Source of the DNA: an uncultured Pseudodesulfovibrio sp.
Lineage (GTDB): Bacteria > Desulfobacterota > Desulfovibrionia > Desulfovibrionales > Desulfovibrionaceae
Direction of reading: 5' to 3'
NCBI RefSeq assembly: GCF_963677845.1
Contig: NZ_OY782498.1
Coordinates: forward strand, 1,120,001 to 1,184,000
Length of the DNA stretch: 64,000 bases
This document shows positions 1 to 64,000 of the stretch, piece by piece (within the stretch, counting starts at the first letter, position 1; the number at the start of each line of letters is the position of its first letter). The translations under genes were made by a program, and so were the position numbers. The notes below the pieces were generated by a model. That model ran no database searches. It was not told the DNA's origin and saw nothing but the letters and a program-made list of their open reading frames with translations.

Positions 1-1893
<1,893 letters not shown>

Positions 1894-1962
1894 AACAACT
1901 TAATGGAATTCTCTCTTCCCCTGTTTACTTATATATTCGAGTAGACATTACTCAACTCTTTT

Positions 1963-2079
1963 TCTTGGTGCCCAAGGAGGAGGGGGTACACCCGGTCCCA
2001 TTCCGAACCCGGTAGTTAAGCCCTCCATCGCCGATGATACTGCATGGTAGCGTGTGGGAAAGTAGGTCGGTGCCAAGGA
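1963..2079 (+). rRNA. rrf: 5S ribosomal RNA
   Basis: A molecule of about 117 nt lying 70 bp after the 23S gene. The terminal helix I is visible as CTTGGTG at the 5' end pairing with GTGCCAAGG at the 3' end. The conserved internal blocks CCATTCCGAACCCGG and GGTAGCGTGTGGGAAAGTAGG are present. End positions are taken from the pairing of helix I. Confidence 0.95.
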
Positions 2080-2087
2080 TCTTTTAA

Positions 2088-2121
2088 GAAAAGCCCTGAT
2101 TCATATGAATCAGGGCTTTTC
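2088..2121 (+). terminator. rRNA operon intrinsic terminator
   Basis: A perfect palindrome, AAGCCCTGATTC-ATAT-GAATCAGGGCTT, sits right after the 5S gene and runs into a short T tract. It is the expected end of the rRNA transcript. Confidence 0.9.
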
Positions 2122-2276
2122 TGCGTTCTACAAATGGACGCTGCACTACGAATTTCCAGCTTAATTAAGCATTGGGTAAGATGATTATTAAATTGAAGAA
2201 TGCCGTGAAAAAGATTTATTGCTTTCATTTTCAATGGATGGGATTTTGGAAAAAACAATCATTGCCACTGACGGTT

Positions 2277-2305
2277 TTGTTTGGGATGTTCTGTAGAGAT
2301 TAAAT
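2277..2305 (+). promoter_or_regulatory. Candidate sigma-70 promoter for the TetR gene
   Basis: TTGTTT, a 17-bp spacer and TTAAAT lie 22 bp before the chosen GTG start. The hexamers match consensus only partly. The 205-bp stretch 2122-2326 holds nothing else recognisable. Confidence 0.4.
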
Positions 2306-2326
2306 GTCGTTACATGGGAGTTGCTT

Positions 2327-2962
2327 GTGGCTGATATTAAGGCTGTCTCCAAGATTATACCTATTCGTAATAAAGAGCTTACAAAGAAGCGTCTTATCAA
2401 GGCAGTGGGTAAAGTCGTTTCTGAAGTCGGATTTCAGCAACTAGGTGTAAATCTCGTAGCTCGTGAAGCTGGTGTTGATAAGAAGTTAATTTATAGATAT
2501 TTTTACGGTTTACGTGGTTTGATGGCCGCATACAGTGAAACTGTTGATTTTTGGCCTACAGCAGAAGAGTTGCTGGGTGATGACAAGCATCGACTGAAAA
2601 ATATGTCGTCACATGAATTGATGTCGTTATTTTTTAAGCGATATTTGAAGGCTATTTTGCGACGCCCACACACTCTTGAAATCTTAGCATGGGAAGCTCT
2701 TGAGAGAAATGAGTTGACTAAAGTTTTGGAAGAGGTACGCGTTAAAACAGCTCTTGAGTTTTTTGAAATAATGGAGCAGGAACCTCCTCAGGATGTTGAT
2801 TTGACTGCATTGGTGCTCGTCATGGCCGGTGCTGTTAACTTTCTTGCTGTTCGTTCTCGAATTCACCAAAGTCTTGGTGGTGTGGATTTGCAATCTGAGG
2901 CAGGATGGAAGCGTATCGAAGATACCCTTGATCTCATTTTTATGAGGACGTTAGGAATATAG
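2327..2962 (+). CDS. TetR/AcrR family transcriptional regulator
   Basis: 211 residues. The N-terminal third (about residues 15-62) has the TetR helix-turn-helix pattern, ending in VDKKLIYRYFYGLRGL, which corresponds to the family's recognition helix followed by the Tyr-x-x-Phe turn. The rest is helical, as expected for a ligand-binding and dimerisation domain. The frame is open from a TTG at 2321, but the ribosome binding site GGAG at 2317-2320 abuts that codon and lies six bases before GTG 2327, so GTG 2327 is preferred. The gene stands alone between two terminators. Its ligand and targets cannot be read from the sequence; no transporter or enzyme lies next to it to suggest one. Confidence 0.85.
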   Translation: MADIKAVSKIIPIRNKELTKKRLIKAVGKVVSEVGFQQLGVNLVAREAGVDKKLIYRYFYGLRGLMAAYSETVDFWPTAEELLGDDKHRLKNMSSHELMSLFFKRYLKAILRRPHTLEILAWEALERNELTKVLEEVRVKTALEFFEIMEQEPPQDVDLTALVLVMAGAVNFLAVRSRIHQSLGGVDLQSEAGWKRIEDTLDLIFMRTLGI

Positions 2963-2992
2963 AAAAGCCCATGAATTGAATTCATGGGCTTT
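2963..2992 (+). terminator. Intrinsic terminator after the TetR gene
   Basis: The palindrome AAGCCCATGAATT-G-AATTCATGGGCTT starts a few bases after the TAG stop. A-rich and T-rich flanks suggest it may also serve the convergent mucR-like gene. Confidence 0.75.
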
Positions 2993-3015
2993 GAGATAAT
3001 TGAAAATTTTTTTAA

Positions 3016-3408
3016 TTACTTGTTTTTGCCTCGTTTCGTCCAAAGCTTCATTTCCTTCATTTTTTTGCGGCGTTCACGTTGAAGGGATTTGCATACCAAC
3101 GGTAATTTTTTCTTATATCCAAATTTCTCTCGGTATTCTTCCGGAGTCAGGTCATGACTGGCGAGGTGCTTTTTTGTAATTACTTTGAATGTTTTACCGC
3201 AAACACAGCAAAGGATGGATTTTTCTCTAATAGCTTTTTTAGGGTCTATTACTGGCGAGTCGGCTGTTGAAATATTTTCGCCGTCTGCGATAGCCTTGAT
3301 ACCCGCAGCAAGTTTTTGAACCATGGAAGTTATTTCATCTTCCGTCATTGTACGAACACTTGCCTGAGCTTTAACTATTTCCAGCGCTTCTTTTAGATAG
3401 TCTTCCAT
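3016..3408 (-). CDS. MucR/Ros family zinc-finger transcriptional regulator
   Basis: 130 residues, a normal size for this family. Residues 63-100 carry the Ros/MucR zinc finger: Cys67-x2-Cys70, then His81-x3-His85, followed by the family hallmark LTPEEYREKFGY. In alphaproteobacteria these proteins are global regulators that bind AT-rich promoter DNA, and Desulfovibrio-type genomes carry several copies. The start is supported by AAGGAG a few bases upstream on the minus strand. The C-terminus is very basic (RRKKMKEMK), consistent with DNA binding. The gene is transcribed divergently from the membrane protein gene at 3698. Autoregulation through the AT-rich spacer between them is plausible but unproven. 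Confidence 0.9.
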   Translation of the reverse strand: MEDYLKEALEIVKAQASVRTMTEDEITSMVQKLAAGIKAIADGENISTADSPVIDPKKAIREKSILCCVCGKTFKVITKKHLASHDLTPEEYREKFGYKKKLPLVCKSLQRERRKKMKEMKLWTKRGKNK

Positions 3409-3697
3409 GTGTATCTCCTTGATATACGTATAGAATATGTTCTGTTATGCGTGTTGTAAAGGGTGGAGTGACATTCATTCTCAAAAATACCAATAAGATG
3501 ATAATACATTGTATAAAGTTTGGCTTGTCAAGTGGAATGAGAAAGACGTTATTACATTAAAATATGAGCAAATTTTGCCAACATGTCTCTATTTGCAAAT
3601 TAGGAGAGGCAACACCTTGATTCTGGTGTCTTGGTAACGTATGTTTAAACATGAAATTTAGGTAACTGGATAATAAAGTATCAACGGAGAAGGTCTT
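3409..3697. promoter_or_regulatory. AT-rich divergent intergenic region
   Basis: 289 bp between two divergent genes, richer in AT than its surroundings. It must hold both promoters. One candidate on the plus strand is TTGTCA near 3526 with a TTATT-rich hexamer about 17 bp downstream. An inverted repeat ACACC-N8-GGTGT lies at about 3611-3628. AT-rich DNA of this kind is what MucR-type proteins bind. No RNA gene is recognisable. Confidence 0.4.
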
Positions 3698-4150
3698 ATG
3701 GATTCTGAAGACAATAAAGTCCGCAAGTTGGAAACGGCTCAGACTGTCGAGGATTGTATAGAAGAAGAGGTTCAGGCTGATGAACCGACTGCCAGTATGG
3801 TCGAAGCAAACAGGGATATGAGTAAGGTGGCGATTATTGTATCGCTACTTGTCGGTGTCCTGTTGATAATTTTTTTCTTTGGGATGAACCGGAATATTGC
3901 AGGTTTAACCGATGAAGTAAAAAGTCTCGGTCTCTTGCGTGACGACGTTTCCAGTCTTGATAACCGTATGGTTGACATGGAGAAGGGAATCCCTGTTCAA
4001 ATTAAGAAGATGATTGCGCATGACATGGTAAACGAAATGGCTATGAAAGCCGCTTATCTGGGAAATACCATGGACGATGAATTGATGCGTAATAAGATGC
4101 AGGATGTGTTGAATACACTTAAGGAAGTGCGAGCCAGTCTCGAAGAATAA
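3698..4150 (+). CDS. Single-pass membrane protein with coiled-coil tail, unknown function
   Basis: 150 residues, not recognised. An acidic N-terminus of about 40 residues is followed by one hydrophobic segment at about residues 43-65 (KVAIIVSLLVGVLLIIFFFG), then a helical, probably coiled-coil tail with a heptad-like pattern (LTDEVKSLGLLRDDVSSLD). No signal peptide cleavage site or catalytic motif is seen. The topology is probably N-in with the coiled coil in the periplasm. The start is well supported by GGAGAAGG upstream. It is monocistronic and ends in a strong terminator. Confidence 0.75.
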   Translation: MDSEDNKVRKLETAQTVEDCIEEEVQADEPTASMVEANRDMSKVAIIVSLLVGVLLIIFFFGMNRNIAGLTDEVKSLGLLRDDVSSLDNRMVDMEKGIPVQIKKMIAHDMVNEMAMKAAYLGNTMDDELMRNKMQDVLNTLKEVRASLEE

Positions 4151-4174
4151 ATTTTTTTAACATAGATGATATTG

Positions 4175-4207
4175 AGCGCATCGGGATACCCGGTGCGTTT
4201 TTTTGTT
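4175..4207 (+). terminator. Intrinsic terminator
   Basis: The stem CGCATCGGG-ATAC-CCGGTGCG is followed by seven T. It ends the transcript of the membrane protein gene at 3698. Confidence 0.85.
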
Positions 4208-4235
4208 TTTATGTTTGATGCTTCTATGTTTATAG

Positions 4236-4293
4236 TTGTTCATACTTGTTCAAAATAGTCTTGACATAGAGCTTTTTTTTGCATTATGAACAA
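4236..4293 (+). promoter_or_regulatory. Repeated TTGTTCA half-sites around the MerR-like gene promoter
   Basis: TTGTTCA occurs at 4236-4242 and again at 4246-4252, exactly one helical turn apart. Its reverse complement TGAACAA occurs at 4287-4293. The half-sites flank a TTGACA hexamer at 4261, so they look like an autoregulatory operator for the DNA-binding protein encoded just downstream. Assignment to that protein is inference. Confidence 0.45.
4261..4290 (+). promoter_or_regulatory. Candidate sigma-70 promoter of the MerR-like gene
   Basis: A perfect TTGACA at 4261-4266 is followed after 15-18 bp by imperfect -10 matches (CATTAT at 4282 or TATGAA at 4285). The -10 region overlaps the first in-frame ATG at 4286. 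A transcript from this promoter would therefore start downstream of that ATG, which argues for the start codon at 4328. Confidence 0.5.
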
Positions 4294-4327
4294 GGTGAAG
4301 AACAGTGATCAACAAGGCGTTGAGTGT

Positions 4328-5215
4328 ATGAATAAGAAATTTATTAGCCTGAGAGAAGTTGGTCGGCAGTTGGACATACCGCCGTCAACCATTGTCTATT
4401 ATAAAGATAAGTTTGAAAAATATATCCCATCAGAAGGCGGGGCAGGGCGTCGTCCTCGGTATCCCGTCGAAGTTTTGGAAATCTTCAGGAGGATTCGCAC
4501 AATGTTCAATGACAACTGGTCTACTGAACAAATTGAAAGAGAATTAGCTCTTAAATTTAGTGTGTTAATGACTGATCAACAACATGATCAGTCATTTGAT
4601 CAATCTGCTTCCTCGAAAGAGGTTATTGAGCTTGCCGGTGTGCTATCACGCATGTCTGACGTGCTTGATAATCAGTCTCTTTTTCAGAGTGAGATACGTT
4701 CTCTTCGTGACGAAGTGGCCGCATTAAGGGACGAGCATGTTGAACGTGAACGAGTGCAACGTGGGGAGCTTGAGTCCTTGCGAGTGGAGCTTGCTTCATT
4801 AAGGCGTCGTATTTCTGGTCGTGGTGTAGGTGGCGGGATTGATTTTCCTCCAGCTGATTTTCTTGCCAGTCCTCTTGTTATAGCCTCCGGTGGAGAGTTT
4901 TTAGGTGTCCAAGGGAAGGGGAAGAAAGCTTTTTCTTTGGAAGATTTTGTTCATCTTATAGAGCGGAAGCAGTCCGATCATGTCGGTGTGGAAACATCTT
5001 GGCGATTGCAGGATAACCATTGGGTGTTGGTTGTTCATACTGAAGATGCAGAGACCGGACGTGAGCAGGATGTTGTTTTAGTTGCTAAAAAAACTGTGAC
5101 TCCGAGTAATAATACCGTGACTGAGATCATACGGTTGAATATTGATGGAAACGATGCTCCTGATGCGTTGCTGTTAACTCTTTTCAGGCAGTTGAGAATG
5201 GTTTTTAACGGTTAG
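4328..5215 (+). CDS. MerR-type helix-turn-helix DNA-binding protein
   Basis: 295 residues from ATG 4328. Residues 4-60 form a MerR-like winged helix: FISLREVGRQLDIPPSTIVYYKDKFEKYIP, then RPRYPVEVLEIFRRI. Residues about 95-170 are a long charged coiled coil (RSLRDEVAALRDEHVERE), followed by a separate C-terminal domain of about 125 residues that I do not recognise. Classical MerR proteins are 120-150 residues long, so this is an enlarged architecture. An in-frame ATG at 4286 would add 14 residues but lies in the promoter's -10 region and lacks a ribosome binding site. The function is unknown; flanking half-sites suggest autoregulation. Confidence 0.75.
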   Translation: MNKKFISLREVGRQLDIPPSTIVYYKDKFEKYIPSEGGAGRRPRYPVEVLEIFRRIRTMFNDNWSTEQIERELALKFSVLMTDQQHDQSFDQSASSKEVIELAGVLSRMSDVLDNQSLFQSEIRSLRDEVAALRDEHVERERVQRGELESLRVELASLRRRISGRGVGGGIDFPPADFLASPLVIASGGEFLGVQGKGKKAFSLEDFVHLIERKQSDHVGVETSWRLQDNHWVLVVHTEDAETGREQDVVLVAKKTVTPSNNTVTEIIRLNIDGNDAPDALLLTLFRQLRMVFNG

Positions 5216-5251
5216 TTTTGTTTTTTATTTAATGATAATCTAGAAAAACTC

Positions 5252-5280
5252 TTGATTCCTTTGGCTGTATTGCTTATATA
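5252..5280 (+). promoter_or_regulatory. Sigma-70 promoter
   Basis: TTGATT, a 17-bp spacer and TATATA lie 58 bp before the start of the small protein gene at 5339. Spacing and hexamers fit a housekeeping promoter. Confidence 0.55.
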
Positions 5281-5338
5281 GCTACTGCTAAATAAACCAC
5301 AGGTTGTATGTTTCGCCGGTTCGTTTGGAGGAGACGGT

Positions 5339-5767
5339 ATGCCCCAGGTCGCAGCAAGAATTACACATGATCAGGAAAAATGGCTCAAGGACTACTTCAA
5401 GACCAAGAGTGCTGGTGCTGAATTTATCCTACCGTGGGCCGTGGATGTATTTTTTAAATCCATTCGCAATGTCTCCAGTGATTTCTCGGTTGCCGAGCTG
5501 AAGACCATTTTGGAATCACATAAGGAAGTGAAACTCCTGCCAAATCAGTCGAAGCAGGCTTATCTTCTTCTTCGGGTTGAAGAGGCTTGTGATGAACATA
5601 ATGTTCACATTCAGCATGGCGCGAGTAAGTCCAATCTTGAAGTTAAATTGCGTCGATTGACGGATCTTCAGGCAACAGCACTCATGATTTGGGCAACAGC
5701 GTATTGGGTCAGTAAGGCTTGGAACGGTGTTTCCGTGGAGGACTACGTCAAGTTGTCCTGCGGTTAG
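5339..5767 (+). CDS. Conserved-looking small protein of unknown function
   Basis: 142 residues, family not recognised. The N-terminus ARITHDQEKWLKDYF is reminiscent of ribbon-helix-helix DNA-binding proteins (a short strand followed by two helices), but the match is only by eye. The remainder is mixed helical with several Trp near the C-terminus and no membrane segment. The start is strongly supported by GGAGGAGAC upstream. It has its own promoter and a terminator-like hairpin downstream, so it is probably monocistronic; thiDN follows 96 bp later. Confidence 0.7.
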   Translation: MPQVAARITHDQEKWLKDYFKTKSAGAEFILPWAVDVFFKSIRNVSSDFSVAELKTILESHKEVKLLPNQSKQAYLLLRVEEACDEHNVHIQHGASKSNLEVKLRRLTDLQATALMIWATAYWVSKAWNGVSVEDYVKLSCG

Positions 5768-5769
5768 GC

Positions 5770-5799
5770 TTTGGCCCTCGGGCCACTTTATTTTTTTGA
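5770..5799 (+). terminator. Candidate intrinsic terminator
   Basis: The short GC stem TGGCC-CTCG-GGCCA is followed by CTTTA and seven T, three bases after the stop of the preceding gene. Confidence 0.6.
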
Positions 5800-5863
5800 T
5801 GCGATTGTCCCGTTCAGGTGGTATTGCCTGCGGGTGATCGTTTTTTGTTTTTGGAGGTTTAGT

Positions 5864-7243
5864 GTGGACCGACTCCCATGTATATTGACTATTGCCGGAT
5901 CTGATTCTGGTGGTGGGGCAGGTATTCAAGCCGATCTCAAGGCGATAACGATGCTTGGAGGATACGGAGCAAGCGTTATTACTGCGTTGACAGCTCAGAA
6001 CACCAAGACAGTTACTGGTATTCATGCGCCTTCGGCCAAGTTTGTCGGTCAACAGCTCTCGACAGTTCTCGATGATATCACAGTTGATGCCGCCAAGACC
6101 GGGATGTTGTTTTCCGCTCCGATTATCGAATCAATCGCTTCTTTGCTGGTTGATCGTGATTTTCCTTTGGTTATCGATCCGGTCTGTGTTGCTACATCTG
6201 GTGCGAAACTTTTGAAGGATGAGGCCGTGGAGGCCATGGTCGAATTGATGTTTCCTTTGGCAGACGTCTTGACGCCCAATTTGCCTGAGGCAGAACTTTT
6301 TACCGGAATGTCCATCAAGAGTCGGGAAGATGTCTTTGCTGCTGCAAAGATTTTAATGGGTATGGGGCCGAAGTCTTTGCTTATAAAGGGGGGGCATGCG
6401 GATTCTTTTGCTGTCACTGATTGGCTTTTTACGTCCGGTGCAGAGCCTGTCCCCCTTATGCAGCAACGGGTAGATACCGAATGCACACATGGGACCGGGT
6501 GTACATTGTCGGCAGCGATCGCGACAGGACTCGGCCAAGGGCTTGACCCTGTTGCCGCTATTGTCCGTGCTCAGGAATATTTGAATTTTGCTTTGCGTGC
6601 AGGGTTCAGGGTTGGGGAAGGTGGCGGTCCGCCTAACCACTCGGCACCTTGGTTAAAAGAACGTGCACGGCAAGATGTCATGGCTCAGGTGGATGCTTTA
6701 GCACGGAAGTTGACAGCGGCTGAAGGAGCGCAACAGATGTTTTCTCGGAAGCGGGGGAACGTGGCCGTAGCTCTACCCTTTGCAGGCGATCGTACAGAAG
6801 TGGCCAGTTTGTCTGGTGGTTTTTTTTCGATGGCGAATGGGAAAATTGCCGTGGTTGGTTATCCTGAATTTGGGGCCTCATTTCGTACTGCCTCTGCGCT
6901 TTTGGCCGCTCGTAGATTACGTCCGGAATTGGGGGCAGCTGTAGCCTTAAGCGGACAACCTGTCCTTGTGTCTGCTCTTGAGAAGGCCGGAGTGAATATT
7001 GTGTGGCTCGATCAGGGACGTAAGCCCGATTATATAAAGGTTGAAGATGGAGGATTGGAAGAGTGGGGAGCCTTTGAAATTCTCAAGGAGCATGCGGCCC
7101 CAGAGATGGTTGAGGGTATGGGGGATCCCGGTGGTATAGGACGTGAGCCGGCGGTGTATGTTTGGGCTTCGGACACTGACGCGCTTGTAATCCTGTTGCG
7201 AAATATTGCAGAATCCATATCATCTCCCTTTGGCGAGGTGTAG
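5864..7243 (+). CDS. thiDN: Bifunctional HMP/HMP-P kinase fused to ThiN thiamine-phosphate synthase
   Basis: 459 residues from GTG 5864, which has TTGGAGG about seven bases upstream; the open frame extends further 5' but only with hydrophobic, unconserved residues. Residues 1-265 are ThiD of the ribokinase fold: the N-terminal TIAGSDSGGGAGIQADLK and the anion-hole motif THGTGCTLSAAIA are both clear. ThiD phosphorylates hydroxymethylpyrimidine twice. Residues about 275-455 match ThiN (FGASFRTASALLAA, WGAFEILK, PGGIGREP), which replaces ThiE in coupling HMP-PP with the thiazole phosphate. The two steps are therefore joined in one cytosolic protein. No TPP riboswitch core is seen upstream. Confidence 0.9.
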   Translation: MDRLPCILTIAGSDSGGGAGIQADLKAITMLGGYGASVITALTAQNTKTVTGIHAPSAKFVGQQLSTVLDDITVDAAKTGMLFSAPIIESIASLLVDRDFPLVIDPVCVATSGAKLLKDEAVEAMVELMFPLADVLTPNLPEAELFTGMSIKSREDVFAAAKILMGMGPKSLLIKGGHADSFAVTDWLFTSGAEPVPLMQQRVDTECTHGTGCTLSAAIATGLGQGLDPVAAIVRAQEYLNFALRAGFRVGEGGGPPNHSAPWLKERARQDVMAQVDALARKLTAAEGAQQMFSRKRGNVAVALPFAGDRTEVASLSGGFFSMANGKIAVVGYPEFGASFRTASALLAARRLRPELGAAVALSGQPVLVSALEKAGVNIVWLDQGRKPDYIKVEDGGLEEWGAFEILKEHAAPEMVEGMGDPGGIGREPAVYVWASDTDALVILLRNIAESISSPFGEV

Positions 7244-7270
7244 ATTTCCGCATTTCTTCAACCTGTAAGG

Positions 7271-7300
7271 TTGACATATCTGGAGGAGCTTGCTTAATAA
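7271..7300 (+). promoter_or_regulatory. Promoter of tRNA-Leu
   Basis: TTGACA at 7271-7276, an 18-bp spacer and TAATAA at 7295-7300 place the transcription start only a few bases before the mature tRNA at 7314. Confidence 0.65.
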
Positions 7301-7313
7301 GCACGTTCTTTTC

Positions 7314-7399
7314 GCGGGCGTGGCGGAATTGGTAAACGCGCCAGATTTAGGATCTGGTACCTCATCGGTTTGGGGGTTCGAGTCCCTCCGCCCGCACCA
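7314..7399 (+). tRNA. tRNA-Leu (anticodon UAG)
   Basis: 86 nt including an encoded CCA. The acceptor stem GCGGGCG pairs with CGCCCGC. The anticodon stem CCAGA/TCTGG encloses the loop TTTAGGA, giving anticodon TAG at 7348-7350. There is a long variable arm (class II tRNA, as expected for Leu), and the T arm contains GGTTCGAGTCC. It lies 48 bp before tig. Confidence 0.97.
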
Positions 7400-7447
7400 A
7401 AAATGCCATATTACTAGTCTTGCAAGACGTTTCAGGAGGATACATTC

Positions 7448-8929
7448 ATGGAATACAATGTCGAAGAACTCTCGCCGGTAAAACGGAAAATTTCGGTAGA
7501 AGTCCCCGCAGAAGAGGCTAATGCAGCCATTTCTACGGCAATTGCCCTGTATCGTATGCAGGCTGATGTCAAAGGATTTCGTAAAGGCAAGGTCCCGTCC
7601 ACGATTGTCGAGTCCAAGTATCGTAAGCAGATTTACGGTGAAGCCACTACAGATTTGATCAACTATCAGATCAATGAAATCATGAGTGGCCTGTCCATTC
7701 AGCCCATGTCCCGCATCGATGTTGATGCCAAGGAATTGGTTCGTGACGAAGATTTTTCGTATTCCATTGAATTTGAAGTTGCTCCCAAGTTGGATCTGCC
7801 CAAGTACAAAGGACTGAAGGTCGAGGAACTGGATGTTGTTGTTGGCGACGAAGAAGTTGCTGAAGTCGAATCTCGTATCCTGGCGAACAATGCTGAAGTG
7901 AAAGTTCTTGAGGATGTTCGCAATCCCAAGGACGGCGAAGTTGTTTCTGTAAGCTTTGGTGCTTATCAGGGGGATCAGATCGTCGAAGGTATCCAGGCTG
8001 AGAATTTTGATTTGGTTTTGGGTGATAATCAGGCTCTGCCCGAGTTTGAAGACATGCTTAAGACTTTGACTTCTGGTGAATCCGGTGAGACCGATGTCAC
8101 CTTCCCGGCAGACTTTATCAATGAGAATTTGGCTGGTCAGACTGTGACCATGAAAGCTAAGTTGCATGCCGTTAAGGAACGCATTACTCCCGAGATGACT
8201 GACGCTGTAGCCCAGAAGGCCGGATTTAAGGATGTCGAGACCATGCGTACCGGTATTCGCGAGTCCTATTCTTCTCAGCGCAAGCAGATGAATCAGTCCA
8301 AAGCACAGTCCGAGCTGCTTGCTAATATTATTGGTGAGATTAAGGACTTCCCGCTGCCGCCAGCCATGGTTGAGGATCGTATTGATCGTCTGATCCAGGA
8401 TCTTGAATACAAATTGGATCGTCAGGGCAAGGGCTTCCAGTCTTTGGGCAAAACCCCTGAAGAGTTGCGTGGCGATTTCCGTGAGGAAGCAGAGTCCACA
8501 GTTCGTACTGAAATCTTCTTGCTGGCTGTTGCCAATGAAGAGTCTTTGGAAATTTCCCCCGAGGAAATCGAATCCACTTTGACCCAGTTGGCCATGCAGA
8601 CTCGTCAGCCTTTGCATGATCTCAAAAAGTATTATGAGGACAACAACCTCATCGTGCCGTTGAAGGATCGTCTGTTGTGTGACAAGGCTTCCGAGCTGAT
8701 TTACGATGCCGCAGAAGTAAAAATGATTGCAGCACCGACCGAAGGCAAAAAGACCGCAGCCAAGAAAGCTGCTCCGGCAGAAGATGCTTCTATAAAGTTT
8801 GAAAATAAGACTGAAGCCGTTGAATGGGCTGTTGCCAATCTCGGCCTCAAAGAGTCCACAGCTAAGGGATACTCTCTGGCTAAACTTCAGGAGCGCGCCG
8901 AGAAGTTCCTGGCTGAAAAAGACGCGTAG
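7448..8929 (+). CDS. tig: Trigger factor, ribosome-associated chaperone and prolyl isomerase, with C-terminal extension
   Basis: 493 residues. The N-terminal ribosome-binding domain contains the signature region around GFRKGKVP (residues about 41-48). The FKBP-type isomerase domain spans about 150-245 and the substrate-binding arms follow to about 430. It binds near the peptide exit tunnel and shields nascent chains. Typical trigger factors have 430-450 residues. Here about 65 extra residues follow: an Ala/Lys linker (EGKKTAAKKAAPAED) and a small helical unit (EAVEWAVANLGL, YSLAKLQERAEKFL). The start has AGGAGG upstream. The neighbours clpP, clpX and lon form a common protein-quality-control cluster. 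It ends in its own terminator. Confidence 0.96.
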   Translation: MEYNVEELSPVKRKISVEVPAEEANAAISTAIALYRMQADVKGFRKGKVPSTIVESKYRKQIYGEATTDLINYQINEIMSGLSIQPMSRIDVDAKELVRDEDFSYSIEFEVAPKLDLPKYKGLKVEELDVVVGDEEVAEVESRILANNAEVKVLEDVRNPKDGEVVSVSFGAYQGDQIVEGIQAENFDLVLGDNQALPEFEDMLKTLTSGESGETDVTFPADFINENLAGQTVTMKAKLHAVKERITPEMTDAVAQKAGFKDVETMRTGIRESYSSQRKQMNQSKAQSELLANIIGEIKDFPLPPAMVEDRIDRLIQDLEYKLDRQGKGFQSLGKTPEELRGDFREEAESTVRTEIFLLAVANEESLEISPEEIESTLTQLAMQTRQPLHDLKKYYEDNNLIVPLKDRLLCDKASELIYDAAEVKMIAAPTEGKKTAAKKAAPAEDASIKFENKTEAVEWAVANLGLKESTAKGYSLAKLQERAEKFLAEKDA

Positions 8930-8960
8930 AGAATTCGTTTCTCCGCATAGAATGAAATGC

Positions 8961-8995
8961 GGCGGCCCGGATTTATCCGGGTCGCCTTTTTTTTT
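8961..8995 (+). terminator. Intrinsic terminator after tig
   Basis: The stem GGCGGCCCGGAT-TT-ATCCGGGTCGCC, with one G-T pair, is followed by nine T. Confidence 0.9.
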
Positions 8996-9005
8996 GGTGT
9001 TCACC

Positions 9006-9033
9006 CTTGACCTTGGCGTCGTAATACCTATTT
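9006..9033 (+). promoter_or_regulatory. Possible heat-shock (sigma-32-like) promoter before clpP
   Basis: CTTGACC at 9006-9012 and ACCTATTT at 9026-9033 partly match the sigma-32 elements CTTGAAA and CCCCATNT with a 13-base spacer. The match is imperfect; a heat-shock promoter before clpP would be unsurprising. Confidence 0.3.
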
Positions 9034-9055
9034 GGTTCAAGGCTTAAGGAAGAAG

Positions 9056-9170
9056 TTTCCCCTTGTCCTTACTGGGGAAATATTTCATACTGAACTCACG
9101 CTAAAAAGGGCGGAAATGGCCGTTGAAGGTCAGTTTGAATGTGAGTGAGGCCCTCATGTTTTCACATTCA
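9056..9170 (+). promoter_or_regulatory. Two inverted repeats in the clpP 5' region
   Basis: TTTCCCC at 9056-9062 pairs with GGGGAAA at 9074-9080. TGAATGTGA at 9136-9144 pairs perfectly with TCACATTCA at 9162-9170, with a further TGAG/CTCA pair inside. Neither is followed by a T run, so they look like mRNA-leader hairpins or operators and not terminators. Confidence 0.45.
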
Positions 9171-9210
9171 CCGCCGATAAACCTGATAAGTTCCCGAGAA
9201 GGAGATGTTC

Positions 9211-9816
9211 ATGGTCGCCATTCCGATGGTCATTGAAACGACTGGTCGTACTGAACGTGCGTACGACATTTATTCCCGACTGCTCAAAGACCGGATCATC
9301 CTGCTTGGCAGCGCTATTGACGATAATGTGGCAAGTCTTATTTGCGCACAGCTTCTTTTTCTGGAGTCCGAAGACCCGGAAAAGGAAATTTACATGTATA
9401 TCAACTCGCCGGGCGGAGCTGTTTCCGCTGGCATGGCCATTTATGATACCATGCAGTATATCTCTGCCCCCGTGGCTACGTTGTGCCTCGGACAGGCCGC
9501 CAGCATGGGAGCGTTGTTGCTTAGTGCTGGTGAGAATGGCATGCGTTACGCATTGCCGCATAGCCGTATCATGATTCACCAGCCGCTTGGTGGCGCGCAG
9601 GGGCAGGCCTCCGACATTCATATTCACGCCCAGGAAATCCTGCGTTTGAGAGATGAACTCAACGATATCCTGGTCGAACATACTGGTCAGAAGCTCGACA
9701 AGATTCGTAAGGATACCGAGCGTGACTATTTCATGTCTTCCGAAGAAGCCTGCAAGTATGGTCTGATTGACAAGGTTATGAGGTCCAGAGAAGACGTGGG
9801 CGAAAGCAAGGGTTAA
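9211..9816 (+). CDS. clpP: ATP-dependent Clp protease proteolytic subunit ClpP
   Basis: 201 residues from ATG 9211. An in-frame ATG at 9205 directly abuts the GGAG ribosome binding site, so the second ATG, six bases away, is preferred and gives the usual N-terminus. The Ser-His-Asp triad is intact: Ser98 in GQAASMGA, His123 in MIHQP and Asp168 in RKDTERD. ClpP forms the tetradecameric cytosolic protease barrel fed by ClpX and, with ClpS, by ClpA; both ATPases are encoded in this window. clpX follows after five bases, so the two are co-transcribed. Confidence 0.97.
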
Positions 9817-9821
9817 AGACC

Positions 9822-11075
9822 ATGAGTGAAAAGAAATCCAATCCATCCGATTTGAGCTGCTCGTTTTGCAGTAAGACACAGGTGGAGGTTCAGCGGCTTA
9901 TCGCCGGACCTGACGTGTATATTTGTGACGAATGCGTTGCCTTGTGCAATGACATTATGGCTCAGGAAACCATCAGCGAAGAGTTCGAAGATGGTCGCCT
10001 GTTGCCTCCTCAGGAAATCAAGGAATTGCTGGACCAATATGTTATTGGTCAGGATCAGGCCAAAAAGATTTTGTCTGTGGCTGTGCACAACCATTATAAG
10101 CGCGTTTTCTATGCTGCGGCCAATTCTGGTCCAGATGAAATCGAAATCGACAAATCCAATATCCTGCTTATCGGTCCAACCGGTTCAGGTAAGACTTTGC
10201 TGGCGCAAACCTTGGCCCGAGTGTTGAAGGTCCCGTTTGCTATAGCCGATGCGACCACGTTGACCGAAGCTGGTTATGTGGGCGAGGACGTGGAAAATAT
10301 TCTTGTGCAACTGTTGCAGAATGCCGATTATGATATTGATTCCGCATCTCGCGGTATCATTTATATCGATGAAATCGATAAGGTCGCTCGAAAGGGGGAT
10401 TCCCCGTCCATCACGCGCGACGTGTCGGGTGAGGGCGTGCAGCAGGCATTGTTGAAGATTATTGAAGGCACCGAGGCCAACATTCCGCCCAAGGGCGGAC
10501 GCAAGCATCCGCAGCAGGAATTTATCCGTATGGATACCTCGAACATCCTGTTTATCCTGGGTGGTGCATTTATCGGGTTGGACAAGATCGTCCAGCAGCG
10601 GAACACCGGTTCCGGGTTGGGATTTGGTGCAAAGGTTGAGGCTAAGAAGGAAATGGATCTTGGCGAACTGTTTGCCTTGTCAGAGCCTATGGACCTCATC
10701 AAGTTTGGGCTTATTCCCGAGTTTGTGGGCCGTATCCCGGTACAGACTGCATTGCAGGAGCTGACTGAAGAGGATTTGGTTCGCATTCTTCAGGAACCGA
10801 AAAACGCGTTGGTCAAACAGTATCGTAAGCTTTTCGAGCTGGATAAGGTTGAACTGACGTTTACCGAGAATGCGTTGCAGGCCATTGCCAAGCAGGCCAT
10901 TGAGCGCAAGACCGGTGCGCGTGGTTTGCGCAACGTTCTCGAAAAGACAATGCTCGAAATCATGTACAAGCTGCCTGCCATGCCAGATGTGCGCGAATGC
11001 GTCATCAACAAGGCTGTGGTCGAAAGCGACATGGAGCCACTTCTGTTGTATCATCAGGAAGTTAAATCGGCGTAG
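9822..11075 (+). CDS. clpX: ATP-dependent Clp protease ATP-binding subunit ClpX
   Basis: 417 residues, normal for ClpX. The N-terminal zinc-binding domain has Cys13, Cys16, Cys35 and Cys38 and binds adaptors and substrates. The AAA+ core has Walker A GPTGSGKT at residues 118-125 and Walker [10 protein letters not shown]. The arginine-finger and sensor regions follow in a conserved C-terminal part. The hexamer unfolds tagged proteins and threads them into ClpP. The gene is five bases behind clpP. The 110-bp gap to lon has a TTGACA hexamer, so lon may have an additional promoter. Confidence 0.97.
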
Positions 11076-11089
11076 ATCGAACACGGGCG

Positions 11090-11117
11090 TTGACAATCAG
11101 CCTGTGGATATTACTTC
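11090..11117 (+). promoter_or_regulatory. Possible lon promoter
   Basis: A perfect TTGACA at 11090-11095 in the clpX-lon gap, but the -10 region (TACTTC at 16-bp spacing) is weak. A separate lon transcript is possible. Confidence 0.3.
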
Positions 11118-11185
11118 CTATTTATCGACGGCAAACACTCCCCATCGCGAGAGTGCTGCCATATATATAACCATCGGAGGAATCA

Positions 11186-13648
11186 ATGCCGACCTTTGGA
11201 TTTGACGGCAAGAAATCCCCTGAAACCCAAACCCTTCCCATGATGTCTCTTCGGGAAGTGGTCATGTTTCCGAAGTCTATCGTCCCGCTATTTGTCGGAC
11301 GTGAGGCATCAATAAAAGCCATTGAGGCCGCTGTGGCGGACTATGGTAAACAAATATTCCTGGTTACCCAGAAGACCCCGGAGACGGAGCATCCCGAAGC
11401 CGACGATTTGTATCGTGTGGGGACGGTCAGCAAAATATTGCAAATGCTTCGACTGCCCGATGGCACCATCAAGGTGTTGTTTGAAGGTGTGTCCCGTGCT
11501 TCTTGGGATCCTGAAAATGATATGATCTCCTACGGAGAGGAAGAAGGGGACTTCCCCAAAGCGCATTTTGCTGTTTTGGAAGAGTCCAAGGAAGCCACTT
11601 CGGAGGCCAAGGCCTTGATTCGTGCCGTTCATGAGTCTTTGGATGATTTTGGCAAAGTCAACAAGAAGGTGGCCCCTGAGGCCATTTTGGCTATGTCCAC
11701 CATCAAGGACCCCGGTCCGTTGGCAGATCAGATCATGCCGCATCTTAAAATTGAGTTCTCCCGTAAGCAGGAAATTCTTGAGGAGCTTGATCCGTCCACA
11801 CGGCTTGAGCGTGTCTATGAATTGTTGCTTGGTGAAATCGAGATTGTTTCCATTGAGAAGCGTGTCAAAGGGCGCGTGAAAGATCAGATGGAAAAGAATC
11901 AGCGTGAGTATTATCTTAACGAACAGGTCAAGGCCATAAACAAGGAAATGGGGCGTGAAGACGACCCGCAGGCCGAGGCTCAGGAATTGGTGGAACAGCT
12001 TGAAGCCAAACCTATGTCCGAAGAGAATCGCGAGCGCGTTCGCAAGGAAATAAAGAAAATGCGTACCATGCAGCCCTCCAGTGCGGAGTATACTGTGGTG
12101 CGCAACTATATTGACTGGGTGCTTGATTTGCCGTGGGATGACGTCAAGGACGACAAGGACGTGGACATTGTTCAGGCCCGTACCATTCTTGACGAAGATC
12201 ATTTCGGTTTGCAAAAGCCCAAGCAGCGTATTCTTGAATACTTGGCCGTTCAGACATTGGTTGAGACCATGAAGGGGCCTATCCTTTGTTTTGTAGGTCC
12301 TCCCGGCGTGGGTAAAACGTCTATTGCCAAGTCTATCGCCCGTTCCATGGATCGCGAATTTTTGCGGCTTTCATTGGGCGGTGTGCGAGACGAGGCTGAA
12401 ATTCGTGGTCATCGCCGTACATATGTCGGCGCCATGCCCGGTAAGATCATTCAGTCTTTGAAGCGGGTGAAATACAATAATCCCGTCATCTGTCTGGATG
12501 AGGTCGATAAGATGTCTGCTGATTTCCGAGGTGATCCATCCGCAGCATTGCTGGAAGTCCTCGACCCGGAACAGAATTACGCATTCAACGATCATTATCT
12601 TGATCTGGATTATGATTTGTCCAAGGTTTTCTTCATTACCACGGCCAACAGTCTGGAAGGTATTCCGTTGCCGTTGCAGGATCGTATGGAAATCATTCGA
12701 CTGCCCGGTTATCTGGAAAACGAGAAGGTGGAGATCGCCAAGGGCTTCCTTTTGCCCAAGCAGCTTGAACAGCATGGTCTTACACCAGAAAATATCAAGT
12801 TGTCTGAAAATGCCATTCTTGATGTGGTCAGGTATTATACCAAAGAAGCCGGTGTCCGTAATTTAGAGCGCGAGCTTGCGTCAATCTGTCGTAAGTCTGC
12901 CATGAAGATTGTGGAGGAGAAAAACCGCGATAAGGTTATCTCTGTCACCAAACAGGGGCTGCAGAAGATGCTCGGCGTAACCAAGTTTACCTATGGTGAA
13001 CGCGAGGAAGCGTCTCAGGTTGGTGTGTGTAACGGTCTGGCTTGGACTCAACTTGGTGGCGAAATGCTGTTGGTTGAAGTCGTGCTTATGCCCGGTAAGG
13101 GCAAAGTGGAAATCACTGGCAAGCTGGGTGACGTCATGCAGGAGTCAGCCCGTGCTGCAGTTTCCTATATTCGTTCACGCTCAGACTTGCTTGGCTTGAA
13201 GCCTGACTTCTACAAGCAGGTGGATATTCATATTCATGTGCCTGATGGAGCCACGCCCAAGGATGGCCCGAGCGCCGGTGTCACTATGACGACAGCTCTC
13301 ATCTCTGCGCTTTTGAATATTCCGGTTCGCCATGATTTGGCCATGACCGGGGAGATCACTCTTCGTGGACGGGTTCTGCCCATTGGCGGATTGCGTGAGA
13401 AGTTGTTGGCAGCACATCGTGGACTCATTAAAACCGTGCTTATTCCGGCTGAAAATGAGAAAAATCTCAAGGATGTCCCGAAGGATATTCTCAAGGACCT
13501 TGAGGTTATACCAGTCAAAACCATGGATGAAGTCATCGACAATGCCTTGCAGGCTGGTTCCGAGACTGTTTGGCATAAGAAACACGGTGAAGCACCGGTT
13601 GCTGCTGAATTGCTCAAGGATGAGTTGCAAAGACCTGCTCGTCAGTAA
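11186..13648 (+). CDS. lon: ATP-dependent protease Lon
   Basis: 820 residues, the usual length of bacterial LonA. The N-terminal substrate-binding domain covers about residues 15-210, followed by a coiled-coil region. The AAA+ module has Walker A GPPGVGKT from residue 371 and Walker [10 protein letters not shown]. The C-terminal protease domain holds the catalytic dyad Ser696 (KDGPSAG) and Lys739 (GLREKLLA), 43 residues apart as in E. coli Lon. The hexamer degrades misfolded and regulatory proteins in the cytosol. CGGAGGA precedes the ATG. It closes the tig-clpP-clpX-lon block and ends in a strong terminator. Confidence 0.97.
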
Positions 13649-13669
13649 GACGGCGAAAATGATAATTTA

Positions 13670-13701
13670 AAGGCCGAACGGTTTACCGTTCGGCCTTTTT
13701 T
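13670..13701 (+). terminator. Intrinsic terminator after lon
   Basis: AAGGCCGAACGGT-TT-ACCGTTCGGCCTT followed by T residues; nearly perfect symmetry means it could also act on the convergent gene at 13722. Confidence 0.9.
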
Positions 13702-13721
13702 ATGATTTACATATGTGGTGG

Positions 13722-14273
13722 TTATTGGGCTGAAGTAGAAAGGAGTCCGGTAGTTTTATCGAGCTGTGTACTCAGTTGTGCGAAAAAGGCGTTTCGTTGA
13801 AGCATCTGCATGCCTGGATTCTTACTCTTTCCAGTTTCTTCTGCCATGGTATGATTTGCTTCTTTAGGATCTATTCCTGCTGCTTGCCGGGATTTGGCTT
13901 TTCCCTCTTCATCATCGTCTTTTTTACTGGGCATTTTGCTCGCTGCATCCGCAATGCTTGAGCTCATTTTAACACCGGTTATATCTGCAATCTCTTTTTC
14001 GATTTCTTTAATGCGGGCTTTCTGTTCTTCCGTTGGTTGACCATCCCCCATGGTCAGGAGTTGGGCGAGCATGTTTTTAAGAAATAGCACTCGATTTTTT
14101 TCTTCAGGTGTCAGTTCTTTTTGGAAAGAAAGAGAGGAAGATTCCAGACGTTTTTCTTCTTCGGTCTTTTCAGGTTCGAGCGACATGCCTTCGGACGATA
14201 TCGTCCGTACCAACGATCGTGCGTTTCGCGTTGTGGTCGGGAAAAGAGTGTCTGACGTGGTCGATATGTTCAT
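13722..14273 (-). CDS. Charged, probably coiled-coil protein of unknown function
   Basis: 183 residues from the ATG at 14273 (MNISTTSDTLFP). The frame stays open further upstream, but that part reads as non-coding. No family is recognised. It is rich in Glu, Lys and Ser, with a helical block QKELTPEEKNRVLFLKNMLA followed by KARIKEIEKEIADITG, a very polar middle (SKKDDDEEGKAKSRQ), and no membrane segment or Cys. The ribosome binding site is weak, so the start is uncertain; a start at the Met of GMSLEPEK is also possible. It is convergent with lon and divergent from the gene at 14441. Confidence 0.6.
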   Translation of the reverse strand: MNISTTSDTLFPTTTRNARSLVRTISSEGMSLEPEKTEEEKRLESSSLSFQKELTPEEKNRVLFLKNMLAQLLTMGDGQPTEEQKARIKEIEKEIADITGVKMSSSIADAASKMPSKKDDDEEGKAKSRQAAGIDPKEANHTMAEETGKSKNPGMQMLQRNAFFAQLSTQLDKTTGLLSTSAQ

Positions 14274-14440
14274 TGTTTTATCCAGTGGGTAAAAAATTCC
14301 ACCGCACTTTAAAATGCAAATATCGGACCGTGGTAAAGTCTTCCATATGAAGGGAAAAGTTGTGTTTCGGTTTGTGCATCGTGTCGTATGCAATACCTTT
14401 ATGTTTTTTTTGTGTATGGTGGCTGAAATCGGAGGAGCGT

Positions 14441-15427
14441 ATGGCTGAATTGACAAAGAAAGATCGGGCTATGGGCAGCATTGTGGGCATGTTTGTCGGT
14501 GATGCGCTTGGGCTTGGACCACATTGGTATTACGATTTGGACGAATTGCGTAAGGATTATGGTGAGTGGATTTCTGATTATATGCCACCCAAAGAGGGCC
14601 GGTATCATGATGGGTGCAGGGCCGGCGATGTCTCGCAAACGGGGCAGGTTTCCCTTTTGTTGCTTCAATCTTTGTCAGATAGAGGGGAGTATGACGAGTC
14701 AGATTTTACGGAGAAGCTTGATGTCTTTCTCGATACGCTCGACGGGACTCCGAATGGCGGTCGATATACGGATATTGCCATGCGAGAGGTCTGGGAGGCG
14801 CGCAAGGCTGGATTAACGTGGGATGAGGCTGCGGGGCTATCGGATTCGGGTGAGGCTGCCATTCGAGGCGTTATGCTTGCCGCACGTTATGCGAACAAAC
14901 CGCGTGATTTGGCTGCGCATGTCATGACGAATGTTCATTTGACGCATGCAGAGCCGTTTATTCAAGCGCAGTCCCTTGCTTTTGTGCTGGCTGTTTGTAG
15001 GCTTGTTCGTGGCAAGAGTTTGGAGAGTTCTGGTAAATCCCTGATGGGGTGGGCGCAGCATGAAGTTGATAGAGCTTTGATCGATGTGTTTTTACAACCT
15101 GGATTTGTGTATGGTGTGGCTACTAACCCGGAAGTCGTTATGGAGCCACCACATGCCATTGCTCAGGTATATGGCTTGGCCTGTCAACTTGGGTTTATGG
15201 CCCCGGCCGCCTATTGGTTGGCCAGTCGGTTTGAGGGTGATTTTGAGACAGCAGTGCTTACAGCCGTTAATGGTGGCGGTAATAATATGGCTCGGGCCTG
15301 TATGACTGGAGCTCTTTCGGGAGCCATGGTTGGAATTCAGGGAATTCCTCAGCGATTTATTGATGGTTTGCAGGATAAGGAAGAAGTTCTTGAAAATGCA
15401 GCAAAGGTTGCTTCTGCTTTGGAATGA
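14441..15427 (+). CDS. ADP-ribosylglycohydrolase-fold protein lacking the usual metal-binding aspartates
   Basis: 328 residues from ATG 14441, preceded by GGAGGAG. The fold is recognised from the N-terminal GMFVGDALGLGPHW, from GRYTDIAMREVW, and from the C-terminal repeat region NGGGNNMARACMTGALSGAMVG. In DraG-type hydrolases the second motif reads like TDDT and the last like GDTDT, both supplying Mg2+ ligands. Here they read GDVSQTGQ and GGGNNMA. It therefore resembles the J1-crystallin/selenoprotein-J-like branch more than active ARH enzymes. Its substrate, if any, is unknown. It is monocistronic and ends at a strong bidirectional terminator. Confidence 0.8.
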   Translation: MAELTKKDRAMGSIVGMFVGDALGLGPHWYYDLDELRKDYGEWISDYMPPKEGRYHDGCRAGDVSQTGQVSLLLLQSLSDRGEYDESDFTEKLDVFLDTLDGTPNGGRYTDIAMREVWEARKAGLTWDEAAGLSDSGEAAIRGVMLAARYANKPRDLAAHVMTNVHLTHAEPFIQAQSLAFVLAVCRLVRGKSLESSGKSLMGWAQHEVDRALIDVFLQPGFVYGVATNPEVVMEPPHAIAQVYGLACQLGFMAPAAYWLASRFEGDFETAVLTAVNGGGNNMARACMTGALSGAMVGIQGIPQRFIDGLQDKEEVLENAAKVASALE

Positions 15428-15440
15428 GTTGTTGAAGCGA

Positions 15441-15478
15441 AAAAAAAGAGCCCTCTGCATGCAGAGGGCTCTTTTTTT
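15441..15478. terminator. Bidirectional intrinsic terminator
   Basis: GAGCCCTCTGCA/TGCAGAGGGCTC is a perfect 24-bp palindrome flanked by an A run and a T run. It serves both the gene ending at 15427 and the convergent M23 peptidase gene. Confidence 0.92.
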
Positions 15479-15483
15479 GAGGG

Positions 15484-16836
15484 CTATTCGGTTTTTGATA
15501 GTATGTTGTTTTGAATCCAGCTCTTGTCCCACCATTCAAATGGTTGAGTTGGAATGCCTGCCACGGTGATACCATAATGCAAGTGGTCTCCACCGGCCAG
15601 GCCGGTTGTTCCTGTGTGGCCGATGATTTGTCCTCTGGTCACAGAGTCGCCTTTTGCCACGGCGGTGGAACTGAGGTGTGCATAAAGCGATTGCAGCCCA
15701 AGGCCATGGTCAATGACAACTACATTACCATAGATACCGAGGAAGTCGGCGTAAACGATGGTGCCGTCGTTGCCAGCCGGGACTGGGGCCTGTTGGATGC
15801 TGGCAAGGTCCAGACCAAGGTGGGTCTGAAAGTCGACCTTTTTGCCTTTGTACATGTAGTCTCGCGCATCAGCGAAGGTCGCGCGGTTGGCCGCATTGGG
15901 CAACCGTTTGAATGGACCGGACCAAAGCATGGTTGGACTTGTGTTGCGGCTGAGTTCTACCAGTTTAGCACGGTTTTGTTTACGTAAAGTGTTATTGATG
16001 TAAAGATATTGATCAATCAAAGTGCCTTCGTTGGGCACCAAGCCTTGGAATTCTGGGATGGTCCGTTCCATGAAATTGTCGGAAAGCCTGATCTTGTCAC
16101 GTCTGAATTGACGAGCATTGGTGTGATAGTTGAAAGATCGTTTGGCGCTGTTACCAGCTTTATCTGAGGCGATAATAAATGGGTTGAATTTATTGGGGGG
16201 AGTGTCCCATGGCTGCGCGAACAGGCAGTAATACTGGAATTTCCCGTTGCCTCCGGGCTGGAGGTGTGCGGGGAAGAATCGTTCTCCCACCTGTATACCC
16301 GTATTTTCGACCTTTTCAGAGAGCGTAAAGACCATGAGGCCGCAACCGCCCTGATTCAGGTTGTTGGTATGAGATTGGACGAAAATGCGGGGCGGGGTCA
16401 AGTCAAGCGAGTAGGACTTTGATGTGCTGACAACCCCTGCATCACCAAACGGATACAAGGATGCGTCGCGAGCAGTAGCCTCAATAGTAAATTCGCCCTC
16501 TTTGATAGTTCCTTTGTCCAGTGCCAGTACTTCTTCAGCCAGCATGATGCCGCCGGGGTATGCCTTTGTTACCAATGGAATACGCTTGTCGTTTTGAATA
16601 ACGATGACATCAAGGGATTTCAAACCGCTACCGGGGTCTTCTACCCTGATCGTTATTGTACTTTGTTTGCCTAAGTCGGCTGTGTCCGGCGAAATGGAAA
16701 GTGTCGGCACGGTCGTATCTCTGAAGAGCATGAAGAGTCCTGCGCCCAGAGTGCAGATGAGTATGATAGACAAGAGTGCCAGAGGCAGCCCTTTTCCGCT
16801 TTTTTTTCTTTGAGTCAGAGTGGTTTCTTTGCTCAT
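15484..16836 (-). CDS. Membrane-anchored M23 family metallopeptidase
   Basis: 450 residues from ATG 16836, preceded by AGGAAGGAAC. One membrane segment near residues 15-38 (LPLALLSIILICTLGAGLFML) anchors the protein, with the bulk in the periplasm. The middle (about 50-290) is beta-rich and Ig-like. The C-terminal M23 (LytM) domain has all zinc and catalytic motifs: HLGLDLAS, then LYAHLS and GDHLHYG. Such enzymes cleave peptidoglycan cross-links in cell separation or envelope remodelling; intact motifs suggest it is active. It is monocistronic, between the bidirectional terminator and an upstream terminator of the CBS gene. Confidence 0.9.
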   Translation of the reverse strand: MSKETTLTQRKKSGKGLPLALLSIILICTLGAGLFMLFRDTTVPTLSISPDTADLGKQSTITIRVEDPGSGLKSLDVIVIQNDKRIPLVTKAYPGGIMLAEEVLALDKGTIKEGEFTIEATARDASLYPFGDAGVVSTSKSYSLDLTPPRIFVQSHTNNLNQGGCGLMVFTLSEKVENTGIQVGERFFPAHLQPGGNGKFQYYCLFAQPWDTPPNKFNPFIIASDKAGNSAKRSFNYHTNARQFRRDKIRLSDNFMERTIPEFQGLVPNEGTLIDQYLYINNTLRKQNRAKLVELSRNTSPTMLWSGPFKRLPNAANRATFADARDYMYKGKKVDFQTHLGLDLASIQQAPVPAGNDGTIVYADFLGIYGNVVVIDHGLGLQSLYAHLSSTAVAKGDSVTRGQIIGHTGTTGLAGGDHLHYGITVAGIPTQPFEWWDKSWIQNNILSKTE

Positions 16837-16945
16837 GTTCCTTCCTGTGTGTAATAAATCTAGACTATTTCTATAATACTCAAAGAGCAGACACAAGGGG
16901 AGGCAAGGGGAAAAATGAAAATTGTTTTCAATTGGTCGTTTTCAA

Positions 16946-16976
16946 TGAAAAAGCCGCATCAGTACAGATGCGGCTT
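16946..16976 (-). terminator. Intrinsic terminator of the CBS gene (minus strand)
   Basis: AAGCCGCATC-N6-GATGCGGCTT; on the minus strand the hairpin is followed by a T run. Confidence 0.85.
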
Positions 16977-16998
16977 ATAAGTGTAAGGCTGAATGGGG

Positions 16999-17430
16999 TT
17001 AGTCTTCGTCTTCCAAACTGTCCATGAGTTGGATAGTTAGACGCAAAAAATCCGCTTCGGTAAGGATTCCGACCAGTTCGCCATTCTTGACCACTGGAAG
17101 ACAGCCGTACTTGTGGTTGAGTAGAATTTGGGCTGCTTCCTTGAGAGATGTGTCGATTCCAATCGTGGTGATGTCGGTTCGCATGATTTCATGCAACGGT
17201 ATGCCTGAATCAATTTCCCTTTGAGTCTCAGGATCGAGTTCGGCAAGGTGGGAAATGGTTGCTGACAGGATGTCTCGGTGAGTAATCAGTCCTGTGAAGC
17301 CGTTATCAACAGTAACGATGGGAATGTGTCTGATGCGCTGGAGGTTCATAAGTTCGCGGGCACTGTGTAGAGAGTCTCTTTCCTTCAGGGAAAAGACGGG
17401 TGATGTCATAAGGTCTTTGACCTTCAGCAT
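16999..17430 (-). CDS. Tandem CBS-domain protein
   Basis: 143 residues from ATG 17430, with GAGGAGGAAT upstream; the frame extends further but has no start signal there. It consists of two CBS domains: residues 1-60 (MLKVKDLMTSPVFSL, IRHIPIVTVDNGFTGLITHRDIL) and 75-135 (IMRTDITTIG, GCLPVVKNGELVGILTEADF). CBS pairs bind adenine nucleotides and usually tune a partner enzyme or channel. There is no fused effector, so the partner is unknown. It is divergent from pcm. Confidence 0.92.
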   Translation of the reverse strand: MLKVKDLMTSPVFSLKERDSLHSARELMNLQRIRHIPIVTVDNGFTGLITHRDILSATISHLAELDPETQREIDSGIPLHEIMRTDITTIGIDTSLKEAAQILLNHKYGCLPVVKNGELVGILTEADFLRLTIQLMDSLEDED

Positions 17431-17601
17431 GTATTCCTCCTCTGTTATATATACTTTCAGCGAAAGCGGAAAACCTGTCAAGGTGCATAGAGTTGAATTA
17501 TACTTGTTTTTTGTGGCTTTTGTTGACTTGAGAGTCAAAATCTGTTCAGCATCCCGCAGGTGTTTTCACTGATGGAGCACCGTTGATTTCAGGAGATTTT
17601 G

Positions 17602-18243
17602 GTGGTTGATCCGGTACGGCTCAGAGAGCGCATGGTGCGCGAACAGATACAGGCTCGCGGCGTGACAGACTCACGTGTGCTCGAAGCCATGTCTTTGCTT
17701 CCCCGACATCTTTTTGTGGAGGAAGCTTTGGCGAACAAAGCGTATTCCGACAGCCCATTGCCAATTGGTGAAGGGCAGACGATTTCTCAGCCATATATTG
17801 TGGCGTTGATGTCAGAACTCCTTGAGGCTGAACCGGGTATGAAGGTACTCGAAATCGGTACAGGGTCTGGATATCAGGCCGCAGTCCTTGGGCAGATGGG
17901 AGTCGAAGTCTATACGGTGGAGCGTATTAAGAAGTTATTTCATGCAGCCCGTAAGCGGTTCATGGATATGCGTATGTTCTCTGTGAAGCTCAAACTTGAT
18001 GATGGGACCATGGGGTGGCCGGATGAAGCCCCTTATGACCGTATTATTGTCACTGCTGGCGGCCCTGAGATTCCAGAACCATTGGTTGATCAATTGGCTG
18101 ATCCAGGTCGAATGCTAATTCCTGTCGGTGACTCCAGGCGTAACCAGACACTCGTTCTTATTGAGAAGCGCGATGGTGAAGTGATCCGTACGGACATGGG
18201 AAGCGTTGCCTTTGTTGATTTGGTGGGAAGTCACGGCTGGTAG
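17602..18243 (+). CDS. pcm: Protein-L-isoaspartate O-methyltransferase
   Basis: 213 residues from GTG 17602; TTG 17599 is also in frame but lies only three bases from AGGAG, whereas GTG lies six bases away. The SAM-binding motif [15 protein letters not shown] is clear, as are the family motifs [21 protein letters not shown] and YDRIIVTAG. The enzyme methylates isoaspartyl residues in aged proteins and so starts their repair in the cytosol. It is 12 bp upstream of the DUF368 gene and probably co-transcribed with it. Confidence 0.95.
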
Positions 18244-18255
18244 CCGGAGGTCTGT

Positions 18256-19224
18256 GTGTCCAAAAGTTCCATATCCATTAAAGATGCTTTTATGACGAGC
18301 CCGGGACCACGGACTCTCAAGGCCGGAGCTTTACTCTGGCTCAAAGGTTTGTGTATGGGCGGTGCGGATATCATCCCCGGTGTTTCTGGCGGGACAATTG
18401 CTTTTATCACCGGAATTTATGAGCAATTGGTAGACGCTATCCGTTCTTTTAATGTCGATTTTGTACGACGTCTTTTTTCTCTTGATATTTCCGGCGCTGT
18501 GAGTGTGGCCCATATTCGTTTTCTTGTTTGTCTGATGTTCGGTATCATGACGGCCATGATTACAATGGCCGGTTTCATGAACACCATGCTTCATGCACAT
18601 CCCGTGGAAACATGGTCGTTTTTTTTCGGATTGATTACGGCATCGATTTTTGTGGTGGGTAGACAAGTGGAACCGTTGAATGCGGTGAATTTCGGTTTTA
18701 TCTTTTTCGGTGCAGCAGGGAGTTACCTTCTCGTCGGTATGATTCCTGTGTCGACCCCGGAGACATTACCGTTTATCTTCTTGTGCGGGGCGATAGCCAT
18801 TTGTGCAATGATTTTACCGGGTATCAGCGGGGCATTTCTTCTCCTGATGCTTGGTAAGTATGAATATGTCACGCGGACCCTTAAGAATCCGTTTGTTTGG
18901 GATAATTTTGTGGTTATGGCGGTGTTTGCAGCTGGTGCGGGCGTAGGGATTGTCCTTTTTTCCCGGGTGTTGCATTACTTGTTGCACAGGTGGCATGCAG
19001 CCACAGTGAGTGTGTTGACAGGGTTCATGATCGGGGCTTTGCGAAAGGTGTGGCCTTGGAAAGAGGTCTTGGAAACTTCTGTGATTCGTGGGAAGGTGCA
19101 TGTCTTGCGAGAGCAGAATATGTTGCCGGACGCCCTAAATGGCGAAGTGTTCCTAGCCGTGGGATTAGTTGTGATCGGTATTATTATTGTTCTTGCCCTT
19201 GAAAAGTTTTCGCGAGAGCGTTGA
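18256..19224 (+). CDS. DUF368 membrane protein, probable polyprenyl-phosphate translocase
   Basis: 322 residues with about eight or nine hydrophobic segments. The family signature GLCMGGADIIPGVSGGTIAFITGIYE is at about residues 31-56, and a second related motif, ICAMILPGISGAFLLLMLG, falls in the second half; this internal duplication is typical of DUF368. Members of this family have been shown to return undecaprenyl phosphate across the inner membrane for reuse in envelope synthesis. The GTG start at 18256 has GGAGG five bases upstream. Next to pcm and mrp there is no obvious cell-wall gene, so the role rests on the family. Confidence 0.85.
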   Translation: MSKSSISIKDAFMTSPGPRTLKAGALLWLKGLCMGGADIIPGVSGGTIAFITGIYEQLVDAIRSFNVDFVRRLFSLDISGAVSVAHIRFLVCLMFGIMTAMITMAGFMNTMLHAHPVETWSFFFGLITASIFVVGRQVEPLNAVNFGFIFFGAAGSYLLVGMIPVSTPETLPFIFLCGAIAICAMILPGISGAFLLLMLGKYEYVTRTLKNPFVWDNFVVMAVFAAGAGVGIVLFSRVLHYLLHRWHAATVSVLTGFMIGALRKVWPWKEVLETSVIRGKVHVLREQNMLPDALNGEVFLAVGLVVIGIIIVLALEKFSRER

Positions 19225-19281
19225 TAGAGTGTTGATTCTTCCCGCATGGCGGGGACAAAATACAATAAAGAGAGAATGGAT

Positions 19282-20163
19282 ATGAGCGAGTGCAGCTCCG
19301 GCTCCTGCAGTGGAGCCAACAAGGCGAATGCCAAGTTGAAAATCCAGGATGCGATGATTGAAACCACCCTGGAGAAGATCAAGTACAAATTGTTTATCAT
19401 GAGCGGAAAAGGCGGAGTGGGTAAAAGCTCAGTCTCCGTTAATGTCGCAGCAGCCTTGGCTGCACGTGGATTCAAGGTTGGTCTTTTGGATGTCGATATC
19501 CATGGCCCGAGTGTGCCGACATTGCTCGGTATTTCAGGGACGTTGGACATTGATCGGGGATCATTGATGATTCCTAAAGAATACAACGAGAATTTGCATG
19601 TCGTGTCCATGGAGTCATTGCTTAAAGATCCAGACCAGGCAGTGCTGTGGCGTGGCCCCATGAAAACTTCCGCTATCCGTCAGTTCGTATCTGACGTACA
19701 GTGGGGCGAATTGGACTTCTTGGTCGTCGACTCCCCTCCGGGCACCGGCGATGAACCTATGACCGTTCTCAAGACGGTGCCAGATGCTCTGTGCGTGGTT
19801 GTGACTACTCCGCAGGAAGTGTCATTGACGGACGTGCGTAAGTCGATCAATTTCTTGCAATACGCTCAAGCTAACGTACTTGGTGTTGTGGAAAATATGA
19901 GTGGTCTTATCTGTCCTCATTGCCACGAGGCCATTGATTTGTTTAAAAAGGGTGGCGGTAAGGATTTGGCTGAGAAATACGGACTTGAGTTTCTTGGTGC
20001 TATCCCTCTTGATCCGGCGACCGTAGTGGCTGGAGATCTCGGTACTCCCGTCGTGCTTTTGGAAGAAGAGTCCCAAGCAAAAACGGCCCTCACTGAATTG
20101 GCCGACAGAATAGCCGAAGCTGCACAGAATAGTTTTGAGGCGGCATCGACAACCCACGCCTGA
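19282..20163 (+). CDS. Mrp/NBP35 family ATPase, Fe-S cluster carrier
   Basis: 294 residues from ATG 19282 (MSECSSGSCSG). Two other in-frame starts (19246, 19276) have poorer spacing to the AAAGAGAG site. The deviant Walker A SGKGGVGKSS, the DVDIHGPS switch and the VDSPPGTGDE Walker B are intact. A CPHC pair sits about residue 220 and two more Cys are at the N-terminus, consistent with Fe-S cluster binding at a dimer interface. These P-loop ATPases deliver Fe-S clusters in the cytosol. pgsA follows after eight bases. Confidence 0.92.
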   Translation: MSECSSGSCSGANKANAKLKIQDAMIETTLEKIKYKLFIMSGKGGVGKSSVSVNVAAALAARGFKVGLLDVDIHGPSVPTLLGISGTLDIDRGSLMIPKEYNENLHVVSMESLLKDPDQAVLWRGPMKTSAIRQFVSDVQWGELDFLVVDSPPGTGDEPMTVLKTVPDALCVVVTTPQEVSLTDVRKSINFLQYAQANVLGVVENMSGLICPHCHEAIDLFKKGGGKDLAEKYGLEFLGAIPLDPATVVAGDLGTPVVLLEEESQAKTALTELADRIAEAAQNSFEAASTTHA

Positions 20164-20171
20164 GGCGAATT

Positions 20172-20753
20172 ATGAATAAGGACATCTTTAATCTGCCCAA
20201 TTGTTTGACCATGGCCCGCATTCTCGCGGCCCCAGTTGTTGTATTTCTTCTCTATTTGGAGATGTGGTACCAGTTTCGTTTGGGGTCTTATTTTGCATTC
20301 GGACTTTATTTCGTCGCGTGTATGACGGATTATTTCGATGGAAAGATAGCGCGAGAGCAGAACACTATCACCAATTTGGGCAAGTTTCTTGACCCATTGG
20401 CCGACAAGTTGCTCATTGGGTCATTGTTGATCATGTTGGTCAAGCTTGGTGACGGATGGGGTGTCCCTGCATGGGTGGTCATTATCATTATTTGTCGTGA
20501 ATTAGCTGTGACAGGAATGCGTGCCATTGCTGCTGAAATGGGTGAAGTTGTCGCTGCAGATAAACTGGGTAAGGCCAAGACTTTGACTCAGTCTCTGGCG
20601 GTCGGCTTTCTCATTTTCCATTATCCATTTTTTGGATGGGACCCTCGTCCATTGGGACAGGGATTGCTGTATCTCGCTTTAGCCCTTACTGTGATTTCAG
20701 GTGGTAACTATCTGTACAACTTCTATAAGAAGTGGATTAATGTTGCAGACTAG
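20172..20753 (+). CDS. pgsA: CDP-diacylglycerol-glycerol-3-phosphate 3-phosphatidyltransferase
   Basis: 193 residues with several membrane helices. The CDP-alcohol phosphotransferase motif D-x2-DG-x2-AR-x8-G-x3-D-x3-D is complete: DYFDGKIAR, then GKFLDPLAD. The enzyme makes phosphatidylglycerol phosphate at the inner membrane, the first step to phosphatidylglycerol and, with the cls product at 48175, to cardiolipin. It ends in a strong terminator. Confidence 0.95.
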   Translation: MNKDIFNLPNCLTMARILAAPVVVFLLYLEMWYQFRLGSYFAFGLYFVACMTDYFDGKIAREQNTITNLGKFLDPLADKLLIGSLLIMLVKLGDGWGVPAWVVIIIICRELAVTGMRAIAAEMGEVVAADKLGKAKTLTQSLAVGFLIFHYPFFGWDPRPLGQGLLYLALALTVISGGNYLYNFYKKWINVAD

Positions 20754-20772
20754 AGGTCTTCAGGACAGTATG

Positions 20773-20809
20773 AACCGGGTAGAAAGCATGCTTTCTGCCC
20801 GGTTTTTTT
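20773..20809 (+). terminator. Intrinsic terminator after pgsA
   Basis: AACCGGGTAGAAAGC-AT-GCTTTCTGCCCGGTT (one mismatch) followed by seven T. Confidence 0.92.
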
Positions 20810-20851
20810 GTTGCTTTATTGTTTTTTCAGTGCGTCCTGTGAAACAAGCTG

Positions 20852-20961
20852 TCTAGAAAAAATTGAGAGATTTTATTGGTGGGCTTATTCGAATTGCCTT
20901 TAACTTATCGTTATTATTTGATAAAAACTATGGTGACAGGTGGTGTGATACATGGTAATTT
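20852..20961 (+). promoter_or_regulatory. Upstream region of the ftsB operon with elements shared with the 56.7-kb promoter region
   Basis: Contains TCTAGAAAAAAT at 20852 and a 30-bp stretch at 20890-20919 that matches, at about 26 positions, the sequence around the sigma-54 promoter at 56761-56790. The -24 GG is out of register here, so sigma-54 use is unlikely. A sigma-70 candidate, GTGACA (20933)-N17-TAATTT (20956), lies closer to the gene. Confidence 0.4.
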
Positions 20962-21039
20962 TAACAAATACGTATCTGTACAATTTCTTTGAAAAAAGGT
21001 TATTAAGCCAAGAGATATAAACATTACCGCGAGATTTTT

Positions 21040-21318
21040 ATGACTGACTCCAGTTCTGTGAAACATCTTGTTCGCATAACGAACTGCCTTCAAACCATTT
21101 TGGATCTGGAGCCCCAGCTTGAAAAGTTGGAGCACGGCCATTCTCTTTTGGATGAGTTTGCTGTGCTCAAGTCTTTTCTGGAGAAGATAGATAAAGTCGA
21201 ATTGAGCGAGTCAGATGTGGAGCGAATTGAAACAGCCACAGCGAATTTCCTTAGAGAACTCGAAGGGCCTTTGGCGCGGAAAAAGGCTCGGAAAAAAATG
21301 AAGCAAAGGCTTCAGTAA
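21040..21318 (+). CDS. Small helical protein of unknown function upstream of ftsB
   Basis: 92 residues, not recognised. It is almost entirely helical by pattern (LVRITNCLQTILDLEPQLEKLE), acidic in the middle and strongly basic at the C-terminus (RKKARKKMKQRLQ). No membrane segment or Cys-pair motif is seen. The ribosome binding site is weak (GCGAGA). It lies five bases before ftsB and is therefore the first gene of a likely four-gene unit (this gene, ftsB, TPR protein, lipoprotein). A role linked to cell division is only inference from position. Confidence 0.65.
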   Translation: MTDSSSVKHLVRITNCLQTILDLEPQLEKLEHGHSLLDEFAVLKSFLEKIDKVELSESDVERIETATANFLRELEGPLARKKARKKMKQRLQ

Positions 21319-21323
21319 ACTGT

Positions 21324-21647
21324 ATGCGTGGTCGTATTGTACTTGTTACTTTGCTCCTTATAATCAACCTTTTTTTATTGGGCCGGTTGATTTGGAGCGA
21401 TCAAGGAATTTTTGCGTACCTAGAACTCAAAGGGCGTTATGATTCTTTGCAGCAAAAGCTTGATGACGTTGACAGTAAGAGTCTTGATTTGAGTCAGGAG
21501 ATTCGTAAACTCAAGTCGGACAAGGGATATCAAGAAAAGGTTGTTCGCGAGCGGATGAATTTTGTGAAAAAGGACGAACTGTTATATATTTTCCCGGATG
21601 AGAAAGGCAAACCCGGCGGAGAAGGAACAGATGAGCGAGAAAATTGA
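21324..21647 (+). CDS. ftsB: Septum formation initiator FtsB/DivIC-like
   Basis: 107 residues. A short N-terminus is followed by one membrane helix (VLVTLLLIINLFLLGRLIW) and a coiled coil (LKGRYDSLQQKLDDVDSK) ending in the family's RERMNFVKKDELLYIF motif. This single-pass protein links FtsL and FtsQ in the divisome. Its last 17 bases overlap the TPR protein gene, which shows translational coupling. Confidence 0.88.
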   Translation: MRGRIVLVTLLLIINLFLLGRLIWSDQGIFAYLELKGRYDSLQQKLDDVDSKSLDLSQEIRKLKSDKGYQEKVVRERMNFVKKDELLYIFPDEKGKPGGEGTDEREN

Positions 21648-22428
21648 GTGGTATCAAGAAGTTCTTTCGTTGGAACCCGGTTCAAGGGTGTTCTTCCCCT
21701 TGGCGAAACTTTTCGTTGAAAATGGAATGCCCGAAGATGCCGTAAAAACTTTGCGTCAGGGGTTGGACAGACACCCTGATTACCTTGAAGCGCGCATGCT
21801 TTTGGTTGAGCTTCTTACTGAACTGGAACGAGAAGCAGAAGTCCATGACCAGTTGCAGCGAGTCATCAATCCTCTCAGGGATTATCCTGCTTTTTGGCGA
21901 GGATGGGCACGGAGTCTGCCGCCAGAACAACGCGATTTATCAGTTTTTCTTATGTTGGTTGCATCCAATATTTCTGGCGATACCATCAAATGGACTGATG
22001 TCGTATTTGAAGGTATTGGCACTTTGGCTGATAGACTGGTGGGAGCACCATTGCCTCCGCCGTGCGATTGTCCCCCGCCTGTAATGCCTGCGGTTGATCT
22101 TGGCGAAGAACCCGTTTTTGGTGAACCTGAGCCTGAGTTCAGGCCGCGATCAGGGTCTTTCCGGACAAAAACCATGGCTGATCTTCTCGCATCTCAAGGA
22201 GATGTATCAGGCGCACTTGAAATCTACCGCGAATTGTTGCAATCAACCATGTCCGACGAGCGACGTGCCGAACTTAAGGAACGAATCGTGCAATTGGAGA
22301 ATGGGGCGGAGAATCATGCCGCTCCCGAGGCGGAACAAACTGACGCATTTAGCGTTCATGCAAAAAATCGCCTGATCAGCACTCTGGAAACACTGGCTTC
22401 TCGTTTTGAAGCCAGGGTGCAAGGTTAA
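21631..22428 (+). CDS. TPR-repeat protein
   Basis: 265 residues from ATG 21631, preceded by GAAGGAAC; the start overlaps ftsB. The N-terminal half has TPR-like helices (VFFPLAKLFVENGMPEDAVKTL; DYLEARMLLVELLTEL). A Pro-rich linker follows (PLPPPCDCPPP), then another TPR-like unit (SQGDVSGALEIYRELLQ). There is no signal peptide, so it is probably a cytosolic protein-interaction scaffold. The partner is unknown; the ftsB overlap hints at the division machinery or envelope. Confidence 0.8.
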   Translation: MSEKIEWYQEVLSLEPGSRVFFPLAKLFVENGMPEDAVKTLRQGLDRHPDYLEARMLLVELLTELEREAEVHDQLQRVINPLRDYPAFWRGWARSLPPEQRDLSVFLMLVASNISGDTIKWTDVVFEGIGTLADRLVGAPLPPPCDCPPPVMPAVDLGEEPVFGEPEPEFRPRSGSFRTKTMADLLASQGDVSGALEIYRELLQSTMSDERRAELKERIVQLENGAENHAAPEAEQTDAFSVHAKNRLISTLETLASRFEARVQG

Positions 22429-22499
22429 CTCGCAGCTGAACGGAACATGGTTCATGTCGCAATAGCGACTTGAGTCGTCCATTCACGAAAAGTGGACAT

Positions 22500-23288
22500 A
22501 TGAAATATTTATTTTTGAGCCTGGTTGCCGCACTTATGGTGCTCGGCGGATGCAGTATGTGGGATTCCACTGCCAAATATACCAAAGATTCATGGGAAAG
22601 CACCCGGGATTTTGTCGATCCACCACCGGAAATCGATACTGATAGTTATCAGTTTTCCAATCCGAATCAGGAAAAATTGGCAAAACTCATTTCTCCTGTG
22701 GATGGTCCTTTGACGTCATTAATCCGCTATGTGGATAATACGGATACGTTGCCGGGTATCGACTGGCTTGATCTGTTGCGTGCTCGTTTTCCATGGGTCA
22801 ACAGAGTGCTTGTGACCGACGAAGAAGGTACCATCATGTTCATGCAGCCAGAATTGCCGGTGAAAAAGATCACCAAGCCATTGGTGTTCGAAGGTGTATG
22901 GCGCAAGATCAAGCTGTTGACCGTTGTTGATTATTCAGATCTCGGAGCTGAATTGTATATAGGGCGTCCCTATTTTGAGGACGTGACTTTTAAAGGACTC
23001 ATTGGCGTTGGATTCGATCCCAGAAGTTTGTTACGTTTGAGTCCTGATCCCAAAGAGCTGATTATTATTCATCCCGGCAGAGGCGTTTGGTCTCTTGGCG
23101 CGGATGTGGATGAAGAAGCCATATTGGCTGTGGAGTGGGAAGAGATTCTCAAGGAAAAGGTTGAAGGGCAAATTAAGGTTGGTAACAGATATTATACTTG
23201 GCTGACGAGATACGTTGGTGAAGATCAATATGTGTATGCCACCCAAAGTGCCGATCCCAACGCTGAAGGTTCCTGGTGGCTGTTTTAG
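22500..23288 (+). CDS. Putative lipoprotein
   Basis: 263 residues from ATG 22500. The N-terminus [18 protein letters not shown] ends in a lipobox (LGGC), so Cys18 is probably lipidated. The mature part contains a PAS/Cache-like stretch ([17 protein letters not shown]) and many aromatic residues but no enzyme motif I recognise. The ribosome binding site is weak and lies in a small hairpin (GTCCA/TGGAC at about 22477-22497). It follows the TPR protein gene by 71 bp and precedes fbp by 29 bp. Confidence 0.75.
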
Positions 23289-23317
23289 CTAGTCATCGGG
23301 TAGAAAGGATAGAGAGA

Positions 23318-24349
23318 ATGCCACAGCAAGTTACTGTTACCGAACATATTCTCCTGCATCAGAAAATGGTGCCAGGAGCTACAGGCCAATTTACTCGCCT
23401 GTTTAATGAACTTGTCTTGTCAGCCAAGATTATTTCAAGAGCTGTAAATAAGGCCGGATTGGTCGATGTACTTGGCTTCACCGGAGCTGTGAATGTTCAG
23501 GGTGAAGAGGTTAAGAAGCTTGACGAATACGCCAATAGAATCCTTATTCATCGTCTGGCTCGATCCGGCGTGTTATGTGCCATGGCCTCCGAAGAAAATG
23601 CAGATATCATTGAAGTACCGGAATCGTTGCCTCGAGGCGATTATATTATAATTTTTGACCCGTTGGACGGTTCATCCAATATTGATGTGAACGTCAACAT
23701 TGGTACTATTTTTTCGATTTTTAAACGGAAAAGCAGTCCAGACGCGACACTTATGTCCGAAGATGTGCTGCAAAAAGGGAGTGAGCAGGTTGCAGCGGGG
23801 TATATCCTCTACGGCTCATCGACCATGTTGGTGTTTACCTGCGGAGATGGGGTGCACGGTTTTACCCTTGATCCTAGTGTAGGGGAATTTATCTTATCGC
23901 ATCCGAATATTCGTATTCCTGAGCAAGGCAAGATTTATTCAGTTAACGAGGGGTATGAACGTTATTGGGATCGCGCTACAAAAAAGGCACTGGCCTACTT
24001 TAAGTCACCTAAAAATGCGCTTCGCAAACCATATAGTGGCCGCTACATCGGTTCACTGGTGGCGGATTTTCATCGGAATCTTCTTTATGGTGGTATATTT
24101 ATGTATCCCGCCGATTTGCGAGATCCGAAAAAGCCCACGGGCAAGTTGCGGCTGACCTGCGAATGCAATCCTATGTCTTTTATCGTTGAACAGGCTGGCG
24201 GTATGTCCATTGACGGTGTGAATCGTGTTATGGATATCGATCCAGAGCACCTGCATCAGCGTGTTCCTTTCTTTTGTGGTTCCCGCAATGACGTTCAAAT
24301 TGTTCAGGACATTTTTGTTTCTGAAGCTCAGAGGAAAAAAAGCAAGTAA
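23318..24349 (+). CDS. fbp: Class I fructose-1,6-bisphosphatase
   Basis: 343 residues from ATG 23318, preceded by AAAGGATAGAGAG. The signature [20 protein letters not shown] (metal and phosphate binding) and the later [19 protein letters not shown] are typical of class I enzymes. It hydrolyses fructose-1,6-bisphosphate to fructose-6-phosphate, the committed step of gluconeogenesis, in the cytosol. The stop codon overlaps the tsaD start by one base (TAATG). Confidence 0.96.
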
Positions 24350-25425
24350 TGCTGACTCTTGGTATTGAGACTTCCTGCGATGAAACCGCTGTTGCCCTTG
24401 TGGAAGATGGCCGGTTATTGGGGGAAAAACTTGCAACTCAGATTGACACACATGCATTGTTTGGCGGTGTTGTTCCTGAAATAGCTTCACGAGAACACTT
24501 ACGTGTTCTGCCGCGCCTTTTTCGCGAATTAATGGCGGAAACCGGCACTCAACCACAGGATATTGACACCGTGGCCGTGGCTCGTGGCCCCGGACTGCTC
24601 GGGAGTCTGCTTGTTGGTGTGAGTTTTGCCAAGGCCCTTTGTTTGTCTACTGGGGCGTCATTGATCGGGGTTAATCATCTTTGGGCGCATCTGCTGGCTC
24701 CGGGATTGGCCGGAGAAATACAGTTCCCTGCATTGGGCCTGCTCGTGTCCGGTGGTCATACTCATACATATCGGATCAATTCGCCGGTCGAGTTTGAATT
24801 GCTCGGCAGGACGTTGGACGATGCCGCAGGTGAGGCTTTTGACAAGGTCGCGAAACTTTTCAATTTTCCGTATCCCGGTGGTCGTTTTGTAGATGATTTG
24901 GGCCGTGAGGCCGAGCCGGATACCAAGCTGTTCCCTCGACCATATATCGAAAATGATTCGCTTGATTTTAGTTTTAGTGGTTTAAAAACCGCAGTCGCCA
25001 ACTATGTGGCGACTCGACCAGAGCTGGTCTTCGAGAAAATGGCTGACCCCGAAACCGTTGCTGCATTGACTGGTCAGCGGCGTGCTGATTTGGCACGTGT
25101 ATGCGCTTCATTCAATTGGAGTGTAGCTCAGACGCTGAAAATTAAAGTGGAGCGGGCCTTGAAACGGCTCGGGCCAACAAAGAGCCTGATTGTGGCTGGT
25201 GGAGTTGCTGCAAACTCCGTTGTTCGTGAGACCATGAAGGGAGTTGCCGAGAACCGTGGTTTGCGGTTGACCTTGCCGGATCTGGCCTTATGTACCGATA
25301 ATGGTGCGATGATTGCCTTTGCCGGGTGGCAGCTTGCCAAGGCAGGGTATTCACATTCTCTTGAATTGGAAGCCATTCCTCGTGGCAGGGTTGTTCCGCA
25401 GGATTGGACCATTTTCAAAGAATGA
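24349..25425 (+). CDS. tsaD: tRNA N6-adenosine threonylcarbamoyltransferase TsaD
   Basis: 358 residues. The N-terminal [13 protein letters not shown], the metal-binding HLWAH (His-x3-His) and the nucleotide-binding VSGGHTHTY and [10 protein letters not shown] are clear. With TsaB, TsaE and TsaC it forms t6A37 in tRNAs that read ANN codons. It is translationally coupled to fbp by a one-base overlap. It is followed by a new promoter for trxA. Confidence 0.97.
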
Positions 25426-25458
25426 ACGGACAGATAGAGATATTTTTGCAGTGTCCTT

Positions 25459-25488
25459 CTTGACAGTAGTGTACATGGGGACCTATTT
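25459..25488 (+). promoter_or_regulatory. Promoter of trxA-trxB
   Basis: TTGACA at 25459-25464, an 18-bp spacer and TATTTT at 25483-25488, about 100 bp before the trxA start. Confidence 0.6.
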
Positions 25489-25493
25489 TAAAT

Positions 25494-25540
25494 AAATTGT
25501 GAGAACAATTGCGATAAACCATCGCAACCGGTATACCGGT
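25494..25540 (+). repeat. Three tandem palindromes in the trxA leader
   Basis: AATTGT-GGAGA-ACAATT (25494-25510), TTGCGAT-AAACC-ATCGCAA (25509-25527) and ACCGGTATACCGGT (25527-25540) follow one another, sharing one or two bases at each junction. They lie just after the predicted transcription start. They could be operator half-sites or stacked RNA hairpins of the leader; none has a T run. Confidence 0.6.
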
Positions 25541-25587
25541 GATGATTGTATATGACGGCCTTAAGCCGAGAAAAAAAGGAGAATTCC

Positions 25588-25908
25588 ATGGCGAATCAGA
25601 TTACCGACGGTAGTTTCGAACAGGATGTATTGCAGAGCGATGTCCCTGTCCTTATTGATTTTTGGGCTCCCTGGTGTGGCCCTTGTCGTGCAATGGGTCC
25701 CGTGATTGATGAACTGGCCGAAGAATTCGAAGGTCAGATCAAAATCGTCAAAATGAATGTTGATGAAAATTCTGCTACTCCTGGCAAATATGGCATTCGT
25801 GCTATCCCGACTTTGATTCTGTTTAAGGACGGTGAAGTTGTCGACCAGAGCACTGGTGCAGTCTCCAAGAGCAGCATCAAGGAAATGATCACCAAGAAGG
25901 CACTGTAA
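25588..25908 (+). CDS. trxA: Thioredoxin
   Basis: 106 residues from ATG 25588, preceded by AAAGGAG. The active site WCGPC has Cys30 and Cys33, and the cis-Pro is in [10 protein letters not shown]. It is the general cytosolic disulfide reductase, recycled by the thioredoxin reductase encoded three bases downstream. It has its own promoter and a leader with three palindromes. Confidence 0.97.
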
Positions 25909-25911
25909 TAT

Positions 25912-26832
25912 ATGAAATCTTATGACGCCGTAGTCATAGGGGGCGGCCCGGCAGGAATGACGGCTGCCCTTTATCTTTTGCGGGCTGGTGTAAAAGTCCT
26001 CATGATCGAAAAGCTGTCTCCTGGCGGACAGGTTTTGATGACTGCCGAGATCGAGAATTATCCTGGATTCCCCAAGGGACTTCAGGGATGGGAATTGGCT
26101 GACAAGTTTGCGGCTCATCTGGATGAGTACGAACTTGATCGTATCAGTGATGAAGTGCGAAGTATTACCGTAGGTAATCCCGTTCACACCATCTCTGTAG
26201 GCGATGAAGAAGTTCAGACAAAAACTATCATTTTGGCTACAGGTTCACGTTATCGGAAACTGGGTGTACCCGGTGAAGAGCGATTGCTTGGTCGTGGTGT
26301 TTCCTATTGTGCCCTGTGCGATGGAAATTTCTTTCGTGATCGTGATGTCGCCGTTGTAGGCGGTGGCAACTCAGCCTTGGAAGAAGCCCTGTATTTGGCT
26401 CGGTTGGTGAACAAGGTGTACCTCATTCACCGCCGTGAAGATTTTCGCGGTTTACAGTGCTATCAGGACAAGTGCTTTACGCATGAAAAGATAGAAATTA
26501 TTCGCAACACTGTGGTTGATGAAATCCAAGGTGCGGATGACCTTGAAACTTTGGCTCTGAGGAACGTTTCCACTGATGAAGTTTCTCAGCTTAAGCTCGA
26601 CGGGACATTTATTTTCATCGGGTTTGAACCCATCATGGATTACGTTCCCGACGATGTCGTGAAAGAATCCAATGGTGTTATCACGGATGTTGAGATGCGG
26701 ACTAATGTTCCTGGCGTTTTTGCCGCTGGAGATATTCGTGCCAAGATGTGCCGTCAGGTTGCCTCCGCCGTTGGCGATGGAGCCACCGCAGCTACCGCAG
26801 CATTCACTTATCTTGAGCAGTTGGGCGATTAG
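25912..26832 (+). CDS. trxB: Thioredoxin reductase
   Basis: 306 residues. The FAD-binding GGGPAGMTAALY is at the N-terminus, the second dinucleotide motif is VGGGNSALEEALYLA, and the C-terminal FAD motif is GVFAAGDIR. The redox pair is Cys133-Ala-Leu-Cys136 instead of the common CATC. Instead of the HRR-x2-R signature typical of NADPH enzymes it reads IHRREDFRG, which keeps the HRR part. It reduces the trxA product and is co-transcribed with it. bamD follows after eight bases. Confidence 0.95.
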   Translation: MKSYDAVVIGGGPAGMTAALYLLRAGVKVLMIEKLSPGGQVLMTAEIENYPGFPKGLQGWELADKFAAHLDEYELDRISDEVRSITVGNPVHTISVGDEEVQTKTIILATGSRYRKLGVPGEERLLGRGVSYCALCDGNFFRDRDVAVVGGGNSALEEALYLARLVNKVYLIHRREDFRGLQCYQDKCFTHEKIEIIRNTVVDEIQGADDLETLALRNVSTDEVSQLKLDGTFIFIGFEPIMDYVPDDVVKESNGVITDVEMRTNVPGVFAAGDIRAKMCRQVASAVGDGATAATAAFTYLEQLGD

Positions 26833-26840
26833 GAGTCCGT

Positions 26841-27569
26841 ATGCGTCGTTTATTGGTTCCTGTCGTTCTTGTCGTTCTTATGTCCCTGACGGGATGCGTT
26901 TGGATCGACAGTTATTTCCTTCCTCCACCGGAGGATACGGCCCAAGAACTGTATGAAGCGGGTGTGGAGGCCTTGAAAGAGAAGGACTACGGTGACGCTC
27001 AGGACTACTTTTCCAAACTCAAGGACAGATTCCCCTTCAGCCCCTTTGCCTTGAAAGGGGAGTTGGCTTTGGGTGATGCTTATTACCTTGATGAAGAATA
27101 TGTCTTGGCTCTGGAAGCATATAAGGAATTTGAGGCGTTGCATCCGAGCAACGATAATATTCCGTATGTATTGTACCAGATCGCCAATGCCAATATCAGT
27201 ATGTTCAAATCCATTGATCGTCGTCAGGAGAATATCAAGGAAGGATTGGAATATTTGTACCGGTTGGCGGAGACATATCCTAAGTCTCAATACGCCGAGC
27301 AAGCCAAGCACTTAATCATTAAGAGCCGCAGGATTTTGGCGGAGCATGAAGTTTATATGGCCGACTTTTTCTGGCGGACAGAGCAATATGGTCCGGCTTG
27401 GCATCGTTATCAATATGTGGTGGAGAATTTTTCTGATATCGCAGACTTGCGAGATTATGCCGTTAAGCGCGCCGAGTATTCATATTTTGAATATCAAAAG
27501 ACTCTGTCCGAGGAGGAACGCCAACGCATTCAGGGAAGCTGGCTGCGGTGGATCAAGAAGTGGCTATAA
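26841..27569 (+). CDS. bamD: Outer membrane protein assembly factor BamD
   Basis: 242 residues. The signal peptide MRRLLVPVVLVVLMSLTGC ends in a lipobox (LTGC), so Cys19 is lipidated. TPR-like repeats follow: ELYEAGVEALKEKDYGDAQDYFSKL, then PSNDNIPYVLYQIANANI and QYAEQAKHLI. BamD is the essential lipoprotein of the BAM complex that inserts beta-barrels into the outer membrane. Its 3' end overlaps the next gene by 22 bases if that gene starts at 27548. Confidence 0.93.
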   Translation: MRRLLVPVVLVVLMSLTGCVWIDSYFLPPPEDTAQELYEAGVEALKEKDYGDAQDYFSKLKDRFPFSPFALKGELALGDAYYLDEEYVLALEAYKEFEALHPSNDNIPYVLYQIANANISMFKSIDRRQENIKEGLEYLYRLAETYPKSQYAEQAKHLIIKSRRILAEHEVYMADFFWRTEQYGPAWHRYQYVVENFSDIADLRDYAVKRAEYSYFEYQKTLSEEERQRIQGSWLRWIKKWL

Positions 27570-28477
27570 TTCCTGAAGACGGACAAGGGGTTGTTTTCCC
27601 TATGCAGAAATCGGTGTTTGAATTTCCACATCAAATCAACGAGTTTGTTGTCAACGATACCCTTTTTGCACGCGCTTATCAGGAGACCCCTGCTCGTCAT
27701 CGTGCCTTACTCAAGACGTGTATAGCTCGGCTGTACGATTGGTATGGCGGCGGTAAAGAGCTTGGAGGACGGGTTGAGAATTCATGGCGCGGCGGGTTTG
27801 ATTCCATTCATGCATTTCAACCGGTAGATTTTTGTGTCGTTCTTTGTGGGACGATATTGGAGTCTCCAGCGCGATTGCTTGCTGGATTGGTTCCCGCACT
27901 TGCCAGCGGGGTGCGCAATGTCTTGGTGGTACGAGTCGGTGATAGTCCTTGGCCCAATCCCTTACTCACGGCTCTTGAATTGGCAGGGCAGGATTTAGCT
28001 GTTGATATGACGGTTGATCAGGCTTGTCAGTTTTTGACGGAGTTGTCTTCCGGTACGGCTTCCGGGCTTGTGGTTGATTTGGGAGTTGCAGCAGAAGGCG
28101 TTGATACCCGACGAGTAGCGTCCAGTTTAGTCGGAGTTTATTCGCCTGTTTTTGATGGAAAAATTTCTGTATGGATGGATGAGTCTCAGCCTGTTGATCT
28201 TGAAGCTCTTGCTTTTGCCCAACCGGATGTTTGTTGTACTGTCCATGGAACACATACCTTTTCCCCTTTAGACAAGTTTTCGTATGACGGAGACGATTTT
28301 CAAACATTCCTGGCTACAGTCGGGGATGCTGTCTTCGTTCCTTTGTCCCGAGTGAACGATGCGTTGACGCAATCACGAATTGTGTTCAGCCCCGGGCATG
28401 AGGGCTGTTGGGTTTGGCCTGATCTTCGTCCTGAACAACTTCATTTTCATCGGACTGCCTGGACCATTGGAGCCTGA
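27548..28477 (+). CDS. Unknown protein with a possible degenerate HisD/aldehyde-dehydrogenase-like region
   Basis: 309 residues from GTG 27548, or 291 from ATG 27602; neither has a convincing ribosome binding site, but the first would be translationally coupled to bamD. Not confidently recognised. Residues about 105-165 ([18 protein letters not shown], then [11 protein letters not shown] and a later Ala/Leu helix) resemble by eye the nucleotide-binding half of histidinol dehydrogenase. I see no complete catalytic set. It sits between bamD and a second EF-G gene, three bases before the latter. Confidence 0.65.
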
Positions 28478-28479
28478 AC

Positions 28480-30531
28480 GTGAGCAAGAGCAACGCCCCC
28501 TCGGCGAAGGTGCTCGGCAACCTTCGCAATATTGGTATCATTGCGCATATTGATGCGGGAAAAACAACGCTGACAGAGCGAATCCTTTATTATTCAGGGA
28601 AGATACACCGTATTGGTGAAGTCCATGAAGGCACGGCAACCATGGACTATATGCCTGAAGAGCAGGAACGCGGTATCACCATCACTTCGGCGGTGACTTC
28701 CTGTCAGTGGGACCCGTGCATGATTAATATCATTGATACCCCCGGGCATGTGGATTTTACCATTGAAGTGGAACGTTCTTTGCGGGTTCTGGATGGTGCT
28801 GTTGGTGTGTTTTGTGGCGTGAGTGGCGTAGAGCCGCAGTCTGAAACTGTCTGGCGGCAATCGGAGTCTTATTCTGTTCCTAAGTTGGCGTTTGTTAATA
28901 AAATGGACAGACTGGGTGCCGATTTTGATGCCGTGCTTGACTCCATGGTTCAGAAACTCGGAACAAATCCATTGGCTATTCAGTATCCTGACGGGGCTGG
29001 GCAGGATTTTGCCGGTGTTTATGATTTGGTGACCATGCAACGGCTTGAATTCGATCAAGGTACTAAAGGTGTTGATTTTTCTTCCCGTGATCTGACCGAA
29101 GAAGAAGCAGGTCGTCTTTCTCCGTGGCGTGAAAAGCTCATTGAGGTCGCTGCTGATGAAGATGAAGAAATTCTTGAACTATATTTGTCCGGGGAGGATG
29201 TCCCTGCTCCCCAGATTCGTGCGGCTTTGCGAAAGGCGACGTTGGCTCGGAAGATTGTTCCGGTGCTCGTTGGTTCGGCATTGAAAAATATTGGTGTGCA
29301 GCCAGTGCTGACCGCTGTATGTGATTATTTACCTAGTCCGCTGGAAGTGCCGGTTGCCGAGGGAGTGAATCCAAAGGACAAGACCAAGCAATCTTTTGAG
29401 GTTTCGCATAAGGAACCATTGTCTGCTCTTGTTTTCAAAGTTGCTCTTGATTCTGGACGGAAGCTCGCTATGATGCGTATTTATTCTGGTAAGATAAGTG
29501 CAGGAGATACTGTCTATAACGTGACGCAGGACCAACCTGAAAGAGTGGCTCGTTTGTTCCGTTTGCACGCTGGGCGCAAGGAAAAGATTGAGAGTGCCTT
29601 TGCCGGAGATATGGTGGCCGCCGCCGGGATGAAATTTGCCAGGACTGGTGACACTCTGGCAACCAAAGAAGCCCCGATTCTTTTGGAGCAGATTGCGGAT
29701 TACAAACCGGTTATTTCTTTGGCTATCGAGCCTCGTAATTCTGAAGAGGGCGATAAGCTTGATGAGGTTTTGGATAAATATTTATTGGAAGATCCGACTC
29801 TTGAGTTAAAGCGTGATGAAGATACAGGGCAGATTGTTCTGTCTGGTATGGGAGAGCTTCATTTGGAAGTGATTCAAGAACGTTTGAAACGTGAGTACAA
29901 ACTCGAACCGAGAGTTGGTAAGCCGCAGGTGGTCTATCAGGAGACTGTTACCGGTAAAGGCAAGGGGAGTGCTGAATTTAATCGCGAGTTGGGTGAGGTC
30001 GTTCATTTTGGTGCGGTTGATTTGGCCGTGGAGGCTATGGATCGGGATCAAGGACGTCGTATCTCCATGGAGGTCGATGTTGAAGAATGGCCTGCTGCGT
30101 GGCTTGAGGCTGTAGAAGATGGTATCTCTGATAGTTTGCAAAGTGGTGTCGTTCGTGGGTATCCGGTTCAGGATGTGCGAGTTCGAGTCCTCGGTATGCA
30201 GAGGCGGGATGGAGAATCCAGCCCTGTGGGCTATCGTATGGCTGCCGCCATGGCTCTTAAGGAGGCACTTGGACAGGCTACGTCCAAACTGATGGAACCC
30301 ATTATGTGGGTGGAGATCAGTGTACCGGAAGATTTTGTTGGTGATGTGGTCGGTCTGCTCGGGTCCAAAGGGGCCAAGATCGAGAATATGATTGATCGAA
30401 ATGGACAAAAGGTGGTTCAAGGGCTTGCCCCACTGGGGAAGCTGTTCGGATTTTCCACTGATCTTCGGTCTGCCACACAGGGCAGGGCGGGATTTGTTAT
30501 GAAATTTTCACGTTTTGATGTGTTGGAGTAG
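28480..30531 (+). CDS. Translation elongation factor G, second (EF-G2-type) copy
   Basis: 683 residues from GTG 28480. The G domain is complete: G1 AHIDAGKTT, the switch region RGITITSA, G3 DTPGH and G4 NKMD. Domains II-V follow. It is a full-length EF-G. The context (bamD, DUF2062) is not the str operon with rpsL, rpsG and tuf, so this is probably a paralogue. Such second copies may act in translocation, ribosome recycling or under stress; which applies here cannot be told. A DUF2062 gene follows after three bases. Confidence 0.9.
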
Positions 30532-30534
30532 CTC

Positions 30535-31065
30535 TTGAGTGACCTGAGTCGTCATACCCCCCGCGAGAAAAAAAGCAATCGAGATTGGTGGACAGGCAGC
30601 AAGCGGTGGATACGCTATTGGTATCTGCGTTTGATGCGTCAGAACTCATCGCCAAAGAATCTGGCCGCGGCCTGTGCTCTTGGTATGTTTATCGGCGCTA
30701 TGCCAATCATTCCTTTTCAATCCGTGGTCGTCATTGCCTTGGCTTTTGTTATGCGGGTCAACAAGTTGGCTGCATGGCTTGCTACATGTTATTCAAATGC
30801 CGCGACCATGGTGCCTTTTTATTATTTCCTTTTTATTGTGGGGAGTACTGTTGCTCCGTTCGACAATATTGTTTTCGATCCGCAGCATTTAGAGATGACC
30901 CAGCTGATCGCCTCCGGTTGGAAGGTTTTTGCAGTTATGTTCATAGGTGGACTGGCTTTTGGTATCCCAGCCACAATCGCTACCTATTTTATTTCTTTGT
31001 TTGTTATCAGGCGATACCGGGAACGTCGTGCCATTCGCATGTTGCGTAATAAGTCCGGGCGATAA
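30535..31065 (+). CDS. DUF2062 inner-membrane protein
   Basis: 176 residues from TTG 30535, with GGAG six bases upstream inside the end of the EF-G gene. A basic N-terminus leads to the DUF2062 core: SPKNLAAACALGMFIGAMPIIPFQ, then SNAATMVPFYYF. Three or four hydrophobic helices lie between residues 40 and 160, and a basic C-terminal tail (RRYRERRAIRML) follows. The family's function is not established. It closes the operon before a terminator. Confidence 0.85.
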   Translation: MSDLSRHTPREKKSNRDWWTGSKRWIRYWYLRLMRQNSSPKNLAAACALGMFIGAMPIIPFQSVVVIALAFVMRVNKLAAWLATCYSNAATMVPFYYFLFIVGSTVAPFDNIVFDPQHLEMTQLIASGWKVFAVMFIGGLAFGIPATIATYFISLFVIRRYRERRAIRMLRNKSGR

Positions 31066-31095
31066 ATCAGACGATTTTTCATGATCCTATTTGGG

Positions 31096-31128
31096 GCGCT
31101 GCAAGTTTTTGCTTGCGGCGTTTTTTTT
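31096..31128 (+). terminator. Intrinsic terminator
   Basis: CGCTGCAAG-TTTTTG-CTTGCGGCG with one G-T pair, followed by eight T. Confidence 0.88.
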
Positions 31129-31231
31129 GTCTGTGTTTGCTTTTAAACTTGATTAATTGTACTCATCATATGGTAATTCATGTTGTTTTCATGCATTTCG
31201 TTTGATTTAATTCGCAAAGGGAGTTTGACCG

Positions 31232-33304
31232 ATGTTTATCGGACCCGTGGGGATGATAATTTGTGGTGTTACCTTATGTGGTATATTCGCGGCCGTGACA
31301 GCTGTCGGCGGATGGTTGGCATATGGCATAGGTGTCCTTTGCGTTTTGATCATTACCTCTATTATCGGACTTTTACATTCCAAGTATCGGAAACGTGTGA
31401 AAGAAGCTCTTGAAGAGATCGCGGAATGTCGTCTTCCTGATGCTATGGCGGCAAAAGAATTTGATGGGGTTTTAGGACAGTGTGCGGAGGTTATGAGTAC
31501 CATTCAAAGACAGGCTGTTTTTTTTGAAGGAGCGTTTCAGGAGCTTGGAAGTCCAGCTCTTGTGTGTGATTCCGATGGTATAATTCTTCTTGCATCGCAA
31601 CCCATGTTGGAAATGGTCAGAAAGAACGCTGAACAGGTGGTTGGTAAGACTGTCAGTCAGGCGTTATATAATAAAAATAGTGTTTCTTTAACTGAGAAGG
31701 CACTTAAGCTTGGTAAGCCGCAAGTGGAAAGTGTGGATTTGGTTTTGTGGGATAAAAGAAAAATTTCTGTTCAACTCTTTATCAGTTTTATCCATGATCA
31801 AGAGGGAGTTGTTATTGGGGCGGCTACTTCATTTATCGATATGACCGAACAGGTAGAAAACCATCGTAAGATTCAGCAACAACAGAAACGCATGACTCAG
31901 GCTGGCGAACGGATTAGTGGTTTGGCAGAACATGTAGCGTCAGCCACGGAGCTGTTGTCAGCTTCAGCCGACGATCAGGCCCAGGGTGCGCAGAAGCAAC
32001 GTGCGCAGACCTCTGCCGTGGCATTGTCCATGGAGAATATGACCGAAACTGTGATTGAAGTTGCAAGGAATGCTACCGCGACCAGAGGAGCCGCAGATGA
32101 AGCCAATACGTCAGCGACCGAAGGGGTTGCCATGGTGGATAAGGCTGTTGTGGCTATCAACCAGGTGTCGAATGAGGCTGTTGCGCTTGAGCAGGAAGTT
32201 GGCAAGTTGAATACTCAGGCCGGTGAAATTGGACAAATTATCAGTGTTATCAACGACATCGCAGATCAAACCAATTTACTTGCTCTCAATGCGGCTATTG
32301 AGGCCGCTCGGGCTGGAGAAGCTGGACGAGGATTTGCTGTCGTGGCTGATGAGGTTCGCAAGTTGGCAGAAAAGACCATGGACGCAACTCGTGAAGTGGA
32401 GTCAGCCATCGGGATGATTCAGACACGATCTCAAAAAGCAATGACGTCCATGCGTGCAACAGCAAAACAGGTGGCCGAAAGTACGGACCTTTCCAACAAG
32501 GCAGGAGAGACGTTACAGCAGATCATGGCGAGTATTCAGGATATGGTTGAGCGTGTGGCTGAAATTGCTACTGCTGCGGAACAGCAGTCCTCAGCAGCAG
32601 AAGAAGTTATGCATAGTGTTGAGGATATTGCGGTTATTGCTGAAGATGCTGATGAAGCAGCGGGGCAGGCGGCTAGTGCCACTCGAGATATGGCAGAGTT
32701 GGCTCGTGATCTTCTGAATGTGTCTCAGGAATTCAGAGATGGTGACGGTGATATGACATTGCGGGAATCTGAAGGTGAGATGAAGGGAGTTCTTCCCCAG
32801 ATAGCCCAAAAATATGTGTTGCGAGAATATGGTAAGTCCGTGCATGCCGACATGCAGAAAGCCATGGGTAATCCTGTGTTTTTGCCTACGGACAGCTATC
32901 CCGACCAAGTTCTTATGCAAATGGCTGAATTTGTATCGAAGACCATTGGGGTTCAACCTCGTAATTTTTTTCTTGGTCTTGGTAGATTCTCTGTTGAACA
33001 GTTCAACAAGATGTACCCGGGGCATTTTCGAGATGAATCGTTGAAGGATTTCTATTTGCGTATGAATGATGTCCATTCGCAGTTGACCAAGACTCAGCCA
33101 GGGATTAAACCTCCCAAATTCACCTATGAGGATAAGGGTGATACATTGTTCATGAATTATCGTTCTGGTCGTGGGTTGTTTGACTATTTTGAAGGGATAC
33201 TTCTTGGCTCGGCTCAATTTAAAGGCGAAAAAGTGGATGTTGTTATAAAGCCTTTTGATGAGGAAACAGCTCGGGCAGAAATCTTGTTTTTGGGCAAAGC
33301 GTGA
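31232..33304 (+). CDS. Methyl-accepting chemotaxis protein with PAS domain and C-terminal H-NOX (heme) domain
   Basis: 690 residues; AAGGGAG precedes the ATG. Two hydrophobic helices lie at residues 3-48, with almost no periplasmic loop between them. A PAS domain follows at about 95-215 ([18 protein letters not shown]). The chemoreceptor signalling hairpin spans about 230-505, with the tip region [22 protein letters not shown]. From residue 517 an H-NOX domain begins ([26 protein letters not shown]): the candidate proximal heme ligand is His615 (NDVHSQL), and the heme-propionate motif Tyr643-x-Ser645-x-Arg647 is intact. It should sense NO or O2 in the cytoplasm and signal to CheA. The cheA and cheB genes follow directly. 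Confidence 0.93.
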
Positions 33305-33442
33305 TGAAGAATACTTTTTTGAAAAGATTATAATGGGCTATTCGGTTTTTTGTGAGTGATATAGAGTCAGAGAATAGAAGTTACGGACTTCGAATTTGAT
33401 AGTGAATTTTCATATATCGACGTGATTTCAGGAGAGTGCCGG

Positions 33443-35626
33443 ATGTCAGATGATCTGAACAGGCAGATATTCAAAGAGGAAGCTTACGACCTTTTGCGTG
33501 AGTTGGAAGGTGCGTTACTGGAACTCGAAGAGACTCCAGATGATATGGATCTGGTAAACCAGATATTTCGCGCCTTGCATACAATTAAAGGCTCTGGATC
33601 CATGTTTGGATTCGATGAGATTGCAGGATTTACGCATGAGGTTGAGACTATTTTTGATATGGTCAGAAATGGTGACATTCAAGCGACGCCTGTTTTATGT
33701 GGGCTGTCTCTTCAGTCTCGGGATCACATCAGAAGCATGCTCGACGCTGATGACGAAGGTCCGGTAGATGCGGAAAATATGGAAGCAATCCTTCAAGGAT
33801 TGAAAGATTTTGTTGCGAGTTCCGGGGAAGAAGATGTGGTTGAAGGAAGCGCGGAAGTTGAGGTGCTTTCTGCGGAATCTGAGACAGATGAGTCAGAGGA
33901 AGAATCTCCCGCACTGAAAGATTTTACTATTTTACTAAAGCCTGACGGAAAGGGTGAAGTAGACGTTGAATCTGTCGAGAATTTCTTTGAGGAATTAGAT
34001 CGTTTGGGTGAATTGTCCGTCAAGTCCAAGCATGTTGATACTGGTGCTGGATGGGAACTCGTCCTGGTTACGGAAGTGGATAAAGACAATGTGGAAGATG
34101 TCTTTTTCTTCCTGAATGCAAATGTATCGGTTGAAGTTCGTGAATCCGGTTCCATTTCTTTGGAAGAGAAAGAGCCTGAAGTCGTTGTTTCGCCTCCATC
34201 GCCGTCAGCATCAAACACTGTCTCTTTTACGGGCGATGAACCTGAAGTCGATGCTGTTCCCAAAATAGGTGAGATTCTCGTAGAGAATGGGGATTTGAAC
34301 CAAGAAGATATTCAAGCTGCTTTGGAAAAGCAGAAAACCAAGGGTGACAGGCCTCTGGGGCAGATTCTTGCCGAGGAAGGTAAAGTCTCCAAGGCTGCAG
34401 TCAATAAGGCCGTCAAACGTCAGGGAGAAGTCAAAGAACGGGAAGTCCATAAGAAGCGGCAGGAGGCTATGTCGAGCATTCGCGTCGCCGCGGATAAACT
34501 TGATTACCTCGTGGACCTTGTCGGTGAATTGGTTATTGTTCAGGCTCAAATTTCACAGGTTATCAGTGAGCGGAGCGATCCGGCCCTTACTTTATTGGCC
34601 GAAGAGTTGGAACGTTTGAGTGACGAATTACGAGATTCAACTCTTGGGATTCGTATGCTTCCAATTGGGACATCCTTCAGTAAGTTTAGACGTTTGGTAC
34701 GCGATTTGTCTGCCGATCTCGGTAAGCAAATCGGGCTGACCACGAGTGGTGCTGAGACTGAGTTGGACAAGACTGTCATTGAGCGCCTAGGCGACCCCTT
34801 AGTACATTTGCTTCGAAATAGTATTGATCATGGCATTGAGTTGCCCGAGGTTCGAGAAGCTCAGGGTAAACCCCCTCAGGGCACGATCATGCTTGCTGCC
34901 GAGCATTCCGGTGGAGAAGTGCTTATTCGCATTACCGACGATGGTAAGGGAATGAGCAGTGAAATGATTCGCAAAAAAGGGATCGAGCGTGGTTTGATCT
35001 CTAAAGATGCGGAATTGACCGAAAAGGAATTGCTTAAGCTTATATTTGAACCCGGTTTTTCGACAGCTCAGGAAGTGACCAATGTTTCTGGTCGTGGCGT
35101 GGGAATGGATGTGGTGAAGCGGGCTATTGATTCTTTGCGCGGAACTATCGATATCGATTCAAAACCCGGGACCGGCACAACCATTACCATCAGATTGCCA
35201 TTGACTTTGGCCATCATCGACGGTTTGCAAGTTCAGGTGGAGAATGAATTTTATGTCATCCCGTTGTCATTGGTTGAAGAATGCGTTGAATTGACACGGG
35301 CTCAGGTGGAAGAAAGTGATTCAGGGCAGCGTATATTGCATCTCAGGGGCGAAATCGTTCCGTATATTCACATACGTGACTGGTTTGATGTCGAAGGGGA
35401 CAGCCCTCCCATCGAACAGATAGTTATTACTGGCGTAGAGGGAAGTCGCGTCGGTATTGTCGTAGATACTGTCATCGGCGAACATCAGACTGTTATTAAA
35501 AGCCTTGGTCGTGTATACAAAGACGTAGAAGGTATTTCCGGTGCAACGATTAAGGGTGATGGCTCCATTGCGTTGATCTTGGATGTTCCCGGTTTGGTTC
35601 GACGTGTTGTTGCTGAGTCCAAGTAG
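33443..35626 (+). CDS. cheA: Chemotaxis histidine kinase CheA with an inserted MshEN-like domain
   Basis: 727 residues from ATG 33443, preceded by AGGAGAG. The P1 domain has the phospho-accepting His46 in LHTIKGSGSMFGF. A long acidic region and a P2-like domain follow. Residues about 273-327 (IGEILVENGDLNQEDIQAAL and PLGQILAEEGKVSKAAV) resemble the paired motifs of MshEN/GspE N-terminal domains. Then come the P3 dimerisation domain, the P4 kinase (N box HLLRNSIDHG, G boxes DDGKGM and GRGVGMDVV) and the P5 CheW-like domain. It phosphorylates CheB and CheY in response to receptors. No cheW, cheR or cheY lies in the window. Confidence 0.94.
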   Translation: MSDDLNRQIFKEEAYDLLRELEGALLELEETPDDMDLVNQIFRALHTIKGSGSMFGFDEIAGFTHEVETIFDMVRNGDIQATPVLCGLSLQSRDHIRSMLDADDEGPVDAENMEAILQGLKDFVASSGEEDVVEGSAEVEVLSAESETDESEEESPALKDFTILLKPDGKGEVDVESVENFFEELDRLGELSVKSKHVDTGAGWELVLVTEVDKDNVEDVFFFLNANVSVEVRESGSISLEEKEPEVVVSPPSPSASNTVSFTGDEPEVDAVPKIGEILVENGDLNQEDIQAALEKQKTKGDRPLGQILAEEGKVSKAAVNKAVKRQGEVKEREVHKKRQEAMSSIRVAADKLDYLVDLVGELVIVQAQISQVISERSDPALTLLAEELERLSDELRDSTLGIRMLPIGTSFSKFRRLVRDLSADLGKQIGLTTSGAETELDKTVIERLGDPLVHLLRNSIDHGIELPEVREAQGKPPQGTIMLAAEHSGGEVLIRITDDGKGMSSEMIRKKGIERGLISKDAELTEKELLKLIFEPGFSTAQEVTNVSGRGVGMDVVKRAIDSLRGTIDIDSKPGTGTTITIRLPLTLAIIDGLQVQVENEFYVIPLSLVEECVELTRAQVEESDSGQRILHLRGEIVPYIHIRDWFDVEGDSPPIEQIVITGVEGSRVGIVVDTVIGEHQTVIKSLGRVYKDVEGISGATIKGDGSIALILDVPGLVRRVVAESK

Positions 35627-35651
35627 GTTGTTTGAGTTCTTATGAGGGTAG

Positions 35652-36719
<1,068 letters not shown>

Positions 36720-36748
36720 CGTTTTTCTTATTTAAGTAAGTATAGAAA

Positions 36749-36778
36749 CGCCCTCGCAGAGTCTTTTTGCGGGGGCGT
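36749..36778. terminator. Hairpin between convergent cheB and DUF190 genes
   Basis: CGCCCTCGCA pairs with TGCGGGGGCG across a nine-base loop that includes TCTTTT. Only short T runs flank it, so it is a moderate terminator candidate. Confidence 0.5.
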
Positions 36779-37116
36779 CAGCTTTTGGAATGCCGGTAGG
36801 CAATAACCTCAACGGGTTCCCGTGTAACCATTCCTTCTCCCATCATGTCGTCAAGTTTTTTAAGCAGGATATCCAAGCGGTCAGGATGTTCTACAATTTC
36901 TACAACCACGGGCAGGTCTTCGGACAGGCGAAGAATTTTGGTGGTGTGGATACGACTGTTTGCTCCGAATCCGCTCATGCCACGAAAGACTGTGGCCCCT
37001 GCCAGACCGAGTTTTCTGGCTTCTTTAACAATGGCTTCGGCAAGAGGAGTCCCTTTGTGCTTGTCATCCTCACCGATGTAGATTCTAATTCGTTCAGCCT
37101 TTTCAAGCAGTTTCAT
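36778..37116 (-). CDS. DUF190 (PII-like) protein
   Basis: 112 residues. The pattern RIYIGEDDKHKGTPLAEAIV, GATVFRGMSGFG and PVVVEIVEHPDRL is characteristic of DUF190. These small proteins have a PII-like ferredoxin fold and are typically encoded beside crcB, as here, 21 bp downstream of it. A regulatory or nucleotide-binding role next to the fluoride channel is inferred from that association. GGAGGT lies upstream of the ATG. Confidence 0.9.
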   Translation of the reverse strand: MKLLEKAERIRIYIGEDDKHKGTPLAEAIVKEARKLGLAGATVFRGMSGFGANSRIHTTKILRLSEDLPVVVEIVEHPDRLDILLKKLDDMMGEGMVTREPVEVIAYRHSKS

Positions 37117-37137
37117 TATGACCTCCAGAGTGAAGTG

Positions 37138-37515
37138 TTAGAGTAGGCGACCAAGGGCTATGCCTGTAAGAACGAGTACGAGGCCCACGATGCTTTGACC
37201 AACTACGTTAAGCAAGGCGGTGAGCATCTGTCCATATTTGACCAGTTCAGCGGTTTCGAACATGTAGGTGGAAAAAGTGGTGAATGCGCCCATGAAACCG
37301 GTCAGTACGAGAAGTCGAATTTCACTTCCGGGGAGCATGCGGTTTTCGAAAAATCCCCAGACCGCCCCGAACAAGAGGCAGCCCAATGCGTTGACGGCGA
37401 ATGTCCCGAGTGGGAATGAGCCACCAACCAGTCGTTGGGCTACGCCAGATAGCCAGTAGCGGGACATGGTGCCAGCCGCACCACCAAGAGAAAGATAGAG
37501 TAATTTTGTTAACAT
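37138..37515 (-). CDS. crcB: Fluoride efflux channel CrcB/Fluc
   Basis: 125 residues from ATG 37515; a longer start at 37536 is possible. Four membrane helices carry the family motifs GGAAGTMSRYWLS, GTFAVNALGCLLFG and TGFMGAFTTFSTYMFE, which include the pore Asn and Phe residues. Dual-topology dimers expel fluoride across the inner membrane. It is transcribed with the DUF190 gene. I do not see a fluoride-riboswitch core upstream; the space before the divergent gene at 37562 is short. Confidence 0.93.
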   Translation of the reverse strand: MLTKLLYLSLGGAAGTMSRYWLSGVAQRLVGGSFPLGTFAVNALGCLLFGAVWGFFENRMLPGSEIRLLVLTGFMGAFTTFSTYMFETAELVKYGQMLTALLNVVGQSIVGLVLVLTGIALGRLL

Positions 37516-37561
37516 TCCGATATCCTTATTGCTCATATAGCAACTCAATGGGAGAAAGCCA

Positions 37562-38158
37562 ATGGCCCTTGAATGTGAATTGAAATATCTCAGCGTGGAT
37601 TTGAACGCAATACGTTGCAGACTGGAAGAGGTTGGTGGAACGTATTCAGGGAGATATTTTGAATCCAATTTGGTTTTTGATTATCCAGATCGATCTTTGA
37701 AAGCGCAGTCAATTTTACTCAGACTTCGTGAGAAACAGGGGCAGACTATCCTGACAGTCAAGCGTCCGCCAGAAGAAGATATTCCGTCGGTTCTTAAAGT
37801 TTCCGACGAGATTGAAACTTCTGTTGGGGATTTGAATGTTATGAGGGCAGCCTTGGAGACACTTGGTTTCAAGGTGTTTTTTTCGTATGAAAAGGTGCGG
37901 GAAAAGTGGTGTTATATGGATTGTACCCTTTGTCTCGACCAAATGCCTTTTGGGTATTTTGTGGAAATTGAAGGAACTGATATTTCTGTACCGGCCTGCG
38001 CTCAGGCAATTGGTTTGGATAGTCACGAGACGACAACAGAAACATATCACGCATTGAATATGTCCGATCGCCGGAACAGAGGACTTTCTCCGGATGAAAA
38101 TTTTGTTTTTGAAGAACCTTTTCGTACACGATTGTTGGCAGAACTCGATAAAGAATGA
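37562..38158 (+). CDS. CYTH-domain protein, class IV adenylate cyclase-like
   Basis: 198 residues. The N-terminal ECELKY supplies the ExExK signature (Glu4, Glu6, Lys8) that binds phosphates and metal in the tunnel fold. Later basic and acidic residues fit the pattern (LLRLREKQGQTILTVKRP; FVEIEGTD). CYTH proteins include class IV adenylate cyclases and thiamine- or tripolyphosphatases; this one resembles the CyaB-like branch, but the reaction cannot be decided from sequence alone. It is divergent from crcB and 78 bp before clpS. Confidence 0.85.
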   Translation: MALECELKYLSVDLNAIRCRLEEVGGTYSGRYFESNLVFDYPDRSLKAQSILLRLREKQGQTILTVKRPPEEDIPSVLKVSDEIETSVGDLNVMRAALETLGFKVFFSYEKVREKWCYMDCTLCLDQMPFGYFVEIEGTDISVPACAQAIGLDSHETTTETYHALNMSDRRNRGLSPDENFVFEEPFRTRLLAELDKE

Positions 38159-38236
38159 GATTCCCCCCTCGACAGTCGGTGAAAAGGAATTTATATTACG
38201 AGTTAAGGAACAAAGAGTTTTTGGAGTCAATACCCT

Positions 38237-38551
38237 ATGAGCGACCCTTTTACCGGTGACCGTTTTGAAACCGAACTTCTTGACGAACATGAAGTCAGGG
38301 AGCCTCGGAAGTATAAGGTCCTGTTGCATAATGACGATTATACGACCATGGACTTCGTGGTCGAGATTTTGGTTCGCGTATTTCGTCGAAATGAAGCGCA
38401 AGCCACGGCCATCATGCTTTCTGTCCACAATAAGGGATACGGAGTATGCGGCACTTACACTGCCGAAGTGGCCGAAACCAAGGTTGATTTGGTGCACAGG
38501 TTGGCGAAAAGCGCAGGCTTTCCGCTAAAGTGCAGCATGGAAGGTGAATAG
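38237..38551 (+). CDS. clpS: ClpS, adaptor of the ClpAP protease
   Basis: 104 residues. The conserved core YKVLLHNDDYTTMDFVVEIL contains the N-degron pocket residues, and MLSVHNKGYGVCGTYTAEVAE is equally typical. ClpS carries proteins with bulky hydrophobic N-terminal residues to ClpA. clpA starts two bases after its stop, and aat, which creates such N-termini, follows clpA. Confidence 0.96.
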   Translation: MSDPFTGDRFETELLDEHEVREPRKYKVLLHNDDYTTMDFVVEILVRVFRRNEAQATAIMLSVHNKGYGVCGTYTAEVAETKVDLVHRLAKSAGFPLKCSMEGE

Positions 38552-38553
38552 AT

Positions 38554-40875
38554 ATGACGATGCTCAGCAAGGAACTTGAAAGTGCATTGACCTCTGCCGT
38601 CAATGAGGTGAAGCGTAGGAATCATGAATTTCTGACGTTGGAGCACCTGCTGTATGCCATTTCCATCGAGGATCAGGGGGAAGAAATCCTTGAAGCCTGC
38701 GGTGCTGAAATGGAGCGCCTCAGGGACCAACTTGGCAGGTTCTTCGTGGAGAACATGGAAGCCTTGCCTGAGGGAACTGAATCTGAAGTTATTCAGACCT
38801 TGGGGGTACGTCGTGTCCTGCAAAGGGCTGTGTGGCAGAAAAAGGCATCGGGCAAAACCACTGTTGAAGTTGGGGATGTCCTTGCGGCCATGTTTGACGA
38901 AGAAGATTCTTACGCTGTCTATTTTCTGCGTACCCATGATGTCTCCCGTCTTGATATTCTGGAAATCATATCTCATGGCATGTCTACTGGTGATGACTGG
39001 AATGATCTTGGTGATGACCTTGGTGGTCAACCAGATCCTCTTGAAGCCCGTCCCGGTGAGAAGAAAAGTCCGCTTAAAGAATATACAGTAAACCTGACAG
39101 ACCGGGCGGCCGAAGGTCTTATTGACCCGCTTATTGGTCGAGGGGCTGAGCTTGAGCGTACCGTGCAGGTTTTGTCTCGACGCCGTAAGAATAATCCTAT
39201 CTTTGTGGGTGACCCTGGTGTTGGCAAGACTGCCATGGCTGAGGGATTGGCCTTGATGGTTGTTGAAGGTAAGGTGCCCAAAGATTTCCTGAATGCAGAA
39301 GTTTATAGTTTAGATATGGGGTCTCTGTTGGCTGGCACTAAATATCGCGGTGATTTTGAAGCGCGGTTGAAGGGGGTGCTGGCAGAACTTAAGCTCAACA
39401 AAGATGCCGTTTTGTTTGTGGATGAGATTCACACCATTGTCGGCGCAGGGTCTGTCAGCGGCGGTAGCATGGACGCGTCCAATATTTTGAAGCCGCTCCT
39501 GCAATCCGGAGAAATTCGGTGTATCGGTTCCACAACATTTGAAGAATATAAAAATCATTTTGAAAAGGATCGCGCTTTGTCGCGCCGGTTTCAGAAGATC
39601 GAGATTGTCGAACCAACAGTGGAAGAGACCATTGCTATCCTCAAGGGTTTAAAGACTCATTACGAGGAGTTTCACGGGGTCAATTACACTCATTTCGCTT
39701 TGAAAACAGCAGCGGAATTGTCTGAACGGCATATAACGGATCGTTTTTTACCTGATAAGGCCATTGATGTCATGGATGAAGCTGGCGCGTTGTACAAACT
39801 CTCTTCTCGTACACGGAAGGGTGATCGTATTACGGTGGCGGACATTGAAAAAGTCGTGGCCCGTATGGCTCGGATTCCGGCTCGCCGTTTGACGGTGTCT
39901 GATCGTGCTCGGCTTCAGAGTCTCGAAACTGATTTGAAGAGTGTGGTCTTTGGACAAGACGAGGCTGTTTCAGCTTTGTCTCAGTCCATCAAGCGGTCCC
40001 GTGCGGGTATGCGGCAGGCTGGACGTCCTGTGGGGAGTTTCTTGCTGACTGGTCCTACGGGTGTCGGTAAGACCGAATTGGCTCGTCAGTTGGCGGATGT
40101 CCTTGGTATCAGTTTCTTGCGTTTTGATATGTCCGAATACATGGAAAAACATGCTGTGGCCCGTCTCATAGGGGCGCCTCCAGGATACGTCGGGTTTGAT
40201 CAGGGTGGGTTGTTGACCGAAGGTGTGCGTAAAAAGCCGCATTGTGTTGTCTTGTTTGATGAAATCGAAAAAGCACACCCGGATGTTTTCAATATTCTGC
40301 TTCAGGTGATGGATTACGCTACCCTGACGGATAACAATGGCCGTAAGGCTGATTTTCGGCATGTTATTCTGTTAATGACCTCCAATGCCGGTGCTCGGGA
40401 GATGGCCAAGGGTGCTATCGGTTTCAAACGCAATGAAGGAGCCGACCGTGAAGGCGGTGCCATGAAGGCGTTGGAGAAGCTGTTCAGTCCTGAATTTCGT
40501 AATCGGTTGGATTCCATCGTTACGTTCAAGGCGCTTGAGTCACCCGTCATGGAATTGATCGTGGACAAGTTTATCAAGGAACTGAATGATCAGTTGCAGG
40601 ATCGTCGTGTGTTTGTGACGTTGACTGAATCAGCACGGGCTCGGCTGGCCGAACTTGGACATGATGTCTCCATGGGCGCACGACCTATGGGCCGTGTGAT
40701 TCAGACGGAAATCAAGGATATCATTGCTGATGAACTGCTTTTTGGTGAATTGATGAAGGGTGGTGTGGTCACTGTTGGACTTGCCGGAAAGGGCAAGAAA
40801 TCCAAAAGGATACCCGCTGTAGGGGCCTCTGGAGAATTTACCTTTTCCTATGAAGCCGTCGGTAAAAAACAGTAG
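38554..40875 (+). CDS. clpA: ATP-dependent Clp protease ATP-binding subunit ClpA
   Basis: 773 residues, the usual ClpA size. The N-terminal double repeat (about 1-145) binds ClpS. The two AAA+ modules have Walker A GDPGVGKT and GPTGVGKT, with Walker B VLFVDEIHT and VVLFDEIEK. There is no ClpB-type middle coiled coil. The hexamer unfolds substrates into ClpP (encoded at 9211). It is coupled to clpS and ends in a terminator before aat. Confidence 0.96.
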   Translation: MTMLSKELESALTSAVNEVKRRNHEFLTLEHLLYAISIEDQGEEILEACGAEMERLRDQLGRFFVENMEALPEGTESEVIQTLGVRRVLQRAVWQKKASGKTTVEVGDVLAAMFDEEDSYAVYFLRTHDVSRLDILEIISHGMSTGDDWNDLGDDLGGQPDPLEARPGEKKSPLKEYTVNLTDRAAEGLIDPLIGRGAELERTVQVLSRRRKNNPIFVGDPGVGKTAMAEGLALMVVEGKVPKDFLNAEVYSLDMGSLLAGTKYRGDFEARLKGVLAELKLNKDAVLFVDEIHTIVGAGSVSGGSMDASNILKPLLQSGEIRCIGSTTFEEYKNHFEKDRALSRRFQKIEIVEPTVEETIAILKGLKTHYEEFHGVNYTHFALKTAAELSERHITDRFLPDKAIDVMDEAGALYKLSSRTRKGDRITVADIEKVVARMARIPARRLTVSDRARLQSLETDLKSVVFGQDEAVSALSQSIKRSRAGMRQAGRPVGSFLLTGPTGVGKTELARQLADVLGISFLRFDMSEYMEKHAVARLIGAPPGYVGFDQGGLLTEGVRKKPHCVVLFDEIEKAHPDVFNILLQVMDYATLTDNNGRKADFRHVILLMTSNAGAREMAKGAIGFKRNEGADREGGAMKALEKLFSPEFRNRLDSIVTFKALESPVMELIVDKFIKELNDQLQDRRVFVTLTESARARLAELGHDVSMGARPMGRVIQTEIKDIIADELLFGELMKGGVVTVGLAGKGKKSKRIPAVGASGEFTFSYEAVGKKQ

Positions 40876-40892
40876 TAATTTGTATACACGAC

Positions 40893-40923
40893 AAAAGGGG
40901 CGGCTGAGGCTGCCCCTTTTTGT
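40893..40923 (+). terminator. Intrinsic terminator after clpA
   Basis: AAAAGGGGCGGC-TGAG-GCTGCCCCTTTTT with one G-T pair. It lies ten bases before aat, so it may only partly separate aat from clpSA. Confidence 0.82.
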
Positions 40924-40933
40924 TTGAGAGCCT

Positions 40934-41626
40934 ATGACTATCTATCGGCTTTTTGATGATCCAGTATTTCCCGACCCGGAAGAGGCGGATCCTGACGGAT
41001 TGCTCGCCGTTGGAGGGGATTTGAGTCCTCAACGGTTACTGACCGCCTATGCCAACGGTATTTTCCCTTGGTATGGAGATGATTCGCCAATTCTTTGGTG
41101 GTCGACCAATCCTCGACTTGTCGTATTCCCTGAAGAATTCCATATGCCGCGAAGTTTGCGCCGTGTCCTTAACAGGGGAACGTTTACTTTTACTATGGAT
41201 ACCCGATTTAATTCGGTTATTCGTCGATGTGCTTGTTGCCCTCGTCCTGAGCAGGAAGGCTCTTGGATTGTTGATGACATGATAGAGGCCTATACCATGC
41301 TTCATGAATTGGGCTATGCGCACAGTGTTGAAGCCTGGCAGGGTGATGATTTGGTTGGAGGTCTCTACGGCGTATCGCTTGGCTCTGTTTTTTATGGGGA
41401 GTCCATGTTCTACCATGTGCCCGACGCATCGAAAGCAGCGTTTGCGGTTTTGGTGGATCAGCTGAAAAAATGGGATTTCAGCCTTATCGATTGTCAGCAG
41501 ACCACGCACCATTTACTTCGATTTGGCGCCCGGGAACTTCAGCGGTATCAATTCCTTCAGATGATCCGTGAAGGAATGGAGAGACCGTCTCGTGAAGGAC
41601 AGTGGAAATTTGATGACCTGGAGTAG
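40934..41626 (+). CDS. aat: Leucyl/phenylalanyl-tRNA-protein transferase
   Basis: 230 residues. Family motifs are plain: FPDPEEADPDGLLAVGGDLSP is the N-terminal block, followed by ANGIFPWYGDDSPILWWSTNPR and GGLYGVSLGSVFYGESMF. The enzyme adds Leu or Phe from aminoacyl-tRNA to proteins with basic N-termini, making substrates for ClpS-ClpAP. All three pathway genes are adjacent here. Confidence 0.96.
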   Translation: MTIYRLFDDPVFPDPEEADPDGLLAVGGDLSPQRLLTAYANGIFPWYGDDSPILWWSTNPRLVVFPEEFHMPRSLRRVLNRGTFTFTMDTRFNSVIRRCACCPRPEQEGSWIVDDMIEAYTMLHELGYAHSVEAWQGDDLVGGLYGVSLGSVFYGESMFYHVPDASKAAFAVLVDQLKKWDFSLIDCQQTTHHLLRFGARELQRYQFLQMIREGMERPSREGQWKFDDLE

Positions 41627-41631
41627 TTTTT

Positions 41632-42108
41632 TTACCCTTCCACAATGGGGGGATGCTGGCTTAAGTCGTAGAATCCTTTGAGCGGAATTTCCAGTGAATA
41701 ACTGGGGATTTTTTCAAACTCAATAAATCCGATATTTTTTCCTGCCTCCACCTGTGAAAGGCCTTTCAGTCCGGCCGGGACGGGGAAGGTCAGCGGTGAG
41801 GAGTGGAGCGCTGTAAGTCTTGTGGAATACTGTTCTTTCAGGTAATTGAGTATAAGGTCGCGTTCACACTCCGTGAAAGATTCCAGAATGACTGTTCGGC
41901 TGCCTGCCGGATCAGTGCTGGAGGGATCAATGGGAGCGCCGATGAGCTTGTCGAGGTCCGATTCCTTTATTTCTTCGTCATCCCAATTGGCGCGGAAAAG
42001 ATGAACTTCAACATCTCGCCGGCCTTTGAAGCTCTTGATTACCATGGACAGACAAAAGGCGCGATCTATGGGCAAAGTGGAAGGTGAGGGGGTGACGGTG
42101 ATATCCAT
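41632..42108 (-). CDS. Protein of unknown function
   Basis: 158 residues, not recognised. The sequence is soluble and mixed in character, without Cys or a signal peptide; its C-terminal half has the segment [26 protein letters not shown] lies upstream of the ATG on the minus strand, so the start is good. It is convergent with aat, five bases apart, and divergent from uvrB. I see no motif that suggests a function. Confidence 0.7.
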
Positions 42109-42182
42109 GGCGGTCTCCTTGCTGTTTATTATTGAATCTTACGTGTTTTGACGGGCTATCTCAAGCCCTGGATTGTCGAGAA

Positions 42183-44186
42183 ATGCCTGATTTCAAACTT
42201 GTCAGTGAATACACCCTCAAAGGTGATCAGCCGGAAGCTGTCGCAGAACTGGTTAACGGTTTGCAAAGTGGTGTGCGAGATCAGGTGTTGCTTGGTGCCA
42301 CCGGTACAGGCAAAACCTTTACTATGGCAAACGTGGTGGCGAAGCTCAATCGTTCTGCGTTGATTCTGGCTCCGAATAAGACCTTGGCCGCACAACTTTA
42401 TACGGAGTTCCGTGGGTTGTTTCCTGATAATGCCGTTGAATATTTCGTCAGTTATTACGATTACTACCAGCCGGAAGCTTATTTGCCACATTCAGATGTG
42501 TACATTGAGAAGGATTCTTCCATCAATGACAATATCGACAAACTGCGTCATGCCGCAACTCATGCGTTGCTGACGCGCAAAGATGTACTCATCATTGCTT
42601 CGGTATCGTGTATTTATGGTTTAGGATCACCGGATTTTTATGCCAAGATGGTCATTCCCGTGGAAGAGGGACAAACCATGGCAATGGAATCGCTTCTTGG
42701 ACGATTGGTGGAGATTCATTACGAGCGCAATGATTATGATTTCCATCGTGGTACGTTCCGTGTGCGTGGTGATGTGGTGGAAATTATCCCCGCATACAGC
42801 CGGGAAAAAGCTTTGCGTATAGAGTTTTTTGGCGATGAGATTGATTCCATTTCCGAAACCGACCCGTTGACAGGTGAAGTCAAGGATCGTTTGAGAAAGA
42901 CTGTTATTTATCCGGGCAGCCACTTTGTCTCGGACAGAGATAATCTTGATCGGGCCACCCATGATATTCGGGAAGAACTTCGACTTCGACTGACCGATCT
43001 CAAGAAGCGCAACAAGTTGGTCGAGGCGCAAAGACTTGAACAGCGAACCATGTATGACCTCGAAACAATTGAGGAACTCGGATATTGTAACGGTATTGAA
43101 AACTATTCTCTTCATCTAGATGGGCGACATGAGGGACAGCCGCCAGCTACCTTGCTCGACTATTTCCCAGATGATTTTATTTTATTTGTCGATGAATCTC
43201 ATATTGCTTTGCCGCAGGTGGGGGGCATGTTCAAAGGAGATCGGTCGCGCAAGACCACATTGGTGGATTTTGGGTTCAGGTTGCCATCTGCATTGGATAA
43301 TCGTCCGCTTAATTATGAAGAATTTCAGGAGCGTATCAAGCAGGCTGTCTATGTTTCGGCTACGCCTGGTCCGTTGGAAATCAATTTGGCTCAAGGCGTG
43401 GTAGTTGAGCAGATTATTCGGCCCACAGGACTTGTCGATCCTCAGATTGAGGTTCGAAAAACACACGGACAGATTGACGATTTACTGTCAGAGTGTAAGA
43501 AAAGACAATCAGTGGACGAGCGGGTTCTGGTCACTACGTTGACAAAACGTATGGCTGAAGATTTGAATGAGTATTTGAACCAGATGGGTGTCGAATCCAA
43601 ATATTTGCATTCGGATATTGATACCCTTGAACGAATGGCCATTATTCAGGCTCTTCGGGCTGGTGAGTTTTCTGTACTTGTTGGCATCAACTTGCTTAGA
43701 GAAGGGTTGGATATCCCGGAAGTTTCGATGGTGGCGATTCTCGATGCCGACAAAGAAGGTTTTTTACGTTCGGCGCGTTCGCTTATTCAGACTTTTGGAC
43801 GGGCGGCGAGAAATGTTGATGGCAGGGTTATCCTGTATGCGGACAAAGTTACGGACTCGATGGCGTCGGCTATTGATGAAACAGACCGTAGAAGGCAGAA
43901 GCAGCAGGAATACAATGAAGTTCACGGTATTACGCCGACCACTATTCGTAAAAAGGTAGACAACCTGTTCGGCGAACTCAGCGGTGTAACCATGCAACAT
44001 GCTTCGGTGGGAATGGCTGCCGAGGACTCGGCACAATATGGGGCAGACCCTAAAACCTTGCAGAAGAGTATTAAGCGGTTGGAACGCGAAATGCGTGAAG
44101 CTGCAAAAGAGTTGGAATTTGAGCGGGCCGCGGAACTCAGGGACCGTGTTGCCATGCTTCGTGAGAGATTCCTTGAGTTGGGGTAA
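42183..44186 (+). CDS. uvrB: UvrABC excision nuclease subunit UvrB
   Basis: 667 residues from ATG 42183; the frame is open further upstream but the family N-terminus ([17 protein letters not shown]) starts here. Walker A GATGTGKT, the beta-hairpin region [12 protein letters not shown], helicase motif VDESH, and the C-terminal UVR motif ([21 protein letters not shown]) are present. UvrB verifies DNA damage and positions UvrC. The K+ channel gene follows after three bases. Confidence 0.97.
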
Positions 44187-44189
44187 ACG

Positions 44190-45224
44190 ATGATTGAGAG
44201 AGTTCATCGGCGAATGCTTCGCCTGAGGTCACGGCTAGGCTCCCTCTGGAGTGTCGTTCTCGGCGTGGTGTATCTCTTCGTGATTTTTGTAGTGGGTATC
44301 TGTTTTTACATGATGTACGAGCACTGGGATTTTGCCAGTTCCTTTTACATGATGGTCATTACACTTTCCACCGTAGGATTCATGGAAGTCAACCAGCTTT
44401 CGGAAGAAGGCCGCATGTTTACTGCCTTCCTGATTATGGGCGGTGTCGGCGGTTTTGTTTATATAGCCGGTGCTTTCGCACAAATCCTGATTGATGGTCG
44501 TTTGCAAATTATGTGGGGTAAGCACAAGATGATGAAAGAAATAAGCAAATTGAAAAATCATTTTATCGTTTGTGGTCATGGTCGTATCGGCAGCATTGTT
44601 GTTCAGGAAATTGCGGCTGAAGGGCATGATATCGTAGTTATCGAGCAGGCCCCGGATCTCATCGACAAGATGGAACAGGACGGCATTCTCTGTATCGAAG
44701 GGGATGCCACCAGTGACGAAGTCCTTTTGAGTGCCGGTTTGCTCCATGCAAATTCCCTTATTTCGGCTCTTTCCAGCGAAGCCGCAAATGTTTACGTGAC
44801 ATTGACGGGTCGTCAATTGAACCCTGGCATTACCATTGTGGCTCGTGCCGGAGATAAAACACATATTTCTCGTTTGGAATTGGCCGGTGCTGATAGAGTT
44901 GTGCTTCCGCATTTCATAGGTGGCGTGCGTATGGCGCAGAATGTTTTGCGGCCAACGGTGACCAACTTTATGGAATTGGCTGTTCGAGGTGGTATTGATC
45001 TTCAAATGGAGGAATTATTGGTTTCTCCAGAATCCGAATTGGTGAATCTGGACCTTATCGAGTCCAAGATTCGTCCTCGATTCAATTTGATTATCATCGC
45101 CATAAAAAGAGGTTCCGGCGAGATGGTTTTTAATCCTGGTCCCAAGGAAGTGATCGACGCTAACGATACGCTTTTAGCTGTCGGTACAAAATCGAATCTC
45201 GAAGAAATTAAAGAAATCTTATAA
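44190..45224 (+). CDS. Two-helix potassium channel with RCK (TrkA-N/TrkA-C) domains and altered filter
   Basis: 344 residues. Two membrane helices flank a pore loop: residues about 22-42 and 75-100. The RCK domain has the Rossmann motif VCGHGRIGS near residue 130 and an Asp/Glu-rich continuation, and a TrkA-C domain ends the protein. This is the MthK-like plan of a ligand-gated K+ channel. The filter reads T61-V-G-F-M-E66 where K+ channels have TVGYGD or TVGFGE, so the second filter glycine is Met. Ion selectivity is therefore uncertain. It lies between uvrB and ligA, probably in one unit. Confidence 0.85.
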   Translation: MIERVHRRMLRLRSRLGSLWSVVLGVVYLFVIFVVGICFYMMYEHWDFASSFYMMVITLSTVGFMEVNQLSEEGRMFTAFLIMGGVGGFVYIAGAFAQILIDGRLQIMWGKHKMMKEISKLKNHFIVCGHGRIGSIVVQEIAAEGHDIVVIEQAPDLIDKMEQDGILCIEGDATSDEVLLSAGLLHANSLISALSSEAANVYVTLTGRQLNPGITIVARAGDKTHISRLELAGADRVVLPHFIGGVRMAQNVLRPTVTNFMELAVRGGIDLQMEELLVSPESELVNLDLIESKIRPRFNLIIIAIKRGSGEMVFNPGPKEVIDANDTLLAVGTKSNLEEIKEIL

Positions 45225-45229
45225 TATAA

Positions 45230-47302
<2,073 letters not shown>

Positions 47303-47338
47303 ACAGCTATATATTTTCAAAGAATACAGGAGATGCAG

Positions 47339-48118
47339 ATGAGTACCAATGTCGTTATACTGGGTGCAAAGGGCCGTATGGGCAACACTTTGGTGAATAT
47401 GGCTCTGGCAGACAACGAATTGAGTCTCGTTGGCGTTTGTGAGCGCGAAGGGAACACTGGTGGCATGGATTATGACGGTTGTCTGACATCCGATTGTCTT
47501 GAAGATCTGCTGCCCAAGGTCCCCGGTGCGGTGGTTGTGGACTTCACCGCCCCTGAATCGTCTGTCGCCATGGCAAAAATTGCTGCCAAGCATGGAAGTC
47601 CTGCAGTTATTGGAACAACTGGTTTGAATAAGGACCAGCAGGATGAATTGGCAGAGTATGCCAAGGAAACACCTCTTTTTTGGGCACCGAATATGTCGGT
47701 GGGCGTGAATGTATTGCTCAAGGTTTTGCCTGAACTCGTCAAGGCTCTTGGCGAGGACTATGATATGGAAATGGTTGAGACCCATCATAAAATGAAGAAA
47801 GACTCTCCCAGTGGAACGGCGCTGAAACTGGCTCAATGTCTGGCTGAAGCCCGTGGGTGGGAATATGATGACGTCAAGAAGCATTGCCGTGATGGTATCA
47901 TCGGCGAGCGCCCCCAGAAGGAAATAGGCGTGCAGACTTTGCGCGGTGGGGATGTGGTTGGCGATCACACCATGTATTTCTTTGGCCCCGGAGAGCGTAT
48001 TGAAGTAACGCATCGTGCTCATTCTCGTGAGACATTCGCTTCCGGTGCGTTGCGTGCGGCAAAATGGCTGGCCAAGCAGAAGCCCGGTAAGCTTTATGCC
48101 ATGGCTGACATTTTTTAA
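47339..48118 (+). CDS. dapB: 4-hydroxy-tetrahydrodipicolinate reductase
   Basis: 259 residues from ATG 47339; the in-frame ATG 47333 abuts the AGGAG site, so the second ATG is chosen. The nucleotide motif GAKGRMG is at the N-terminus. [13 protein letters not shown], the catalytic region [15 protein letters not shown] and the substrate-binding [11 protein letters not shown] are intact. The enzyme is in the lysine/diaminopimelate pathway. A terminator follows. Confidence 0.96.
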
Positions 48119-48140
48119 AAATTAAGAATAATTGAAATGA

Positions 48141-48172
48141 AGGGAGTCTTTTTCGGAAGACTCCCTTTTTTT
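48141..48172 (+). terminator. Intrinsic terminator after dapB
   Basis: AGGGAGTCTT-TTTCGG-AAGACTCCCT followed by seven T. Confidence 0.92.
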
Positions 48173-48174
48173 AT

Positions 48175-49620
48175 TTAAAGAACAGGGGAAAGCAGTCGGG
48201 CGAATTTGATGAGTGTTTTCTGGATGATGTTTTTTGAATCGATTTCGTTGGGACCGGTTTCAATACATCGGGTAAAGTCACTTAGGAACATCGTCTCAAT
48301 TTTATTGGAGAACGATTTGTCCTCGACGAGCATGGTAATTTCAAAGTTGAGACGAAAAGAGCGATTATCCAGATTGGCTGTTCCGACTCCGGCCAGTATA
48401 TCGTCGACGAGAAAAACCTTTTGGTGAAGAAAGCCCTTGGTGTAGCGGAAGACGCGGATGCCGGGAAGGTCTAGTTCCTTGAGACAGGCGAATCCAGCCA
48501 GGTAAACGAGTTTGTGGTCTGCCTTTTCAGGCAACATGATGCGGACATCCACACCGCGTAAGGCGGCCAATTGCAAGGCTTTCATGACCGCACTGTCCGG
48601 GACGAAATAAGGACTTGCGGTCCAGAAGCGGTGTTGTGCGGCTTCGATGGCCCTGATGAACATGAGGGAGCATGATTCCAGCGCATCTTCCGGTCCAGTG
48701 CCGAGGGCCAGAACCTCAGCGGTCCCAGTTGTGTCTGGCATGGTCAGGTCAAGGTCAAGGAGTTGGCGAGTTGCCCAGTACCAGTCTTTGGCAAAGGACA
48801 CCTGCACTCCTAGTACGCCAGGACCTGCGATGCTGATGTGTGTGTCTCGCCATCCATTGAATATCTTGGATATGCCGAGATATTCATCGCCGACATTGTG
48901 CCCACCGACATAGGCGATTGCACCGTCAATAATGACAATTTTTCTGTGGTTTCTGAAATTGAGTTGAAATCGGTTGTGTCGTCCTTTGGTTGTATGGAAT
49001 GGACGTGCATCTATTCCGGCCTTTCGCATTCCTTCCCAATAGGCGGCGGAGGTGGAGTGGCAGCCGACTTCATCATAGAGAAAATATATGCGAACGCCGT
49101 TTTGTGCTTTGCGGATAAGCAGTTCTTTCAAACGATTGCCGAGCATGTCGTCGTGGACAATGAAGAATTGGATCAGTATATAGTCGGTCGCTTTTTCAAT
49201 GTCTGCGAACATGGCGTCGAAGGTGGAATTGCCATCTGTATAGAGTTCGATGGAGTTTCCACCAAGATACGGGATGCCGGAGAGCGTTTCGAATACCGTC
49301 CTTGGTGCGTGTGGCCGCTTTCGTTCGGCAAGATCACGAATGGTCGGGATGTCATGATTGCTACCTATAAGCCTGTGAAATTCTTCTTGTCCGGCACGGA
49401 TGGCATCGACATAGCCATGGAATTTTGATCGGCCAAAAATCCAGTAAAGGGGAAGAGCGAGAATGGGGAATGTTACCAGCGAAATAGCCCAGGCAACAGC
49501 CCCTTGCGGTGTGCGAGTGTCATGAATCGCGATAACCGCCGTGATAACCGCCGTGATTTCCATGGCTGTATAGAAAAGACTGAACAACCAGAGAAGAAAT
49601 GAGAGTTCCATTGATTCCAT
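48175..49620 (-). CDS. cls: Cardiolipin synthase (phospholipase D superfamily)
   Basis: 481 residues. Two N-terminal membrane helices are followed by two PLD domains with HxKx4D motifs: NHRKIVIIDG near residue 225 and LHQKVFLVDD near 400. The enzyme joins two phosphatidylglycerols, or PG and another phospholipid, into cardiolipin at the inner membrane; pgsA at 20172 provides the pathway's earlier step. The start may be 49620 or the Met three codons later; neither has a strong ribosome binding site. It is divergent from the MATE transporter gene. Confidence 0.94.
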   Translation of the reverse strand: MESMELSFLLWLFSLFYTAMEITAVITAVIAIHDTRTPQGAVAWAISLVTFPILALPLYWIFGRSKFHGYVDAIRAGQEEFHRLIGSNHDIPTIRDLAERKRPHAPRTVFETLSGIPYLGGNSIELYTDGNSTFDAMFADIEKATDYILIQFFIVHDDMLGNRLKELLIRKAQNGVRIYFLYDEVGCHSTSAAYWEGMRKAGIDARPFHTTKGRHNRFQLNFRNHRKIVIIDGAIAYVGGHNVGDEYLGISKIFNGWRDTHISIAGPGVLGVQVSFAKDWYWATRQLLDLDLTMPDTTGTAEVLALGTGPEDALESCSLMFIRAIEAAQHRFWTASPYFVPDSAVMKALQLAALRGVDVRIMLPEKADHKLVYLAGFACLKELDLPGIRVFRYTKGFLHQKVFLVDDILAGVGTANLDNRSFRLNFEITMLVEDKSFSNKIETMFLSDFTRCIETGPNEIDSKNIIQKTLIKFARLLSPVL

Positions 49621-49717
49621 AAGAAGTTTAGTTAACAGAAAAAACGGGCAAATGGAAAGCTTGTCCTTGTTATTTCATGGGACTGTGGGCAGGTTGGTAT
49701 ACAAGGAGATTGCCGAG

Positions 49718-51088
49718 ATGGCCGAGAGTGTTACGGAAAAATCAACGGACCACCCCTTTGTGAAGAAACCCAATCGAACTTTGCTTCGATTGGCGTTTCC
49801 CGTGCTGTTCTCTTTGGTTGCCGAACCGCTGACAGGGCTTGTTGATACGGCATTTGTTGCTCGTCTTGCCGGTTCCGAACCTGTGGCCGCCCTTGGTGTT
49901 GGGACCGTGGCTTTTACCTCTATCTTTTGGGCATTTACTTTTCTTGGTGTTGGTACACAGACAGAAGTGGCTCAAGCGGAAGGCCGGGGAGATCGAGAGC
50001 GTGCGATTAAGGTGGTGTCTTTGGCCTGTGCGTTGGCGGCGTGTATTGGATTCGTTGTCATGCTTGGCGCCATGGGATTCCTTTCGCCTATTGCATCGTT
50101 GTTCGGTGCCGAAGGACTGGTTAACGAGTTAGCCTGTGAATACATGTTGTATCGTTTGCTCGGAGCTCCCGCAGTACTCGTTTCTTTGGCCTGTTTTGGC
50201 GGATTGCGTGGTATACAGGATATGCGCACGCCGTTTTATGTGGCTGTGGGGGTAAATCTTGTCAACGTATTGCTTGATTGGGTACTCATTTTCGGGATTG
50301 GGTCGATTGCACCTATGGGGGTGGCTGGAGCTGCCATTGCGAGCACTGTCAGTCAGTGGATCGGTGCGGTTTGGTGTGTGTGGGCCATATGGAGACGCCT
50401 CGGGTTAACGTGGCATATGCGAGGGGCAGGAATCACCAAACTTATGAAGGTCGGGGGCGATCTCTTTATTCGTACTGGCGCGGTTCTTGTCTTTTTAGCC
50501 TTGTGTACTCGTGTCGCGAATCGTTTTGGTCCAGATGAAGGCGCAGCCTATCAGGCTATTCGACAGTTTTTCATTTTTTCAGCGTTGTTTCTGGACGCTT
50601 TTGCCATCACAGGGCAGAGTCTTGTTGGTTTTTTTCTTGGTGCATCTGACCAAGCTCAGGCGCGTCGCGTCGCCCGTTCTGTCTGTTTGTGGAGTATAGG
50701 GACAGGACTTGGTATGTGTGCCCTTATGCTTATGGGGGAAAAGAGTGTTGCATGGCTTCTCGTACCACCTGCAGCTCATGGAGTTTTTGGGCCTGCCTGG
50801 GTTGTGGTTGCCTTGACCCAACCTGTCGGGTCGCTTTCATTTGCGACGGATGGGATTCATTGGGGGACCGGTGATTTCAGGTATTTACGGAATGCAATGC
50901 TGATTGCTTCAGTCATTAGCGTATTTTGTATCCTTGTAGTTGATGCGATTCATCCGTCTAATATTCTTGTTTTTATTTGGCTGACAACGGCGTTGTGGAC
51001 AGTGATTCGGGCTGGCTTCGGAATGGTGCGTATTTGGCCGGGGGTAGGCCGTGCTCCTTTGATCAGAGAGCATAAAAAAAGACCTTAG
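49718..51088 (+). CDS. MATE family multidrug/toxin efflux transporter
   Basis: 456 residues from ATG 49718, with AAGGAG upstream; an earlier in-frame ATG at 49652 lacks one. Twelve hydrophobic segments are visible. The N-terminal LRLAFPVLFSLVAEPLTGLVDTAFVARL is the typical MATE opening, closest by eye to the DinF branch, and the domain repeats in the second half. Such proteins export cationic compounds using Na+ or H+ gradients. The substrate is unknown. Confidence 0.9.
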   Translation: MAESVTEKSTDHPFVKKPNRTLLRLAFPVLFSLVAEPLTGLVDTAFVARLAGSEPVAALGVGTVAFTSIFWAFTFLGVGTQTEVAQAEGRGDRERAIKVVSLACALAACIGFVVMLGAMGFLSPIASLFGAEGLVNELACEYMLYRLLGAPAVLVSLACFGGLRGIQDMRTPFYVAVGVNLVNVLLDWVLIFGIGSIAPMGVAGAAIASTVSQWIGAVWCVWAIWRRLGLTWHMRGAGITKLMKVGGDLFIRTGAVLVFLALCTRVANRFGPDEGAAYQAIRQFFIFSALFLDAFAITGQSLVGFFLGASDQAQARRVARSVCLWSIGTGLGMCALMLMGEKSVAWLLVPPAAHGVFGPAWVVVALTQPVGSLSFATDGIHWGTGDFRYLRNAMLIASVISVFCILVVDAIHPSNILVFIWLTTALWTVIRAGFGMVRIWPGVGRAPLIREHKKRP

Positions 51089-51113
51089 GCTGAAATAGGA
51101 AAAGGTCTTTTTC
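51074..51113. terminator. Terminator between convergent genes
   Basis: AAAAAGACCTT pairs with AAGGTCTTTTT. It begins inside the last codons of the MATE gene, and the A and T runs suit both directions (MATE gene, and HPt gene from the right). Confidence 0.75.
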
Positions 51114-51130
51114 AGGGGTGCGTTTGGTGA

Positions 51131-51475
51131 TCAATGTTCTGCCAAATAGTCGAACATGAAGGCGTATGCATTCCGCATTTCTTTTTCCAGAGAGTCCAGA
51201 TGTACCATAGCCGCTTTCATATCTTTGGCTTTGGAGGCATTTTCAAGTTTCAGGCAACACTCTCGGACTCGATCAACGCCAATGGTGGCAGCGCCGCCTT
51301 TGAGTGAGTGCGCCAAATGACGCAATCGTTCGACATCCTGCGATTGTAGGGCGTCTTTGATTTCCTGAATACGTTTTGGCTCCTGAGATATGAATACGGT
51401 AAACATCCGCTTAAGGAACGGGCGTTTACCTGCCATTGATTCCAGGAATCTGCTATCTATTATTTCTTTATGCAC
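51131..51475 (-). CDS. Stand-alone histidine phosphotransfer (HPt) protein
   Basis: 114 residues, all helical. The phosphorylated histidine is His56 in LAHSLKGGAATIG, the classic HPt core. It should shuttle phosphate between a hybrid histidine kinase and a response regulator; neither is encoded nearby. GAGGAA lies upstream, though about ten bases from the ATG. It has its own promoter. Confidence 0.9.
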   Translation of the reverse strand: MHKEIIDSRFLESMAGKRPFLKRMFTVFISQEPKRIQEIKDALQSQDVERLRHLAHSLKGGAATIGVDRVRECCLKLENASKAKDMKAAMVHLDSLEKEMRNAYAFMFDYLAEH

Positions 51476-51527
51476 TGACGAATTCCTCTTTCTGCACCGC
51501 CATGGTGTCAGTGTTGTGAATTATCCT

Positions 51528-51556
51528 CTTATACGGTGCCATGCGATTTTCGGCAA
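51528..51556 (-). promoter_or_regulatory. Promoter of the HPt gene (minus strand)
   Basis: On the minus strand TTGCCG, a 17-bp spacer and TATAAG lie about 50 bp before the start codon. Confidence 0.55.
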
Positions 51557-51680
51557 CATTTTTGAACCCTGTGTTGACGTAAAAATGAAGAAAAAGGAAA
51601 TGGACCGTTCTTGTTTTTGTATGATTTTATTTGAAACCATTGTAATATATTGAAAATAGAGTTGGGTATGACGAGGTACA

Positions 51681-51715
51681 AAAAAAGGGTGAAAGCAATA
51701 TGCTTTCACCCTTTA
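51681..51715 (-). terminator. Terminator of the paaK-ACT operon (minus strand)
   Basis: GGGTGAAAGCA/TGCTTTCACCC; on the minus strand the hairpin is followed by a long T run. Confidence 0.9.
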
Positions 51716-51735
51716 TTCTTTTGAAGTTGTGAGAA

Positions 51736-52167
51736 CTACATGGCGTAGAGTTTGTCGCCGGGGATGATGGCAATATTGTTTTTCTGTAACAATTCAATGC
51801 CTTGGTCGGTGCGGTCAAAACGGAAGATAAGCACCGCCGAGTCTCCGCTTTGCTGTACAAATGCGTACATGTATTCCACATTAATACCGGCATTTTGAAG
51901 CATGCTCAGAATGGCGTGCAATCCACCAGGATCGTCGGAAACCTTGACGGCAACAACCGAGGTGCGACCAACGGTAAAGCCTGCTTCCTTTAATGTGTCC
52001 TTGGCTTTGGTAAAGTCGGATACAATTAGGCGCAGGATGCCGAAATCCGAAGTGTCTGCCAGAGACAATGCGCGGATATTTACGCCAGCCTCGGAAAGAA
52101 TACGGGTTACTTCAGCGAGACGTCCGGCTCGATTTTCCAGAAATATGGAGAGTTGATCTACTTTCAT
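51736..52167 (-). CDS. Tandem ACT-domain protein paired with PaaK
   Basis: 143 residues made of two ACT domains: residues 1-65 ([22 protein letters not shown]) and 70-140 ([19 protein letters not shown]). ACT domains bind amino acids and regulate metabolism. The gene lies 26 bp after the phenylacetate-CoA ligase gene, a pairing common in anaerobes, so it probably senses an aromatic or related amino acid and modulates the ligase or a connected enzyme. GGAGAT lies before the ATG. Its operon carries the Phe-rich leader described at 53616. Confidence 0.92.
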
Positions 52168-52193
52168 AATGATCTCCTTGTGAATTGGAGGCG

Positions 52194-53498
52194 TTAGCCT
52201 TCTTTTCTCTTGTCGATGATGCGCTTGGCTTTACCCACAGAGCGTTCAATCTCTTTGGGACTGACCAATTTTACCTTGGCGGTGACACCGAGGAATTCTT
52301 TAATGTTTTTCATTACCTTTGATTCGACGCGTTGTAAATTCTTAATCTCATCGGAGAAAATGGACTCGTTGACTTCCACTTGAACTTCCAGAGTATCAAG
52401 GTTGCCCTTGCGATCAACAATAAGTTGGTAGTGTGGAGTTAACCCTTCGGTTTCAATGAGTATTGATTCGATTTGAGACGGGAAGACATTGACGCCGCGG
52501 ATGATGAGCATGTCGTCCGAGCGACCAGTTACACGCTTCATGCGGGCAGTGGTGCGACCACATTTGCAGGGCGTGGTGTTCAAGGTGGTCAGGTCGCGTG
52601 TTCGATAACGGATGAGCGGGATGCCTTCTTTGGTCAGTGTCGTGAAGACCAACTCGCCTTCCTCTCCCGGAGCAACAGGCTCGCCGGTTTCGGGGTTGAT
52701 CGTTTCCGCAAGGAAGTGATCTTCCTGAATGTGCAGTCCGTCTTGAGCTTCAAGACATTCAATAGCAACACCAGGTCCCATGATTTCGGACAGGCCGTAG
52801 ATGTCGATGGCTTTGATGCCAAGTTTTTTCTCGATTTCAAGACGCATTTCGTTGGTCCATGGCTCAGCACCGAAAATACCGATGCGCAAGGGGAGCTTCT
52901 TGATATCGATGCCCATTTCCTCGCCGGTTTCTGCCAGGAACAGGGCGTAAGATGGAGTGGCGCAGATGACATCCGGTGCGAAATCCTTGAGCAGGGTAAC
53001 CTGTCTGCGGGTGGCGCCACCGGAAATGGGAACGACTGTCGCCCCTAGGGCTTCTGCGCCGTAGTGCGCGCCAAGGCCGCCTGTGAACAAACCGTAACCG
53101 TAGGCGTTGTGTACGGTGTCACTGGCCGACGCTCCTGCTGCCATGAAGGACCGGGCCATGAGTTCGCCCCAGTTTTTGATGTCACGCTTGGTGTAGCCAA
53201 CGACTGTCGCTGTGCCGGTGGTGCCGGATGAAGAATGGAGACGGACAATCTGGTCTTTAGGGACCGAGAAGAGGCCGAAGGGGTACTGATCGCGAAGATC
53301 CTGCTTGACGGTGAATGGGAGCAGGGTGAGGTCTTTCAGGCTTTTGATGTCTTGAGGCTTAACACCTTTCTCGTCAAATTTTTTCTTATAGAACGGGACA
53401 TTGGCATATACTCGTTCACAGAGAGCCTGGAGCCTTCGGAGCTGTATTTTTTCCAGATCTTCTCTGGGCAGGGTTTCATTCTTTACATCATAAATCAT
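52194..53498 (-). CDS. paaK: Phenylacetate-CoA ligase (aryl-acid-CoA ligase)
   Basis: 434 residues from ATG 53498, with AAGGAGG upstream; the frame is open further 5' into the leader but without start signals. AMP-forming ligase motifs are intact: the P-loop [25 protein letters not shown], and [16 protein letters not shown] at the hinge before the C-terminal domain. It activates phenylacetate or a similar aryl acid to the CoA thioester in the cytosol. In anaerobes the product can be formed or consumed by indolepyruvate oxidoreductases; those genes are not in the window. The upstream attenuator suggests control by phenylalanine supply. Confidence 0.92.
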
Positions 53499-53550
53499 CC
53501 CTAGAACCTCCTTGCGCGGCCTTAATCGGCCCATGTTGACAAAATAAAAA

Positions 53551-53613
53551 ACCACGGTCCTTTCGGCCCGTGGTCTGATTAGCGTTTTTACCGCTCCAAA
53601 TACTCCACGAGCC
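53551..53613 (-). promoter_or_regulatory. Attenuator: mutually exclusive antiterminator and terminator hairpins
   Basis: Read on the minus strand. Segment 2 (53613-53605) is GGCUCGUGG, segment 3 (53573-53565) is CCACGGGCC, and segment 4 (53557-53551) is CCGUGGU. Segments 2 and 3 can pair over nine positions (one G-U) as antiterminator. ACCACGG (53574-53568) and segment 4 pair over seven, with an inner CC-GAAA-GG cap and a UUUUUAUUUU tail, as intrinsic terminator. Both use the same bases, so only one can form. A small AGCG/CGCU hairpin (53595-53581) lies in the antiterminator loop. Confidence 0.8.
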
Positions 53614-53615
53614 AC

Positions 53616-53669
53616 CTACTGGGGGCACATAAAGAAGAAAAAGGAGCGAAATACGAGGAAATTTTTCAT
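53616..53669 (-). CDS. Phe-rich leader peptide of the paaK-ACT operon
   Basis: 17 codons: MKNFLVFRSFFFFMCPQ, with six Phe, four of them consecutive at 53631-53642. The UAG stop lies two bases before antiterminator segment 2. The arrangement matches leader peptides of Phe-regulated operons such as pheA and pheST of E. coli. A ribosome stalled at the Phe run would leave segment 2 free; a ribosome reaching the stop would cover it. The weak point is the lack of a clear Shine-Dalgarno sequence (only GGGG about 13 bases upstream). GCCCCC (53626-53621) can pair imperfectly with GGUGGC (53616-53611) as a pause hairpin. Confidence 0.75.
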   Translation of the reverse strand: MKNFLVFRSFFFFMCPQ

Positions 53670-53821
53670 AAAGGAGAGACTGCCCCATGTTCCCGACTCC
53701 GTCAAGGGGTTTATCATTGGGCCGCAGCAAGGAACACGATAAGAAAGGAAAGGTTCCTGCCATTGCGGACCGGGGCAAAGTGCATTACATGGCTATGAGT
53801 CGCCTAACGAATGAGGTTTAT

Positions 53822-54412
53822 ATGCAGTTCAGGGAATTAATGGTACAGAATAGGTCGCGGCGGAAATTCGACGAATCCCGACCGGTGGACATACAGACAT
53901 TGGTCGACTTGGTTGAATTGACTCGATTCATGCCGTCAGGCAGGAACATGCAGCCGTTGAAGTACATTGCTGTCGCAGATAAAGTACAGTGTGATGCCAT
54001 TTTCCCGTTGTTGGGATGGGCTGGTTACCTTAAGGATTGGAAAGGGCCTGCTGAAGGTGAGCGTCCAACCGGGTATATTGTCGTGATGCTCGACAGGAGT
54101 TTGGCAGATGATCCTGGGTGCGATCATGGTATTGCCAGTCAATCCATCATGCTGGGGGCCGTGGAAAAAGGGTTTGGTGGATGCATTATTGGGACGGTTA
54201 ACAGAAGGAAACTGTCTCGGATGCTCGACCTGCCGGAAAATTTCGATATACTTCTGGTGTTGGCACTTGGTGTGCCAGCTCAGGATGTGGTGGTGGAACC
54301 GCTTCCATCCGACGGAAGTATACACTATTGGAGCGGTGACGATGACAGGCATCATGTGCCCAAACGTGGGTTGGATGATTTGCTTGTTGGATGTTACCCG
54401 GAAAAAGAATAA
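53822..54412 (+). CDS. Nitroreductase family protein
   Basis: 196 residues from ATG 53822, with GAGG five bases upstream. The FMN-binding N-terminus NRSRRKFDESRPV, the SGRNMQPLKYI loop and the GGCIIGTVNRRKL stretch identify the nitroreductase/FMN-dependent oxidoreductase fold. The frame is open from ATG 53687, which has AAGGAGAG upstream, but the extra 45 residues are polar, unlike the family, and would cover the paaK operon's control region; I therefore prefer the shorter form. The substrate is unknown. rsfS follows 27 bp later. Confidence 0.85.
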   Translation: MQFRELMVQNRSRRKFDESRPVDIQTLVDLVELTRFMPSGRNMQPLKYIAVADKVQCDAIFPLLGWAGYLKDWKGPAEGERPTGYIVVMLDRSLADDPGCDHGIASQSIMLGAVEKGFGGCIIGTVNRRKLSRMLDLPENFDILLVLALGVPAQDVVVEPLPSDGSIHYWSGDDDRHHVPKRGLDDLLVGCYPEKE

Positions 54413-54439
54413 TATGTATCGAAAGATACGAGGATTACA

Positions 54440-54808
54440 TTGTTGAACAAAGAAAAGAAATTTCAGGAAATGGCGAGTGAAGACAAGGCCCGAATTGTTG
54501 CTGAATGGCTTGACGAAAAACAGGGTGAAAATGTCGTTGTCATTGATGTGTCAAAGATAAGTTCTGTCACAGATATGACTTTGGTTGTTTCAGCCCGTGG
54601 TGTGAAGCATGCCAAAGCATTGGCAGAATACATTCTGGACAAGGCTGCTGAGGATAATATCGAGTTTTTGAGCATGGAAGGCCAGAAGACAGGTGAATGG
54701 ATTCTGGTTGATCTAAATGATGTGCTGGTTCATATTTTCCTTGAAGAGTTGCGTGGGTTCTACAATATCGAAGGTATGTGGAACGAAGCTCCAAAAATTA
54801 AAATTTAG
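54440..54808 (+). CDS. rsfS: Ribosomal silencing factor RsfS
   Basis: 122 residues from TTG 54440, with GAGG six bases upstream. Conserved features are DVSKISSVTDMTLVVSARGVKHAKALAE, GEWILVDLNDVLVHIF and the final YNIEGMW. RsfS binds ribosomal protein uL14 and blocks subunit joining when nutrients are short. gpmI follows after 18 bp. Confidence 0.94.
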   Translation: MLNKEKKFQEMASEDKARIVAEWLDEKQGENVVVIDVSKISSVTDMTLVVSARGVKHAKALAEYILDKAAEDNIEFLSMEGQKTGEWILVDLNDVLVHIFLEELRGFYNIEGMWNEAPKIKI

Positions 54809-54826
54809 CCAATGCCTGGAGGCGTC

Positions 54827-56359
54827 ATGCCCGAACCGAAGAAAACACTCCTGTTGATTCTGGACGGATGGGGTATTGCCCCCGAAGGGGCAGGAAACTG
54901 CGTCCGCAACGCCGCAACGCCACGCTTGGATGCTCTTCTGGCCGATTATCCCAATACCCGGTTGACCTGTTCTGGGCGTGCCGTGGGATTGCCTGATGGA
55001 TTTATGGGCAATTCCGAAGTTGGACATATGAACATCGGTGGTGGTCGTATTATCTATCAGGATATGACTCGTATCGATATGTCCATAGAGAACGGCAGCT
55101 TTTTTGATAATGCGACTCTCAAGGATTTGATGGCGAAAACCAAGGCAGGAACCGGACGGCTTCATCTCATGGGGCTGGTTTCTGATGGTGGTGTTCATAG
55201 TCATCAGAATCATATCTACGCTGTGCTTAAGATGGCCAAAGAGCAAGGAGTGCCAGAGGTTTTTGTTCATGCCTTTATGGATGGCCGCGACACTTCGCCT
55301 ACGAATGGTTTGGGATATGTGCGTCTGTTGATGGAGAAGATGGAAGAAATTGGTATCGGTCAGGTCGCGACCGTGAGTGGCCGGTATTGGGCCATGGACC
55401 GTGACAAACGGTTTGAGCGTAATGAGTTTGCCTATAAAACATTGGTTTCCGGCGAAGGTGGTGTCATGCCTGATCCGCTTTCCGGTATTCAAGCTTCCTA
55501 TGATGCGGGGGAAACCGATGAGTTTATCAAACCGAGCATTATTGATGGCGTGAACGGACAGATTGCCGATGGCGACGGCGTGTTTTTCTTTAATTTTCGG
55601 GCAGACCGTGCGCGGCAGATTAGTCGTGCTCTATTTGAGAAAGATTTTAATGAGTTTCCGCGCGCTTCGGTTCCTGAAATGGTCGAATTTGCCACTATGA
55701 CACAGTATGAATCTTCTTTCCCCATGCCCACAGCCTTTCCGCCTGAAAGTTATAGTGGAACATTGGGAGAAGTGGTTTCCGGCAAAGGAATGAAACAATT
55801 GCGTATTGCCGAGACTGAGAAATATGCTCATGTAACCTATTTCCTTAATTGTGGTCGTGAAGATCCTTTCCCGAATGAAGATCGTGTCATGATTTCCTCG
55901 CCGCGTGAGGTTGCTACATACGATCAGAAACCGCAGATGAGTGCTGATGAAGTTGCAGATACGCTCATAGGCAAGTTCCCGGACTATGATTTGTGTGTCT
56001 GTAATCTCGCTAATCTCGATATGGTGGGGCACACTGGCATTATTGATGCTGCCAAGCAAGCCTGTGTAACAGTTGATGCTTGTGTTGGGCGAATTGTAGA
56101 TACGGTTTTGACGACTGGTGGCCGTATGCTTTTGACTGCGGACCATGGTAATGCCGAGAAATTGATTGCTGACGATGGCAGTCCGCATACGGCGCATACA
56201 ACCAACCCGGTTCCCCTTGTATATATTGAAAAAGGGTGCGAAGGTGCTGAACTTGAAGAGGGTATTCTTGGCGATTTGGCACCTACGATTCTTGGATTGT
56301 GGGGCATTGAGCAGCCCGCTGAGATGACCGGAAAGAACCTGGTGAAAAAGAGAAAATAA
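54827..56359 (+). CDS. gpmI: 2,3-bisphosphoglycerate-independent phosphoglycerate mutase
   Basis: 510 residues from ATG 54827; an in-frame ATG at 54812 lies upstream of the GGAGG site and is rejected. The N-terminal LLILDGWGIAP and the phosphoserine site Ser63 in GFMGNSEVGHMNIG are intact, as are the C-terminal Mn ligands (NLDMVGHTG, TADHGNAEK). It interconverts 3- and 2-phosphoglycerate in glycolysis and gluconeogenesis. Its stop overlaps the next start by one base. Confidence 0.97.
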   Translation: MPEPKKTLLLILDGWGIAPEGAGNCVRNAATPRLDALLADYPNTRLTCSGRAVGLPDGFMGNSEVGHMNIGGGRIIYQDMTRIDMSIENGSFFDNATLKDLMAKTKAGTGRLHLMGLVSDGGVHSHQNHIYAVLKMAKEQGVPEVFVHAFMDGRDTSPTNGLGYVRLLMEKMEEIGIGQVATVSGRYWAMDRDKRFERNEFAYKTLVSGEGGVMPDPLSGIQASYDAGETDEFIKPSIIDGVNGQIADGDGVFFFNFRADRARQISRALFEKDFNEFPRASVPEMVEFATMTQYESSFPMPTAFPPESYSGTLGEVVSGKGMKQLRIAETEKYAHVTYFLNCGREDPFPNEDRVMISSPREVATYDQKPQMSADEVADTLIGKFPDYDLCVCNLANLDMVGHTGIIDAAKQACVTVDACVGRIVDTVLTTGGRMLLTADHGNAEKLIADDGSPHTAHTTNPVPLVYIEKGCEGAELEEGILGDLAPTILGLWGIEQPAEMTGKNLVKKRK

Positions 56360-56601
56360 TGGCTGAAACGAAAAAACCACTGACCCCGGTCAAGCCTGCG
56401 GGCATGGAGTTGATATTTCTTTATCCATGTCCACATTGTAGCCGAGAGGTTCCACTTATTGCTCCATCCCGTCCTGCCATGGTGCAGTGTGACGCATGTC
56501 GGGAGAATTTCCCCATAGTCCCTGTGGATGATCGGACTATCCGTTATATGAAGCTTACTTTAGCGGGAGGAAAAGCCGCTATCGACCCAGACTTCCTGTA
56601 G
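56359..56601 (+). CDS. Small two-CxxC protein, probable zinc ribbon
   Basis: 80 residues, coupled to gpmI by a TAATG overlap. Two Cys pairs, Cys24-x2-Cys27 (YPCPHCSREV) and Cys44-x2-Cys47 (VQCDACRENF), give a zinc-ribbon pattern. The family is not recognised. The one-base overlap shows co-expression with phosphoglycerate mutase, but a functional link is unproven. A 17-bp terminator stem follows. Confidence 0.75.
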   Translation: MAETKKPLTPVKPAGMELIFLYPCPHCSREVPLIAPSRPAMVQCDACRENFPIVPVDDRTIRYMKLTLAGGKAAIDPDFL

Positions 56602-56616
56602 TAAACAGATTCTTAT

Positions 56617-56657
56617 AAGAACCGGTCAAAACGATTACGTTTTGACCGGTTCTTTTT
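56617..56657 (+). terminator. Intrinsic terminator with 17-bp perfect stem
   Basis: AAGAACCGGTCAAAACG-ATTA-CGTTTTGACCGGTTCTT followed by more T. Confidence 0.95.
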
Positions 56658-56670
56658 TATTTAGATATAG

Positions 56671-56712
56671 TCTAGAAAAAATCTAGAAATATCTTTTATG
56701 ATTTGCAATCAT
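56671..56712 (+). promoter_or_regulatory. Paired palindromes upstream of the sigma-54 promoter
   Basis: TCTAGA-AAAAA-TCTAGA (56671-56687) and ATGATT-TGC-AATCAT (56698-56712) lie roughly 70-110 bp before the expected transcription start. That is the usual place for enhancer-binding-protein sites of sigma-54 promoters. Assignment is inference. Confidence 0.4.
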
Positions 56713-56752
56713 AGTATTTTTTTAAAAATGAATGATTTCAAAAGACAAATAG

Positions 56753-56771
56753 TTGGCTCGCGAATTGCTTT
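56753..56771 (+). promoter_or_regulatory. Sigma-54 (RpoN) promoter of the chemoreceptor gene
   Basis: TTGGCTCGCGAATTGCTTT matches the -24/-12 consensus TTGGCACG-N4-TTGC with a single mismatch (T for A). The GG and GC doublets are in the required register (12 bases from start to start). Confidence 0.8.
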
Positions 56772-56819
56772 AAACGTATCATTGTTATTCAAGTCAAAAT
56801 AGAGGACTTAAGGATTATG

Positions 56820-58541
56820 ATGATGCGGAAAAGTGGAAAAATAGCCGTAATTACAGCGGTCTTTTTGAGTTTTGGGATTTTGTCAGTGGACGAAGCTGTG
56901 GCCGTGGAGTCTTTCGACAAGGTGACAATTTTGTCAGCAGAAGTTGAGTGGCTTTATTCCATGTTGGGTGTTGGTGGAGTTTTGAGCGTGTGTACCTGTG
57001 TTGGGCTTGTTCTTTTTTATAGAAGAATTGTGCGTAATAAATACAGTGCGTTATTGAATTGTTTGAAATTGGTTGAGCAAGGGAAACGGGATTTGAATTT
57101 CCCATTGAGTAATAATGACATTTTTGGTGATTCTTATACTAAAATAAACCAAATTGTTCAGTACATTAGCGGGTTAGAGAGTGAGCTTGTCGATGTACAG
57201 AGTGCGCTTCGAGTGACCGAAGAAAAGACCGATAAGGCCATTGAAAGTTTTATTATGGCGAAAAAACATGGAGAAAAGGCCCGATGTCAGGGGCTTTTGT
57301 CAGCAGCCGAGACAATGGAATTGTCGTTACAAAGTATTAGGGACCAATCCAATCTGTTGGACAATGCAACCTCCCAGGCAAGTCTCGGAGCCGTCAGGCA
57401 GCAACAGATCGTATTAAGTGCTGTCTCTGCGACAGAGCAGATGAATGGTGCCGTGGCAGAAACCGCTGAGAATGCCGCGGCGGCGGCCTCTGGTGCGAAG
57501 TTGGTTATGGGGCAGGCTTCGTCTGGGGCGACTATTGTCACACAGACTCGAGAAGCTATTGAGTCTGTTTCAAAAAAATCTCAGGTTTTGGTTGAGAGTG
57601 TCGCTGGTCTAGGGACTCAAGCTGATGGTGTGGGGACAATCATAGGCGTTATTTCTGATATTGCCGATCAGACAAATCTATTGGCATTAAATGCAGCAAT
57701 TGAAGCAGCTCGAGCAGGAGATGCCGGACGAGGTTTTGCTGTCGTGGCCGATGAAGTTCGTAAGCTTGCGGAGAAGACCATGGAGGCGACTCGTGATGTC
57801 GGTTTGGCTATCGAAGGCATTCAGGAGCAAGTGTCTCAGACTATTGAAGGAGTACAGGGAATGGCTGGGCTTGCTGATACGGCTGCACGATTGGCTGATG
57901 AATCCGGCTCTGCATTGGAGGAAATAGTGGCACATTCAGGAGCAAGTGCTGGACAAATCAGTGCCATTGCTGCGGCCGCTCAGCAGCAGTCCGTATCCTG
58001 TGCAGAGGTAAATCGTACAATTTCCGAGATTCATGGAATTTCTACAGAGACTGGACAGGGAATGACTCATGCCGCGGATACTGTTGGTCTTTTGACTGAG
58101 CGGGTGGATGACTTGGCAACTATGACGGGTGTTTTCCGTCTAGTTGGTCATGGTCGGGTGCAAGCTGTCATTGAAGAATTGTCAAAAGCTGCAGATGTGC
58201 AGTCCTGTGAGCGTTTACGGCAGGAGGATGCCATACGGCGGACGTTGCATGCTAACGAATTTCTTGAATTAATGTATGTTACTGATTCAAAAGGCATGCA
58301 AGTTGTCAGTAATATGGGAGGATTGGTTTCGAATTATTCAGAGGATGCTTCAGCATTTGGTGCGGATTGGTCATCTCGTCCATGGTTTATGGCAGCCATG
58401 GCGACCAGCACTTTTTTTGTCTCTGATGTGTATACCTCGTCAGCATCAGGTGAGAGTTGCATCACTGTATCCAGTCCGTTTTTTAATACGGAAGGACGGG
58501 TGCTTGGAGTGATTGCCGTAGACGTCCGCGTGGCTGTCTAA
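56820..58541 (+). CDS. Methyl-accepting chemotaxis protein with C-terminal Cache-like domain
   Basis: 573 residues from the second of three successive ATG codons (56817, 56820, 56823); AAGGA spacing favours the second or third. Membrane helices lie at about residues 7-28 and 43-65, with a short periplasmic loop. The signalling domain has the tip [22 protein letters not shown] and flanking coiled coils to about 470. After it comes a domain of about 100 residues ([44 protein letters not shown]) typical of Cache/PDC sensors, here predicted to be cytoplasmic. The sigma-54 promoter upstream suggests co-regulation with flagellar genes. The ligand is unknown. Confidence 0.9.
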
Positions 58542-58554
58542 TTTTTGGTTCTTT

Positions 58555-59451
58555 TTAAGTTTTGCTTTTGTATTGCATGAGGATGTTGCCAGCGACGATA
58601 AAGCCGAGTCCGGCGATTGTTGCGGGCAGGATTTCTTCGCCCACCAGAAAGTGGATGAAGATAAGCGAGAGGAATGGGGAGAGAAATATGAGGTTTGCAA
58701 TACGGGCGGTACCTCCGCCATCAGGTGTTGCTGCGTATTTCATGGCCGTGAGCCAGAGGGCGAAGGTGATGCCCATTTCGAAGAATCCAACATAGGCTGC
58801 GGATAGTGCTGATATCATGTCCAAAGTTGGCAACTTTGAGAAAACAAGTGTTGCAATAATGATGAGCGGGAAACCACAGAGAAAACCGAGGAGTAATCCA
58901 GCGATAGGATCAGCTTTGCTCCGGGTGTTGAATATCCAGTAAAGCGCCCATATGACCGTGCTTGCCAGAGCAAGTCCAACACCTGTGAGGTTGGAGAATT
59001 CAAGAGAGAACGGGTTGCCATGAGTGGAGATGACGACCACGCCGAAATAGCTCAGGAAAATAGCGGCCATATCTTTCCCTGACATTTTCTGGCCTAGCAG
59101 AGGGATGGAGAGCAACGACAGAGTAATGGCCCAAGTATAGTTGATGGGTTGGGCTTCTTGCGCCGGAAGCAGGTCGTATGCTTTGAACAGAATGACGTAG
59201 TAAAGGAATGGGTTAAGCATGCCAAGTAGGGCAGATCGTACCATTTCGCGCCGTGGCATTCGTGTTAGTTCATGGAGTTTGCCTTGAAGGATTAGGATCC
59301 CGGTGAGTGCGACAATGGAGGCGGCACAGGCCATGAGCAGAAGTTGGAGCGGGTCCAGTCTGGTCAGAGCTATTTTAAAGGCAGAGGCCACGGTGGACCA
59401 TATGCCCACCGTGACCAATCCGAATGTCAGTGCTTTTTTTTTGTTGTTCAC
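58555..59451 (-). CDS. EamA/DMT family transporter
   Basis: 298 residues from GTG 59451. Ten hydrophobic helices arranged as two EamA repeats (FGLVTVGIWSTVASAFKIAL at the start; LTGVGLALASTVIWALYWIF for the second). Such proteins export or import small metabolites; the substrate cannot be predicted. It starts eight bases after the LOG-family gene, so the two form an operon. It is convergent with the chemoreceptor gene. Confidence 0.9.
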   Translation of the reverse strand: MNNKKKALTFGLVTVGIWSTVASAFKIALTRLDPLQLLLMACAASIVALTGILILQGKLHELTRMPRREMVRSALLGMLNPFLYYVILFKAYDLLPAQEAQPINYTWAITLSLLSIPLLGQKMSGKDMAAIFLSYFGVVVISTHGNPFSLEFSNLTGVGLALASTVIWALYWIFNTRSKADPIAGLLLGFLCGFPLIIIATLVFSKLPTLDMISALSAAYVGFFEMGITFALWLTAMKYAATPDGGGTARIANLIFLSPFLSLIFIHFLVGEEILPATIAGLGFIVAGNILMQYKSKT

Positions 59452-59459
59452 GGGTGTGT

Positions 59460-60119
59460 TTAAATGATGACGTGTTTTTTGATGTGGTTGACCACTTCTT
59501 CTACGTCGTCGGTTACGATGAACAAATTGAGATCCTCTTCATGGCAGAATTCGTTGGTGACAAGCTGTGTCTTGAACCAATCCACCAAACCTCCCCAGAA
59601 TTCCGTACCAAAGAGGACGATGGGAAAAGGCTTGATGCGGTGGGTTTGGATCAGGACCAGAGCTTCCGAAAGTTCATCCAGAGTGCCATAGCCGCCGGGT
59701 AGGGCCACGTAGGCCAAAGCATACTTGATGAACATGAGCTTACGGATGAAAAAATAGCGGAATTCACTCTTTATATTCATGTACGGATTATTGTGTTGTT
59801 CCATGGGCAGATGGATATGCAGGCCGATGGATTCGCCACCGTTTTCAAATGCGCCCTTGTTACCAGCTTCCATGAGGCCGGGGCCACCGCCAGTAATGAT
59901 TGAATAGCCCGCTTCAGACAAGGCCTTGGAAAGCTCCACGGTCTTTTCGTAAAGCGGTTCCTCCGGCTTGACGCGAGCCGAACCGAACATGGATACGGCA
60001 GGTCCGATTTCAGACAGATTTTCAAAGCCGTCTACGATTTCTGACATGATTTTGAAGAGCCGCCAGGATTCCTGGATCGAAAGGTCGTCAATGAGATATT
60101 GCTTGGAGCGATGGATCAT
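59460..60119 (-). CDS. LOG family protein (nucleoside 5'-monophosphate phosphoribohydrolase-like)
   Basis: 220 residues from ATG 60119, with AAGGAG five bases upstream. The LOG signature PGGYGTLDE is complete, and GGGPGLMEAGNKGA is the nucleotide-binding loop. LOG enzymes release free bases from cytokinin-type nucleotides or AMP; bacterial members are often annotated as Rossmann-fold nucleotide-binding proteins. The physiological substrate here is open. Confidence 0.92.
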   Translation of the reverse strand: MIHRSKQYLIDDLSIQESWRLFKIMSEIVDGFENLSEIGPAVSMFGSARVKPEEPLYEKTVELSKALSEAGYSIITGGGPGLMEAGNKGAFENGGESIGLHIHLPMEQHNNPYMNIKSEFRYFFIRKLMFIKYALAYVALPGGYGTLDELSEALVLIQTHRIKPFPIVLFGTEFWGGLVDWFKTQLVTNEFCHEEDLNLFIVTDDVEEVVNHIKKHVII

Positions 60120-60289
60120 GAATTCTCCTTGAATTTCGTATGGAATTGTTGCCTGAAACAAGTTTATGGGGCATGTAATTGTGACAGCGGACACTGAGTC
60201 TTGCTTGTAGACACATTACACAGATTCTTCCCCTTTCGAAAGTGGATTTTGTCGTTTTTCACAGGGGGATGGCATGATGAGGAACATCG

Positions 60290-61897
60290 ATGAAAATTAC
60301 ATTCATGGGCGCAGCCCGTACCGTCAGTGGCTCCTGTTATATTCTCGAATGTGGCAACAAGCGGTTTGCCGTTGATTGTGGCCTTCATCAGGGAAACAAG
60401 GAAATCGAGAAGCGGAACTGGAATTTTGATCAATATGATGCCAAAAAACTTGATTTCATATTGATTACTCATGCCCATATCGATCATACCGGTTTGCTTC
60501 CGGCTCTGGTCTCCAAAGGTTTTACTGGTCCTATTTATTGCACTGCTCCGACACGGGATTTACTCGAAATCATGCTGCTTGACAGTGCTTATATTCAAGA
60601 AATGGAAGCGGAGTGGGCCAACCGTAAACGGCAGCGGACCGGTGGCCTGGCCGTGCGGCCTTTGTATTCCATCGCCGATGCGGAAAAGACCATTCCGTTG
60701 TTTGCAACAGTTGAGTATTCCCAGACGTTTGAACCAGCTCCAGGTATCAAAGTAACCTATATGAATGCGGGGCATATTCTTGGCTCTGCTTTTATTGAAA
60801 TAGAATATGAGCAGGGCGGCAAGAAAACCAAGGCGGTTTTTTCCGGTGATTTGGGTCGCCCTGAGCAGCTTATCGTCGAGGACCCCAGCGGTGTTGATTG
60901 TGCGGATTATCTGTTCCTTGAATCGACGTATGGGAATCGTAATCACAAAGATGAAGCGGGAAGTCTGGAGGAATTGGCTGAAGCCATTGCCTACAGTTAT
61001 AAAAATGGTGAAAAAGTTGTTATCCCGGCATTTGCCGTGGAACGGTCTCAGCAGATTATATACAGCCTGTTTTTATTGAAGAAACAGGGGAAGTTGCCAG
61101 ACGATATGCCTGTATATCTTGATAGTCCGTTAGCTATCCGTGCAACGGAAATATTTCGTAAGCATCCGGAGTTTTTTGATAAGGAAACGCAGGAATTTCT
61201 TAAAAATGGTGAGAATCCTCTTGATTTGCCGAATTTGAAGTTTACCGAGAGTCGTGAACAGTCCCAAGCCATCAACGAGACTCGTGGACCGGCTGTTATT
61301 ATTTCAGCCAGTGGAATGGCCAATGCCGGGCGCATAAAGCATCACTTACGGCATAATTTGTGGCGTCCCGGTGCCAGCGTCATTTTTGTGGGATGGCAGG
61401 GTGTGGGAACTCCAGGTCGAAAGATTGTGGGCGGAGCCAAGAATATTCGTATTTTTGGTGAAGAAATTGCCATCAATGCCAAGGTGTTTACCATCAATGG
61501 ATTTTCCGGGCATGCTGGCCAGGATGAACTTATGAACTGGCTTGGTACCATGAAGGGTAAGCCTGTGAAGGTGATCCTTGTACATGGTGAAGCCGAAGTA
61601 CAGAAAGAATTTGGTGCATTGATTACTGAAAGGTTCGGTTTCGAAGTGCATATTCCTGAATATATGGAAGAACTTGAATTGGAACCCGGTGTGGAGTTGC
61701 AACCTGTGGTGGATATGGATATTGCCAGACCCCGTGTGGATTGGGATTTCCTTCTTGCCGATTCCGAAAAGCTGTATGATGAACTTCGGGAGCGCGTGAA
61801 GAGTGTTGAAAATCGGCCATGGGTTGATCAATCCGAATTGCGTGACAGGTTACTTGATATTAATCGCAACATTGTTGCATTGGTTTCGGAAATGTAA
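60290..61897 (+). CDS. MBL-fold/beta-CASP metallohydrolase, probable RNA exonuclease
   Basis: 535 residues. The metallo-beta-lactamase motif THAHIDHTG (His61, His63, Asp65, His66) and further ligands (AGHILGSA, FSGDLG) are intact. The beta-CASP part follows (VVIPAFAVERSQQ, ISASGMANAGR, and the FSGHAGQDEL motif), ending with a C-terminal tail of about 90 residues. Proteins of this type cut or trim RNA. rsmD starts two bases after the stop, so it leads an RNA-related operon with rsmD, coaD and miaA. Confidence 0.9.
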   Translation: MKITFMGAARTVSGSCYILECGNKRFAVDCGLHQGNKEIEKRNWNFDQYDAKKLDFILITHAHIDHTGLLPALVSKGFTGPIYCTAPTRDLLEIMLLDSAYIQEMEAEWANRKRQRTGGLAVRPLYSIADAEKTIPLFATVEYSQTFEPAPGIKVTYMNAGHILGSAFIEIEYEQGGKKTKAVFSGDLGRPEQLIVEDPSGVDCADYLFLESTYGNRNHKDEAGSLEELAEAIAYSYKNGEKVVIPAFAVERSQQIIYSLFLLKKQGKLPDDMPVYLDSPLAIRATEIFRKHPEFFDKETQEFLKNGENPLDLPNLKFTESREQSQAINETRGPAVIISASGMANAGRIKHHLRHNLWRPGASVIFVGWQGVGTPGRKIVGGAKNIRIFGEEIAINAKVFTINGFSGHAGQDELMNWLGTMKGKPVKVILVHGEAEVQKEFGALITERFGFEVHIPEYMEELELEPGVELQPVVDMDIARPRVDWDFLLADSEKLYDELRERVKSVENRPWVDQSELRDRLLDINRNIVALVSEM

Positions 61898-61899
61898 GT

Positions 61900-62460
61900 A
61901 TGCGTATAGTTGGTGGAAAATATAAAGGACGCAGGCTCAAGACCTGCGAGGGGCCGGGGTATAGACCGGCCACAATGAAAGTTCGTGAATCCATTTTTTC
62001 CATGCTGATGGCGCGGGGAGTGGATTTTGCGGACGTGCGTGTCATCGACATGTTTGCTGGTTCCGGTAGCCTTGGAATCGAATGTGTGAGTCGAGGTGCG
62101 ACAACAGCTTGGTTTATTGAGAAAAGTTCAAAGGCCGCTGGGCTGATACGAAAGAACTTGTCTGATCTTGGCGTGGAAAAGAAGTGTGCTAAGGTGGTCA
62201 GCAAGGACCTTTTTGGCGTATTGTCCAAGTGGCCTGATACGCCTTTTGATCTGGTTTTCATTGACCCGCCCTATGGAAAGGACTTATTGGTCCCGGCTTT
62301 GGAGAAGGCGTTGAAAAAAGGGTGGATCGCACCCGGCGCATTAGTCCTGGCCGAAGTGGAGACAGCTATTTGTGCTCCAACCGACGGGCCTATTGCGGAA
62401 ATGGAATTGTTAACTGATCGTGAATACGGTCAAACCAGGATACTTTTATGGCGAAATTGA
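61900..62460 (+). CDS. rsmD: 16S rRNA (guanine(966)-N(2))-methyltransferase RsmD
   Basis: 186 residues. The N-terminal GGKYKGRRL, the SAM motif VIDMFAGSGSLGIE and the catalytic DPPYGK are characteristic. It methylates G966 of 16S rRNA. The 3' end overlaps coaD by 13 bases, the common rsmD-coaD pair. Confidence 0.95.
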   Translation: MRIVGGKYKGRRLKTCEGPGYRPATMKVRESIFSMLMARGVDFADVRVIDMFAGSGSLGIECVSRGATTAWFIEKSSKAAGLIRKNLSDLGVEKKCAKVVSKDLFGVLSKWPDTPFDLVFIDPPYGKDLLVPALEKALKKGWIAPGALVLAEVETAICAPTDGPIAEMELLTDREYGQTRILLWRN

Positions 62461-62978
62461 ACCATCGCACGGCTGTTTACCCCGGAACTTTTGATCCCCT
62501 TACCATGGGCCATGTCAGTTTAACTCGGCGTGGTCTTCAGGTCTTTGATACTGTGATCCTTGCCGTGGCAGAAAGTACGCCAAAGAAAACACTGTTTTCT
62601 GTTGAAGAACGTGTTGAATTGGCAAAAGAAGTTTTTCGCGATGAGCCAAATGTTATTGTCGAGCCGTTTGATTGTTTGTTGATCGACTATGTCGAAAGCA
62701 CGGGAGCCGGAACCATTATGCGCGGTCTGCGTGCTGTTTCCGATTTTGAGTATGAATTTCAGATGGCACTCATGAATCGAAAGCTGGAGCGTGAAATTGA
62801 AACAGTTTTCATGATGACCGATTTTAAATGGATGTATTTGAGTTCCACGATAGTGAAAGAAGTCGCTCAGTACGGCGGTGATGTTTGCGGATTGGTTCCC
62901 GGACCGGTGGTCAAGGCCCTGAATATCAAATATGGATTTTCATACGGTTGTGGCGGCAAAAAGAAGAAAGAAAAATGA
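62448..62978 (+). CDS. coaD: Phosphopantetheine adenylyltransferase
   Basis: 176 residues. The nucleotidyltransferase motif YPGTFDPLTMGHVSL (TMGH in place of TNGH) and the C-terminal YLSSTIVKEVAQYGGDV are clear. It carries out the penultimate step of coenzyme A synthesis. A Lys-rich tail (GGKKKKEK) ends the protein, and its stop overlaps the miaA start (ATGA). Confidence 0.96.
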   Translation: MAKLNHRTAVYPGTFDPLTMGHVSLTRRGLQVFDTVILAVAESTPKKTLFSVEERVELAKEVFRDEPNVIVEPFDCLLIDYVESTGAGTIMRGLRAVSDFEYEFQMALMNRKLEREIETVFMMTDFKWMYLSSTIVKEVAQYGGDVCGLVPGPVVKALNIKYGFSYGCGGKKKKEK

Positions 62979-63904
62979 GCAAAAAGCCTCCCATAGTTTG
63001 TCTTTTAGGTCCTACGGGGACCGGCAAGACCGCTGCGGCCATTGCCATTGCCAAGCGCATGGATGCCAGTGTCATCAATTTTGATTCCCGACAGGTGTAT
63101 CGAGATTTTCCCCTTATTACGGCGCAACCCGATGCTGAGGAACAGGCTGCCTGTCCTCATTTGTTATACGGTTTTTTAGGGACTGAAGAAAAAATGACGG
63201 CTGCCCGGTTTGTGGCACTGGCTGTTGAGAAGATCGAAGAGGTTCGTTCACAAGGCCGTTTACCAATATTGGTAGGCGGGACAGGGATGTATCTACGGTC
63301 TTTGCTTTCCGGGATTGCTCCTATCCCTGAAATACCGGCTGAAATTCGGCAACAGGTTCTTGATCGAGTTAAAATCGAGGGCCCGCAGATTTTGCATGCT
63401 GAATTGACCAAGAACGATCCTGAGTACGCTGCTAAAATTCACCCCAATGACACGCAACGTAATGCTCGTGCTACAGAAGTTTATTTGGCAACGGGGAAGA
63501 GTATTACATGGTGGCATACTGAAAGTGAACATGCCCCGGCACCGTATGAGGCTCTCAAGATTGGTATGAAGATCGATTTGAATGAACTCACACCGCATTT
63601 GGCCAAACGGATCGGAATGATGTTGGAGCAAGGTGCGGTGGATGAAGCCACACGAGCCTATGCGAAGTGTTCAGATGGCAAAGCTCCAGGGTGGACCGGC
63701 ATAGGATGTGCGGAGTTATTGGCCTTTTTGCGAGATGAACTTCCGCTTGGTGACGTTCAAAATATGTGGATTAAAAATACGAGAGCCTATGCCAAACGGC
63801 AGATCACATGGTTCAAAAAAGAATCCGATATTCATTGGTTTGCACCGGGAGCCAACGAAGATATCGCCGACCTTGTGGAGCAATGGTTGGCTGAATTCAA
63901 GTGA
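62975..63904 (+). CDS. miaA: tRNA dimethylallyltransferase MiaA
   Basis: 309 residues from ATG 62975, overlapping the coaD stop by four bases. P-loop GPTGTGKT, the FDSRQVYRDF motif and GGTGMYLRSL are intact. The enzyme adds the dimethylallyl group to A37 of tRNAs that read UNN codons. The C-terminal RAYAKRQITWFKKE motif is complete, so the gene is whole. It is convergent with the gene at the right edge with no spacer. Confidence 0.96.
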   Translation: MSKKPPIVCLLGPTGTGKTAAAIAIAKRMDASVINFDSRQVYRDFPLITAQPDAEEQAACPHLLYGFLGTEEKMTAARFVALAVEKIEEVRSQGRLPILVGGTGMYLRSLLSGIAPIPEIPAEIRQQVLDRVKIEGPQILHAELTKNDPEYAAKIHPNDTQRNARATEVYLATGKSITWWHTESEHAPAPYEALKIGMKIDLNELTPHLAKRIGMMLEQGAVDEATRAYAKCSDGKAPGWTGIGCAELLAFLRDELPLGDVQNMWIKNTRAYAKRQITWFKKESDIHWFAPGANEDIADLVEQWLAEFK

Positions 63905-64000
63905 TTAATCCTGTCCGATAACGACCAGTTGTGCTGGCGTAAGATACCAATTCAATGTGCCGCAAGTTTCTTTCATGTTCATCTGTAATTGCATGAGACC
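63905..64000 (-). CDS. C-terminal end of an unidentified protein (partial)
   Basis: On the minus strand an open frame enters from the right edge and ends with TAA at 63907-63905, directly beside the miaA stop. The visible 31 residues end in ...LTPAQLVVIGQD. Too little is present to name the family, and coding status rests mainly on the tight convergent placement. Confidence 0.45.
   Translation of the reverse strand, partial: GLMQLQMNMKETCGTLNWYLTPAQLVVIGQD

Follow-up and report, generated by a model that had tools for sequence, protein, structure and literature searches.

The leader described here lies on the minus strand of a 64,000-nucleotide stretch of DNA from an uncultured Pseudodesulfovibrio (the whole of the stretch analysed, referred to below as the window), between a divergently oriented nitroreductase-family gene (53822-54412, plus strand) and paaK (52194..53498, minus strand), which encodes a phenylacetate-CoA ligase-like protein of 434 amino acids. 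The next gene after paaK on the same strand (51736..52167) encodes a 143 amino acid protein with an ACT domain pair (PF19571, 105.7 bits) and is itself followed by an Hpt-domain gene. In addition to matching PF00501 and PF14535, PaaK scores 629.2 bits against the equivalog model TIGR02155, just below the cut-off of 646.3 bits, and for this reason we refer to it as a PaaK-like ligase with phenylacetate as its presumed substrate.

All elements of the leader are read on the minus strand. A -35-like box, TTGACG (53700..53705), whose TTGAC begins 36 nt 5' of the leader ATG, is followed 17 nt further on by a -10-like box, CAGTCT (53677..53682), lying 7 nt ahead of that ATG. The ORF itself, MKNFLVFRSFFFFMCPQ, has 17 codons (53616..53669; ATG at 53669, stop codon TAG at 53618-53616), is identified by direct reading and by conservation, and is predicted to be leaderless. 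Four consecutive Phe codons (TTT TTC TTC TTT, 53631..53642), picked out by sequence and codon conservation, form the proposed stall site. Two nucleotides (GT) past the stop codon begins antiterminator arm A, GGCTCGTGG (53605..53613); its partner, arm B, CCACGGGCC (53565..53573), is shared, being able to pair either with arm A or with the 3' arm of an intrinsic terminator hairpin, GACCACGGGCCGAAAGGACCGTGGTT (53550..53575, folding energy -15.8 kcal/mol), and both arms and the terminator are backed by covariation. The U-rich tail, TTTTTTATTTT (53541..53551), follows, its first two U also lying inside the folded hairpin, and paaK has a Shine-Dalgarno sequence of its own, AAGGAGG (53507..53513). 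The leader frame, the two arms and the terminator with its tail had been proposed in an earlier, sequence-only reading of the window, and they hold base for base on the minus strand with two refinements: the four Phe codons noted there are the consecutive ones among six in all, and the complement between arms A and B, given as nine positions, spans ten, two of which are U-G.

The statistics of this single sequence are as follows. Six Phe codons among 17 give a binomial p of ~5e-5, a value calculated for one ORF at an assumed Phe frequency of 4.2% and uncorrected for the number of ORFs, and the leader folds with a z-score of -2.45 relative to shuffled sequences, 3/200 of which fold equally well. 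CAGTCT is a poor match to TATAAT and went unreported by a generic promoter scan; that scan returned no promoters and no terminators at the leader, and the terminator call accordingly relies on our own script and on folding. An Rfam scan of the window returned only rRNA and tRNA, with no leader family at gathering score here, and a T-box (RF00230) in the window was rejected as a candidate because the model gave no match. The free fold of the leader shows other upstream hairpins. No protector (1:2) hairpin was identified in the leader, and an untranslated leader might therefore read through. The support for the leader is decisive through conservation, not through single-sequence statistics.

At E <= 0.001, 147/149 family genomes yielded PaaK matches, weaker paralogues included, and further matches came from 80 retained public contigs. 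Among 111 distinct upstream regions with PaaK identity of at least 64%, our script detected a terminator in 25; one more leader (L003), missed by the script, brought the set to 26. A covariance model built from those 26 paaK leaders and searched under strict filters in 288 family genomes confirmed a paaK leader in at least 52 of them, distributed over at least 5 of 44 genera: 35/36 genomes of the window's genus, 11/17 of g7 (which we take to be Maridesulfovibrio-like), 3/3 of g13, 2/3 of g28 and 1/1 of g22. The sole exception in the window's genus, G275, in which no paaK leader was confirmed, is 81% complete. For the remaining 39 of the 44 genera, no paaK leader was confirmed among the matches listed, the weaker of which were partly inspected. 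Adjacency to paaK was established by tblastn in 42 loci (41/41 top-match loci together with L255) and from coordinates or earlier sequence for 10.

The leader peptides are variable (examples are MQKYLSSHAFFFTGS, MFNHDFFTFFFFFFFKTEI and MLDNALFQRFTGFFSGFFTEPQEPVA) with their Phe codons mostly retained: 46/52 leaders have at least three and the other six have fewer than three. In five paaK leaders (L196, L199, L200, L202 and L203) the run reads FFWF, with a Trp codon within the Phe run. C residues within the pyrimidine stretches of these ORFs occupy codon position 3 in 111/151 cases, a descriptive figure given that the sequences are related; judged by sequence, this bias is a coding-type pattern. 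The sequence-only reading had set conservation in relatives beforehand as the check on which it might fail; both the peptide and the alternative pairing are kept, and the idea survived. The same data bear on whether the locus might be no more than a pyrimidine-rich stretch that happens to precede an unrelated terminator. Short ORFs are common and the generic scan saw neither promoter nor terminator, but retention of the leader in 52 genomes, the coding-type C pattern and the covariation of the arms described below leave chance origin with a probability close to nil, and we rejected it on these comparative grounds. In two g7 species (L100 and L101) the promoter-like box is kept and a Phe-rich frame lacking an ATG can be made out by eye, with no terminator; the switch there seems to have decayed.

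Where transcription might begin is suggested by the spacing of these elements. TTGAC is invariant in the 26-row leader alignment, and over the 52 leaders its distance to the ATG is 36 nt in 37, 37 nt in 9, 35 nt in 5 and 38 nt in 1. The ATG was sought 33-41 nt from a TTGAC, making its presence partly a matter of construction, but not the peak at 36. Given a 17-nt spacer, the hexamer at the -10 offset ends ~7 nt ahead of the ATG; its second base is A and its sixth T in 34/52 leaders. By the typical distance between a -10 element and the start site, the first transcribed base would be the A of the leader ATG or one adjacent to it, and the ORF would be leaderless. Two weak points acknowledged in the sequence-only reading look different as a result. 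The missing Shine-Dalgarno would be explained by a leader ORF predicted to stand at the very 5' end of its transcript, and the want of a clear promoter is offset in part by a TTGAC box lying 35-38 nt before the ATG in 52/52 leaders, although the generic scan recognised no promoter. A precedent exists in the trpL gene of Sinorhizobium meliloti, whose attenuator transcript begins with the leader-ORF ATG (PMC7298713).

Among the first 26 leaders arm A starts -1 to 5 nt past the stop codon in 18 and overlaps the stop in five (g13 and g28); in three (L088, L089 and L090) it was not found in place. The distance from the last Phe codon to arm A, in the 23 leaders that have one, is 7-28 nt. Compared with dinucleotide shuffles, the arm A match reaches p 0.05 or lower in 17/26 and falls short of it in 9/26 (L004, L007, L087, L088, L089, L090, L110, L117 and L157).

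Covariation was computed on an alignment of 52 rows, 51 of them distinct, with shuffles that ignore relatedness. The antiterminator pairing is intact in 93.6% of cells and shows changes on both sides at 4/8 pairs, and neither its both-side changes nor its covariation score was reached by any of 500 shuffles; with 26 rows, its covariation was no higher than in shuffles. Sliding one arm by +3 yields more both-side cells (9 versus 7) but far fewer paired cells (38% versus 94%), and a slide of +2 ties with the true pairing in pair types. For the terminator, 98.5% of cells are paired over the 52 rows, again with both-side changes at 4/8 pairs, and its 30 both-side cells and its covariation score were each reached by 0/500 shuffles; in further pair types it is not above shuffles, 500/500 of which reach the count. 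Together with the hairpin energy this supports the terminator sharing arm B that the sequence-only reading had called. The most telling cases for a switch between A:B and B:C pairing are two leaders in which all three arms change together: at one position, L253 has U, A and U in arms A, B and C in place of C, G and C, and at another L255 has C, G and C in place of U, A and U.

Folding points the same way. In a ribosome-stalled fold, which runs from a ribosome on the Phe run to the end of arm B without the 3' arm and counts any upstream partner of arm B, arm B pairs with upstream sequence (at least six pairs) in 48/51 leaders; with the 3' arm omitted, the result speaks for an antiterminator able to form early but not for its prevailing at equilibrium. 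Placing the ribosome on the stop codon instead gives the terminator in 48/51 leaders. L199 has no terminator according to the script, yet one with an interrupted tail can be read from its sequence. These results bear on the possibility that the leader is conserved and that control is exerted mainly by transcription-translation coupling or by Rho rather than by exchange of the A:B and B:C pairings. The modest antiterminator covariation and the three leaders that keep a terminator with arm A out of place (L088, L089 and L090) speak for such control; set against them are the three-way covariation and the 48/51 leaders able to fold as the switch predicts, and we think it quite improbable.

Sequence and folding provide three features of a ribosome-mediated attenuator, namely a Phe-rich ORF, an intrinsic terminator and a mutually exclusive antiterminator whose 5' arm a ribosome would hide on reaching the stop codon, and the ribosome-dependent attenuation put forward in the sequence-only reading is supported, with Phe codons, antiterminator and terminator kept and both-side changes in both pairings. 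In the mechanism that we propose, transcription would begin on or right beside the leader ORF's ATG. When Phe is ample, the ribosome would reach the stop codon and cover arm A; arm B would then form the terminator with the 3' arm, halting RNA polymerase in the U-tract. When Phe is scarce, the ribosome would stall in the Phe run and leave arm A free to take arm B ahead of synthesis of the 3' arm, allowing transcription to continue into paaK-ACT. PaaK would then convert phenylacetate to phenylacetyl-CoA, from which indolepyruvate:ferredoxin oxidoreductase (IOR) would form phenylpyruvate by reductive carboxylation, with transamination giving Phe; the ACT protein may act as a Phe sensor. Very probably, then, a short RNA leader turns paaK on at Phe shortage, and we hold with considerable confidence the wider proposal that a ribosome-dependent attenuator sensing charged tRNA-Phe controls paaK-ACT and that PaaK and IOR supply Phe.

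Attenuators of this kind are already known. The leaders of Escherichia coli pheA and pheST are classical examples of ribosome-mediated attenuation, with a Phe-rich peptide and release on Phe starvation, and the paaK leader shares with them the Phe-rich leader peptide, the terminator, the competing antiterminator and the predicted release on Phe starvation. It differs from them in its target, paaK-ACT, in its predicted leaderless ORF and in that no protector hairpin was identified. Its predicted transcript start at the leader-ORF ATG would match that of S. meliloti trpL, which concerns Trp, the gene trpE(G) and Alphaproteobacteria (PMC7298713).

The covariance model, although built only from paaK leaders, found two further leaders in the window's genome, both read as aromatic attenuators and likewise predicted to be leaderless. 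One has a Phe run, MHNITTRFFFFFSFYFKNACGLGVH (L213; C1:1699600-1699779, plus strand), and precedes the gene for a stand-alone synthase of 2-amino-3,7-dideoxy-D-threo-hept-6-ulosonate (ADTH), which scores 405 bits against TIGR01949 (cut-off 299). The other, with the ORF MNSTTVFNASFSNFTFWYWYSHARGLGRGAL, contains Phe, Trp and Tyr codons (C1:516721-516799, corresponding to L181:8793-8888, minus strand; the model matched the 3' part of the leader). It precedes genes for ADTH synthase, DHQ synthase II and pheA, and further along that strand come aroA-, tyrA-, trpE-, trpG- and trpD-like ORFs, which were named by eye. The two leaders make this a two-isozyme arrangement. We inspected 29 second-tier matches to the model, of which one (L255) is a paaK leader and 28, including one in the window's own genome, are not. 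Their targets are ADTH synthase in 20 cases, a symporter of the SSS family in seven and a trpB-like gene, assigned by eye, in one. Mixed F/Y/W peptides are seen in the five second-tier leaders next to DHQ synthase II, and Phe runs in most of the remaining ADTH synthase leaders, an exception being L228 with YYYY. The paaK leader resembles these and, as judged by the shared model, probably belongs with them to one family of attenuators of aromatic biosynthesis.

A second, unrelated type of leader is found ahead of paaK outside the family. Fifty-nine distant paaK loci (identity below 72%) were collected and 40 of these were covered by an Rfam scan, in which three (L034, L035 and L051) proved to have a T-box immediately ahead of paaK; assignment to Bacillota follows the labels of these three, two Bacillota and one Eubacteriales. 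No T-box was found in nine loci, all of which have an IorA relative near paaK. In the family of L034, the closest paaK orthologue was present in 9/10 genomes and a T-box stood ahead of it in 8/9 (L034, L035, L295, L296, L297, L298, L300 and L310); in the ninth, L299, the contig reaches only 161 nt upstream of paaK. With L051, this makes nine Bacillota genomes with a T-box on paaK. The scores are 89.7-122 bits, the lowest (L296, at 89.7) being under the 93-bit cut-off.

The specifier is UUC (Phe) in 9/9 of these T-boxes, one base past the conserved GAA, or two in L298. Specifiers were taken from Rfam alignments, and the register was checked against other T-boxes of the same three genomes, the genes being named by eye: IleS gave AUC, LeuA CUC, ValS GUC, IlvB GUC, TyrS UAC and PheS UUC, the PheS T-box sharing GAAGUUCC with the paaK T-box of L051. 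The register is one shorter, with GAA directly followed by the codon, in the SerA (UCC) and the TrpE and TrpB (UGG) T-boxes, and a MetS T-box (L287) could not be clearly aligned at the specifier. T-boxes sense uncharged tRNA, from which it follows that paaK in these Bacillota should respond to Phe starvation. The paaK leader and T-box riboswitches (RF00230) would have in common a tRNA-charging signal and, in Bacillota, the same target; T-boxes differ in binding tRNA directly and having no leader peptide. The T-boxes also bear on whether the leader might work as TnaC does, with the ribosome stalling on excess Phe and paaK switched on when Phe is abundant. Induction of that type would suit a catabolic paaK. 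It is contradicted, however, by Phe codons that vary in place within an otherwise variable peptide, unlike a sequence-specific arrest peptide, by an arm A just after or over the stop, where a ribosome favours termination, and by the Bacillota T-boxes, which respond to uncharged tRNA. We rejected it on these three grounds as very improbable.

What PaaK contributes to the cell depends on the direction of the pathway in which it acts. The textbook role of paaK is phenylacetate degradation, and the direction in which IOR and an AMP-forming arylacetate-CoA ligase work in anaerobic bacteria, to or from aromatic amino acids, looks unsettled. Both enzymes are encoded in the window's genome, the PaaK-like ligase and an IOR whose IorA subunit scores above the cut-off. 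Around paaK in the fetched flanks of the 59 distant loci, a relative of IorA and/or IorB is present in 34 and an ACT gene in 42. These relatives are 35-56% (IorA) and 31-42% (IorB) identical to the subunits of the window's genome, distant enough that some may be other, paralogous 2-oxoacid oxidoreductases. Around the genome's own IOR genes, no Phe leader was found by a scan for leaders rich in a single amino acid or by the covariance model; the silence of the leader scan is weak by itself, because the same scan overlooked the F/W/Y leader ahead of the cluster with pheA. The window's genome also has pheA. That leader-bearing genomes might do without prephenate dehydratase was considered and rejected, as the enzyme is present in 263/288 family genomes. 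The PaaK route is consequently at most a second one, a salvage route beside de novo Phe synthesis.

The logic of the attenuator fits a biosynthetic rather than a catabolic PaaK, as Phe starvation should not switch on a phenylacetate-CoA ligase that serves breakdown. With two unrelated starvation sensors predicted on paaK, the simplest reading suggests that PaaK-ACT, probably with IOR, makes Phe from phenylacetate. The alternative is that the attenuator is real and that PaaK and IOR nevertheless run in the catabolic direction, from Phe to phenylacetate, or are put to some other use, with Phe-starvation control incidental. The textbook role of paaK and the presence of de novo Phe synthesis would agree with this. 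So would cited work according to which the IOR of Bacteroides thetaiotaomicron takes part in conversion of Phe to phenylacetate (PMC13285125). The sensors found on paaK in two phyla and the sister leaders on aromatic biosynthesis genes argue the other way, as does the argument, made in that same paper, that AMP-forming ligases favour acyl-CoA formation (PMC13285125), and we regard this alternative as unlikely. That source also describes, for methanogens, a proposed salvage of aryl acids to aromatic amino acids by IOR, and suggests no more than that an AMP-forming ligase beside IOR in Bacteroides may be biosynthetic (PMC13285125, 2026). The pathway outlined here resembles the methanogen proposal in the reductive carboxylation of arylacetyl-CoA by IOR, and differs in its bacterial AMP-forming PaaK-like ligase with an ACT partner and in having RNA-level evidence for direction.

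On balance we favour, as the likelier account, one in which PaaK-ACT and IOR form a Phe salvage route in anaerobes from two or more bacterial phyla, where RNA sensors that arose twice independently would induce it when Phe runs short. In Desulfovibrionaceae, this route would be part of a small regulon of leaderless aromatic attenuators that takes in ADTH synthase, the pheA/tyrA/trp cluster and, for part of the species, the sodium/solute symporter. The unexpected elements are the target gene, paaK, and the convergence of two phyla upon it. No earlier account of Phe-sensing leaders on paaK was found, by title and start of abstract, among the papers listed in searches of the open-licence literature. 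Leaders in two phyla that would place a ligase gene under Phe starvation amount to independent evidence for the biosynthetic direction, which becomes testable in culturable Pseudodesulfovibrio. They also counsel caution, in that not every paaK should be annotated as degradative, and suggest that phenylacetate from other anaerobes can serve as a source of Phe.

Other targets of these two types of leader were also seen. Phe-rich leaders stand ahead of the SSS-family sodium/solute symporter gene at seven loci (L214, L224, L256, L257, L259, L262 and L222), the last of which encodes a protein with only 25% identity to the symporter query and has, by eye, a Shine-Dalgarno sequence; the symporter possibly imports an aryl acid or an aromatic amino acid. 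In another genus, a leader with the peptide SSYSWWWLW (L227) precedes the trpB-like gene identified by eye. As for T-boxes, the L034 genome has one (L281) with the Phe specifier UUC ahead of a gene that by eye is DAHP-synthase-like, and in the genome of L051 another (L274), with an apparent UAC (Tyr) specifier in the one-base-shorter register, precedes a further SSS-like transporter.
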